Assembly: GCA_001692895.1 (NCBI GenBank)
Contig: KV748176.1
Location: 5,237,092 to 5,301,091 of the forward strand
Direction: 5' to 3'
From: Cenococcum geophilum 1.58
Lineage: Eukaryota; Ascomycota; Dothideomycetes; Gloniales; Gloniaceae
DNA length: 64,000 bases
Positions 1-64,000 of this stretch are shown here, in pieces (the stretch's first letter is position 1; the number at the start of each line of letters is the position of its first letter). Below the pieces are notes generated by a model, which searched no databases, was not told the DNA's origin, and was given only the letters and a program-made list of their open reading frames with translations. The position numbers and the translations under genes were made by a program.

Positions 1-109
1 ATACTTAGCGTTTTAATACTTCGCCTCATCCGTCATCCAATATATTCTTCTTAAATACTTCTAATTTTTGTCCTTAGGTGCTCTATATATATTACACGCA
101 TTATCCACA

Positions 110-2820
110 TATACTATCTACGATAATATATAATATACTTAGTGTCTTAGGTTAACTTTTAGCTCATTTTTATTCTTAAGTTTAAACCTTTTACGTATTA
201 ATCTAAGCATTATAACTTTATTCGCAGGTACTAAGATTCGCCTTTTACTTCTCCAGTCCTCTAATTACTCCTCTAGATCCTTTAATATTATAATTAAGGC
301 TCCTTTAATATAAGTTATGGCCTTTTCTATAATCGGGTGGTCTTAAATAACTTTTTTATCTAACCATATATAGAAATCTTCCTACTTATCATTATGTTGT
401 TATCTATACTACTTTTAGTATAACCCTTTAAGTATATATGGCTTATCCGTAAGGAAGTATTTTTTTATTACTACGTTATAACAACCTTTAGTATATTGTT
501 CTTTAAACCTAGTTAAAATTCCTAGATCCTCTTCTTATTCTAGTTTAGTAAGCCACTTAGCTCTTAGTGTGCCTATTCTTGGCCTATTAGTAATTCTTTA
601 TATAGGTGCTCTGTCCCTTATACAACCTGGTATACTAGACCTCTTATTTAGTTTCTACTCTTACTATACAGCAATTCTTGCTCTAAATTCTACTATAGTT
701 TCTTTCTTTTTATGTCTTATAAGTGGATCCTTAAAGTCTTTATACTTCTTAATCTTAATATCAGCTTTTTAATCTTTAGGTTAAATACTGCGTTCCCCTA
801 GTAGGTCTTCTAGGTCCATATGCTTATCTCCTAGTCTAACTACTATTTATACTGCAGATTCTCTAATCTATAAGGAAGCTCCTTGCTTTATACTTATAGG
901 TACCCTTATTTATGCCCTAAATCTTTAGTCCCTTAGATTCTTTAATCCTAAGCTTGCTTCTGACTTAAGCTTAGCTCCCGCCTTAGTCCAACTAGGCGTC
1001 TTTAGTGTTCTTATTTTGTCTTAAAAGTCTTAAATCTTACTTATCTCGTCTTAAAAATCTTATGCCGTTAGGAAACTCTGTCCCAAGCTTATTTATATAT
1101 TCTTAAACTAAGCTACTACTCTGCTCCATCAGTTTTCGTCCGTTATAGGTCCTTAAGCTATTCTTATCCTTTTATCGGAATCTTAGATCTCTCTTATCTT
1201 ATCTTAAGAATCTTAAGCCTTTAGCCTTTTGCCTTTATTAAATAGTAAGCTAATACTAGCAGTTATCTACTTACTTAATCCCTTTTAGATATTACTCCTT
1301 CCGTCTTATAAAGCGATGGATGCCGTATCTAACGGTGTTATAATACCCATTATTGAACCTTGCTCTATAGCGGTCTTAGTCTTTACTTCTATTACGTTAT
1401 TAAGGTTTAGATACCCCTAGTTAGTTCCTTTACTGTCCTTATCGCTATTAATTAATAAGTACTCTAACTCTATTATTATTATTACTAATCTTTATCTGTA
1501 TATTACTGTAACATCTTAATCTAGCTTATAAAGTTAATCCTATTCTTTATCTAACTCTATAGTTCCTCTAAGTCCTTTTAACTCTAGCTTTTATAGCTAA
1601 TAGCTTACGCCGTACTTAGCGTCTTTATAAATTCGGCATGCGTTGTTATAATAAAACGCAAAACTTCTAATTAAACACTCTTTTATTCCTCGCAGTATAC
1701 TATTATCCCTCTATATATATATATCTTCTACTAGTTAGGTTCCCTTTATTACATAGTAACTCTAACTATCTTTACAATCCCTCGCAAAATAACCCTATTT
1801 CCCGCAATTTATATAAGCTCCGTCTCTAAACCACTAACTTTACTATAAAGTCCGCCTAAACGTCTTCTGCTAATAAGATCCCTAGTTTAGCCTATACTCC
1901 TTAGTCCTATAATTACTAGATCTTTAACCTCTAGGTTTTTATAGTTTCTTACTCTATCTTTTATAGGTTTCTTTAGTACTACTTAGGTCTATTAGCTCTA
2001 CGCCATACTATATTTTTTAACTTAGCTTTAGTTATTGCATACTCTACGCCTTATATAACTATAGAACTCTATTCTAACCTCTCTTAGTCTGCTCCCTTTA
2101 GTAGATCCTATTATTAATCTTTATCACTTAATCTATTAATTCCCTTAGGGTGTTCGTATCTTCCATCAAAATAATTATATCCTAAACTTTAGCCTTAAGT
2201 CCCTGTTTATACTATGCCATAAGCGCCTTATTATTCTACTTAACCTATATTACTAGCGTTTAGAACTACGTTATGTACTTAATTACTAAGGTTCGTTATA
2301 TAATATCCTAGAGTTTTCTTTCCGCTATAGTTGTTGCCTCTAGGTCTCCAAATATTTATATAAGTCGCTCTGCGAATCCGCTTTAGCTTAAGAACATAAA
2401 CTATGCCTCTTAGTTCGTTATCGTTATTCTATTTACTTATATTTCTATAAGGTAAGGCTTAAACCATTTAAGTGCTCTTCCTAATAGGAATAGTCCTGCA
2501 TAAGCTATTCGATCCATAGGTGTTAGCAATTTTACTCCTTCCTACGTAACCTTAAAGTGCATTTACATAAGAAATCCCTTAAGCTTTAATCTCTCTCCTA
2601 AGAATCTCTTAATTGAAGGTAACTTAATCTTCGCTACCCCTATCCTGTTAATCCTTTATTTAAGCGTCGCATTGTTTTTTATTAACTAGTCAACTATCTC
2701 TTATAGTTGTCTAACCGTTATAGGTTATTATAAGTTAGTATCTGCTATACTAGTATCACCTCCTAACCTTAAAGTAGTTGCCGCCGTTAATAGTGTTATA
2801 GTAGCTACTTTTAGTAGCAT
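110..2820 (-). pseudogene. Ty3/gypsy-type Gag polyprotein, RIP-degraded
   Basis: One frame runs from an ATG at 2820 leftward to near the window edge, more than 900 codons. Codons sampled at 2820, 1776, 819 and 555 are all in phase, so I find no net indel. Early residues resemble a fungal retrotransposon Gag: a region like ALKWFKPYL, then AERKLQD and EYI-QFQTLV, then a stretch like LIDQVIKI-NR. A CCHC zinc knuckle lies near residues 336-349 (plus strand about 1774-1815) and reads A-Y-I-N-C-G-K-*-G-Y-F-A-R-D-C, in which the first Cys and the His now read Tyr and a Gln reads stop. This is the expected result of C-to-T change on either strand. The Gln/Lys-rich part after the knuckle (1700-110) shows no protease DTG or reverse transcriptase motif that I could find, so it is either an unusually long Gag or a Gag joined to an unassigned ORF. 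Interruptions are TAA/TAG. The Gag assignment is fairly secure; the left end is not resolved. Confidence 0.72.
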
Positions 2821-2944
2821 ATTATTCGACTTTCTATATTTAATACTGTAACTAGGTAGTAATTATATAACGGAACCTTATAGCAAGTACTATAATAGGC
2901 TCGTTAATAGGCTAGGTATGTAGGTAATATAAATTAAAGTTAAC

Positions 2945-3287
2945 AACGTAATAATAACTGGTGGAGTGGTTGCCTAATAGATTAACTCTAATTATATTCT
3001 AAAAATCACTATAAGGAAGGAACTATCTAAGTAGGGACCAAGGGTCCTTAAATACATAACCGTACTCCTATAAAATCCTTCTTATACGTGATGTACGTAT
3101 TATACATAAGGTACATAAGTTCTTCCCATTCCTCTTGTTTAATACGTAGCATATTATATAACTTGCTTACCATTCTTCATCACATGGTTCTATCGGCTCT
3201 ATCCTAAACCGTGCTTGTATTAACCAACTAGCTTCTTCTAACTCCTCTCTAAGTAGTTATAACATTGTACTTAAAGCGTCCGTAACA
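2945..3287 (-). repeat. Candidate 5' LTR of the minus-strand Gag element
   Basis: On the minus strand the block begins TGTTACGG, a common start for fungal gypsy LTRs, and lies just upstream of the Gag ATG at 2820. It contains a TATA-like stretch (TTTTATAGGAGTACGG) and then A/T-rich sequence. The inner end is set only by eye. No second LTR copy is in the window, so this could also be ordinary 5' flanking sequence. Confidence 0.35.
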
Positions 3288-3439
3288 TAGGAGACCAGCG
3301 AAGAGAACGTTTATTATAACTTTTATTACTATTCTTAGTATCCTTAGGCTCTAAATTAGTATCTAAGCAGGGATCTAAAAGCCGTTAGCTAAGAGAATTA
3401 GTATAGTTCCTAATTATATTACTAGAGAAACTTATATGG

Positions 3440-4545
3440 CTAAAAAGGCCCGCGTAAAAGTACGAATGTTATTATTTATAAGGGTAAGCTGCTTATATAT
3501 ACGCTCTTAGACACTATATATCTAAGATTATTATATCTCTATAGTAGTAGAAACCCTTATTAAATTTAAGAGCCTATAAGTAAGGGTAGATACCTTCTAT
3601 TCCTATCTATCGCTATTTAGATAAAAGTAGAAATCCTAGATAGCGCGCTAAAGCTTATAAGTCTTACGCGTATAGATAACGGGTATTTAATATAATTAGT
3701 AAAATTTAAAATAGGATAAAATGGAAAATACTAGAATATAGGTCTTTTTCCTACTACGGCAATAGAAATACTTAGATTTATTTTTACTAGAATAAAGTAT
3801 TTTATAGGTATAGGACGGATCTAGTATAAGCGCGTAAATATAATAACGGTAGTACTTTAGAGAAATTACTATAGAAGCAATAGAGGTGGTTTAGGGTAGT
3901 ACTAAAATAATACCGCCGCCGGTTTAGGGACGCGCAGTACAACTATAAGCTATTATTAAAAAAATTATAAGAAATTAGTATTATTAATAGAGATAAAATA
4001 GGGATCCTATTACTTATAGATGTGTAGTAAAAAGAGAATAAAGTAGTTATAAAAAAATAGCTAGAGATATAGAAGCTAAAAGCTAAGATATAGTAAAAAC
4101 AGTCTGCTAAAAGACGAAACAAATAGTGTTATTAATAAAAAGACGTATAAGAGGCGATAGCTTATAAACTAGGAGAAAATTAAAATTAAGACGTTATTAT
4201 TAGAACCTATTTTAGGTAAATAGAGATAGTAGCTAGTAGGCGCGTTATATAGAACAACCTCTAGATTAACTTATAACAAACTCTTATAATAAAAAAGGTA
4301 AATCCCATCTAATTTTTATTATTATTATTTTAGTTCTATTATAAAGGCATTATAAAGAGCTATAGTAGAAGAAGAGTAGAGGAACTAAAGATAAAGTAAG
4401 GTTCTACGCTAGTAAAAAACTAGCTATAAGCCGCATTATAGAGTACCTTTCTACTAAGAATTTTCCCTAGTAGTTTTAGCTGGAACTTTATAAAAGATTA
4501 ATAGAGGCGAAGTTTTAGAGAACTAAAATCCTTAAAGGGGAGGCA
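3440..4545 (+). pseudogene. Unassigned plus-strand frame ahead of a 3' LTR
   Basis: Rich in Lys, Gln and Glu when TAA/TAG are read as Gln, with a charged, probably coiled-coil segment at about 3960-4200. It ends directly at the polypurine tract and LTR start (4534-4548), where the frame would read into the LTR as a short I-V-T-E-S-P-G-like tail. The position suggests the 3' part of a retrotransposon ORF, but I recognise no RT, RNase H or integrase motif. Confidence 0.35.
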
Positions 4546-4853
4546 ATTGTAACGGAATCCCCTGGAAGGTATATATTAGATAAGATAGTAAGAGGTTTTA
4601 TCTATATCCTATCTATATTCTATCTATATCCTAAAAGATATAGTTAAATAGATAAGAGGCGAAGGGTTTTACTAGCGTCTTAAAAGGATTATATAGGGAG
4701 CTGGTTCTCCTCTAGAGAAAAACTAGCAATTAGTCTCTAAATAAAAGAGGTTAAAAAGTATTTATCCTTTATTATATAAAGCTTGTTCTACCTTAACTTA
4801 TCTTCTACTTACCTATAACTCTTATTCTATACTATTAATTAGATAATTATACA
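4534..4853 (+). repeat. Polypurine tract plus candidate 3' LTR
   Basis: A purine run AAAGGGGAGGCAA at 4534-4546 is followed at 4548 by TGTAACGGAATCCCC, the usual arrangement of a polypurine tract abutting the TG start of a 3' LTR. Inside the block, at about 4590-4645, is a short degenerate repeat of CTATATCCTAT units. The right end is approximate, taken at an ACA near 4853. The matching 5' LTR was not found. Confidence 0.45.
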
Positions 4854-4875
4854 TTCTAGTTAAACTAGCCTTTTA

Positions 4876-4930
4876 TAGTGCGACTTAGCCACCCTCTTTG
4901 CTAGTAGGGGCGAGCTTAAAGTATTTTACC
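4876..4930 (+). repeat. Solo copy of the inverted-repeat sequence of the HET units
   Basis: This stretch matches the terminal inverted repeats at 55.9 and 62.0 kb almost base for base, from AGTGCG through CCACCCTC, CTAGTAGGGGCGAG and TAAAGTATTTTAC. Differences are mainly C/T or G/A. Its orientation is that of the left repeat at 55.9 kb. No partner repeat is visible nearby, so it is a remnant or a hit-and-run footprint. Confidence 0.7.
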
Positions 4931-4974
4931 TTAAATAGTTAAAAGGGTTTAAGGAATCTAATTTTATAATATAG

Positions 4975-5330
4975 TGTTAGTAATATAAGGTAATATCACA
5001 TATCTATAAGTTGTAGGTAGTATAATAATTGTTATTTTATATTCCTCTTGCTTAAGGAAGGGCGAGGAGCTTAGGACTCCTCGCCACGCTAATGCCGCGG
5101 CAACACGTAACGGCAACTTGCCTTACGTAACGGTAACTTGCCTATATTCCCAATATTAGCAACTCTTCTTTTGCGGTTGCCATTTATATATATATACCGC
5201 TTAACTAGCGTAATAAATATTAATCTTCCTTACTTACTATTGCTATTATAATATAAGTCTCGCTATCCTAAAATTTGCCTCTTAGCACGTAGTGCTTTCT
5301 TACTTAAGAGTTATAGGTAGATATCTTATT
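4975..5330 (+). repeat. LTR-like block with a TATA stretch and a 20-bp duplication
   Basis: The block starts TGTTAGTAATATAAGG, contains an inverted pair around GGGCGAGGAGC/GACTCCTCGCC, two tandem 20-bp copies of ACGTAACGG-AACTTGCCT at 5105-5143, and a TATATATATA stretch near 5190. A long coding-like frame begins about 200 bp downstream. This looks like a 5' LTR with a promoter, but no primer-binding site or second copy could be confirmed. Confidence 0.35.
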
Positions 5331-5529
5331 AGGAGGGCCGCTAAGGCGCTAGTAGTAAGCGAGCTAATAGCAATTTTCTATCCCGGGGATAGAAAATCCT
5401 AATTAGCTAGTTTAAGTTAAGGTTTACAGAATATTATACTCCTACTCCCTTTTAACCTAACCTTTAACTTATATATATAGAGTATTTATATTAACAAACG
5501 TCTCTAGTGCCTTATTTAGGTTTGCCTTC

Positions 5530-6560
5530 ATTATTATATTTACTAGGTTATTTTAGCTATTAATTTATTAAATCTTAAAGAGTTCTTAACGCTTATAGGA
5601 TTATTAAAGTACTATAATATTAATTATAAGGCGCTTCTCCTTTATAGTACTAAGCTTAACTAAATACTTATAGAGGAAATATAAGTTAGTGTATATAATT
5701 ATAGGGATAGTAGAAAGTTTAAATTAATCTATAATTATCTTTAGGGTAGTTCTAATTATAATTACTATATTAACTCCGCTAACTATTCTATATATCTTTA
5801 ATACTAGAACGCTTTAAGTAATATACTTACTCTTAGTTAAGCTCTAGTAGATAAGATTACCATAAATTATAAAGTTATTCTCTTTAGTAGAGTCATTTAT
5901 AATAATAATCTTATATCCTAGCTAGGAGCTAAAATCTTTATTATTTATAAACGACCTATTAATAAATATAAAGAGCTTAGCGGTAGGAAGATTAATAGGC
6001 ATATAGAGTAGTCCCTAATTAAGATAGTTTATTTACTAAAAAAGACGTTTATTTAGGGCAAGAATATTATCCTTAGTTAGTTTCTAATATTAGGCGGTAA
6101 TAGAGAGATTAAATAAAGCCTTAGGTTAATAGATAAAAGTAATATATACTTTACAAGCGCGTTACTCTACGTATCTTTACTTTAAAGAATTAATATTAAT
6201 AATATTAATCTTCTTACCTTAACCCTTCTAGCGTAAAGTAATAGAATTTTTATTTAGGGCGAGGATATATCTATTAAAGAGTAATAGTGTTATTAAATTA
6301 AGCTTTTCCTTTAGCTTTATTATAAGATTTACCTTTATTAGCTTATCTTCCTTAAGAGCTAAAAATTAGTTGTCTCCTAAGATAATTATATTATTAGTTT
6401 ATATGCTAATAATTCTAAATAGAGTTCCTATAGTTATAATAAGGAAGTAAGGATTAAATATAGAAGTAGTTATTAAAAGCTTCTCTTTATAGTGCTTACT
6501 ATAGGTAGTCTACTAATAAGTTCCTGCCTTTATAATTCTATATAATGGCTTAAACACAAC
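5530..6560 (+). pseudogene. Long unassigned frame downstream of the LTR-like block
   Basis: A single frame is readable if TAA/TAG are taken as Gln. Codons at 5574 and 5946 are in phase, so there is no net indel over this part. It has a normal-looking mix of residues, including LKEFLTLIGLLKYY near its start, IIYKRPINKYKEL near 5945 and HIEQSLIKIVYLLKK near 6000. I do not recognise the family. The position behind a candidate LTR suggests a retrotransposon ORF, but a host gene is possible. Confidence 0.4.
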
Positions 6561-6978
6561 TATAATTATATCTTTAGGATATTGGTAGCGAATTTACTCT
6601 AAAAGGTATGCTAATATTAAGCGCTAAAGGTGCGTCCCTAATTAGGTATAGGCCTAGGTAATATCTTATAAATAAACCGCTATTCTATTCTTTATTAAGG
6701 AGGGAGCTAGCGCAATAATAACTTATTAACTAGCTCGTTAAATTATAGAAGATTACATAAGAATTACCTCCTTACTATTATTGTTATAACCTTAAATAAT
6801 AAGCCTTAATTTCTTAAATAGGGCGTTAGTAGCTTTGCCCTTAATCTTATTAACTATTCTTAACTTAAAAATATATACTCTATTAAACTTAGTAAGGTTA
6901 TACTTCTTAAATTTAAAGACTCCTCTTATAATAAGACTATTAATCTCCTACTTATTAGATGCTTAGAAAGGAGCTCTA

Positions 6979-7017
6979 NGNNTTATAATATNACCTTNNT
7001 TTTNNAGCTNTTTTNNN
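6979..7017. other. Cluster of undetermined bases
   Basis: Twelve N positions are scattered over 39 bp. They are interspersed with called bases rather than forming a gap, which suggests consensus ambiguity in a collapsed or low-quality repeat. Confidence 0.95.
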
Positions 7018-8110
7018 AGCTTAAAGTTAGCCTTCTCCTTAGCTGTTATAAAGGCCATTAATAACTTAACTCTATTCTTAATAGCGGCAATAAATTACTC
7101 TTTAAAATTAATAAGATATTGGCGATTTTATAATCCCTTTAGGCGACCTTTGCCGCGTTATAGTTGCGGAACCTCTATTATAATTATATTAGAATTATAG
7201 TCGCCTCCTAAAGTACGTTAATCGTAGTTCTTTTTTAGGGCATCCTATAAAGGCTTAGAACTATTGTTTTTATAATAAAGCTTAATAATGGTTAAATAGA
7301 ATTAAGTGGGTCTATAAGGCATCTAAATAGTATAAGTTTAACTATTAATTATAATAAGTTAATATAAGCCTAACTACCCTCCCTTTTTATGCTATACGCG
7401 TACCTTAGACTAGAGTGGTAGATTAAGTATAGTTAAGGTATTTAGGCTATTTCTTATTCCTAGTGCGTTATTAACCTAGCGTATAATATAAAGACGTCGC
7501 ACCTTCTTTATTACCTTATAAATAGCCTTAGCTCATTATATAACGGAAGGAGATAGTAGAGAATTATTAATTATTTAAGGGTAGGCGCTAAAGACTAGTA
7601 ATATAGGTACGAGTCTATCTAGGCTAGTGGAATTATTAACGGCTTTAATAGCTATTTGCAAGGTAAGTTCTTTACTAGTATTTTCTAGTTTTAAAGAGAT
7701 AATCTTATATACGCGACGTAATAGCGTATAATATTGCTCCACCTTTTTAATACTATTATGTGCCTTAATAGGGACTTCCTTAACCTTAATTACTATTGCC
7801 TTTATCTATTATCGAAACTTTATAAATAAGAAGTTCTTTTCTATATTATAGATAATTTAATTAGGGGGTCCTAGGTAGATATTAATTTAGTATAATTAAA
7901 GGGTATCCTATATATTCCTAACTAATATATTCTTTAAAAAATATGCGGCTTAGAAGGAGGTTAAGAAGTTAATAACTTAAAGTACTAGCTTGCTGCTAAG
8001 ATATATAACGTAAAAAATAAAATAGAGACCACGTATTAGGAAATGGAGGTTCCTTTACGGGCAAGGCGCGCTCGCTTTTCTACCCTAGTTTGGCCAAGAC
8101 CTAACCTCAA
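7018..8110. other. AT-rich stretch without a recognised gene
   Basis: Dense TAA/TAG in all frames and strong TpA bias. I see no family motif on either strand. It is probably a continuation of the degraded repeat to its left. Confidence 0.5.
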
Positions 8111-8117
8111 CCTTGAC

Positions 8118-8126
8118 TATAAAAGG
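8118..8126 (+). promoter_or_regulatory. Candidate TATA box
   Basis: TATAAAAGG lies in a less mutated, more GC-rich stretch (8040-8250) that is followed by pyrimidine-rich sequence (CTCCTCTTTTTTTTCCC), a common fungal promoter or 5'UTR texture. It would drive the plus-strand gene region leading to the chromodomain-like module. Evidence is positional only. Confidence 0.3.
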
Positions 8127-8349
8127 CCTTCTCCCTTACTACTTTTGCCCTTATGCTCCATCTCCTCTTTTTTTTCCCGCTACCGTGCCACCTTAGACTT
8201 TAGCTGTTAGCCGTAAGGCATTTTTTATCCCCTTAGCGTCTATATAGGTGCTCTGCCCGCCTTCCCTAATCTCCGCATATTTTATACTAACGATTACCTA
8301 GCGCTATAACTTTTTAGCCCTTTTTATGGGACATATTTATACTCTCTCC

Positions 8350-10429
8350 TAGTATTAACGCATGCTTTAGTCCTACCGTATTCCTCCTTTCTTCTCTTCT
8401 CTCTCCTCTCCTCCTACCTACGTCCTCTACTAATTAGTATACCGGAATAACATTTCCGTTTATCCTCTTCTTTACCTCCGCCTCTAGCAGTGTCTTAGGC
8501 ATAACTATAATATACGACTTAATCCCTATTAGAACAGCTATAAATGGCTATAAGGCTGTGCTGAGAACCGCCTAGCAATAGATTATATGGGTTATAGCTA
8601 CTATAAGCTGCGGGACGCGTTAAGCAGTGTCATATTATAGCGTTATAATAAAGGCGAAGCCGGACGCTGAAGTGGATCCTTAGCGAAACTATAGGCTAAT
8701 GCCAGTCACTTAGCTTAGTTAAAGCTGCGCCGCCAGAAGCTAGAAGCCTTCGCCCTCCTTAGCGCCTTTTTAACCTAGACCTAGACCTTACTTTTCCCTA
8801 ACGATTAAAGGATTATATTGCAATTAGAGAAGCCGCCAGGCTTTAGTCTAATTTAGCCCCCTATTTAGCTAAGGAGGTACGGGTTATATAAAAATATCCT
8901 TTATATAGACCTAAGACTTATAAGGCGGAATCTAGGGGTAAATGGCCTATTTAGTAGTATAGCCTGGCTTCTAGTAGAGCTGGTATTATAATTCTACTCT
9001 TGGCTAATAAATACTAGAGAAAAATTCGTGTATTTAATCTCCTAACGGAGACGGACTTTATGCGGTGGCTGTATTAGCTAAAAGGGCTAAGATAGATACG
9101 GGCGTAATCGCCTAATCTACTCGCGCTATCTGCCCCCTTATGTTATTTATAACATCCGGCTATAGGCAAGGGTAAAAGTAAGGCTTTTACGCATATTTAG
9201 GAGGTTAAGCAGCGGCTATAAGCTCCGTAGAGTATAACTAAGGAAGTTCCTCTAATCTAGGGGAGAGATTTAAGGATGCCCTTATTACTTAAAGTGTCTT
9301 TTAATGCTTACAGTAGAATTACGGCACGCCCTTTACCTATTTAATACTAGGAATTATAGTCTCGCGGAGGATCTAACGCGGAGGATCTAGCTCGCTAGCA
9401 TATTAGGGTGGAAAACGGACATGTTAGCGCTAGCCCTAACTCTAAGGAATAAGGGTAGAGGAGGTACTTCGCTACTAACCTCCTTAATAGGGAGGCTTAG
9501 TGCGATACCCCTATTAGAGGCAGAATATACCAGCTTAGTTAATTAGGTCTTAATTATAGTTTTTTAATAGGCGTTAATCTTATAACAGTTTAAGCCTATA
9601 TAAACCTTTATGCGTTATAAACGGTAATTACCAATAGAGTGTAGATTATATATTTTGATTCGCTATTAAGCTAATAGGGTTATTTTAGTATAAATGCTGC
9701 GGATATAAGCCAGTGGCGAAGAGGAAACTAGCGTAGACTTAAAAGCCTAGCGTAACCCATCCTTTAGGGCTATTAGAAAGACATAAAGCAATAATAACTC
9801 TAATAATAATAGCGGTAGTAATAGTAGCATCTTCTTAACCCCTTTGCTTTTATTTAGAAATTTTACTTAATAATATTAATTTCTATACTATACCCCTTAA
9901 AAAACTAAGGGCTTCTTAGTATTATGTAATTACAGCCCCTAAGAAAAGTATGAGCAGTAAACCCAAAAGGAGAAATAGGGGAGTACTTCTTTTCCCCCCG
10001 AAAAGCTAAGAAGCATTAAAAGCTTAGGCACTTAATAGCATGTTATTCCACCTAGGGCCTTAATTTTGGAGATTCCATCTAATAAAGCGCCTATAGACCC
10101 TATATATAATTATAAGAAAGCTTATAAGAAGTATTATAAGGATAATAAGGATAACGAGGACAACAAGGAAGATTCCTATAGGGATAGAAATAACAGTTAA
10201 GTCTCTAGAGGAAGTCAAGGTAATTATCCCCTATAATTACCCTACTATACTTTCCCTATTCCCCTAGCAGTTGTAAATATGTATATCTAACAACTAGTAG
10301 AAAATTTAATAGTTATTAAAGATAATATAGCCGATCTGGACTCGGAAGCTAAGGGCGATAAAGCTAGTAACACTAATAACAAAGCTAATAAAGCTAATAA
10401 TTAACTAATACCTTATAAATTAGGTATGC
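8350..10429 (+). other. Possible N-terminal part of the chromodomain gene, frame not resolved
   Basis: This stretch is less AT-rich than its surroundings and has coding-like segments on the plus strand, including Asn/Ser/Asp-rich text near 9780-9830 and 10140-10400. The frame could not be followed continuously, so I cannot say whether it belongs to the gene to its right or to a separate degraded element. Confidence 0.3.
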
Positions 10430-11640
10430 GCTTTCCTTTTTAATTTATAATAGCCTTATTTAATAATTAGTAGATAACGGAAATAACGGCAGTAATAAGG
10501 ATAATAAAGATAATAAGGAGCTGCCTTTATTAGAAGCGCTGGAAGAGGAGGTACGCGTACCTATATATAACCGTACTATACCCTTAACGCTAGACGGCAA
10601 TTAAACGGATAATTCAGCTAAGGGGCGTCGCATTAGAACTGCTCCGCAGTTTAGGCAGGAGCTTAGGATATTAGTAGCTGCCAGTTAAGAGTCTTTAGGA
10701 GCTAAGAAGTTAAAGAAGCGGAGGTCCGATTAGCTTAATTAACTAAATAGCATTAATTATATCTCTAATACTTCTATTAGTAAGAGTGGTAAGAGCGTAC
10801 GACCTAGGAAGTAATAAAGGTTACCTACTTCCCGGAGGACCACGCCTTCCAGCTCTCCTACCCTTAGCCTTAACAATAGTGACGGTATTAAAAAGCGAGC
10901 GGTCTTTACTGCGCGGCCTACCAGCTCCTCCCCCCGGCACTATATATCTCCTCGCGATATTAGACCACTAGAAAATAGGGTTAATAACAGTTATAATTCT
11001 AATAACCCTACTAAAGAGAGTAGTAGGGGTGGCGAGGGCGGCGAGGGCGGTAATAGTCTACGTCCCTAGAAGTAATAAAGGCCACCCGCCTATTATAAAG
11101 ACTTGTCTTCTAGCCCCCCTATCCCTTCTATCCTTAACCTTAATTCTTAATACCTACAAGTTAACCAGTAAGCAGTATCTACTCCGTAGCTCGCTAGCCC
11201 TTCGCTTTAAAAGCCTACCCTTCTCCACAGCATTAAACCGTCTTATAACGAGGCTAGTAATTATACTTATAATAAGGATAAGGACGGTAATAGTAGTGGC
11301 GTCGCTAATAACCAAAGCGACGTTTTAAACCCAGAGCCTACTATAAAGCGTTATACCCGGACTAAAAAAGATAAAATTAATAAAATAAGCTTAGATAATA
11401 AATGGGAGATTAATGATATTTTAGGGGAAAGAATAACTAAGTTAGGGCGCAAATATAAGGTGGCTTAGAAGCTTACCTAGGTTTATAAAAGCGGGCTTTT
11501 AAATTCTAAAGATGCCCTTAAGTCTTACTAAAGACGCATTTGGTAAGCCAAAGCTAGATTATCACAGGTGCACTTTTTTTCTAAAGTTGCGAAAGTAAAG
11601 GGCAGGGTTACCGTGTAGAAGAGACGGGGCTAGTAGCATG
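10430..11640 (+). pseudogene. Low-complexity protein with C-terminal chromodomain-like module
   Basis: One frame is continuous: codons at 10788 and 11403 are exactly 205 codons apart. The upstream part is rich in Asn, Asp, Ser, Pro and Lys, with two similar motifs of the type S-x-RP-x-K-Q-Q-R near 10795 and 11050 (Gln codons now stops). At 11403-11550 it reads like a chromodomain: WEINDILGERITKLG, then RKYKVA-*-KLT-*-V (both stops at expected Trp sites), then NSKDALKSY. Chromodomains bind methylated histone tails and are found in HP1-like proteins and at the C-terminus of some Ty3/gypsy integrases. Here no integrase core is visible upstream, so a nuclear chromatin protein or a transposon tail are both possible. 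Short open frames at 10786 and 11029 are in other phases and are not the gene. Confidence 0.5.
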
Positions 11641-11649
11641 GGCGTATTT

Positions 11650-12390
11650 TTATATTTTGGTTAGTCCTGCGGAAATAGGAAGCCGGGGTTTGCATTTAGT
11701 AGTCTAATTATTTAAGTATATTTTCTTAAGGCGGTATTGCTATATGCAGCCGTTTTCATCTAAATTTCGCTACTAACTTATTTATATTATATATATCTAA
11801 TTAAAACGGAGCCTTATAAGTTGTAAGACTTATTATATTACTAGGCATTACAGCACCTATTCGTTTATATTACGAATCCTCTTTTACTATTAATATACTT
11901 AAAATATTTCGTTAAATTATAAACTTCTCTATACTTAAGATGTGCCAATCTACCAAGATTACTGTTTAATATAAAAAGTGCTAAAAGAGACCAAGACATT
12001 CCTTAAAGATAAATTATATTATCCCCTACCCTAGCGCTATTATATAAGGCGGGCAAGCGTATTCTAACCTAATACCTATAATATAAAGTACGGCGCAGTT
12101 TAGGAGCTCGCTAATAATTAGAAATTATCTAGCATGTTCTAAATAAAGGATAGTTAGTATATTACACTATATATAAGGATAGTAAGACTAATAGACTTAT
12201 AAAGCATAAACTTACCTTTATTACGTTAACGCCAATAACGCCTAAGAAATAGGTAAAGTATAAATCTAGACAGAAAAGCCTTTAGATTTTTAAGCCAAAG
12301 ACAAGATTTCGTAAATATTAAAAGGAAAGCCTTAAAAGTGTAGAGGAAATGCCGCGGCGCTATTACTAGGGATGGATTCCTTAAACCTGT
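11650..12390. other. Intergenic stretch
   Basis: No recognised motif. It contains AT-rich, degraded sequence on the far side of the kinase C-terminal end; the kinase frame may be spliced into it, because a GTAAGTAAGG...TTTACAG pair occurs on the minus strand at about 12430-12370. Confidence 0.4.
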
Positions 12391-12394
12391 AAAT

Positions 12395-13225
12395 AAGTTT
12401 AGATAGTTAAAACTCCTAGTTTTATAAATATACCTTACTTACCCATTTCTTTAATAACACTATCTATGTGGTTATATTTGCCGTTTTAATAGCCTCTAAT
12501 AATGACTCCAAACGCCCCTAGGGACTTTAATTCGGGAAATATTCCTTATTTATAACGATCCTCTATATCGTCGTTGGAAAGTTTATAAAAGGCAATATAA
12601 CGCATTAAGATATAATAATAAGCCGATCCAAAGGCAAAAATTTCGTCCTTCTAAGGCGTACTTAGATACAAAGGTTAGGCTTAAACTAAGTATAAAGCAA
12701 GAAGAGGAGATCTATTAATTAATAAACTAGCAAAATTAATTAGCTTTGCGTTTAAATATTTATCTAAGAGAATATTATAGTACGAAATATTACTATATAT
12801 AACACCTCTAGAGTAAACATATTTAAGAACGTCTATAAGCTGTAAAATCTAACGCATTTATAAAGTTCGATTAACGTTATTGCTTTTGTTCTAAAGAAAC
12901 CTATAGAGCTGGCCGTTTAGAGCGTGTTTTAGATATATCGCTATACAGTTATCCTTCTAGAAAAGTTCGCTGCTATAGTATTATAAGAGTCCATTATATT
13001 AACCGAGTCTCTTATAGATCTCCTTTTCAACTTCAATAAAGCGTCGAGAATTCGCGTCGTTTAGAGCTTTAATAACCTTGTTTTAAAGTTCGTCGCAATA
13101 CACAGTGCCTAAAATTCCCCAGCCGATAAAATTCTTATAGCTGCAGCTAGGGGGTAGCACTATAATAAGGTTTATGGTGTTGAAATAGTAAGGGCTTTAA
13201 AGGGGTAGCAAAATCCTAGTATCTG
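12395..13225 (-). pseudogene. Protein kinase domain, RIP-degraded
   Basis: Read on the minus strand, the frame keeps kinase landmarks in the right order and spacing. A glycine-rich loop IGWGILGTVY lies near 13120, then an alpha-C-like EVEKEIYKRLG, then GVIYSNISYYNILLD near 12800, which matches a catalytic loop of the H-S-D-I-S-x-H-N type after His-to-Tyr, Asp-to-Asn and Cys/His-to-Tyr changes. LINFAS follows in the place of the DFG segment, and DEIFAFGSAYYYIL near 12647 corresponds to the F-helix Asp. The Trp of the loop and the Asp of DEIFAFG are exactly 158 codons apart, so there is no net indel. It resembles the small fungal Ser/Thr or pseudokinase families often found near NLR and HET genes. 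Catalytic residues are lost in this copy. The N-terminal start is not determined. Confidence 0.72.
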
Positions 13226-13229
13226 GCTG

Positions 13230-15790
13230 ACTAATCTATTATTTACCCTAGATTTTAGACGCTATTCTTGGATAGGATTAGTATTTATAGCAGATGCACC
13301 AACCCTATGTTATCCGGATCTAGTTAATATAAACAGTAATACATTTTCTCTAGTATTTGTTGTTTGCGCTAGTTTGGTTATAGGCTAGCTATAAAGAATA
13401 TAAAACTAAAACTATGTTTACAACCTAGCCAGCTAATTTAAATTATATAATACAGCTAAAACTAAATAGTAGTCCAAATAATATGAAGTCGGGCATTAAT
13501 AATTAATTAACTTATGTATATAATGTAAAGGCGCATAAACTAGCTGTAGTTAATTTGCCTTATAAATAAGAACGAGCCACAAGAATCCAATCCTTATGAG
13601 ATATTTTAGTTAGCGGAGGGGCTATATATCCGGTGACTCCAATATATAGCTAAAATGCGCATTATAGTGGACGCCTTACCCGTTATTTGGCTGGTGGCCT
13701 AATTATATACGTGATATTCTGCGCTAGAAAGCTTTAATAGTAGGGTAGGGCAAATCCGGCCGCAGCTTAGCCCAAAAGGTAGCCGCTTAGTAATTCTTTT
13801 ATATAAGCCTTTCTATTGGGCACTAATAACTAAGTAGCCATAAACCTATTAACTGCAGTAACACCTCTATTTTCCCTTATAAATTTCCTTTAACCCTACT
13901 TTACTAATTATTTATAGCGCAGTTCCGCAAAGCTGCTCTCCATTTAAGCCTATAATTTACCTCTTTTTATATATCTTGCGTTCTGCCTCTTATAGTTATT
14001 TAGTAATTCTATTCTTGCCATTAAGGTAAATATTAGCTTAGCTATTCCGCGCAGTATATACCTAATTACTTATATCTTTTATAATAGTTATGCTTTAATG
14101 CGTATATGCTTTATAGCCTTTTATTCTAAAATAAATTCCTAAATTAGCCGCCATTCCTCCTTAGACGGCTATTTATAATTAAGAACGCTTTATAAAAGAC
14201 AATATTTGCTTAATATTTTACATCTATAGAACACCTCTCCTTTATAGCTACTAGTCCCACTAACTTACGCGGTCGCACTTCTAGCTATATAGATTATATC
14301 CGCTAAGGCTAGAGATAAGGCGTTTAGTGGGGAATAGGAGATAATTAGAGGTTATATATTTAAGATAATAGAGGACATAACTATAACATTTAAAGGCGGA
14401 TTATGTAATATTAAAGACGGCGAAGGGAAGCTGGTTAAAGCTTTAGGTATAGAAGATAGATAAGTAATAAGAGAGGTTCTTACTAGGTATAAATATTATA
14501 TAATAAGGGCACAAATTAAGTTAGAGAAGAGGTAGTAATAAGTAGTAACCTAAAGTAATATATACTATTTATTTATAGATAAGAGTTAATCTCTAGCTTC
14601 TTTTATAGTATTTTTTAAAAGCTCTAGAGTATCTAGGTCCCCTAAACCAAATAAATTAAAGATATTTTATTTATAACCGTGACTAATCCTAAGTATAATA
14701 AAAGCGTCCTTATTATCCTTTTTTAGCATATATATAGATAGGCAATTTATAACTACTAGTCCTCCTCTCTCCTTTTCCTTTCTCTATAAATTACTTGTCT
14801 GCATCCTAGTGCGAAATAGCTTAGGGAGATTTTTAATTATATAGTGCCTTATAAATAAGAAAGAAAAGTACTAGCCCTCCCCTAGTAATATTAGATTTCC
14901 TATTTAATGTTAACCATAAATACAACATCTTATTAAAGGTTATTTTATAGACCTAAAGTTTACTATAATTCTAACCGGGGACGCTTTAATAATGGTTTAT
15001 CTATAATTTAATAATACACTAGTATAATAGCGCTTGGAGGACTCTTGGAAGAGGTATTTATCTTAAATAAGTATTTATATATTAAATTTGGGGAATAAGG
15101 TGTCTAACCGTTGGTTTTAGGATTATCAGATAAGATTGTACTTTTCTTTTGCGATAAATCTTGCTCTAGGATATATAAGTAACCAATTAACAAATACCTA
15201 AGACTTATATACTAAGCGTTCAATCAGCGTCCTAAGGGATTAAAGCTTTAGAATTCCTCTCTAATAACTAAGAGTCTTAGGCTAATATTAGGGGTTCCTC
15301 TAATAATATTTATTAATAATTCATTTAAAATACAAGGCTCTTTTATACTAGTAGAGGGATCTACCTCTAAAGATAGACGTTTTAGAGGCGAAGGAATCAA
15401 CGTGCTAATTAAATTAGCCTTATAAAGTGTACTAGTAGCAACTACAAGACCACGGGGGTAGGGGCGATTCTCCCACCATTCTCAAAGCTCTTAGAGGAGG
15501 TTTTTTACCAATACCGTTGCTAGCCTTAAGATAGGCGCTACTAAAGTATATAGGAGGAATACTTTAGGACCTAAGCTAATAAAAACATCTATTAATAGAG
15601 TGCGTGCACGTAGCCTTACACTTCGTCGCGCCTTTAAACGTTTCCCTAAGGATATCACGTTTTCTTACAGCACCTTAAGGCACGATTTAAACGCGTTATT
15701 CTAATAGGAGGGTAATAAATGCGTATTAGCGTTAAACGTCTTTCTTTTTTCCTTAAGAAGCTCGTAAAACCAGTTATTTAACGCCATTAA
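13230..15790. other. Long stretch without a recognised gene
   Basis: Degraded AT-rich sequence. Short coding-like pieces occur on the plus strand near 14330-14540 (charged residues), but no domain could be named. No repeats or structural RNA were seen. Confidence 0.4.
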
Positions 15791-15794
15791 AAGT

Positions 15795-15912
15795 TTAACT
15801 AAGAATAAAAAGAAGGATAAAGAGAGCTGGGACGAAAAAGAGCAAGACAAGAAGAGACGGGAAGAAAAAGAAGAGAAAAGATAAGATAAGACGAGACAAG
15901 ATAAGACTGGTT
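15795..15912 (+). repeat. Purine-rich (GA) low-complexity tract
   Basis: Over 100 bp the plus strand is almost only A and G, with recurring GACAAGA/GAAAAAGA/AGATAAGA words. Pure purine strands escape CpA/TpG mutation except where C occurs, which may explain its survival. It lies in the upstream region of the AAA ATPase gene. Confidence 0.7.
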
Positions 15913-17021
15913 AACCTAATTATATACCACTTCCCCTAGCTAAACAATGCACAGCTAGATCGCTTGCTATAATCCGGCCAGCATTACTAGCACCAATTCT
16001 ACACTTATATCTTTAATTCAACCTAAGACATTACCTATCTCCTATATATTAATTAGAGCACTTCCATACTTTAGGCGATGTCTATTTTTAAGCTCGCTCT
16101 AGTACTAGAGTTAAAATCCTATATATAAGCTAGGGGACTATTTCTATAGATATAGCAAGCACATATACCATAGCTTTATTTACCACAACAGAGACAATAT
16201 TAACGTATCTCAACTAAAGTCCGCTAGGATTAATTAGGGAGGGTAGTCTATTACTAGAAGAGGGGTGTAGATATACCCGTAGCATAACTTATATCGTATA
16301 AAAAAAGGGCGGATCTAGCCTAAAAAACAATACTATCCAGCTCCTCTTTCCACTTAGCTCCTTTTTTAGATTAGTGTTACGTTACTAAAGCTTTATAGAG
16401 TAGCAATACCAGTTACATCCAAGCCCGTTACGCCAGCGCCTTCACTGCCTTATAATAGCATAAATACCCCCCCTAGTAGCCTAAGCTAAACGCATCTATA
16501 TTATAAGCAACCAGCGCAGCTTCTTCTCTCTCAAACGCTTATAACCGTATTAAAGATACTCTAGGCAGTCCAACCTCCTCCACCTCCTCCACCTCCTCTA
16601 CCTCCCCCTACGAGTTTAGGGGTTAAAGAGATACCCGAAGTAAGAGGTTCTAAGGTTAAAGTTAAGGTATTAAATAAGATATATACTTACGAAATCCCTA
16701 AAATATACTTGGAAATACGCTAATACAGCGTCTACTACAGCTAGGATAAATAAAGCTGCTAGTATAAGACCATAGAGACTTTACCGGATACGTTAAGTAA
16801 GCGTAATATGCATAATTAGTATATTTATATCCTTAGGAAGAAATTTAGTTTATCTCTTAGGTGCCTTTAAATATATCAACTTAGATACTAACTTTAAGCT
16901 AGAAAAGGATAAGAAAGACTATAGCACGTACCTAAGTATAAATTTAGGAGAAGTAAGAGACGCCTTATAGGTGGTACTAAACAGCGTACAAGCTATCTCC
17001 CTTCAGGAAGACAAGCCTATA

Positions 17022-17069
17022 GTAAGTAGACCTTTATACAGATATAGCTGATTCTAATTTAACTTCTAG
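17022..17069 (+). other. Intron in AAA ATPase pseudogene
   Basis: Begins GTAAGT, has a branch-like GCTGATT and ends TTCTAG. Splicing joins a DKPI segment to an IPINLIFNFLP segment, as in related proteins. Confidence 0.65.
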
Positions 17070-17865
17070 ATTCCTATAAACCTTATATTTAATTTCCTAC
17101 CCTAGTTAAAAACACACTAGGAGAGTTTTTCTCCCGACTTAATCGGCGCTAAGCACCTTTAGGGGTTACTAAAATTCCTTAAAGACTATTTCGCGCCTAT
17201 AACTAATAGTCTCCTACCGCTTCTAGACTATAGCGAAATTAATTTTAATCTCCTTTAGGCCTTATTTAAACTAAATACGCACATCCTTATAATTTACAAA
17301 GGCTTAGATTAACTAAGATGCCTTATATATAATTTAGGCAACTTTAAAACCTTACTTTTTAGCAAAAAGAGCTTCGAACTTAACTATTACTATTTTAGCT
17401 ACGATAGGAAGGCATTTAGCGAGGTAAAAACCACCCTCTCTATTCCGGAATTCCGTTTAACTATAAAAATTATGTCTCTTAAAGTATTTCTACTAGAGCA
17501 TTATAAGAGGCAAGCCGAGATAAAGCAGGATCTTATTAGTAATGGCCGGAAGTTTATGTCTTTAAGAGGCATTAACCACCGTAAATATAAAGGGATCGCG
17601 TTTTTCTGGACTAAAGATAGCCTGTTAAGATTTTCTACAAGCGGCCGTATTATAGTGGACACAATAGCATTTTATTATTAGAATCCTAACTATAGCAAGC
17701 AATTAATTGCTATAGATATATATAGAATTGGCGTGTACAATCAAGGGACTAATTAGTAAGGTAATATAAAGAATTAGGGTTTAGTTCCTAAGGAGATAGG
17801 AGATAATAAGTACCTAATCTGTCTACTAATAGCCCTAGCCTTTAGTTTAGCAGACAAAAAATAGG

Positions 17866-17924
17866 GTTAGGCTTTCTATACTCTTTTTTTAGAGCTAGCG
17901 ATATACTAATATAAGCACTAATAG
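17866..17924 (+). other. Intron in AAA ATPase pseudogene
   Basis: Begins GTTAGG, contains ACTAAT and ends AATAG. Its removal joins LADKK-*-G to EFTVANIKDI in phase; the stop stands for an expected Trp. Confidence 0.6.
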
Positions 17925-18111
17925 GTGAATTTACCGTCGCTAATATTAAGGACATTAATTAGAATGCCTTAGTATTTAAGTCACTCGCAATTAATAAGGA
18001 TAAGAAAATAGTGCTTTAAGGACTTATAAAGAGCTACTAGTCTAAGTCCGGGAAATCAAAGTTTAATAATATAATTAAAGGGAAGGGGAAAGGCCTAGTT
18101 TTCTTACTATA

Positions 18112-18160
18112 GTAAGTTTTCTGGTAAGGCATTAGCTGTTTCAAAGGCTGACCGTTTTAG
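18112..18160 (+). other. Intron in AAA ATPase pseudogene, just before Walker A
   Basis: Begins GTAAGT, contains GCTGAC and ends TTTTAG. Splicing assembles LL-Y-S-PP-R-VGKT across the junction, the RIP-altered form of an H-G-P-P-G-V-G-K-T motif. Confidence 0.75.
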
Positions 18161-18684
18161 TAGCCCACCTAGGGTAGGAAAGACGTTAATAGCTAAAGCA
18201 CTTGCCAAATCTTAGAGGAGACCCCTCTATATAGTTTGTTCCCCCTTATAAGTGTATTTATATACTAGTTTAACTATAAGAAGGCTTATGCGGGAGACCT
18301 TAATATAGATCTAGCCCATTTAAAACAAAACCTAGCTCTAATAGTTAAAAACGTTTACCGCTAGAGCGCTATCCTTCTTTTAGATAAGGCCAATGTCTTT
18401 CTTATAGAAAGAACTTTAAATAATGTTTAACGTAATAGCCTAGTATCCATCTTTCTGCGATAGATAGAGTATTTCTAAGGCATTATATTTCTTATAACAA
18501 ATAGGATTACTATATTTAATGCAGCTATATAGAGCAGAATACATCTTACATTTAGATATAATAAGCTAAAAAAACTAGCAAGAAAGCAGGTATGGAAAAA
18601 CTTCCTAAAGTAAGCTAATGCTGCTGCTAATATCTCTAGAAGGGATATGGAGCGGCTTTTAAACCATTAATTAAACGGAAGATA

Positions 18685-18739
18685 GGTAAGGTAATGTTTA
18701 AGTAAAAGTTTTAAGCCTAGTGCTAATATACTATATTAG
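18685..18739 (+). other. Intron in AAA ATPase pseudogene, near the C-terminus
   Basis: Begins GTAAGG, contains GCTAAT and ends TATTAG. It joins LNGR-* to IKNTI, matching the LNGRQIKN-type sequence usual for this family. Confidence 0.75.
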
Positions 18740-19039
18740 ATCAAGAACACTATATAGATTAGCTACGGCTTAGCTAAAAGTAAGGGGGAGAAACTTACAT
18801 ATAAGTATTTAGACAAGGCTCTTACGTTAAATAAAGATTTTAAAAGTAACTTTAAAGGTGCTGGATTAGTTAAGAATATAAACTTATATATATAGATTCG
18901 CTTATATACATACAGTATTAAATATCTTATAGATCTTATAGCTAGTGGCATTATTACTTATTACTTTCTCAAAATTACTTACTTACTTTTATAATAATAA
19001 GGCCTATACGGTAGGCTATGGCGCGGGCAAATCGCTTAT

Positions 19040-19720
19040 AGATCTAGGAATAGGAGAACGGAAGCTACAGGGCATTAGTTCCCGTAGGGGAGTAGAAGAT
19101 ATAAGCGTTAGTTCCCATAAGGAATTAAAAGCTATAAGGCGACAAAGAAAGCGGGTAATAATCCCTATAGAGAACCGCAAGCTATACGAGATTAGTTTCC
19201 GTAGGGGAGCGGAAGAAATCGCCATTAGTTTTTATACGGCAGTAAAAGCCGTACAGGAGTAGGAGCTATCCCTTAACCCGTTATCTTTAGTCCTACGTTA
19301 TTAATAAGGACATAGCCAATCAGAACCTCTTGTTTAAGCTTTAATAATAAGAACTATAGCGATATAAGGCCGTTTAAATATATATATATCTATCTATAGA
19401 GCTAGTCCTTAATTAAGCTTGGCCAGATATTTACTCCAATATAGTCCATTTATATAAAACGGAATCCTGCATATAAAACAGCACGGTGTTTATATATAGT
19501 GCAGCTTGGCGTTACACCTTAACGGGTTAAAGGATAGGGTATAGTTCTTACAGGGCAGTAGAAGATATGGTTACTATATATAGGAACGGAATTTATAGGG
19601 GATTTGTTCTGTAGTAGATCTAAGAATAGAAAAACGGAAGCCGCAGGGCATTGGTTCCCGTAGGGGAGAGGAAAACGTGGCTATAGGCTCCTATAGGGGA
19701 GTAAAAGCTATACAGGAATG
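19040..19720 (+). repeat. Diverged ~100-bp duplication about 580 bp apart
   Basis: Sequence at 19040-19140 (GATCTAGGAATAGGAGAACGG and following) recurs at 19617-19715 (GATCTAAGAATAGAAAAACGG and following), through the shared words GGGCATTRGTTCCCGTAGGGGAG and GGA-GTAAAAGCTATA. The short open frame at 18945-19262 falls in this repeat and is probably not a gene. Confidence 0.6.
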
Positions 19721-19729
19721 CAAGCCGTA

Positions 19730-20030
19730 GGGGATTAGTTCCCGTAGGGCGGTAGAATACGTAGGCATTAGCACCCGTAGGGGATTCGTTAGCGTAGGGG
19801 ATTTATTACCGTAGGGGATTTGTTACTATAGGGGAGTAGATCCCATAGGGGAGTAAATCCCATAGGGGATTTATTAGAGTAGGGGATCGGATCCCGTAAG
19901 GGATTATTAGGAGTAGGGGATTGGTTCCTATAGGGCGGCGAAATATATAGGCATTAGCTCCTATAGGGGATTTGTTTAAGTAGGGGACTTATTTAGGTAG
20001 GGGATTAGTTAGAGAAAGGGATTAATTCTC
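19730..20030 (+). repeat. 17-bp G-rich minisatellite
   Basis: About sixteen degenerate units of 17 bp of the form GTAGGGGATTTRTTNCC are arrayed head to tail, for example GGGGATTTATTAGAGTA and GGGGATCGGATCCCGTA. Nearly every unit keeps a run of three or four G. The array lies between the AAA ATPase and FunK1 pseudogenes. It is not a telomere repeat: the spacing is 17 bp and the intervening bases vary. Confidence 0.75.
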
Positions 20031-20308
20031 CTACAGCCTCTATTTAGGCGGCATAAAGTGGCTTCTAATAGGCTAGGGAGTAGATTATATGTTTTGTAGA
20101 AATATAAAGCCTATATAGGATAATAGGGTATAGGGATCTGATAATCTAGCGGAAGATTAAGTTATCCGCTTTCCCGGGTTTATTTAGCCCTAGCGACTCG
20201 CCCTACGCTATTTTATATACGTTTTAACCAAGGCTGCTACCTAGCCTTAGCTGCCTAAATTTTTAGTTATACTATAGAAGAGTATAGGACAATAAAATAT
20301 TATTCTAT

Positions 20309-22570
20309 CTACTCTGCCAATACCTTTAGATCCTTCTATACTTGCTAGAGTATCTTCTTTATCCTAGAATATAGCTCTAGATTATCCTTTTCCTACCTCC
20401 TACTATTTAGAAATACTACTTTCCGGAGCCTATTAACCTAGGGGACTAATAACTAATAGTACGGCGTAAAGTACTCCTCCGCTATTTTAATGAAATCACC
20501 TTTATAAGCCACCTCTCCTTTTTTTAACTTAGCTAGCTCTTTAGTGTCCATATAATTCCACTTCTTAAACCTTAGAATAGGCTTACGCTCCTTATTTAGA
20601 CCCTTATAATAAATACACATCTAAAAAAGCACCTAGAAGAACGACTCTAAATTATACCTAAAGGAGTGTTTTTCGCCTAGAAGTACTCCTATAGCCATAA
20701 ACGCTCTTATACTGGTTTTACCCTATACTCCCGAAGGTCCTTCTCGCTTCTCTTTAATCGCGAGATTAAGATTAATTAAGAATAACTTCTAGGAGGGATT
20801 ATCGTCTTCCTCGTTCATTAAGAGGTTGCCTATTAAAATGTTACGTTAAAGGATGCTAGCCTGCGTATATAAAGACTTATATCCTTTAATGCTACCCTTT
20901 AGCGCAGTAAGCATTATAACTAGAGAGCTTGCCTTGTAAAGAGCCTTTTTATAATCGTAGGTAATGACGCGTTAATATACCTAATTCTATATAATAGGGC
21001 GCTTAATTAGAGAGCTTAAATACGGGCGCTTATTAAGCGGTAATAGGGCGTTAGTATAGCTAGACGACCTCTTTCTACTAGTACTTTGGCCTTTTCTTAT
21101 ACTACCTTACACTCTAGCTACGCTTAAAGGCACCATTAGGCTTTTAGGCTTGTAGTTTATTACTTTAGTAATATCCAACCCCTTATAGATATTAAAGATG
21201 TTATTATCTTATCCACCTATATAAATAGTCCTATGGTGATAGTACCTAGCCACGTTAATTACTCCTTTCTCCGCTGCCTTACGCAGTAGTTTACCTTCTT
21301 CCTTATGCTCTAGGTACTGCCACGAGTCTTTAATAACAAGAGGTATCTTAGAGGTATTACCCTTACAGTGCGCTTTCTAGCAAGTTGTCGCCTAACCGGT
21401 AATATAGGGTGCCCGCTTTATAAGTTCGTTAAGGATAAGACGCTTAGTCTAATTATTACGCACGACCTTAATATATCGTTTGCCGTCCGATATTAAAATA
21501 GTAGGGTTAAACCCGAGCTGCTCTTTATTTATTAAGAGAAACCCTAATATTGCCGAGGTAAATTATAGTCCGTCTTTATTAATATCGAATAGTAATAATA
21601 CAATGCCTCCTACCCGGTTATACTTCTATAGCCACATAATAGATCTATAAAGGGTAAAGCCTAAGATAAAGCGACAAGTGTCCTAAGCGGCGAAGACTTC
21701 TCTTATATATTTTCCTAAATTAAACTATGCCTACGAGGCTATATTAGTATTTAGATTACTTTTTAGCTCTTCTGGCATAAGTATATACGACTAATAGCAT
21801 TAAGAGCTTTCGCTAGCTATTGGATCGTCCACAAACCCGATATCTAGCTTTTACTTTACTATAGACCCTTATAAGGGCTGCTTAGTATATACGATAAGCG
21901 TTTATTATATCTTTAGGGCAGACCTATACTCCTCTATAAAGCCTAAAAATAATTTAATTAGGTTATTAAACCACACTAGGACATTATCTTGCTTTGCGCT
22001 TTTAGGCCAGTCACGCTAGCCGCCCTCAGCGTATAGTAGATTATCCCCTTCCTTACATTTCTTAAAAACGGCAGCGCTTGCCTTTTTAAGACCTTTTACT
22101 TCCCTAAAAAATGCTTTATATAAGCCAGGAATCCCCATATAAAGAGGGCCTAGCTCCTCCTTTAGAACATAATCTACGTATTCCCTACATTCGGACAAGT
22201 TAGTAAAGCTGCTTATATTGCATAAATGCGGGGTTTAAACGTAGAGTGGTAGCGGTCAGAGCAGGGGGGTAGACTCTATAATAGTAGCGTACACCTTTTC
22301 CTAAATAACCTCGTTAGATTCAATGCGGAGGATCGCATTTAGAAGAGGCAGGAACCGCTTAATATTAAAGTCATTAGAACCGACCGCTAAATTAAGTCTT
22401 AATAGATTAACAAAAAGGCTTTTATTGCCGCCGTTAGATAGCAATAAATAAGAAGCGTAAAGGCCCTATAGAGCTAGTATTAGATTAAGCAAAATATTCT
22501 TCAGTTCTATAAGCGTTAAATAGAAACTTATAATAGGTATATTAGCAATTACCTTTATTACCTATCTAGT
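20309..22570 (-). pseudogene. FunK1-type fungal protein kinase
   Basis: From codon 22198 to the TAG at 20309 the frame is exactly 630 codons with no net indel; upstream it continues in phase to about 22570, where the start is unclear. Recognisable family text runs through it: SECREYVDYVLKEELG near 22195, FVDDPIASESS near 21840, ILGFTLYRSIM near 21670, DSWQYLEHKEEGKLLRKA near 21330 and SRKRSSSYTNA near 21060. The kinase C-lobe is at about 20860-20310: a catalytic loop region altered to QRN-I-LIGNLLMNEED, then FLINLNLAIKEKREG in the DFG place, then AFMAIGVLLGEKHSF and a NRLRKVVF-like tail. FunK1 kinases are expanded in filamentous and basidiomycete fungi and their substrates are unknown. The D-to-N changes at catalytic and metal sites fit G-to-A mutation. 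One TGA in the N-terminal part probably comes from CGA. Confidence 0.82.
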
Positions 22571-22626
22571 ATAACAAGTTTAAAAAGCTAGAGATATCTA
22601 GATCCTAATAAGCTAAGTTAAATAAA

Positions 22627-23400
22627 TTGCAAAAGTTATTCAGTCCTTCTCTAATAGGTTTCGTTTTAATTATCCCTAATCTAAAGAGATTTGCCATTGT
22701 GGGCAAACGCGCCAAAAGCTACATTAGGAGGGCTGACGTAGCAGGCGGAAAGGGTAGATTAAAGATGCTAGTATATAAGGACGGTATAATAGTAGATAAG
22801 TGCAGGGAGGTCGAGAACACGTTAGTAGTATCTTGTAATAAGGAAATAACTAGGGAGAAAAGTATAAGGAAAAAAGCAAGGTGCAAGCAAACGCGAGGAT
22901 TAAAGATTAGGCGCAAAAAAGTTAAGCTAACCTAACGCGGCTTAGACTAAGGCTTTATAGGGCTTAGTTAAATACTAAGCCATAATAGGTAGGTAGCGTT
23001 TTCTGGTCTATAACTGGTTATACTTATTAGTTTTAGTTTGTTCCGTAACGCGTAAGGCTTTAATGCAGCAGAGCTCTTATATAGCGAGGCTAAAGGGGCG
23101 CCTAAGAACGCCAACAAACAATTACTAGTCCTAAAATAAGCTAAATCTAACATGCCAAATACGGATACAGTTAACCTCTTTTTATAGCGGTTAATTAGCT
23201 TATTTCCTAAAAACAGGTTCTAGTTCCTAAAACTAGATCCAGTATACGCGGACTCCCCCTTTACTAGTATATGTTACAAGAGAAACATATTATTATTACT
23301 ATCTCCTTAGCAACGCCTTATTTATTCCCTTTAGAATGTAACCCTCGCTAGTGTCTATTTTATATAGGTGACAAGCATTTATCTCCATTTATTTGCACTA
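22627..23400 (+). pseudogene. Unassigned basic protein frame
   Basis: A 102-codon uninterrupted stretch opens at 22627 and the same frame continues past TAA/TAG codons to about 23300 without an apparent shift. It is rich in Lys and Arg near residues 70-102 (RKKARCKQTRGLKIRRKK) and later reads like an ordinary soluble protein. It is divergent from the FunK1 gene, whose N-terminus is about 50-100 bp away. No family is recognised. Confidence 0.35.
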
Positions 23401-23409
23401 AATATAAAA

Positions 23410-24515
23410 ATCCCCTATAATATACCCCTTAGAATTAGAATAAATCAATAGCAATTCCCTCCTAAGTTGGTTAAGTTTTAATGTGTCTTATTAGCTCTAG
23501 GGTATTACAGACCTTATTGCTTTTTTAAAAGAAGCAACCGTAATAAGCATTATAGTAAAGGTTATTTTATTAATTATAGCGTGTAGCTATAAGCTTCGCC
23601 GTCTTCTACTTATTGTATTAATAGCATATAAAACTGGTAGACGAAGCAAGCTAATATAATATCCATTTACCTTGCGGTTTATATTACTTCACTACTTTAA
23701 ACGAGGGTAGTACTATGTTTTGGTCGCTGGGTTCCTAAAGGATGCTAGTAATATTAGTGTCTTAAGAGGGCTCTAAAGCTATTTTCTTTATAAGAGGATA
23801 TATAGATAAAATATACCGAATTTTAGAGGGTAGTAGGAGTATAAATACCGCTCCTTATATTCTTATAACGCTAGGGCTAAAGAGCGGAAATTCTCAGGCA
23901 TAACTAAATTATAATCGTATTAAAGCTTGTCTATAACCCAGGCTCTAAGGCGTATATCCTTCTCCAACGTATTCTATAGCGCTTAGTATTCGTTTAGCGA
24001 TATACGAACACGCTTTTAAGTATTGTCCTATAATCGGCCTTAGTAGTGTAGTTATATAAGGCTGAGCAGGCAGCGAATATAGTGAAAAGGAGGTTATAGA
24101 GAAGAGGCGATAAGGACCGTAGCCGGTAGAGAGATTAGTAGAGGTGTTTTATTCTTACGCTATAGGGTACTAAGAAGGGCTATAGGCTTACTAAGCTAAT
24201 CTAATCTAATTGGAGTAACTCTATGTTTTATAATAAGTCTTTTCTTTATAGAGGATTAAACGAGTTATAGGCCGGCTGATTTATCGCTGCCAAGTATACA
24301 AAGGTGGAGAACTTATAAGCTTTACTGTAAGTAAGTCTTTTAACTTTAATCCAATATGTAAAAACTTATCTATATACGCAAATAATAACGAGATATTCTT
24401 AATATAGAAGCAACTAGATAGAAATAAAACACTAAGCTAAGGAAATCCTAATTAATACCTTAATTCTTAATGCCGAAAGACAAGAATATAATTACAAAAA
24501 TCTTCCTTATAAGAA
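23410..24515. other. Stretch without a recognised gene
   Basis: AT-rich and dense in stops in all frames. A purine-rich, less mutated patch lies at 24060-24190. Nothing could be named. Confidence 0.4.
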
Positions 24516-24520
24516 ATTTC

Positions 24521-25560
24521 TTATACCTTAAACCTCTTAGGATCTCTATCTACAGTAGGATCTACCTTTCTCTTACGTACCCTTTTCCTTAATATCTCTT
24601 CTAATAAATCCTCTAATGCCTTTCCTAGTTGATCTCCTTGCTTATATAGTTTACTCCTCTTAGCTATCTTTATTATAACATCTTTAAGTAGTTTATATAT
24701 TTTAGCATAACGGCAAAAGAGACGGGGATTTTTAGCATAGTATAATACAAGTCTGTTTAGTGGTATATCCACGGCTAAAACCTAAGTAGGATACCAGCAT
24801 ATTACTATAATAGGGCTAAACGTAGATATAAATGATTTATAACTAGGGCTTTAGAGATATCTTAAGTCCTTTATTATAAAATAAGAAGGCAACTATAAGA
24901 CGAGATACTTCAGTTATCTACGCGAAATCATAGCATTAAAAATCGTTAATATTTTAGATAGGGGAGATATAACTCTAAGAAACGTCATAAAATTAGCTAA
25001 GCTATTCCTTACTTACTTATTAGTATTGCTAAATAAATATAGGTGTTTTATAAACATACCTAGAGGCACCGACAAACCTTTAATATAAACCTCTTTTGGT
25101 TAAGGTAAGTCTGTTTTAGCCTCGCTATAGCTCTTTATTAGCTTAGGTAAAACTATTTTAGTTTTACTGCGGCCTTCTAGGCTTTTAAGGTAATTGGCGT
25201 ATATTTCCGTATCTTCTTATATATCACCCTCCGTATTATCATTAATTTTATAAGAGTTGACCCTATTAGGTATTTAAGTAGGCGTATAAGGCATCTGTTT
25301 CTATATAGGGTTAGAAAGCTATAATTATTTCTTTTCCCTACTAGCAGATACTATGTCTTTATTATTAATGCGATTTTGGGATAATTTAAGGTTTCTAGTA
25401 AGTTAACGAATAGGTATATTATCTTCGGGGCGATAGCATATTATAATGTTTTTATAAGTACCAATTAAGGACCTATAGGTTATGTTAGCAACGTATTTAA
25501 GCTTAGTTAAGGTAATATATATAATGTCTAGTATTTTTATAAGGATAGTAAGGGATATAT
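24521..25560 (-). pseudogene. Unassigned protein with basic C-terminus
   Basis: The last 83 codons (24772-24521) are open and end DRDPKRFKV-stop. Upstream the same frame continues on the minus strand to about 25560 with TAA/TAG at likely Gln sites, giving about 345 residues. The C-terminus has a helical, charged segment ALEDLLEEILRKRVRKRK that looks like a short coiled coil followed by a nuclear-localisation-like basic run. Family not recognised. Confidence 0.42.
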
Positions 25561-25569
25561 AGTTAAGAG

Positions 25570-27235
25570 GTCAAATTTAAAGGTAAGTTAAATTAATAGT
25601 ATATAAAAACTAGGAGTACAACGTTTATATTCCATTTCTCTCCTAGGGTAGAGTTAGGACAAAAGGCAGAAGGGAAAAGCAAAGCATACTAGCCACCCTT
25701 TTCCACTTTATATAGTATCTATAGTACAATATTTAGTGGCTATAATTACTCTTAGCTTATATATTATCTACGCCCAAGACTATAGGCGCCTAAAGTAATC
25801 CATAAGTGAAGTATTAAGTGAAGTATTATTAGGGGTAGCCATTGGCTAAGCTATTACTAAATTTAAATGGCTGACGATTCCTAACAGACGCTATATACCT
25901 TAGTAGGGTTTAGAGGCGTTTATATAAAGTTATAAACTAGAACTAAAAGTTAATAATAACCCCTAATAATGCCTCTTTTAGTAGGAATAGCATTATATAA
26001 TTTACTTCCAACGCCTATTCTTCCTAAGGCAAAATACTGCCTAAGTAGTAGACTTATCCTAGCTAGTCAATCTTATATATTAACCCCCCATTTATAGCAA
26101 AGGAGCTATTAGTACCTCTAGGGTAGTTTAATTAGTATTCTAGCTAAGCCCTTTATAAGCACTCCGCCTTATATAGGCGGTAATTAACTCCTATTAATCT
26201 GCCTTATGTTAGAGGAGATCTTTTATTTAAAGCGCTAAGCAGCTAGTACTTAGAGGTCTATAGGCTTGTTCTATATCCTAACAACATCAACTATAATTTC
26301 TCCTTAAGTGGTATCCGTAACCCTAAGTACCTACAAGCATAGCGTCCCTAAATTATTAGCTAGTAAGTAGACGTTTATAGATAAAGAAACCGACTTTAGA
26401 GATAACGGCAATATAGAGGCGTTAGCTAGTTTAGAAAGTAACTTTAGTAATAAGGATTAAGAATAGGACGCAGAGACATTATATAATAGAGAAAATAGTT
26501 TTAATACTAAAGATTAAGAAATAGGGGTAGATAGTAATAAAGAGGTATTAAGCGACGAGGCTATATAGGCGACGGTTAAATATAGTGGCCTTAACTTTAT
26601 AGTCTTAAATCTATAAGTAAAGAATAAAAATATAAAGAAGAGTTCTAATAAAAGCTGGTAAAAGGGTTAAAACTTTAGCCTCTCTTTATTTAGCCTATCG
26701 CGGAATAAAATAATATTTCATTATTTCTACCAGAGTCTCTACCTGCTTAACTTATAGCGAGCTATAAAGTATTCGCAATAATCTATACTTTTACTTAGAT
26801 AAATTTATTTTTTACCTTAAAAGCAATAATAGAAGGTAAATCTATACTAATAACCTAGGATTTTTTAAATTTCTTATAGACCTAAGACGCATGCCATATT
26901 AGTAACTATTAGTCATATTTAAGACTACAGTACTTATAGATTTATATCTTAAGGATATAAATATATTTTTTTATAGTGTTTTCTTTTTATTTAAATCATT
27001 TCTCTATTTATAGTATATAGTAGTTATTTATCTATTCTAGTATAGTAGGAAGGGGTAGTTAGGTTATATAAGGGGGCTTAGACTTATAGCTACGCTTATA
27101 GGGCTATTTATATAAGAACTTCTCTAAGTATATATAAGGGGTCTTTATATAGAAACTTCTTTAATATTTCTAAATCTAAGACTTATATATTTCTTTTTTT
27201 TATAGTTCTAGTATTTTCCTAACATTTACTTCCTA
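25570..27235. other. Stretch without a recognised gene
   Basis: Coding-like, acidic and Asn-rich text occurs on the plus strand near 26370-26640, but it could not be tied to a family or bounded. Confidence 0.35.
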
Positions 27236-27238
27236 TTT

Positions 27239-27965
27239 ATATGCTAGGCGTTAATAGAGGGCGCTAGGTCAGATTACCCTGCTTGTATAATTACTTTGCT
27301 TATACAATCACTCTACTCGCACGATCGCCTAGCTCGCACGATTATCTAGCTTATACAATTACCTAATTCGCACGATCATCCAGCTCGCACGATCACCCAG
27401 TTCGCACGATCATCTAGCTCGCACGATCANCCAGCTCGCACGATCATCTAGCTCGCACGATTACCTAGTTCGCACGATTATCCAGCTCGCACGATCANCC
27501 AGCTCGCACGATTATCCAGCTCGCACGATCATCTAGCTCGCACGATCACCCAGTTCGCACGATCATCTAGCTCGCACAATCATCCAGCTCGCACAATCAC
27601 CTAGTTCGCACGATCGCCCAGCTCGCACAATTACCTAGCTCGCAGGATTGCCCAGCTCCCACAAGCACTATGCTCGCACAGTCACCTAACTCGCACAATC
27701 ACCTAGCTCGTAGGATTGGCCAGCTCCCACAAGCATCTAGCTCACACAATTAAAGCCAAAGTTATTAAACCTATTAATACCCTATTTATACGCTAGGCGT
27801 TAATTAGAGGGCGCTAGGTTAGACTACCCTACTTATATAATTACCTAGCTTGTAAAATCCCCTAGCTCCTATAACCTCCTAGCTTATAGGACCAAAGCCA
27901 CAGCCGTTAAATCTATTAAGACCCTAGCTATATGTTTAGAGGGCGCTACGCCTAACTACCTAGCT
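27239..27965 (+). repeat. Higher-order repeat block around a 17-bp array
   Basis: A ~43-bp flank (GCTAGGCGTTAATAGAGGG, then CGCTAGGTCAGATTACCCT) at 27241-27281 recurs at 27789-27829 and, partly, at 27934-27960. The first two copies bracket the 17-bp array, so flank plus array form a duplicated higher-order unit. Confidence 0.65.
27290..27745 (+). repeat. 17-bp minisatellite that escaped most C-to-T change
   Basis: About 26 units close to CTAGCTCGCACGATCAT are arrayed head to tail. Many units keep CGCACGATCA intact, including CpA and CpG sites that are rare elsewhere in the window. The units differ at the CACC/CATC/TTAC positions. Two undetermined bases (27430, 27498) are in the array. The period is not a multiple of three and no frame stays open, so it is non-coding. 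Confidence 0.88.
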
Positions 27966-27969
27966 CGCT

Positions 27970-28980
27970 ATTTTTATAGAATTCCTTAATTAATTAATAG
28001 TGCCTATTCGGAAAATATTTCCTAATCTCTCTCTATAACAGAAATTTCTTATTACACAATTCTATAAGGAGATTCTCTTCCTTAACTGTCCATACCGGCT
28101 CTTTAGCGCGAAAAATAACGTTATAATGGCGCTAATATATACCCTATATTCTCCCTAGTAGGGCTTTTATAATATTATCTTATAATAAAACTATAAGTAA
28201 TACCTAGTGACCTAGCTCTATAAGGGTTATATCTTTATTAGCTGTCTATACACTAGTTTTAGACTTTAGCTCCCATAAGGCTTTATTTATAATAACAATC
28301 TTTAAAAAATATTAGTAAAGCTATTAGAAGTTATATTTAAGAAAAGAAACTAACTAGCAATATACGCCAAAACTCTATATCTAGGTTATAGTATTATAAG
28401 TAATCCTATATATTACTTAACCTAGCAAATATAAGTAATATATAGCCTTAGTAGGATAAGGTATAAGATATATATAGTTAGGTATATTTCTGAAATTTAA
28501 GCTAGCAAATACGGCACCTATCTAGCAATATTTATAAATAAAAACCGCTCCTGCCTTAAATAGTATATAATAGCTTTATCTTCCTTTATCTATTTACTAC
28601 TTGCTCTAGTATTAAGAAAAAGGCTATAATATTTCTGCTTATAACCTAATATTAGTTTATTAAACTTAGACAAAATACTGTCCCAACTATTACTATCCTT
28701 AAAGGTCGTGTTTATTAACTTAAATTATTACTTAATTAACTAAGGCTTATATGCGGATGCTAAGGGCTTATTATTTATATAAGGGCTAGTTAAGTTATAC
28801 TTTATAAAGCGTTAGTAGAGCCTTACTAGGGAAAGACTAATAATGTAAACTAATAGTCTGTATAGTCTTTAGAGAGCTAAGTTAATTAATATTAAGCGGG
28901 TAATTAATGCTAATAGCTCTGGATTAACTATTATTAGTAAGACCCTCGCTAGACACTAGACTAGTCGCTCTCTTTAACTT
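27970..28980. other. Stretch without a recognised gene
   Basis: Heavily mutated AT-rich sequence; nothing could be named on either strand. Confidence 0.4.
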
Positions 28981-28999
28981 ATTAGGAATATCCAGTAAA

Positions 29000-29787
29000 A
29001 GGATTAAATTAGAGTAGAGTGGATTTCACCCCCAAATCCACTCTATATATTAAAAAGGCTATAGAGCTCTAGGGCTCTAATATAGCTCTAGTTTAAATAT
29101 ATACTATAAATAGTAAGTCTTAGCAATAGGTTAGTGTTAAGGTAATAAAGTAGGACTTAGTTAAACTTACTAAATTAACTCTAAATTGCTCAGCTTCTTT
29201 AATAACCTTATCTTCCACCTTAACCGCCTTAAAGGCGGCGTATATGTCCTTATTATTACCCTTACCATCGCCATTATTCGACTCTATAACCACCGACTTA
29301 GCTACAGCTCCCTCCGCCGGAGTTGCCTCCGCTGCTATTACCTGCCGTTAACTTTAGGATTAATTAATTTGGGAGCAAGGATAACTTTATTAAATGGTAG
29401 AGATAGGCAAACTAATAAATATTAGTCCATCGCGGCGGTAGAAAAGGAAAGCACTATAACACTAAGTTAGTAAGTGTAGATATAAAGTAGTAATAGTAGG
29501 AGTAGTAATAATGGCAGCAGGATAAGCGGGTGTCTTAGATTTAATAGCTAATATATAAGTCAGCGGTAGAGCCACTAGAGTCGCCAATTGGCCTTATATT
29601 ACATACTAATTCCCCAGCGCTCTATTCCTCCTTAGCCGCAGTTTAAATTGGGTATAGATCTGGAGCTCTAAGAGTTATATTAGCCTTAAATCTACTCTAA
29701 TCCACTAATTAGAAGGCCTAATTTAGATCTAGATCAAACCTAAATCCAGCTAGGAGCTCCAAATAGACCCCACTCTAATCCCTTTAC
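29000..29787. mobile_element. Small inverted-repeat element with 17-bp flanking direct repeats
   Basis: The left end (AGGATTAAATTAGAGTAGAG) is similar to the reverse complement of the right end (AGGGATTAGAGTGGGG), and inner parts also pair (AGAGCTCTAGGGCTC versus AGAGCTCCAGATC). The unit is flanked by TAGGAATATCCAGTAAA at 28983-28999 and TAGGAATATCCGTAAAG at 29788-29804, which look like a target-site duplication or an older direct repeat. A perfect 11-bp hairpin lies at 29016-29044. No transposase is encoded in the 0.8 kb; the open stretch at 29186-29425 has no recognised domain. Confidence 0.5.
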
Positions 29788-30441
29788 TAGGAATATCCGT
29801 AAAGTAAGCTTCGTTATCTAAATTAGTAGGTTTTATTAATATTAAACATAATGGTAATAGATTGCATTACTAGAGCAATTGATTAAAGTGTATCTTATAT
29901 TAAAGCTATAAGAGGTATAGTAGGAGCGTTAGCAGTAATTAGGAGGATATTTAGCGGAACACATCTATTTAATAGAGCACTAGGCGGCTAATAAATGCAA
30001 TAACGCTATTAGTACGGCTCCCCCTTAATGCACAAGCGCTGCAATTTCAAGAATTTTAGGCGTATGCACGTAAATTCACACTATAGTATAAGTAGATTTA
30101 TTTAGAGACTAAAGGACTAATTTTAATTATATACCGAAATCTTAACTCTAAGCTAGATATAAATAACTACTATTAAAGGTCTATAATATTAACGAGTTAA
30201 TATAGCTAACTAAATTTAACGGAATATAGTAAGTCTTACGATAAAGCAGGGTAATTATTATAGGCTTATAACAAAGAGCGAGATATAAAGCTAGAATAAG
30301 CCCCTTAGAATGTAAAGAGAACTAGTAAACTAACTAGAGGCAAATGTGGGGTTAGGGTACTTAGAGAGGCACTAATATAGTATTATTATGTAGAAGGCGA
30401 AAGCGGAGACTAATAGCGTTAGCTAGTTTTATATCGCTAGC

Positions 30442-30504
30442 GGTTAATTAGGTTAATATAGTTAATATAGTTAATAGGGTTAACGGAGTTAACGGGGTCA
30501 ATAG
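30442..30504 (+). repeat. 9-bp microsatellite, seven units
   Basis: Seven tandem 9-mers of the GGTTAATAT/AGTTAACGG type. The units differ almost only by C/T and G/A, showing a graded mutation from GGTTAACGG-like to AGTTAATAT-like. The period is a codon multiple and would encode a Leu-Ile/Leu-Thr repeat if translated. Confidence 0.7.
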
Positions 30505-30519
30505 CCCCGCCTTAGTAGG

Positions 30520-32450
30520 TAGCACTCACCCAGCGACACTAAACTTCTTATTTTAACGCCACTATATATAATAAGTCTTACCGCTAGGTCTAAAGCTAGT
30601 AATATATAGGCTGTTACCGGACATTCTAAAACTTAATAGAAGCGGTTTCTGGTAAGTAGGGATATAAGTATAGCCTTAACTTTTAATAATAAAGATTGGC
30701 AGATACTTATATAGGAGGAAGCTAAATAACTTCACTTATTACATCTAATACGCTCTATTTAGTTTAAGATTTCTGTAAATAAATAAAAGGAGCTTCTAGA
30801 GCGTTTAAATAACCTACTAGTAGCTAAGAATATACCTAAAGTAGCTACTAAAGTCCTTAATTGGCGCATGGTATAAGCCGTTAGAAAAGCCCATTATTAG
30901 TTTTATTATATTACGGCTAGGATACTTATACTAATTTATGTTTAGCTTTATTAAATACAGCGTCTGGGGAAGAAGTAAGCGAATTAACCAATTAACCCTA
31001 GGTATTAACTAAGCTATATAACCCTATAAGAGATATAGGATAAGTAACCTATATATTATAGGCCCTATAAGGTATAAGAGTGGGACTAATAGAGGGATAT
31101 TATTTAGAAAAGTTATTTTAGTTTTCTAAGTGGTTTATATATTAACGCTAGCAGCACCCCCACTTTTAAGTCTTCTTACTTAAGGAGGCTTATTTATACC
31201 GGACTTTATTAAAGAGATTAGGCTTCTAAAGGGTTAACGGGGAGGTAAGAAGCTAGATAGAAAACGTTTACATCAGTATTAGTCTATGCTTAGTATTAAG
31301 ACCAATACTATAAAAACCGGCAAATCTACTTAGCGATCTTAACTATTAGGTATTTTTATTCCCTAAGCCACTTCTTAAGCCTATTAATCCCTTAAAAATC
31401 TCATTTTCTCTAATAGGAAGCCCCCACGCCGCACTAATAACGCCTTTTATTATATGAGGTATCCCTTTAGCACGCATATAGGCCGTAGTCTTTAACGTGT
31501 CGATTATTAATCCTTCTAGACCACGCTAGGATATATAAGTGGTTATCCTTAGTAAGGATAATACGCACGCCTAGGATTATTGGAAACCCGCTGTAGATAT
31601 ATTTATACCAGCTTCTTACCTAATTTAGAGCTTTAGATAAAGTAGTCTCCTACTATATTACCTATAATTGTATTCTATTCTAAATCTAAATAAATTAATA
31701 TTGCTATTCGCCTAGTCTACCTTATCTTAATAGAGAAGCTAAACGCAGTGTCCACAACTATAGTTTAAAATTTAGGCGTAAAGATTATAGAGGAACCTTC
31801 TAATTAACTAATTGTTTGTTTATGCTCTACTCCTAAGTAAAAATAAAATACTAACTATTTTATAAAACAGACCCAAAAATACGCGTGCATATATCTAAGG
31901 TATTTAAATAAAAGTAAATCTAGGAATAATTAGTTCTGTTATAATAATTCTCTATACTTCCAGATAGAAATATAGGTATACCCATAAAAAACGGCAATTG
32001 GTTAATAATGTCTAGACCTAAGCTATAATACGTAATACTTTAAGCAGCACCTTTAAATATATAAGGGTACCGTTCCTTCTAAGGATATTAAGTTATCTCG
32101 TATAGGCCGGAACGGCCAATTCCAATATTAGTGTGGCTTCTGCGCGTAACTATAGAAATTAGAGATAGTATATAATAAGGCTTGGCACGAGCGTACTAGG
32201 TATATCCTTAATTATTTTAATAAAGGATGTACTCCTAGCGATTAGTAGTGTTTAGAGTTAAAAGGATATAAGGGTAAAGTTAAACAGAATAACTCTTAGC
32301 TTCTATCTACTGTACTTTTATAATCTTAGTTTTTGGATTATAGTGGCAAATATTATAGGGTTCGTAATTTTATAGAATGTAGTTTATATTAGATTTTAAG
32401 GTCTTATTACCCGAACTTTGTAACTATGATTTATCCTTTAACCCGTAAGC
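30520..32450 (+). pseudogene. C2H2 zinc-finger protein of the fungal CGFC type
   Basis: The supported core is at about 32100-32300. It reads F-Q-Y-*-C-G-F-C, then about 18 residues, then KAWHERTRYILNYF, in which the two Tyr stand where zinc-binding His are expected (H-I-x-x-H). After that comes CTPSD-*-*, two stops in place of two Trp. This is the usual fungal arrangement FWCGFC...A-x-x-ER-x-x-HI-x-x-HF found at the C-terminal side of putative C2H2 transcription factors. The frame continues to about 32450 and further coding-like text extends to 32890. The upstream limit is a guess. Confidence 0.55.
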
Positions 32451-32899
32451 GCCTAACGAGTAAGTAATCTATGCATGAACACCAGTTTTAAAACAATGTA
32501 TACCTATATAGATTCCACCAATTAATTACCTGCTATATTAAAAAATATGATTTTTTAGGAAGGATAAGTGCTAGCTACCTTATATTGAGTGACTTAACTC
32601 CTAAAATTAAGCGTATATATTAAATTACTATAAAATTAAAAGCTTTATATTCCTTAGCACAAGCGTTAAATTTCAGTTCGATTAATTGGCTAGTTCTTAT
32701 TAATAACCGTTAGACGTAAATTAACCGGTTAAGGGATAAGTATGGTTTTAATATAAAATACTCTTAACTAATCGCCATAAACGCTATAAACGCCACGATA
32801 GATACTACCCTAGCCTAAGTACTAGCGCAAAGAAGCGGATACTTAAATGGCTTTAGGCATCGGAGTTTCCATCTCTAATCCTGTTACTTTCCTATAATT

Positions 32900-33980
32900 T
32901 ATAATTCTAAAAACCTATGCATTTTGATAAAAATATTACCGTAAACACTATAACGTATACCTACTACCTTATATTAGAGGATTTCTTTAAAGGTTAGATT
33001 ATTTACTTACTAAGAGGTAATAATCCGTCTAAAATAAGACAAGGAGAATTAAACTTATTATAGTTATAAAAAAGCTAATAATTGCACTAAGTATAATTAT
33101 CCGCGATGCTTTATCCGACTAGATTTGTTTTACTATAACCTAGGAAGATGCATTACAGCCTAAACGCGTACACCACTCCTACTCTATAATAAGTTAGGCT
33201 ATAGCAAATAGAACCTACACTAAGACGCTTCCTAAAGCTATTAAGACGCGTACTAAAAGTCGGCTTAATGTTAAGAATGATAGTATTATACCAGAAGGCT
33301 AGAGTAGGGAAGGGAATAAAATGGCGATAATGAGCACCTGGTGTGCTAGGCGGGGGCTTTAGCGGTATTACTTGTAGGAGTTTTATAGACTTATAACTTA
33401 GTTCCCTATAAGTGGATTCCTTTAATATAGTGGCCTTATAAACCTAGATAACTAATATAAGTAATAATAAAGACTCTAGTAACTAAGTTATTGGCTATAA
33501 TAAGTCTTAGGGTAGGTAGACTTTTTAGAGCTTCTTACACTACCAAATAAGAAGCCTAATAATAAGTTTAGGAAAAATAAAAAAGAGGAGTACTTGAAGT
33601 AAAAGATGCTCCTATAAGTGGCTTAGCTTATAGTATTAATAAAGTATAATACGGAATAGTATAAAGTAATAAAAGAACTATATATAGAAATACGTAGCAT
33701 AGGCAAACTAATAATTATGCATTTTTGTAACTAAAACAACTAAGAGTGGTAAAGGGAGAAGGAAACTGTATCTTCGCCCTAGTTAACCTACCGCCCTTAT
33801 ATCTGTGCTAGCGATATTAGAACTTATAAGGAAGTGGCCTTAGATATCCTATTACGACTTATAAAAGAACTAATATAATATTGGAAATGCTTTTCTAGGG
33901 GGTTATATACTATCTCTTAAGGTAAACGAAGTTAGTATAAGACTATAGATGTATTAGGGTAGGCGGGATGGGCTGACTTT
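32900..33980. other. Stretch without a recognised gene
   Basis: Degraded sequence. A few basic, coding-like pieces occur near 33230-33320 on the plus strand. No domain or repeat was identified. Confidence 0.4.
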
Positions 33981-33994
33981 GGGGGGCTAGGGGA

Positions 33995-36900
33995 GGCGTT
34001 TTACGCGGTAACTACTAAATCCTAGATGTAGCGTACTACGACCACCAAATTATGGACGCCTTTGCACCATAACTACCAAATTATAGACGCCTTTATACCG
34101 CGACTACTAAATTATAAATATGCTGAAAATTAGAGCCGCTACTTACGGCTGACGTGGCAATTACCGCCTCTTTTGGCTAAGTATATTTAAATCCAAATCC
34201 ATAGCTTTAATATAGTTGTTATCCCTTAATTAAAAATTGAATAAGCTAGTAATTATAAATAAGGATTAAAATCTATAAGTAAGTATTGAAGTAATATTAA
34301 GTTATAACTAAATCTGGCGCCTAGGATAAAACTCTATAACGTCTAGAAAACACCAATCGATACCAGTTAAAGACATAGTTAGATAGCTGCTATTAAGTAA
34401 GAAAGGTTACATGAAAACAAGCCGCTGCCTTACTTCTAAGTAGTCGACTTAAAAGAGACAATTTACGTTAGAGGTAAGTGATCCTAGGAACGGGGACTGT
34501 TCCTCTAAATATATCGGTATATAATAAGTCCCGCTTAACCCTTCTTATAAGTTAGGCATAAGGCTAAGTTCTATTAATAGTTGCCTTATACGTATAAGAG
34601 CTGTCTACCTTTTTAAGTGCACTATTAGGCTGACTTATGTTTTAAGTATATATATACGGAGTGGACGCAATAATAGATTTGGTGCTTTTTAGTTATTAAG
34701 CCTCCGTTATACTAATACCCTAAATTTACTAGACACACTAGAACTAAAACAAGGTTAGTAATATATATATAGCTAGATAATTATAAAATACTAAGCTAAT
34801 TACTAGAAAATGCTATTCTAAACGGTAATAAATAACTCTGCCGCGAATGTTTTCCAGTAGTTAGATATAATGCGTTAGGTAGTTATATACCTAGTATATA
34901 GTAATAAGAACTAAGAGTATATTGCTGAATGTGTAGCATATAGGGAGCGCCTTATTGTTAGATAAATAAAAGCTTTATTAGGGTATGGGTTGTTTCTTAA
35001 TTAAATTTTGCTCTCGTTTACGTGTTTAGTTTTCCGGTTCTCTTAGCATTAGTAAGGCAACTAGCCCTAAATTTAAATCGCGTTATGTAAAGGTTAAGAT
35101 TTTCTCTAAGTTAAAGATATAAGCTCTTTTGCCCTTAAAGTCTATAGATATTAGGAGGAGTGGTCGCTAGACCTATCCGATAAGAACTCTACTAGTCTTG
35201 TCTTACAGCTTCTATAAGATTAAGGTATTATAGTCCTTAAAGGTGCAACCAATGCTATTCTAAAGTGGCTGTAAATTAACGAGAATAAGGTTATGCTGGT
35301 TTTTTTTCCTTTGAGGAAAAAGAGCTCTGCTTGCTAATACCTTTAAAGTTTATAAATGCCCTTATTAGTTCTGCTAGGGATAGTAGTTTTTAAGTCTTAT
35401 ACGTTAAAGAATACGATTTCCCTTAATATGCCCTACTTATAATTGGACGATTACTAGATTAGAAATAGCTAGCTAATAATAACGATATTATTGCTATCGG
35501 TTGCTATTATCTTAGAGGAGACACTAATTAGAGATGGATTGTGTAGTATGACCTAGCCCTTTAAAAGGAAGAGACTAATAAAATGTCTATTATTGAAGTA
35601 TGCGGAGGGGATATGTGAGTAATCGCGCCTACCGATTGAGCTAGCTCTTATTAAAATTAGTGTTATTTATAATGGGTAGCTAAGACGATTAAGTCCAACT
35701 CCTATAATTAGAGAAGGGAAAGCAATGGTAATTTATTATATGTGGAATGGGAATAAGCCCACTTAATAGGTAGTAAGACGCAACTAGTTTGCGTTATTTA
35801 AGATATATTTTATCTAATCTCTTTACTAAGAGTCCTAAAGCTGTAACTAGTAACCTTAGCCCGCTCTAAATATAGCGGCGTAAGGTTCCATCCTAAATTT
35901 AAAAATCCCCTTGCTATAACCCCTAGGTTTACCTGCCGGAAACTCTATATATAGAGCTATATATCCGAAATCCCTTTTAGTACTATTTCTACTAAACCTA
36001 CCCATAGCGGCACTTGGTAACCCTAACTTAAAGTCCCTTCTAGCTTTAGGTTTAATAGAAAAATTGGTTTATAGATCTATAGTAAATCCGAAGCCCTCTT
36101 TAGCAGCGCTCGGTACTATAGAGAACTTAAACACCCTTTTACCTTCTAGTACTTTAGGTTTAATTGCACGTGGCGTAGTACTTAGTGCTATAGCGAATTC
36201 AAAGTCTCCTCCTATAAAAGACGTTGGGATAGGTATCTAAGTGCTGTCTTCGGCTTTTGAAGTTAAGGGGCCTATTTTAGCGCTTGGAGAAATAGATTCT
36301 CCTTAGCCACCGCCATTAAAGCTAGGTTTTGGCGAGTCTGTATAAGGCGTATAAATAGTAGAGTTTTCCGTTTATTTTATTTAATTACTAGCCTCCGCCG
36401 GTTGCGAGTCTATATCTCCATAAGCATTTCTAAAATAATATAATTTTGTGACGTACTCTTCTTAATATATATTATAAATGGCGTGAATATTTAAGTCCGC
36501 GATAAAGCTTTTATATTATAAACTTTCCGCTTATATTAAAGAAGACTAGTAGGAGAGTTAAATTAGTGGCTATACGGCAGATACGTATCCTAGTTAAAAT
36601 AACACTTTAGAATCTTATGTCTAAACCCCTCTAAAGTTTTAATATACTTATAATATAAATCTAGACGCTAGTAATTTTTGTTATAATCTTTAATAGGATA
36701 AACCTACTTTCCTTTTATCTTTAGGGGTTAAAAATGTTTAGCTCCTATATAATGCTTAAGGGCGAGAATATAACCGGTAATGGCCTTGATAAAGGCGGCT
36801 TCGTCCACTTATATTATAGGCGATAGCCTAAATATCTCCTCTAAAACACTAACTTATATAGTAAGATCTTTATACAATATAAATGAACGGTATTATAGGT

Positions 36901-38175
36901 CGGCATCTTTTCTCTTTAACGGATAACGATGTTTAGCATGTTGGGGGTGAGGTAGAGATATTTTTACGGATGCATTTATTATATAAATTAGTTTCTTTAT
37001 AAATATTAGTATATATACCGTCTGTAGCGTATAAAGAGCTACTTACCGCTATCCTATTTAAAAGCTATTAGATATATTTAACGGACGGGCGGTTAGTAGA
37101 ACGTTATAAGTATATATGCTAAGGTTTACCTAGCCTATATCTAAGGTCTTATTATCTAAGGGCTGTTTTAAAGTAAGTTTTATTTGGGCCGGATATATAT
37201 AATAACTATTACTTATTACTAGGTTTGGAACATATTAAATGCTTTATTAGAGATAGTTTGGTTTCTCTACCTTAAATGCTTATTTATAGTGTATTTACAA
37301 AGAAGAGAATTATATACGCCTTTTGCTAGCAATACGCAGCCCCCTTCGCGTTTGTTAAATCATTTCCTCCTTTGCCTTCTTATGCATATTTAAGTAAGCC
37401 TCTTAGTTTAATGTGTATTTATAGTTACCTAGAAGAAATTCTTATATGAGCTTCTTAGGCCTCTGTATAGACCTATAGAGGTATACTATAGTTTTTATTA
37501 AGCCTATATTCACTATAACAGAAAATTAGTTATATATTAATAGCTTAAGTGTTTGCTCTTATATTGCGACAACATTTACTAGATATCTTTTTTGCGTCTC
37601 CTAGTATTTTGTGCACTAAGCTCTTATAGTATAGCGGAGATAAGTATACTTATAGTAAACCTAGGTATAATTATATATTACTAGTAGCAAATAGAAGGGA
37701 ATAGATATTAAAAGATATTAAATAATAGCAATAAATTTGAGCATTTTATTCTTAAATAAAAAGGATTACTGATTAAAAGAGCGTATATTGCTTTAAGTGT
37801 TAGAAAAGCAGGGTACCTAAGATCCCCGTTACTACTAAAGAGTGCTAGGGATTAATAAAGTATTTACGCAGGAGCTTATATCACGTAACACTATATAGGG
37901 CCCTCTAGACAAACACTAGATAAGCAATAAGTACATCCCCTTTACTATCTCAAGCTACCAGGATCTATTACTAATACTATTAAATCTAGTACGCATGTTA
38001 TAATTGGATTAGATCTTAATGTAGGGCTCTTTATACTAGTGCTTACAGTATAGAGCGTCTATAATTTGGTAGTCCTAGTGCGGAAGTGTTTATAATTTAG
38101 TGGTTGTAATATAAAGGTGTCTATAATTTGGCGGTTGCGGTGCGAAGGCGTTTAGGATTTAGTAGTTACTATAAG
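33995..38175. mobile_element. 4.2-kb DNA element with inverted, internally repeated ends
   Basis: The left end (34005-34120) contains three to four head-to-tail ~33-bp units of the form ACYACCAAATTATRGACGCCTTTRCACC. The right end (38040-38165) holds the same units in reverse complement, ending in ATTTAGTAGTTAC, which pairs with GTAACTACTAAAT at the left. Inverted arrays of subterminal repeats are typical of hAT, MULE and related cut-and-paste elements, where transposase binds them. Exact termini and a target-site duplication were not resolved. The interior holds coding-like frames on the minus strand but no recognised transposase. Confidence 0.65.
35860..36360 (-). pseudogene. Low-complexity frame inside the 4.2-kb element
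   Basis: A minus-strand frame is readable for about 160 codons with few interruptions. It repeats motifs such as K-x-F-K-F or G-F-G-F-T and Pro/Ser-rich spacers (for example KVLEGKRVFKFSIVPSAA). It resembles a low-complexity structural or linker segment. No family is recognised, and it may be part of the element's own protein. Confidence 0.35.
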
Positions 38176-38959
38176 CCACTAAACCATTTAGGGTTCTGCT
38201 ATAATTTAGATAAGAGCTAATTGAGAAGCTAACATTACTTTCTTTCCTTTTAATGTTATCCCGGACATAATCTAAGCTAAATCGCGGGAGATCCTTAAGG
38301 TTGGATAACCTAAGCCTTATTCTACGACTCTCTATATTCTACAAGCCTTTAATATAATTATTTAACAGGCTTAGTAGGAGCCAATTAAATTTATCCCTAA
38401 AGCTTATTACCTATTTAAGAAGATAAGCCGTCTTAAAACCAAAATAATTTAGGAGTATATATACTCCAAATAATAGCAATAAGCACGACGCGTGTTCCCT
38501 ATAAGTATTATAGGTGATTAATATAGCCCTTTTTTCTTGCTTACTCCTTCTACCTATATAGCGTTTCCTAGATATAGGACTCTCAAAAACTTCTAAAGGC
38601 TTAGCTTAGCAGTCCGCTCCCTAACAGTCTATCTTTTTAACTTTTCATATTCTACTCTTCTACTATCTTCTATATATGATATTGGTATTAGCGCCACATT
38701 AATACGTGGAAACTTTATATCCTACCTCCTCTTAATAGTCCATATCTTTAATTCTATATATTTTTATATTTTAAGTATATAACCCATGCTCCCTCCCCCA
38801 GGGATATTAGAAGTAAAACACTTATACACTATTGCCGTTTCTCTCTCTTCTATAAGAATCTTTAATATAGCCCTTTCTAATATCCGGCTGCTATATTACC
38901 ATACTATAGACGGCTGAGGTAAATATCTATTCGGTTAATCAACATAATCCAATACTAAG

Positions 38960-39845
38960 TTTTGCCTATAGAAATCACGGGAACATAAGCGTATAAACTA
39001 AGCCCATTTTCGCCAACGCTAGAGAGAATTAATTAAAGACCTTAAAAGAAAAATTAAGCGCCTATTAGAAGAGAATAAGAAGCTTTAAAGCTTACTAAAA
39101 AAGAAAAAAGCCTCTAAAGACGAGATAAAGAAATGCAGTTTACGAAATTCTTAAAATCCAAATTAAGAACTTTTAGTACTACTAGATAAGGGCCTAGAGC
39201 AATTACTAAAACTAATGCAGAATACGGTACATTCTACGGATATATAGTATTTCACGGACGGTAGGTTTACCAACTCTTCTACCAAATCTTCTCTTTCTTA
39301 GCAGTGTCCTTTAACTCCCGAAGAAACTTCTATTAATAGCTTTTAACCTAACGCGGAGCCTGTTGCTTTAAACGTAAGGTAATATACTAGCCGGAAATAA
39401 ACTGCCTACCTTACTTACCGGAGATCTAAAGCACGTTATAATGGAGCTTATCTATATAGTACGTATAGAGAGAGGAATAAGGATTATAAGTATAAAGGTT
39501 AAGACTTTAGAAATGGCAATAAAGAAGAAGAAGTTAATAAGGAAAGTATTTTAATTAAATATTTAGGGGGACTTAACGAATTATCCTTTGCGGAGGAGCC
39601 GGGTAACTACAGCTAGGTTATACCGGATATTATATTCCTAATATATTTATACCCGCACGCTATATAGGCTAATCCCTTTACCAACCCCTTTACTATTCCT
39701 TTAGTTCTATTAGCTTATCCTAATAAGTATATACCCACCTTAATAAGGAATAAAACGTACTTAATTACCTTAGCGGAAGAGTTCCCTTAAATAGAGATGG
39801 AGAGAGGCGAATCATTTCTAAAAAGATATTTGGGAGATTAGTAAA
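38960..39845 (+). pseudogene. bZIP transcription factor-like protein
   Basis: A single frame can be followed. It begins with a basic region like REHKRIN-*-AHFRQR-*-REL (stops at Gln sites), then a leucine-zipper helix near 39035-39100: IKDLKRKIKRLLEENKKL. After the zipper come a Gln/Leu-rich helix with LLDKGLEQLLKLMQ and an acidic, Asn-rich C-terminal part. Such bZIP proteins bind DNA as dimers in the nucleus. The start codon is not found; the frame ends at consecutive stops near 39845. Interruptions are TAA/TAG only. Confidence 0.6.
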
Positions 39846-40229
39846 GCAGTTTAACCCTATCTAAGGCTAGGGATATATATATATCAACTAGGATCGGATT
39901 TATCTTAATTAGCTACCCCTTTTATTCCACCTATTTTAGTTACTACCCCCCCCCCTAGGTTCCTATACCTTCCTTATATATATATAGAGGCCCTAGAGCC
40001 ATATTTAATAAAAAGAGTCCTTATCCTTCTTTTCTAACCTAAGATTTCAGGCCAACAATATAACTATTACGCTTGGACTAAGTTAAAAAATTTAACACCA
40101 TAACTAATATAAGAGCGTAATTATAAGACATATCAGTTTTAAAGTTAGCTAAAAGTGATTCGCAGCAGATTAGATAGGGTAGCCCTCTTTACGCGGAAAG
40201 TGCGCCTAGCCTAATCAACTAAGATATAT

Positions 40230-40440
40230 TTTCTACTTAATAATGTTCCGCCTAGCATAAAGTTAAAATATAAGCCGGATGCTTTATTCTGGCATAACAA
40301 TATATAATACCCTAGGGTTATAATCAAAGTCGCATATTCACAGAAGAGGAAAAGGCTAGGCTAGCTAGCTAAAGATTATCCCCAAGTCTCTTTAATTGGT
40401 GGTAGTAGTTATAGTAGCTTTTTAATAGCTGCCCAAGTAG
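40230..40440 (+). pseudogene. Fragment resembling a fungal PD-(D/E)XK-like family
   Basis: The frame reads KYKPDALFWHNN, then YP-R-VIIKVAYSQKRKRL and L-AKDY. I recall a common fungal family of unknown function with a P-D-A-x-F...PGVVIEV-x-YSQKRK signature; here G reads R and E reads K, as expected from G-to-A change. The Asp of PDA and the Glu of IEV would be the nuclease-fold candidates. It is not in phase with the bZIP frame to its left, so the two are kept apart. Confidence 0.42.
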
Positions 40441-40449
40441 CTATAACCT

Positions 40450-41840
40450 CTGCTAGTAGTAAAATTGGAGCTTAAGGCTCTCCCTCTACTGTACTAACCT
40501 CCTAATTATTAAATGTTCCTTTCTATAGAGGCCCATACAAGTGCCAAAGACACTTATATATCTATTCACAATTATAAACAATAATCCTCTAATAGAATTT
40601 AGGAAGCCTTTTAAGAAATAGCCCTTATATATAATGTAATGCCTATAACCGGTCGAAGTTCCTTAAAGTTGCCAGCGGACGACTTCTAGCAGTAGAAGAC
40701 GGTGGTAGAACAGGTAGGAAATGGTAGGAAAGGGTGTTACGGCCAAGTCCTATAATAACAATTTGAAATGACGCCAAGAGCTCCATTTTAGAAGCTATAT
40801 ACAGTAAAGTTGCCAATATTTTAGCGTACTATTCTGGCATTTTGCGAGCGGTAAGAGGAATATTAAATTTTTAAGGCTATACAGATAAAATTACTCCGAA
40901 TCACTAGATTATAAACTAAATTTAAGGCCTCTATATTATAACCGAACAACCCCTAATATATTTAGATAGAGAGCTTAAAGAATTACTTTAATATATATAT
41001 TATTTAACTCCGTATTATCGGCTATAAAATACCTAATATTTCTATTAATATTATACTCCTTAAATAAAGCAATAAGTACGGCTGCTTAGTTCTTACTACT
41101 ATACTTACTAAGTACCTCTTAAAGGCCTAAAATAGCTTACTAACGCCTACTTTTCCTATTAATAAAATAAGTAACTATATTAAGAACTATATAAAGTTGC
41201 GATTAAGTTTAAGCGATTGCTATACTACTAACCGACTAGTTTGCTTAGTATTCTGTTAAAGATCTATTAAGAGATCTACCGCTATTTCCTTATCCAATGG
41301 GAGCTAATTAATTTACACTTCCTTAACTTCTACCCCGGCTAGATAAGTACTATAAGTAGCTTAACGTAAAGAGAAACACAGCCGTTTTTATGTCAAGGTA
41401 GGTTAGCAAGGAAGCGCTAAATATGCTTTATAGCTGAAATGTCTTTAAGGTTATTCTTTATAGGGGGGTTAAAATATCCTAAGTTAGTTTGCACTAGCTA
41501 GACATTTTTAAATTCTTTACTTAAGGGTCCCGCTTTAGTAGGCAGATATCTATTAATATTTTATAAAGTTAAGGTAAGAAGCAGCAGTAATGCTATAAGA
41601 GCACCAAGATATAAAGGTAGGGGAAGAAAAGCATTATAGGAGATAGCAAGATCTAGAAGAAGAAGGAAAGAAAAAAGGGTAAAGGAGAAGATCTCGCCGA
41701 CGGCTATAACCTCTATTCCTGTCTTAAAAACCGCACATTGTTACCAGTTTAGAATCCCTACTCTTTTTAAAGGGCAACAATCCTGGCCTTGTTTAGGGAG
41801 TTGCCCTAATAGTACTTATTCCCGCTAAAAGTATCCTCCT
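40450..41840. other. Stretch without a recognised gene
   Basis: AT-rich with scattered coding-like pieces on the plus strand. No domain recognised. Confidence 0.35.
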
Positions 41841-41849
41841 ATATATCCA

Positions 41850-42195
41850 TCGGCTCCATATACCGCTAGCTAGGTAAAGGGGACTATAAGTACGCCTCTA
41901 GTATTATTTATAATCTCTTATAAAAGCGAACCTCCGGATTAGTTTTAATACACTTATTATAGACCTAAACAGTATTGGTTTTAGCGTTATAGCGGGCAGA
42001 GATATTATTAACCACGTAGTAGACTTTAGGTGTAATATCGGCTATATAGGGGAAAGGGCTAATAAGTTTAGTATAGAAGCTAGCGCTAACGTATATAGTC
42101 TTCTCGGGCGGAGTAGAAGTGCCTTAGGTATTAACGGCGGTAACCATATAGTAGCTCTTATTAACAGCCTAAGTAGGTTTCTAGAGCGTAGCCAT
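41850..42195 (-). pseudogene. N-terminal part of an unassigned protein
   Basis: An ATG at 42195 opens a frame of about 115 codons, beginning MATL-*-KPT, with stops only at likely Gln sites and a regular Val/Tyr/Asn-rich composition. The frame becomes hard to follow left of 41850. It is oriented away from the Lys/Arg-rich plus-strand stretch that begins near 42300. No family is recognised. Confidence 0.35.
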
Positions 42196-42289
42196 TATAT
42201 TTACCGTCTATCTATTTTATATATTAGTTAATTAGTCTAGCCCTAGTAAGCGACGCGAGAATAATATAGGCTTACCTTTATTAAAGAAG

Positions 42290-43820
42290 GGCAGAAGCTA
42301 AAGGTCTTTAAGATTTAGAGAAAGAGTAAGAGAGCAAGCACGAGAGAGATAGAGAGATAGTAGGAAGAGGTAGTAGCAGCAGTGCAAAATAGCTATTAAG
42401 ACGTCAGTAAATAGCGCAGGTCGCTCTAGAAGAAAAGGTTAGGTAGTTTACTTATAAGTTACAACTATAGAGCGCTAGAGGAGGTAGCAACTAGTCCTTA
42501 GGACGAAGAAGAAGAGGAAAAGGCTATTAGTATAAAAGAGGGAGAAGGCCAAGAGAGCTTAAAGAGAAGGTGTTATTATTAGTAGAAGTTCTTCTTAAGC
42601 GTTAAAAGGTTAGTAAGTGTAATAAGCGCTTACGCGGTAAAGCGCGTTACGGGGTTAAAGCTAAGTTATTAATTCTAAATGTAAAGGAGATATAGAAGAA
42701 GCAGAAACGTAATAAGTTATTAAATTTAAAGGCAGGTAAGGACAAGAAGCCTTAAAATAAGTAAGAATAAAATAGATATTAAGGAATATAATAGCTTACT
42801 AGTAATTGCGGCGGTTAGAAGTCTTAAAAAGAGGTAATAAGGCTAAGGGAGAGTAAATAAAGGTAAGCTCGCAGTAGAGGAGGATAGGAAAGGAAGAAGG
42901 TTGTTAAGTAAATATAGGTAGCGCTAGTAAATAAGAAGCTCTACTAGAGAGTAAACAACCTATAAAGCCGCTCTCTATAAAGGGAGGAGAGAAAAAAGCA
43001 GCAGTAGGCAAGATAAAGAATTTAAGCTTAATCTTAATCTTAATAAAAAGTAAGGCTTAAGCGACGTATAAGGTCTTTAAATAGCTAATATCTAAAAGAG
43101 GACAGAGCTTTTATCCGCGTTTATACGTGACCTATAGCGGAATAGTAACTTAAGTAGGTTAGTAAAGGCATTGTTTTTAAGGCGGCGCTAATAATAAAAT
43201 TAACCTACCTAAGCCCTATTACGCGAATATATCGTTACGCGTACTCCTTACCTTTAATACCTTTATACTTCGTTAATTAACCCTCCTTTAGCCCTTAATA
43301 CCTCTTATTAACCTTAATATTAAGCTCTAAAGCTAGTAGCTTTTAGATCTTACCTTAACTTCCTTTCCTTTACTACCTCCAGCGTCTAAAAAGCTAAATA
43401 GCTTCCTACTATCGCTTTTAGGACGATTAAGCCTATTAGTAGGTTAATAATTTACTTTTTCTTACTCTTATATTAAATAAGGGTAAAAAGAACCCCTACC
43501 TCTTACGTGGACTTCTTTTTGTCTTATATAATACCGTCTTTAATATTTCTATAAAACTCTGTCCTGCTTTCTAAAGTTCTATATCACCTTTAATACTTAT
43601 AAAAACTCTCCTTACAGCTATTATCTTACTCTTATCTCACCTCCCTTACAACTTTTACCTTTCTTAGCTTTTACTAACTACTACTTACCTTTTAAGTTAC
43701 TCCGCCCTCCGTTAGAGCAGCTTCTACGGCTCCCAACCGTTAGCTATACGCCATCCTCCCTCTAATTAAGCCTCCCGCAGCAGCTCCTCCTCCACCCCTC
43801 CATTATAACAGCTCTGCGAT
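42290..43820. other. Charged low-complexity stretch
   Basis: From 42320 to about 43100 the plus strand is purine-rich and would encode Lys/Glu/Arg/Gln-rich text when stops are read as Gln. From 43200 on, the plus strand becomes pyrimidine-rich, which fits a promoter or 5'UTR for the methyltransferase that follows. No gene could be bounded. Confidence 0.35.
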
Positions 43821-43839
43821 ACGCGCTTTAAATGACATC

Positions 43840-44590
43840 AATAAAGCTCCCCCTTATATATAAAACAATAGTTCAATTTAACACCGCCTATGAGGTAAGC
43901 GATTAGATATAGGGATGGGTTTCCGTTTATAACTTAGTTAACTATATCCATTTCCACAACATCTTGCCTTTTATAGTTCTCGCAAACCTCTCTCCTAAAG
44001 ACTATATGCTAGACTTAGGTATGGGATTAATATAGGTAGCTATTAAGGCGAAGCGCTGTATAGGGGACTCTAGAGTCTATATCGGCATAAACATTTATAA
44101 GGAGCTAATTAAAATAGACGCTATAAGCAACGTCAAGGCCTATAAACTTAAACGCGGCAACGGCGGCCCTAGCGAGGCTATCTACCTAATTATAGGTGAC
44201 TTCGTGGATAAGGCCGTCTTAGATAAGGCAAGGAAGCTACTACCGGAAAAAAAGGGCGGCTTTAACGCCATTTTTTTAGCTGTGGGTCCTTAATATATTA
44301 ACGCCTAAGCAGTAAGAGCGGTTGCTACGCCTAGTATCCAGTTTCTTAGCCAAGGATGGTAGGATTATTAAGGATCTTAGTATACTCGTAAAGGTGCCCA
44401 AGTATCCCAATAGCACTAAGTGCCCTACCCTAAAGATCTACAAGGAGTTTCGCCCTATTAGCTATAATACTAAGGGGAGGCTTTAAATATACTAAAAGGC
44501 CATAAGGCATAGCAAGATTATATTAAAGAGGATATAGTAAGGAGTAAACGCTAGAGTTGGCCGAGACCTATAGGCTTAACGTTATATCAA
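43840..44590 (+). pseudogene. SAM-dependent methyltransferase, class I
   Basis: The frame reads NTAYEVSD-*-I-*-GW, then FIVLANLSPKDYMLDLGMGL (motif I, D-L-G-x-G-x-G type), then RVYIGINIYKELIKID (motif II, acidic end of strand 2) and a GDFVDKAVLDKARKLL segment before AIFLAVG. After a frame change near 44290, a second piece reads RLLRLVSSFLAKDGRIIKDL, the usual strand 4-5 region of these enzymes. They transfer a methyl group from SAM to small molecules or proteins; the substrate cannot be told here. The frame change may be a short intron or an indel. Confidence 0.6.
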
Positions 44591-44599
44591 TGCATAATA

Positions 44600-45165
44600 T
44601 ATATAATAGAGACGAGGGTTCTAGCCTCGGTCCTTTTTAGGACAAGTCTTCCGCCATTATAGTAAGGATAGAGGGAAAGTGGTAGCTAGACGCGTTGCAG
44701 AAGGCTAGAGGTACTACTACGGCTAAAATAACGGACCTATTTATAGTCTAGAAGCTCTAGTAGATAATAAAGGTAGAGAAATAGGCTCTATAGAAGAAGT
44801 CTCCCCTAAAGTTCCTAGACTATAGAAATATAAAAGTAGCTACGCTCCTTAGGGCCAGCAGTAAATAAGCTCTATAATTCTTCTATTAGCCTATCTTACT
44901 ATAGTTCTTTATTCCTCTTTTCTTTTTCTTCTTTACTACTATAAGGGCATCTCCTTAGTTTCACTATCCTATCTTCTTCTACTCTAGCCTTTTCGTAGCT
45001 AATATACTCCTTTTCCCTTTCTTTATTATAGGCACTTTAAGCCTTACTTATTGCTATAGATAGATCTAGCTACTCTTTCTTATATAGAGCCTCTTTATAG
45101 GTAAAAAATTAGCGATTAATAGGAAGATAGATTAAATTAAATACTATATCTATGTTAACCTTATA
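44600..45165. other. Stretch without a recognised gene
   Basis: Degraded sequence between the methyltransferase and the duplicated block. No motif was seen. Confidence 0.4.
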
Positions 45166-45171
45166 AAATTC

Positions 45172-45545
45172 CAGCCCATATACTATACCTTGCCCTTAAT
45201 ATATCCGAATAGCAATTTATCCCACTTAAGCCGGCGTTCTAACCTATTATATTCCTCTTATATAAGCTAAAATTCTATTTACGAGTGTTGCTTAATATGT
45301 TTCTCTGCTTTAATATCTTTAAAAAGCGCGTTATCTCTTAGGAGCTTACGTAAAGACTTTTTTATCGGTTAGTAGAGGCGTTAAAGGCGTGCCTATAAAG
45401 CTTGGAGGTAGTACAATATACTAATAGTACTTTAGAGAAGTCTGCGATATAGATATAGCCATATGTTATATTATAAGTTAGGCCGCATTACGAAGTTTAA
45501 TAGTAATAGTCGCTTAGTCGACGTTTTAGTTAACTTAGTAACTAT
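45172..45545. repeat. Diverged block shared with 55455-55830
   Basis: About 375 bp are alignable by eye to 55455-55830 in the same orientation, through shared words such as TATATTCC-CTTATATAAGCTAAAA, GCGTTAAAGGCG-GCCTA-AAAGCTT and ATATAGCC-TATGTTAT. In both places the block lies about 85-150 bp left of the left inverted repeat of an incompatibility-gene unit. On the minus strand of the 55-kb copy a Leu/Gln-rich frame (LPELSRFLETQ and following) can be read, so it may be the degraded end of a gene. Confidence 0.65.
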
Positions 45546-45819
45546 ACTACTTATCCGCCTTATGTAATTCGTAGGCTAGTACTTAACCGATAGCGGCAAG
45601 CCTATAACAGTTCTTTATTCCAATACTATAGCTACCTACTTTCTCTACTTTCTTTATTCTTAACCTTAAAAAGTAGGGCGTTATAACCCCTATAGCTAGA
45701 GCGGGTCGGCTAACCTCCCTACTAGCGTAGGCAAACTATAGAAGCCTTTAAGTCTTTAGCGCACTAGCGACGCTATTAGTGGCCCTAAACACTAAGAGAA
45801 GAAAACTTAGGGTAGCTTA

Positions 45820-46128
45820 CGGAGGTCCCTAATAAAAGTTCTTATACCTTCCTAATTAGGAAGTTTTAGGAATAATAATACTTATTATAGCTTTCTATAT
45901 TTTTATATATTATCTTACTAAGTATAAATTAAAAATATAATAGGGAATTTTTATTATATATAGTATTAGGCTAGTAAATTAATATTTAAAGTTTGCGTGC
46001 CTTAATATACGCTATATAGACTCTAGTATATACTACATAGACTGTAAAATACGCACCTATACTTGCGTATACGTTAGTTTAAAACTTCCTAATTAGGAAG
46101 GTACAAGAACTTTTATTAGGGACCTCCG
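45820..46128. mobile_element. 309-bp MITE with TA target duplication (Tc1/mariner type)
   Basis: The two ends are inverted copies of about 50 bp: CGGAGGTCCCTAATAAAAGT and onward at the left, and its reverse complement ACTTTTATTAGGGACCTCCG at the right. Each arm holds its own palindrome, CTTCCTAATTAGGAAG. The element is flanked by TA on both sides (45818-45819 and 46129-46130), the duplication expected of Tc1/mariner transposition. The interior is AT-rich and non-coding. It sits about 150 bp upstream of the HNWD start codon and inside the larger inverted-repeat unit, so it inserted later or moved with it. Confidence 0.85.
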
Positions 46129-48557
46129 TAGTTGCCCTACATTATTTTACTTATCCCCGCCCCCTAAACCATTTCCTAACATCTAACAGCTAATATCGTT
46201 GCGCTTGCTTAACGTAAGTTATTATATACTTATCTTTATACTTTCCAATACTCTCTAATAGACTTATTAGTATAATGCGTCTTCTAAAATCTAAAGATAA
46301 TGGCGACTTTAGCCTAATTAAGTTTGTTAATAATAAGATACCGTAATATGCTATCCTTTCGCATACTTAGGGAGTAGATAACGAGGAGGTTACTTTTAAA
46401 GATATAATAAAAGGTACAGGCAAAAGCAAAGCTAGCTATATAAAGATCCGATTTTGCGAAAAGCAAGCTACTAAGAACGGTCTTCTATACTTCTAGGTTA
46501 ATACTTACTATATTAACAAATTAAGTAGCGCTAAGCTTATAGAAGCTATTAACTCTATATTTCGCTTATACCAGGACGCGGCTAAGTGCTATATATATTT
46601 GTCTGACGTTTTAGACAATGGTTCCGTTAGAGAGAACCAGTTCTCCTAAAGATAGAAACCGGCATTCTAGAAAAGCAGATAGTTTACTTATAGTTAGACG
46701 CTTTAAGAGCTTATTACACCAGCATTAGTTGAATTTTTCTCTAAGGAGGAAACGCGGCTTAGTAATAAGCAATTACTAAAACAAACTCTCCACAAAATAA
46801 TAGGAATCGCCATCTAGGCCCTTTAAAAAAGGCCTTTGTCTTATTTTAGTATAAATAAGCGCATATTATGGGCAGTAAAACGCCAGACAAAACGCGAAGA
46901 AGACGCAGTATACTCTCTACTAGGTATTTTTAACATTTATATGCCGCTTATCTACAGTAAAGGGCGGTAGAAGGCGTTAGATCGACTCTATAAAGAGATT
47001 AAAAATAATAACTTAATTAACCTACCAATCGCGAAAGGAGCGTCCTTTAATTTTTATATAGAAGAATATAATTCAAGATGTCTTAGCAATATACAAGTTA
47101 AGCTACTAAGTTAAATAACGGAATAGGCGAAGGATAGAAACGGTAAACCTATATTCTAGCTAAACGGTATAGCGGGCACTAGAAAGTCTACAATTATACG
47201 GACTATTACCCAGTCATTTGCCGACTAATGCTAATTAGGAGCTAGCTTCTTTTTTAAGAAAGGCAAGGGAGAGCGCGGTAACGCTATATAATTCTTTACC
47301 ACCATTGCTATAGATCTAATGGGTTATGCACCGGGAATAAGATTAGGCATTAGGAAGACAATTAATACTAACCTAGCTATTTCCAAAAAGGCTCTAAAAG
47401 ACCAGTTTAAGAAATTAATCTTTTAGCCGCTCTTAGAAGCGGAACCTCTTTAAGCTTTAGAATTAGTTATCGTAATAGACGCGTTAGACAAGTGCGAGCG
47501 AGACGAAGATATATAAGCAATTCTCAAACTTCTTTTACAAACTAAGGGTCTTAAGCTAGTGTCGTTACGGATCTTTATAACAAGCAGACCAGAGCTCCCC
47601 ATTTGTCTTAGCTTTAAGAAGATATTAAACAGAATATACTAGGACCTAATTCTTTACAATATACTAAAGGAAACGATTAAATACAACATAGCTCTCTTCT
47701 TAGAGCATAAGCTCAAGGTAGTATAAGAGCAGCGTTTACTATCCCTAAGCTAGCCTAGTAAGGACTAAATCCAGGCGCTAGTCAAGCTGGCTGTCCTATT
47801 GTTTATCTTTACTACTATAGCCTATTAATATATCGGAGATTAGCGAGATAATCCTAAAGAGCGCTTAGCTATTATACTTTAATATTAAACGGCATACTAT
47901 ATTTTAAAGCTTAATAGGACGTACCTCCCTATTCTAAACCAGTTATTTAATAATAAAGACGAAGTAGATAAGCAAAGGCGGATTATTAAATTTAGAGAAA
48001 TAGTTAGGAGTATCGTTATCTTAGAGAGTCCTCTCTCTATAACTTTACTTATATACCTCCTCTAGATATCTAAAGAGGATATTATATATAGGCTAGACTC
48101 ACTATATTCTATTCTTAGTATCTCTATTAACGAGGATATACCTATAAGGCTCCTACACCTTTCTTTTTATAACTTCCTCGTTAATCCTAAAAAGCGTAGA
48201 AAGAGTCTATACTAGGTAGATAGGAAAGAAACGCATAAAACGCTAGCTAGTAAGTGTCTTTAACTAATATCTAGCTTAAAGGGTCTAAAGCAAAATATAT
48301 ACAACCTCCCAATGCCTAAAACTTTAAAAAGCGAGATTGATAAATAGAGTATAGCGGACTATCTACCACCTAAAGTCCAATATGCCTGCTAATATTAGGT
48401 ATACCACTTAAGGCAGAGCTAAAGCTATATCTATAACGACGATACAGTATATAAGTTTCTGTAGAAGTTCTTTCTCTGCTAGCTAAAAGCTATAAGCCTT
48501 ATTAGAGAAGTATTAGAAGGCATTTATATAATTAATAGCTTACAATTACTTATACAC

Positions 48558-48622
48558 GTAAGACATTTCTTAGTTACTCTATTAGTTACGATACTTTATA
48601 TTTACTTATTACATAATTAGAG
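48558..48622 (+). other. Probable 65-bp intron in the HNWD pseudogene
   Basis: Begins GTAAGA and ends TTAGAG. It is supported by phase and by protein match: SLQLLIH before it joins QSAKIF then LRNIKRFILRN after it, the usual linker text upstream of the WD40 domain. An acceptor two bases earlier (TTAG) would put the downstream part out of phase. Confidence 0.75.
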
Positions 48623-48833
48623 CAAAGCGCTAAGATATTTAGCTTTCTTCGTAATATAAAGCGCTTTATTCTAAGAAATTAAACGATACTTAAAAACGCA
48701 CCTCTATAACTATACTCTTTAGCTCTTATCTTTGCTTTAGAGATGAGCCTAATATAGAAAAAATTTAATAAGTATATTCCAGGTTAGATTAACAGGCTAT
48801 TAAAAGTAGAAAAGGATTGGAACGCTTGCCATA

Positions 48834-50290
48834 GCACGCTTAAAGGCCATTTAGACTCCGTCTACGCAGTTGCCTTCTCGCCAGACAGCCAGCTAGTAGC
48901 GTCAGCGTCGTAGAATAAGACCGTCTAGCTATAGGAGGCGGCAATAGGGTCTTACTACAGCACGCTTAAAGGCCATTTAGGCCCTATTAACGCGATCGCC
49001 TTCTCGCCGGACAGCTAGCTAGTAGCATTAGCGTTATAGAACAAGACCGTCTAGCTATAGGAGGCGGCGATAGGGTCTTGCCGCAGCATACTTAAAGGCC
49101 ATTTAAGACTCGTCTATACGGTTGCCTTCTCGCTAGATGGCTAGCTAGTAGCGTTAGCATTAGGGGATAATACCGTCCGGCTATAGAAGGCGGCGATAGG
49201 GTCTTACCATAGCACGCTTAAAGGCCATTTAAGACCCGTTAACGCGGTTACCTTCTCGCCGGATAGCTAGCTAGTAGCGTTAGCGTTATATAATAATACC
49301 GTCTAGCTATAGGAGGCGGCAATAGGGTCTTACCGCAGCACGCTTAAAGGCTATTTAAGACTTATCTACGCGGTTGCCTTTTTGCTAGATAGCTAATTAG
49401 TAGCGTCAGCGTTATAGGATAAGACCGTCCAGCTATAGGAGGCGGCAATAAGGTCTTACCGCAGCACGCTTAAAGGCTATTTAAGCTCCGTTTACGCGAT
49501 CGCCTTCTTACTAAACGGCTAGCTAGTAGCGTTAGCGTTATATAACAACACCGTCTGGCTATAGGAGGCGGCGATAAGGTCTTACCGCAGTACGCTTAAA
49601 GGCTATTTGGGCCCTATTAACGCGATTACCTTCTTACCAGACAGCTAGCTAGTAGCGTTAGCATTAGGGGATAATACCATCCGGCTATAGGAGGCGGCGA
49701 CGGGGTCTTACTATAGTACGCTTAAAGGCTATTTAAGCTTTATCTACGCGGTCGCCTTCTCGCTAGATAGCTAGCTAGTAGTGTTAGCGTTAAGGGACAA
49801 GACCGTCCGGCTATAGAAGGCGGTAATAGGGTCTTACCGCAGCACGCTTAAAGGCTATTTAAGCTTTATTTACGCGGTCGCCTTCTCGCCAGATAGCTAG
49901 CTAGTAGCGTTAGCGTTATATAATAATACCGTCCGGCTATAGAAGGCGGCGATGGGGTCTTACCATAGCACGCTTAAAGGCTATTTAAGCTCTATTTACG
50001 CGGTCGCCTTCTTGCCAAACGGCCAGCTAGTAGCGTTAGTATTAAGGGATAACACCGTCCGGCTGTAGGAGGCGGCGACAGGGTTTTGCCGCAGCACGCT
50101 TAAAGGCCATTTAGGCTCCGTTAACGCGGTTACCTTCTTACTAAACAGCTAGCTGGTAGCGTTAGCGTTATATAACAACCCCATCCAGCTATAAGAGGCG
50201 GTAACAGTGTCTTACCATAGCACGCTTAAAGGCTATTTGGGCCACGTTAACGCGGTCACTTTTTTACTAGACGGCTAGTATTTAGAGATA
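48834..50290 (+). repeat. Twelve 126-bp WD40 units
   Basis: Units start at about 48834 and recur every 126 bp to 50220, each with CACGCTTAAAGGCYATTTA and ending in GAGGCGGCGATAGGGTCTTAC. The period is exactly 42 codons. The units are highly alike, as in HNWD genes where the array is kept uniform by concerted evolution. Codons just after GHL, the Y/N before A-V/I, and the pair before K/N-T-V vary most. The array ends cleanly in the C-terminal domain. Confidence 0.95.
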
Positions 50291-50763
50291 GATAGAGGAC
50301 AAATCCCTCTTTTTATCTCTCTTCCTAATACTCCTTCCTATTAGAGAAAAGAATACCCTACTATCTTTGTAATAGAACCTTAAGTATTTCTTAAAGAACA
50401 ATATCTACTTTAGCTCCCTCCTAAATATTAACTAACCTATATAGCTGTTTATAGGGATATAATATACTTTAGGTATATATCTGGCTATATTGCCTTTTTT
50501 AAAATTTATTTAGAAAACCTATTTTAGTAATAGTAATATTATATATATATTTTTCTATAATCTCTATTTTATAAAGGGGTCTAGGGAATAATATAAATTT
50601 ATATTATAATAAGGTAGGTTTTATTAGTTCCGTCCTAGTCTTATAGCTAGCCTTTAAAGACTTTAAAGATTTCTATAAAACGTAATAATATACATAGTAA
50701 AGATTCTTGCCCCTTTACTACGCTAGTAGGGAGGGCGGCCGACCCGCTCTAGCTATACCCTTA

Positions 50764-51870
50764 TTAAGGTGGCGTTTCCTAGATATTAGCAGTTAAAGCT
50801 TTAGCGCAATTATTATGTAGGGTGTTATCCATTTAACTAAAGCCTCTTTCCTTAGCTAAAGAAAGGTGGCCGCTATAAAGTCGGCCGCTATAATTATGGG
50901 AGGTAGGTTTATCTAGGATTTTAAATATACGGCCTAGAGCGATCGTTATTAATAATAGTTATTAATAGAGCTATTGCCCTACAAGGCTGGGTCTGCCTTT
51001 TATTACTTAAAATATTTAGGCGGTTAATAAGCTAAGACCTATATCTCTACAGGTGACTTTATTCTACTACCTTTTACTTATATACGCAAGTGCAGTATCC
51101 ACCTTTAAACTATAATCTCCTTACTTATAACAAACCGACTCAAGGCATACCGATTAATACTATTAATGCTAAGATAGAAAATATATACCTTCTTTACTTC
51201 CCCCTTCGCGTTTAATTTTTATAACTAATATAGCTATTATAGGAAATTACGATCCTTTAATATAATGTCTGCTTTAAGCTTAACTAGCTCTTAGATATAA
51301 ATCTAAAGTATTCCTAGCTAATCTATAATTAGGCGCTTATGCTTTCCACAGCTATTAATTCTATAGCTATATACTATGTTACTATTAGAGACTTATTTAA
51401 AGAAGATTTATAGAATTATAATAGTAATTTCATCGATTTTAGTAAGCTCCTTTTAGCTTTTAGCTTATCCCCTTTACCTATAGGTAAGCTAGCTAAACAG
51501 ACCAAGGCAAGCACTGCTAATTAGTTTTCCTCTTATAACGGTGATTTAATGCCATCTTAAGGCGTCAACACGACCCCCTAAAAGTCTCCCGCGCCTTCTC
51601 TTTAACACCCTTTATCCTATATAGAAAACTAGTTCCCCTTTATAACTATAAACTTATTAATCTAAAGTACGGAGATATTATAGCAAAGTCTTAGTAGTTA
51701 ACCCTATAATTATACGGATAACTAAAAAGGAGAGAAAGAACAGTTACTGTCTTAGGTAGACGAGCAACACTATAAAGAGCCTCAATAATTAATTAACTAT
51801 AATCTTTAATATATAAGGCAGGACGACTAAACATAGGCGCGTAAAGAGGGGCAGGATAAGGTAGAGTTGG
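50764..51870. other. Stretch without a recognised gene
   Basis: AT-rich sequence right of the HNWD unit. Some coding-like pieces occur on both strands but none could be named. Confidence 0.35.
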
Positions 51871-51879
51871 ATAATATTT

Positions 51880-52890
51880 ACGGACGGGATAACGTAATAA
51901 AAGAAGTTAGATGCGATCCTAAACCGTAAAGCAAAACATACTAAAGAGAAGAAGCATAATTACCTATAAATAAAAAGCAACTATAGCAAGCTAAGCCTAT
52001 TAAAATACCAAATATAGCAATTACCAGGTCTAGAAGGACGATATTAAAGCGGCTTCGGAGTAAATGAAAAGTTAACAATTAACACTCCCGTAAGGTTAAG
52101 AGGCTATAAAAACAAACTCTAAAGGAGATTCCACCCATTTATAACTGCAAATTTCCGTTAATAGAGATATATTAAACCTTTACTAACTATAGCTTATTGG
52201 ACAATTCTAATAGGCTCTAGCTCCTTACTCGCTTATTCTTTACGGTTACTAGCTAGGACGCTTTTATACAGCTACAGAATTCCTATCTTACTATTTAAGA
52301 GAGTATAAGTATAGTTATTCTTTCTTTTAGTAATATAGTATCCGTAAATATAGAGTCTCTGGATTAATTAGATATCTTACTTACTACAGCTTTTATTATA
52401 AAGCGATTCCACCTAATTAGATTGGTGGAAGCTCGCACGCGGCTAGAATAGAATTACTGGCTTTAACCGGTCTAGTAGACTAGACGTTAGCGGAATAAAG
52501 AGCGAATATCGGAACTAGGTCACTGCGGCTAGGCTGCTTCCCGCACTTTAGACGATATACTATCCTAGGCGTATCCTAAACTTATAAGGTATATAGTTAA
52601 GTATAATAAACAACTAACTACCCTAAAAAATAAACTTAGTTAGGGACGCAACTAGCACATACTAGCAGCTCAATTTGGTACTGGTATCCTTGCTTTAGTC
52701 CCAACTAATAGTGATTTTAGTATCTACGACCGCGAGTAAGCTTCCTTCCTGCTAGCAGAATCTACACTAGGCTAACTTCCTATAGTATTAAAAGACTTCT
52801 AGTAGATGATTTTAAATTGCTTATTAATATTTTAGATAAAGAACGTAGTGGTTTTCTTTATAAATGCAGCTAATAGATGACTTACTTTCT
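51880..52890 (+). pseudogene. Unassigned Gln/Arg/Leu-rich protein
   Basis: From about 52230 to 52870 one plus-strand frame reads well when TAA/TAG are taken as Gln: segments like RLVEARTRLEQNYWLQP, then LGHCGQAASRTLDDILSQ, then LVPTNSDFSIYDREQASFLL. The composition is helical and charged with Gln-rich stretches. I do not recognise the family. The part upstream of 52230 is less clear. Confidence 0.38.
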
Positions 52891-53499
52891 TAATCTCCTT
52901 TTAGGACTAATTCTAGAGAGAAAATATATGCTTAAGGATATGGATGGATCCCTCGTAAAGGAGGAGCTATTTAACTCGCTAGGTTTAATAGAATACCTAA
53001 AACTAGATAGGTAAATATTGGCGTAGATTTTTGCAGTATATAGGGATGTGTGTCAATTATATACATAGATTATTATAACTAAAAAGCTTAATATAGCTCT
53101 TACTATGTATATTTATAAACTTTACGTAAAGATAAATTTAATAGGTATTGTATTTAGGTTTAGGGCTTCTAGGAGGCTCTTAATCCTAAAAAAACTAATC
53201 TTAATTACCTATTCCTACCTTTATTTTTTAGTATAATCACTATAGAGGAACTATAAACAGTGTAAATAGTAGTAAAAGAATAAAAGATTAGAGACATGGT
53301 AAAGTGTAAGGCTTCGCACGCCTAAGGTAATACTAAGCTAGGTGCCTATACTACGCTACACCGCGCATAGGGCCGGGATGATAAAATATGCACCTTACTC
53401 CTTATAATAAGCAATGACTAAGGGAGCACCCAACTGACCTAAAAAAGTCTTTTATTTGACGCCTAAAATTAGGTACTTGATTTTTAAGGTCTACTCAAT

Positions 53500-53960
53500 C
53501 CCCCGAACCTCCTTAACATCATCACCTCCTCTCTAGCGCTCGGCCCCGAGTTAGGCAGCAATGCTAATTATTTAAGCGACAGGAAATTCTATTATAACTT
53601 TTTACTCCGCCTAATTACTTTTATAGTATTTTAAGTCCGAATAAATCTAGAATATCTTCTCGATGGGCATTCTCGTCTTGTCTTTACGCTTGCTCTAGTT
53701 ACTCTTATTTATATCGGCCCCGATCTTAATATAGCGCTTAACGGCCTTATTTCTAGTCTAACCACTATACTTAATAAGAAAGGGAATAAGCCTCGCCATT
53801 TTGCTATAACGTATAGTCTTATAAATATTACGATACTACTTAATTACTTCGAGCCTGGCGAGGACATACATCTCCAACTTCTATAATTGCGCCTCTAAAG
53901 TAGTATACTTATAGCACACACTCTTAAAGATATAAAACTCTTAGGGCGTATTAACGACTA
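53500..53960 (-). pseudogene. Ankyrin-repeat-like fragment
   Basis: On the minus strand the frame reads LEVIK-*-YRNIYKTIRYSK, then ARLIPFLIKYSG, then NKAVKRYIKIGADINKSN near 53740-53700. The A-V-x-x-Y-I-x-x-G-A-D-I-N end is the classical ankyrin helix-2/turn signature, and the upstream part has the spacing of an F-box or degenerate first repeat. Only one clear repeat is visible, so this is a fragment or an over-read chance match. Confidence 0.42.
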
Positions 53961-53964
53961 ACTA

Positions 53965-55450
53965 AAAGCAATCTATAAATACTAACTAAAGCTAGAGGTT
54001 CCTTTTAGATATATTAAAGACTGGCGCGGATATAGACCTAGAGATCACCCTATTTATATATAAATAGTAAACGCTAGTACCTCCTAGAATGTCTGGCAAG
54101 AATTTAAAGCCGCTATAAGTACTCTTAATTAAAGGCTCCTCTAATGGACATTTAGCTAATAATACTAAGTTAAAAAAGAACCGTTTAAAGCCTAAGAAGG
54201 GGAAATGTCTATTAGAGGCAGAAGATATTAGCCAGAATAATATAATAAAGCGTTAATTATAGACACACAGTAATTTAAGAGATGGAGTTAAGAAATAATA
54301 TTCTTAAGTTTTTCTGTCTAAGGCTAGAGGAATTTAAAAAGAGACTAAGGTTTTATTTAACTTAGCTATATTTATAACTATAAATAAAGAGTGCTATATT
54401 AGGCACTTCTAACTTTAAAAGGCTTATTATATCAATTCCGGCGTCCTATACTCTAAATCACAGCTATATATACCCTATAATGTCCTTATATTCCAGACAT
54501 TATTTAGATTATTTTCCGTATACTATACGCCGTTTTATCTAGCCGTATTATACTTATACGTGCACTTATTAGAGTAAAAGTAACTATAACTATACGAGAG
54601 TGTTTTCTAAACACATATAGTATGCCTTTAGAGACGAGTTAGCTGCTTTCTATAGATAGTAAGAAACGATCTTATAAATTTAAGGCAGAATGCTAGCTTT
54701 TTATAGGAATTTATAGTTTTATAGCCTTTTACGAAGTAATATTTCTTAAAGCTGTTAGTATAGAACAGAGCTAAGGAAAGTGGACTTTAGTAGGTATATA
54801 AACTATTAATACTTATCTCTACTTAAATAAGGCTAGATTTATGCATATTAGTACAGATATATTAGCAGTAAAGATGTATAAAAATAGCTGCATACAGTAA
54901 GAAAATGCACTTAGATATTTAAACTATTCCATTTTAAGGTGCCTACAATAAGGCTCTAAGATATTAAGTAATAGCCTTACAGGTATTACTAACCGGTAAA
55001 CATGGATCCTTTTATATCTCAGACATTAATATCTAGTAATGCTACCTATAAGTCAATATCCAAAACGCAGCGAAAGTAATAGTATCCTATAAATAAAATG
55101 AAGCAGGGGCGCTAAGCAGGCCATTCCACTATAGGCTTAGTGGGGGCATCCCAAGAGGATATTTTCCTATAGATGCCTCCGCTAAGAGGATAGTGCCTAA
55201 AATATACCTCTAAGCGAGCTCATATAGCATAAACTGCTAATTTAGTAGCGAGATAATAAATATATACGCTCTGGATACTGCCCTTTATCTAGCTCTTTTA
55301 CCTATCGCTATAAAGCCTTTATTTATACAGAAGCTTAAAAGCGCTCTACTTTAGTGCAGCTAAGTAAGCATATAAACAACAAGTTAATTCCTCCTACCAT
55401 TATAGTTATATCTGTCTAACTGGCATTATTAGCTAGTACCTCTTCCCCGC
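53965..55450. other. Stretch without a recognised gene
   Basis: Degraded, AT-rich, no motif seen on either strand. Confidence 0.35.
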
Positions 55451-55454
55451 CGGA

Positions 55455-55830
55455 GGCTATGTACTATATCTTATCCTTAACAAACCTAAATAGCGACTCG
55501 TCTTACCTAAGCCGACGCTCTATCTTATTATATTCCCCTTATATAAGCTAAAAGGATGTCTATGGATTTTAATTACTGTGTCTCTAAGAAGCGCGATAAC
55601 TCAGGGAGCTTAGGTAAAGGCTTTCTCGTCAGTTAGCGGATGCGTTAAAGGCGCGCCTACAAAGCTTAAAGGTAGTATAATATGCTGAGATTCTTTTAGA
55701 GGAGGCTGCAATGTAAATATAGCCGTATGTTATGGTATAAGATGGGCTGTATCCCAAAGTTAAACGGTGGTTATTTTAAGGACTGGTTGGGGTTTCGGCA
55801 TAGTTTAGTTGACTTAGCAACCGCGCCAAG
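55455..55830. repeat. Diverged block shared with 45172-45545
   Basis: Second copy of the ~375-bp block described at 45172. This copy is slightly less mutated (for example AGCCGACGCTCTATC and GCGCGCCTACAAAGCTT). It stands about 70 bp left of the left inverted repeat of the HET unit, the same relative place as the other copy. Confidence 0.65.
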
Positions 55831-56378
55831 CTAAACGCCGAGCAGCATCACCACTATAACGCCATACTTAAAACAACTATAGTTCCCTAGGAAGTAGACC
55901 CTTAATAAGGGTCTAGTTAGTGCGGCTCGGCCACCCTCCTTGCTAGCGGGGGCGAGTTTAAAGTATTTTACGCTTTAATTACCTGCTGTAAATACCGCTA
56001 ATTATACTACCGCTAAACCCATCCTATACTAAGTTAAAGTGTAAGCGTTATAGCAAAACCACTCTAACTCACCTTAGGTAACAGTCTTGGCGGTAAGCTT
56101 TACCTAGAATAGTTAAACGCCATGCTTAGACGGCTACATAAGGATAGTGTGCCATTATAGCCTACCACGATGCTCCGTATAGTAAAGTATCTCGTATAGA
56201 TCGGTTTATCTCTTTAGTCGCCCTAGCTCTAACTAAGCACCTCTACTATAGTAAGAAGCGCTAAACTATTAATAATATTATAAGTAGATAAAGCTAATAT
56301 ATAGACTATACCTTATAATTTAAAATTTAAATCAATGTATGTGTCGGTTACTCTACCAGATTTTTAATGCGAAGTCGT

Positions 56379-58052
56379 TTATATAACTCGCACATTAAAC
56401 CTCTATCTCACTACGTAGTCACTCTAAATCAACCCAACTCTAACCCTCTTATACTCGCCATCCACACTAGTTGGCCTAACAACTAATATATAGTACTCTT
56501 CCCTATCCAATCTATCCCCATCCTCGCTATCCCTATCCTCGCTATCCCAATCCTCACTATCCTAATCCTCGCTAGACTTCTTCCTAACGACAACATATCG
56601 TTCCTTAAAAAGATCCTCGTCCTCCTTAACATCATATTATATCCATCCTCTTTTCGTTCTGCCGAAATCCAAGATTGCATAATATTTCCCATCCAGTTTC
56701 ATTATACAATCCCGAAACTCCCCTACGTTAGTAATTAGTACAAGTTCGCGCCCCTTATTAAACCGGAGGTTATTAATCCAATTAACTATGCTAAAAGGGA
56801 TATTTATAAACTAAATGCCTCCATTATATACCATCCATAACCACAATAGCACATTTCGGTTTTTATACACAATCCGCTCCATCTTATTATCAAATATCTG
56901 CCATAGGAGATTCCTATAAAGGTACTTCTAAAAGATGCCGTATCTACTTTAATACCTTAGAGCGCCTGTAATACAGGCCTCTAACCCCAATATTACAGCA
57001 GATCTATTAGTCTTCTCTATAAGGTCGCGCTTTAAGTAGTCCTTAAAAAGAAAGTAAATAAATTCCATAGTACGTCGGTAGCCTAACTTAAGGAGCCGGT
57101 TCGGGAAGTTTAGATTAAGCATAAAGAACTTCCTTTAAATTAAGCTAAAGAGCAAAATATCTAAGTAAGGAAGATGTCGGTTTATCAGATATTGCTTAAG
57201 CTCTTACCTTTTTAGTATAGTAAGGTTTTCGCAGTAAACCCCTTCACTACATTCCCAGTATATCTAATTGTTACTAAAATGGATAGTTCGTTATAACAAA
57301 ACCCTTTCTTATATTACCTATGCTCGCGTATTAAGCTAAGCCTTCTCCATATCGTTGTTAAAATTATCTATACTAGTGCAGATATAGAATCGCCTGCCTA
57401 AAGCATCTTAAACAAGGATATACTTAGTGCTTACGTTTCGCTTAAGGAATCCCACTTTTAAATAGACAGCCGAAGCTACAGCAATTATACAGTAAGCCAA
57501 AGAGAAGACCTTTTCTATACGCCCAGATTCGAGTTTCCAATCTTCTTTATTGTCCTCATATTAGATTATACAGAGTAAGTCGATCTAGAGGTATAGTACG
57601 CGAAGTTCTTAAGTCACTTTAACAGCGTCCTAGAAAGTCTTTAGTAGGTTAGAGATACTAAATCCTCCTAGCTATTAGATAATGTTATCTTAGGTTATAC
57701 AAAATTATTTCTTATCTTTAATTAAAAGTCTGCCCTAGTAATAGGATAAAGTAATATATTTTCCTCCGTCTATTTACGTAGCATAATTAAGACATAAGAC
57801 ATTAGGATTATAATCAGGATCATCCAGATTACCAACGTAGAGGAGTCTTATCGGCAATTCTGTGTTAGATTTAACATAATACTTATTACAGTCGTGGGAC
57901 TTATTACACTAATAAAGCTATGCGTAAAGTAGTATAAATTATATAGGACTTTCGGCTTCGGGTAAGACTGGGAAGCTAATCTAGATGTCGTTATTAGGAT
58001 TAGCTAAATATTCTATGCGCAAAGATATACAATAAGTAATGGCCCAGCGCAT
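56379..58052 (-). pseudogene. HET-domain incompatibility protein, complete but RIP-inactivated
   Basis: From an ATG at 58052 to a TAA at 56379 there are exactly 558 codons in one frame without an intron or net indel. The HET domain (Pfam HET family) is clear: NTELPIRLLYVG, then KYITLSYY-*-G (LSHCWG with three C/G transitions), then LRVLYL-*-IDLLCII-*-YEDN, then EDWKLESGRIEKVFSLAYCI and IAVASA. Downstream come TRAWVIQERVL-type text and YWECSEG, then the long C-terminal half ending in YYILVVRPTSVDG and RVGLI-*-SDYVVR. An acidic repeat DSED/DWDSED occurs near 56560. HET-domain proteins mediate cell death after fusion of unlike hyphae. The gene lies alone between inverted repeats, with its 5' end toward the minisatellite. 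Confidence 0.92.
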
Positions 58053-58429
58053 ATAAGGAGTTAAAGACACTAACCTGAATTAGAACACAACCGGAGAATA
58101 CGTGGCCCCTCCTCTCCTATTTTTAATTCTAACCCTTTTCTAACTATTTAAATATATAGTTTATTATCATTATAGCAGCGTTTAAGTATATGGAGGAGTA
58201 GAGCGCAGAGCTGATAACTTTTTTCAGCAGTACGGACTTTAGAAAGATTAACGTTGCAGCCAGCAGCTACAATAGTACTGTAGTAGGCATAACACTAAAC
58301 CGGGGCAAGCTGGCTCAGTAGCGTACTAGATGGCAAGCTTTTGACGAAATCCTAAGCAAATGTATTGTCAAAGGTATAAAGCTAGTCGTTAGACTATATC
58401 CGTATTAGTACTAGTTTAAGCAGTCACGT

Positions 58430-61166
58430 ATAAGGGGCATTCGCAGATCTATATACATCCTACACTAACAGATAGAACAATATTAGCAGCAGTAGTATAT
58501 CTCGGTATTCGTAGGTCTACTTATACCCTACACCAACAAATAGAACAAGATTAGCAGAAGCCGTATATTTCGGTATTTATAGGTCTACTTACTAACTATA
58601 CTAATAAACAGGACAAGGTTAGCAGCAGCCGTATATCTCGGTATTTGTAGGTCTACTTATATCCTATACTAATAAACAGAACAAGGTTAGCAGCAGCTAT
58701 ATATTTCGGTATTCGCAGGTCTACTTACTAACTACACCAATAAACAGGATAAGGTTAGCAGTAGCTATATATCTTAGTATTCGTAGGTTTACTTATAGCC
58801 TATACTAACAAACAGGACAAGGTTAGCAGCAGCCGTATATCTCAGTATTCGTAGGTCTACTTATAGCCTACACCAATAAATAGGACAAGGTTAGTAGCAG
58901 CTATATATCTTAGTATTTGTAGGTCTATTTACTTCTTATACTAATAAATAGGACAAGGTTAGCAGCAGCCGTATATCTCGGTATTCGTAGGTCTACTTAT
59001 AGCCTACACCAACAAATAGGATAAGGTTAGTAGCAGCCGTATATCTTGGTATTTATAGGTCTACTTATATACTACACTAATAAATAGGATAAGGTTAGCA
59101 GCAGCTATATATCTTAGTATTTATAGGTCTACTTATAACCTACACTAACAAATAAAATAAGGTTAGCAGCAGCTATATATCTTAGTATTCATAGGTCTAC
59201 TTACTCCCTACACTAATAAATAGAACAAGGTTAGCAGCAGCTATATATCTTAGTATTCGCAGGTCTACTTACTAACTATATTAATAAACAGGATAAGGTT
59301 AGCAGCAGCTATATATCTTAGTATTCGCAGGTCTACTTACAGCCTATATTAATAAGTAGGATAAGGTTAGCAGCAGCTGTATATCTCGGTATTTATAGGT
59401 CTACTTACTCGCTACACCAATAAACAGGACAAGGTTAGCAGTAGCTGTATATCTTAGTATTCGCAGGTCTACTTATAAGCTATACTAATAAATAGGACAA
59501 GGTTAGCAGCAGCTATATATCTCGGTATTCGTAGGTCTACTTACAGCCTACACTAATAAGTAGGATAAGGTTAGCAGAAGCCGTATATCTTGGTATTTAT
59601 AGATCTACTTATAAGCTACACTAATAAGCAGGACAAGGTTAGCAGCAGCTATATATCTCGGTATTCGTAGGTCTACTTATATACTATACTAATAAACAGG
59701 ACAAGGTTAGCAGCAGCCGTATATCTCGGTATTCGCAGGTCTACTTACTTACTACACTAACAAGCAGGACAAGGTTAGCAGTAGTTATATATCGGTATTC
59801 GCAGGTCCACTTACTCACTATACTAATAAGTAGGACAAGGTTAGCAGCAGCTGTATATCTCGGTATTTATAGGTCTACTTATATACTACACCAACAAGCA
59901 GGACAAGGTTAGCAGCAGCTATATATCTTAGTATTCGCAGGTCTACTTATAAGCTATACTAACAAACAGGACAAGGTTAGCAGTAGCTATATATCTTAGT
60001 ATTTATAGGTCTACTTATAGGCTACACTAATAAGCAGGACAAGGTTAGCAGCAGCTATATATCTTAGTATTTATAGGTCTACCTACATCCTACACTAATA
60101 AGTAGGATAAGGTTAGCAGCAGCCGTATATCTCGGTATTTATAGGTCTACTTACTTCCTATACTAATAAGCAGGACAAGGTTAGCAGCAGCTATATATCT
60201 TAGTATTTATAGGTCTACTTACTCCCTACACTAATAAATAGGACAAGGTTAGCAGCAGCCGTATATCTTGGTATTCGCAGGTCTACTTACAGCCTACACT
60301 AATAAGCAGGATAAGATTAGCAGCAGCTATATATCTCGGTATTTATAGGTCTACTTATATCCTATACTAATAAGTAGGATAAGGTTAGCAGCAGCCGTAT
60401 ATCTTGGTATTCGTAGGTCTACTTATATACTATACTAATAAGCAGGACAAGGTTAGCAGTAGCCGTATATCTTGGTATTTGTAGGTCTACTTACTTACTA
60501 CACTAATAAGCAGGACAAAGTTAGCAGCAGCTATATATCTTGGTATTTGCAGGTCTACTTATATCCTATACTAATAAATAGGATAAGGTTAGTAGTAGCT
60601 ATATATCTTAGTATTTATAGGTCTACTTACAGCCTATACTAATAAGTAGGATAAGGTTAGCAGTAGTTATATATCTTGGTATTTGCAGGTCTACTTATAT
60701 ACTACACTAATAAGCAGGACAAAGTTAGCAGCAGCTATATATCTCGGTATTTGTAGGTCTACTTACTTCCTATATATAAGGTTAGCAGCAGCTATATATC
60801 TTAGTATTCGCAGATCTACTTATATACTATACTAATAAACAAGATAAGGTTAGCAGCAGCCGTATATCTTAGTATTTGTAGGTCTACTTATAGCCTATAC
60901 TAATAAGTAGGACAAGGTTAGCAGCAGCCGTATATCTCGGTATTTATAGGTCTACTTATAACCTATACTAACGAACAGAATAAAGTTAGCAGCAGCCATA
61001 TATCTTAGTATTTGCAGGTCTACTTATAAGCTACACTAATAAACAGGATAAGGTTAGCAGCAGCCGTATATTTTAGTATTTATAGGTCTACTTACTTACT
61101 ACACTAATAAACAGGACAGGGTTAGCAGCAGCTATATATCTTAGTATTTGTAGGTCTACTTACTTC
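58430..61166 (+). repeat. 68-bp minisatellite, about forty units
   Basis: Units of the type GGTTAGCAGCAGC-TATATCT-GGTATT-GTAGGTCTACTTA-ACTAATAA-CAGGACAA are arrayed head to tail with an exact 68-bp period (starts at 58617, 58685, 58753, 58821 and so on). One unit near 60770 is truncated. Units differ almost only at C/T and G/A sites, such as CCGTATAT/CTATATAT and TTCGTAGG/TTTATAGG/TTTGCAGG. The period is not a codon multiple and all frames are closed, so it is non-coding. It begins about 380 bp from the HET gene start, so it could lie in or near its promoter. Confidence 0.95.
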
Positions 61167-61169
61167 CTA

Positions 61170-61982
61170 TAACCGAGTATATTAGTAAAATATCTAGAAT
61201 ATACTCTAGGAACATTTACACTCTATACCTACACTATTAGCTAAAATAATATTATCTAGTTGCTGTTAAACCCTACCATAAACAATCTATCCTCCTATAT
61301 ATCTTAACCTATCGGAATAAGTTTAACCGCAGCTAATAGAGATAACAATATATTGCACAAGATTGCGTAAGTTAACTCCCACGCTAATAGCTCTTAACTT
61401 TGGTTGCGCTTTTATACTAGGGTTAAGGGATAATTCTAGGACTGTGTTTGCGAAGGCGGGGCAGTTTAATGCCTTTGAAATTTTTGCTTATTAAAAATAA
61501 GAAGGTGATTCAAAGACTAAAGTCCGCAGTAGGTTCGGCCTAATCTTTCTCCTTAGTTCCGGCCCTTAGCGTCTTTTTATATCACGTGTATAAACACTAT
61601 ACGTATGACGGGCGCATTACCTGCTAAATTCTGCCATATTCTACCACCCTATAATTAGCTCGCCTACTACTAGCGCCTTAGTAGCTCTTAAGCCTTTAAG
61701 CTTATATAGGTGTGCATTAGACCTAAAACTTTGTCGATTTCACTAACTATACTCTTATTAATAGTTTATTGTAAAACCTCTTTCTAAAATTCCAATACTT
61801 TTTAGCGGATTTTGAAGGCTTTATATGAGCCGTAGGCTGGCACCTATATTAAGCTGCTGCCTATATATATTGGTTCTGCAATTATTCTAGACTTAGGTTA
61901 GCTAACCGTTTTCACTATATAAACGTATATTTAAGCGCAAAGCTAAGCCAAATATTTATAAAGGCTCATCAGGACAGGCAGC
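61170..61982. other. Non-coding right arm of the HET unit
   Basis: About 0.8 kb between the minisatellite and the right inverted repeat. Parts (61430-61580) are less AT-rich and keep TG/CA dinucleotides, but I see no gene or motif. Confidence 0.45.
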
Positions 61983-62576
61983 ATAATTAGCGGTATTTAT
62001 AGCAGGTAATTAGAGTGTAAAATACTTTAAGCTCGCCCCTACTAGCAAGGAGGGTGGCCGAGCCGCACTGACTAGACCCTTGTTTAAGAGGCGTTTAATT
62101 TTTAAACGCAAATAAAGGGAGAGGTTAGTGTTTAAACGTACTTTCGCTATAGGATAGTATATGGGGTGGATGCTAAGAGTTTCTAATAGCGGGGTAAATG
62201 CTAGCTAGTACTAGATGGGATCTCCATAAGGGAACTTAGAGTAGAAAATTTATTTCGCGATCCGTAAACGCGTGGCGCGCTCTCTACAGACCGGCTAGCT
62301 TAAGGGACTATAGTTAAGATCCGTTATAAGTAAGCGGGTGCGTTTACTTATCCATTACAGCAGATAAGACAACGCAAATAGTACTAATATAAGGAAATTA
62401 ATAGAGCTTATACTAACTATCTAGTCCTAGTCCTAACTTAAATGTTTTAGAAAGTATTGGCAAGAAAGTTATTATCTTAGGCAGTGCTATTAAACGTACT
62501 AGAATAACTGCTTCTGCTATAAAAGCCTATAACCTTTATTAAGTGCTTTTGATTTTTATATTCGAGAATAAGTATG

Positions 62577-62850
62577 CCTAACCTGTTTGGAGACCTCGTC
62601 TGGTTTAAGTGGTCTTAGTAGGCGGAATTTACTAGCAGTAAGGACGTAGACCTAAGCTTAACCTTTATCCAACCATCTAATGTTCCGCCTTTTAATAAAC
62701 TCTTCTTTATAGTTATATGGTATATATAGCATACGTTATTCTGCTTTATAAGCCTCGCTTAAGAGCCCTCAGAACCTTTAGCTATTCCCGCTTATATTAG
62801 GACATTCCTAAGAAATAGTAGGATAGTATTAAACTAATAATTAGGTATAA
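62577..62850 (+). pseudogene. Small unassigned ORF
   Basis: An ATG at 62577 opens MPNLFGDLVWFKWS and about 85 codons, with stops at 62619 and 62622 and later only at TAG/TAA. The reading is smooth (Phe/Leu/Ser-rich, LSLTFIQPSNVPPF). Family not recognised; could be the first exon of a larger gene. Confidence 0.3.
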
Positions 62851-62859
62851 GAACTCTGT

Positions 62860-63235
62860 TTATTAAAGAGGGCTTTAGAGCCTCTATATATATACTAAAT
62901 AGGTAACAAATAGGTTGTAAATAGAATGACGACTATATTGTCATTTAGTAATAGAAATAGGTATTTAGACATTCGATAAGATATACGAGGAGATATACGA
63001 GGTAAGTAGCGGGGTATTAAGACATAGGGTTCTAGACTTAAAGCTAGTATTAAGATAATAGTAAGAAACTCCGATCTAGTTCAATAGATAGATAAGACTA
63101 AAACGTGTTATATATAGGAAATAATTAAATTACTTAACAGTAACTAGAAATACTTAGCGATTGTTTAGAAACTGTTAAAGTACTATAGGAGAAAGTTCTG
63201 TTCCTAAATCATTTAGATCTAAGCCTACTATACGT
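62860..63235. other. Stretch without a recognised gene
   Basis: AT-rich, degraded; nothing seen. Confidence 0.4.
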
Positions 63236-63239
63236 TATG

Positions 63240-63800
63240 TATTTAGGGGTGATCTCTACTTCTCTTTCGCTTTTGAAGATTCGCCATTAATCTCTTTTTT
63301 GCTACTTTTATTGATGGCGTTTTATAAGGTTAATCTAAGTCCCTTCTATATTCTACTCTTATCTACTAAAGCCACGAGTGTTTTTCTATCTTTCTTTTTA
63401 AGCGCCTCTCTAAGCTCTCGAAACCTTATAATATGCTTAATAAACTTACTAAGATTCTTTTTATAATAAGATTGAAGTTTATAGAATATTAGGTTAGTTA
63501 TAGGCTCTTTAGTAGGCTTTTAGCATAAAACTGCTACTTTATCTATAATATAAACCGAGCAATACCTTAAATTCTTATTTCTTTTTATAGCTCTAATGCT
63601 TGTTAGCCTAGGCTTCCACTCTACCTAGTATTTAAGTGCACCGTTTTTAACTATGCCTTCTAAAATTTGGTTTGGTCTTCTTAAGAATCTAATAAGCTAT
63701 TTATCTTCGCTTTTATAATCTAAGCTATTATTAGAAATATCTGTAAAGTGGGCTTCATTATTACCTGCTTAGCTATTAGTGTAATTAAAAGATCTATAAT
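63240..63800 (-). pseudogene. Unassigned basic protein
   Basis: One minus-strand frame of about 185 codons has few interruptions, all TAA/TAG. It reads ILEGIVKNGALKY-*-VEWKP near 63640, faintly like a chromodomain-type beta segment, then a long Lys/Arg-rich helical part (FRELREALKKKDRKTLVALVD). The family is not recognised. The lower density of stops than in neighbours suggests lighter mutation. Confidence 0.38.
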
Positions 63801-64000
63801 TATTTAGCTATCTTACTAGGAGGCATTGGAGAAACGTACTTAATACTAGTAACTATATTCGCGGGGTTAGACGAGCCTATTATTAGGTAAGAAGATTAAT
63901 AGGCTAAACTTAAAATATAGGGCTGGCCTTACCATAGCTTTCCGTATAGTCTATTCCTAAAATATATATATCCTTATGCTCTTAGGTGTTATAGGGATAC

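Follow-up and report, generated by a model that had tools for sequence, protein, structure and literature searches.

Elements that carry gene sequence between inverted repeats are known from plants, where the cargo of Pack-MULE and Pack-TIR elements consists of pieces of numerous unrelated genes and insertion leaves target duplications. The units that we describe here in Cenococcum geophilum resemble them in being non-autonomous and in having terminal inverted repeats, host gene sequence and no transposase inside, but their genes are mostly complete and belong to a single functional class, and we saw no target duplication. In fungi, the Starships of the Pezizomycotina are giant mobile elements that are classified by their tyrosine recombinase and carry many cargo genes, with NLR and HET genes as possible cargo (sections of PMC12134995 and PMC9594970). 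The units here differ from Starships: their facing repeats lie 3.7-15 kb apart, their bounds are inverted repeats, and those that were read hold one recognition gene. The hnwd/nwd genes of Podospora are like the genes treated here in their HET-NACHT-WD40 architecture, their near-identical WD40 repeats and their members killed by repeat-induced point mutation (RIP), and one hnwd/nwd pseudogene has a transposon relic ahead of its start; inverted-repeat units are not described in that text, in which the word "inverted" occurs 0 times (PMC1805685). Finally, the C. geophilum genome itself was described as 178 Mb long, with 81% repeats and expanded HET, NACHT and WD40 families, an expansion that two sections of the genome paper present with no link to an inverted-repeat element (PMC5023957). 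A search of the open-licence literature, by title and opening of the abstract, returned no report of inverted-repeat units with fungal HET or NLR genes. NLR and HET genes as Starship cargo and the Cenococcum expansion are thus known from these sources, and what we did not meet in the literature searched is a small inverted-repeat family with several recognition-gene architectures.

Two repeat-bounded pseudogenes

The locus lies in a 64-kb stretch of C. geophilum DNA, hereafter the window. A preliminary description had placed in it two incompatibility genes, an HNWD gene and a HET gene, each inside inverted repeats (units 1 and 2). The features are as follows.

4877..4929, plus strand: solo T2 repeat end, 53 nt, 92% identical to the right end of unit 2
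45641..45690, plus strand: left outer block of unit 1, type D; two repeat-less copies of the left host flank (X) end at 45640
45691..45730, plus strand: left inner inverted repeat of unit 1, type T1, 40 nt, 93% complementary to 50718-50757
45818..46130, no strand: separate nested inverted-repeat element in unit 1, 313 bp, arms of 51 nt at 98%
46272..47003, plus strand: HET-type N-terminal part of the HNWD pseudogene (unit 1), 51% identity to a C21 protein
47130..47588, plus strand: NACHT-like (NPHP3_N) domain of the HNWD pseudogene, Pfam, E 5.7e-21
48794..50137, plus strand: WD40 repeat domain of the HNWD pseudogene, Pfam and tandem repeats
50718..50757, minus strand: right inner inverted repeat of unit 1, type T1, pairs with 45691-45730
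50758..50803, minus strand: right outer block of unit 1, type A; the block recurs at other repeat ends
55904..56011, plus strand: left inverted repeat of unit 2, type T2, 108 nt, 91%
57207..58046, minus strand: matched part of the HET pseudogene of unit 2, 66% identity to a C134 relative
58457..61169, no strand: 68-bp minisatellite in 40 copies, located 5' of the unit 2 HET gene
61977..62084, minus strand: right inverted repeat of unit 2, type T2, pairs with the left T2 repeat

Both repeat pairs were recovered, with 40 nt at 93% and 4987 nt between the inner repeats of unit 1, and 108 nt at 91% and 5965 nt between those of unit 2. The two sets also cross-match over 62 nt at 79%, and the core sequence quoted at the time occurs at three places in the window with at most 3 mismatches and in 0 of 100 shuffles; these shuffles and a reversed-pattern control that gave 0 genome-wide rule out chance repeats. 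The solo copy of the second repeat type reported at 4.9 kb is the T2 end at 4877-4929, for which no partner was seen within the window. At the right edge of unit 1, several repeat-less copies of the host flank (Y) start at 50802-50804, and the outer limits of the unit, as read from such alignments, are probably close to 45641 and 50803. Blocks akin to its left outer block occur at C3, C134, C80 and C31 and at the left end of unit 2. A further inverted repeat pair of different sequence is present in the window at 34034-34118 and 38055-38166, about 4 kb apart, at 78-79%.

The domain classes first assigned to the two genes were borne out by Pfam and homology; the genes themselves turned out to be pseudogenes with internal stops. 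The unit 1 gene combines HET, NACHT and WD40 parts in one gene, which is what defines the HNWD family, the HET part of the window copy being assigned by homology only: Pfam gave no HET match in this gene, and the part is known from its homology to a HET-positive relative. Its WD40 stretch is made of 126-bp tandem units (11.2 copies at 48833-50238). In unit 2, Pfam places a HET domain at 57468-57758 on the minus strand (E 3.1e-8), and about 2.7 kb of the unit is the 68-bp minisatellite. This minisatellite is also found, in about 11 to 66 copies, in the T2 loci L031-L035, L037-L039, L042 and L044, and it lies 5' of the HET gene in the window, L031, L032, L039 and L044. The Pfam scans of these two genes were run on frames with an X placed at each stop. 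Both window genes are pseudogenes because TAG and TAA stops lie inside their aligned parts, 8 TAG and 4 TAA in the HNWD gene and 10 TAG and 10 TAA in the HET gene, and the 64-kb window has no open reading frame of at least 200 aa. The dinucleotide ratios of the window (TA/AT 1.63; (CA+TG)/(AC+GT) 0.52) are the mark of RIP, which is described as a mutation of CpA in PMC1805685, and RIP-type mutation has destroyed both genes. The nested 313-bp element in unit 1 has TA on both sides and looks like a small mariner-type derivative.

A dispersed family of repeat ends and its cargo

The preliminary description had called for a genome-wide search. Across the assembly (177.2 Mb, 162 contigs), a 27-base RIP-tolerant core pattern with at most 2 mismatches occurs at 426 places (211 + 215), facing pairs are present among them, and the reversed pattern occurs at none (0 + 0). 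The T2 end of unit 2, used as a query, gave 86 candidates genome-wide, and all 40 that were scored matched; the T1 end of unit 1 gave 205 candidate places, of which 40 were scored, and many of these matches share only the outer block of unit 1 and the core. On C5, three same-strand ends (658431, 664693 and 670945, all plus) follow one another at steps of about 6.26 kb, perhaps a tandem array of units.

Most of the T2 ends compared are sharp. When both ends of unit 2, each with 1.5 kb of flank, were compared with 28 of the 40 scored T2 ends, the window's own two being excluded, homology to unit 2 stopped within 25 bp of the outer end of the repeat in 24 of the 28; in the remaining four it extended 115 to 1481 bp further. 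The units are thus discrete and repeated, with an inverted repeat at either end, as in non-autonomous DNA transposons with terminal inverted repeats. The repeats have an inner block of type T1, T2 or T3, always with the core, and often an outer block, roughly 45 bp long and of types A to D. In several cases the outer blocks differ between the two ends of one unit, and such mixed ends are unlike simple terminal repeats. Farther out than the A block, the sequence follows one or another of several recurrent longer contexts, and no single terminal base is fixed for the family. The idea that the A-D flanks are pure host sequence was rejected, the A block being a repeat end in unrelated hosts.

What lies between the ends is strongly biased towards recognition genes. 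For the cargo counts we used 100 exact copies of the core, listed from the 426 places, on contigs C1-C37; the repeat-end list omits four host-only entries. Gene matches came from HNWD relatives (91 matches, 77 used, second fragments of one gene being omitted), unit-2-type HET relatives (134, 133 used), Pfam HET (best 150 of 439 candidates scored, 99 on C1-C37 used) and NPHP3_N (best 150 of 318 scored, 103 on C1-C37 used). A HET/NLR match lies within 6 kb on the inner side of 40 of these 100 listed ends and on the outer side of 8, and three of the 8 outside cases (C5, C10 and C20) fall inside another catalogued end. Within 10 kb of the listed ends the figures are 46 inside and 15 outside for HET/NLR matches, against 1 and 3 for hAT/MULE. 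After merging of loci, ends with HET/NLR inside only outnumber those with HET/NLR outside only by 36 to 5 (sign test, p = 8e-7). Counted by locus against the 100 listed ends, the 280 merged HET/NLR loci include 32 that lie inside and 6 that lie only outside; when each locus was moved by 20-150 kb, the mean number inside was 1.76, with a maximum of 7 in 2000 trials. The bias is seen at 6 kb among the listed ends with NPHP3_N (11 inside, 1 outside), HNWD relatives (13 and 3) and unit-2-type HET genes (20 and 4) taken alone; the Pfam HET list alone gives 4 and 0, too few to judge. On a list of 112 merged ends, the end-gene pairs within 6 kb number 11 inside and 2 outside for HNWD, and 26 and 3 for unit-2-type HET. 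In these counts HET/NLR genes are far commoner on the inner than on the outer side of the ends (40 against 8 of 100 listed), and the loci inside far outnumber those under local shift (32 of 280 against 1.76).

The contents of facing pairs agree with these counts. The exact list holds 19 facing pairs at most 20 kb apart (sizes 3.7-15 kb), 12 of which have a HET/NLR match; two of the other seven were read (L036 and L068), and both hold NACHT-like and ankyrin genes, which brings the total to 14 of 19. The unit at C21:641650-647000 (L051, GC 0.51) has HET (E 1.7e-16), NACHT-like and WD40 parts in that order on one strand between its repeats, in separate open frames that cover most of the unit. A HET frame of 292 aa (E 2.1e-28) lies in the T2 unit of C134 (L031), and the HET stretch of unit 2 recurs in eight other loci (L031-L035, L037, L039 and L044), in blocks of 66-92% identity. 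Three further units were chosen solely as repeat pairs and are unmatched by the HNWD, HET and NPHP3_N searches: in C19 (L068), matches to DUF7708, NACHT-like, winged-helix and ankyrin domains share one strand, those to DUF7708 and winged-helix scoring slightly below the Pfam cut-off; the unit at C8:2807-2815 kb (L036) contains pieces of NACHT-like, winged-helix and ankyrin type; and C104 (L067) has TPR repeats and DUF7104, with no NACHT match in the Pfam scan. Long open frames are found near repeat ends at C8:3583895 (783 aa), C1:4670034 (804 aa) and C7:3457728 (827 aa). At L035:7674-7688 (C20) a T1 end and a T2 end meet head to head. L051 carries, at about 162-248, a short insert between its outer and inner repeat blocks with ACGCCACTT at both ends of the insert, and similar sequence recurs at ends on C14, C11 and C7.

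From the inside bias, the contents of facing pairs and the stop of homology at T2 ends, it follows that the units are dispersed, bounded by repeats, mostly of one gene, and of several NLR/HET architectures; in the units looked at, the cargo classes are HET, HET-NACHT-WD40, NACHT-ankyrin and a TPR-type NLR. The units are one route of HET/NLR spread, perhaps among others, since for 248 of the 280 HET/NLR loci the list has no exact core within 6 kb on the inner side; this figure overstates the gap, because the list of exact cores covers 100 of the 426 places.

Transposition or exchange between sites

We consider it fairly likely that both window units belong to a large non-autonomous inverted-repeat family, in which two related terminal repeats surround one recognition gene. 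The inner repeats would be, or would once have been, ends recognised by a transposase supplied in trans; such an enzyme could have spread the one-gene units, which would have multiplied by transposition or by repeat-anchored recombination. The latter might then swap units between duplicated sites, and RIP would mutate the duplicated copies, killing many while some keep long open frames. Of the earlier proposal that non-autonomous elements capture and move recognition genes, the genome-wide family with HET/NLR genes inside is upheld; capture is not, since a single entry of each cargo class, followed by spread along with its unit, may account for the pattern, and the target-site duplications and empty sites that were looked for did not appear. 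No target-site duplication was found in the pairs examined, where the exact outer end is uncertain because the outward reach of similarity varies between copies; this uncertainty could conceal a duplication that is short or palindromic. The little-mutated unit at C1:4666244-4671144, which sits in unrelated flanks, has none either, its longest common word being a 9-mer far from the ends. When the assembly was searched for an empty site of unit 1, none of the 37 matches to the joined flanks spanned the junction. Two other candidates for empty sites were set aside: copies of the C134 left flank at C2, C54, C11 and C36 have only about 150-158 bp in common with that flank, and C134, searched up to 25.4 kb, does not contain the other half; a copy of host Y in L048, a host without the A block, is not a proven empty site, the adjoining sequence matching no compared locus, host X included.

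The search for an enzyme gave a lead at most. As had been stated for the two units, Pfam scans of the unit stretches show no transposase domain, and the DUF3435 domain is likewise absent from the stretches scanned. For hAT, the best 150 of 585 candidates were scored, 90 of them on C1-C37, with one inside and one outside within 6 kb of an exact core; the outside one, at C14:633446, sits inside another end, of type T2. MULE gave 79 genome matches; the 56 on C1-C37 all lie more than 10 kb away from any exact core. Among 144 merged hAT/MULE loci, one is inside against a mean of 0.38 under local shift. Neither hAT nor MULE transposases are enriched at the repeat ends, hAT being within chance, and no autonomous relative with the same ends was found among these two families, which were the ones sought. 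Fragments of the hAT dimerisation domain at C37:1380940 and C14:633446 lie 1.6-2 kb inside the ends C37:1379081 and C14:635057; these two fragments are a lead for an enzyme, though at chance level.

The flanks of unit 1 hint at another process. Its X|Y flanks are met again at C3 (89-90% on each side, over about 1.5 kb) and at C8:1532185-1542312 (94-95% over the queried flanks), and they enclose different contents: unit 1 holds the HNWD gene, the C3 site a T2 unit with HET, and the C8 site another repeat-ended stretch whose HET relative has 39% identity. When unit 1 is compared with the C3 site, the sequence on either side changes where the inner repeat begins. Three different units in one flank pair suggest exchange between sites. 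The pattern favours unit exchange between related sites, or a very strict target choice, because the contents differ, the change falls at the inner repeat, and none of the 37 matches crosses the junction. At C45:259901-276981, a 16.8-kb repeat pair has a copy of flank Y of unit 1 at either side, the two copies being oppositely oriented.

One may then ask whether transposition is needed at all. The inner repeats could serve as homology for ectopic recombination or gene conversion that swaps recognition genes among related sites, transposition being long past or absent; the three X|Y sites with their different contents, the switch at the inner repeat on both sides, the lack of a unit-less X|Y site among the 37 joined-flank matches and the mixed outer blocks at the ends of single units all speak for such cassette exchange. 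We nevertheless find it unlikely as a full account: exchange at fixed sites leaves unexplained the unit at C1:4666244-4671144 and many T2 ends that lie in unrelated flanks, and 426 core copies require an amplifying step. Segmental duplication alone, by which genes in AT-rich, repeat-dense regions would be copied with their surroundings while the repeats are older and unrelated, could account for the left flank of unit 2, 90% like that of C80 over 1.5 kb, and for the likeness between the flanks of unit 1 and C3; it is very improbable, as in 24 of the 28 T2 ends the match to unit 2 is gone less than 25 bp beyond the repeat, and the inside/outside asymmetry and local-shift control also oppose it. 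Hardly more probable is a target preference, in which a generic element inserts beside recognition genes or such genes better tolerate insertions. Transposon-related and HET/NACHT/WD40 families are indeed both expanded in Cenococcum, according to sections of PMC5023957, but in C21 and C19 one gene takes up most of the space between facing repeats, and counts inside the ends far exceed those outside. The family of non-autonomous units thus remains our preferred reading, with points against it, namely the missing target duplication, the 0 of 37 junction matches, the mixed outer blocks A-D and the lack of a linked transposase family.

A possible route for recognition-gene turnover

As many related inverted repeats bracket single recognition genes, these genes look spread as small packages. 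A bolder version, which we put forward tentatively and regard as possible if rather doubtful, is a dedicated allorecognition cassette system, in which multi-copy sites and common inner repeats would swap whole HET/NLR genes of differing architecture, RIP would prune the duplicates, and the repertoire would be reshuffled gene by gene. How fungal NLR/HET repertoires expand and are renewed is an open question, for which small repeat-bounded units give a concrete and testable route. This route places genes that RIP should destroy in the duplicated fraction of the genome, and under it individual recognition genes are expected to be present in some strains and absent from others.
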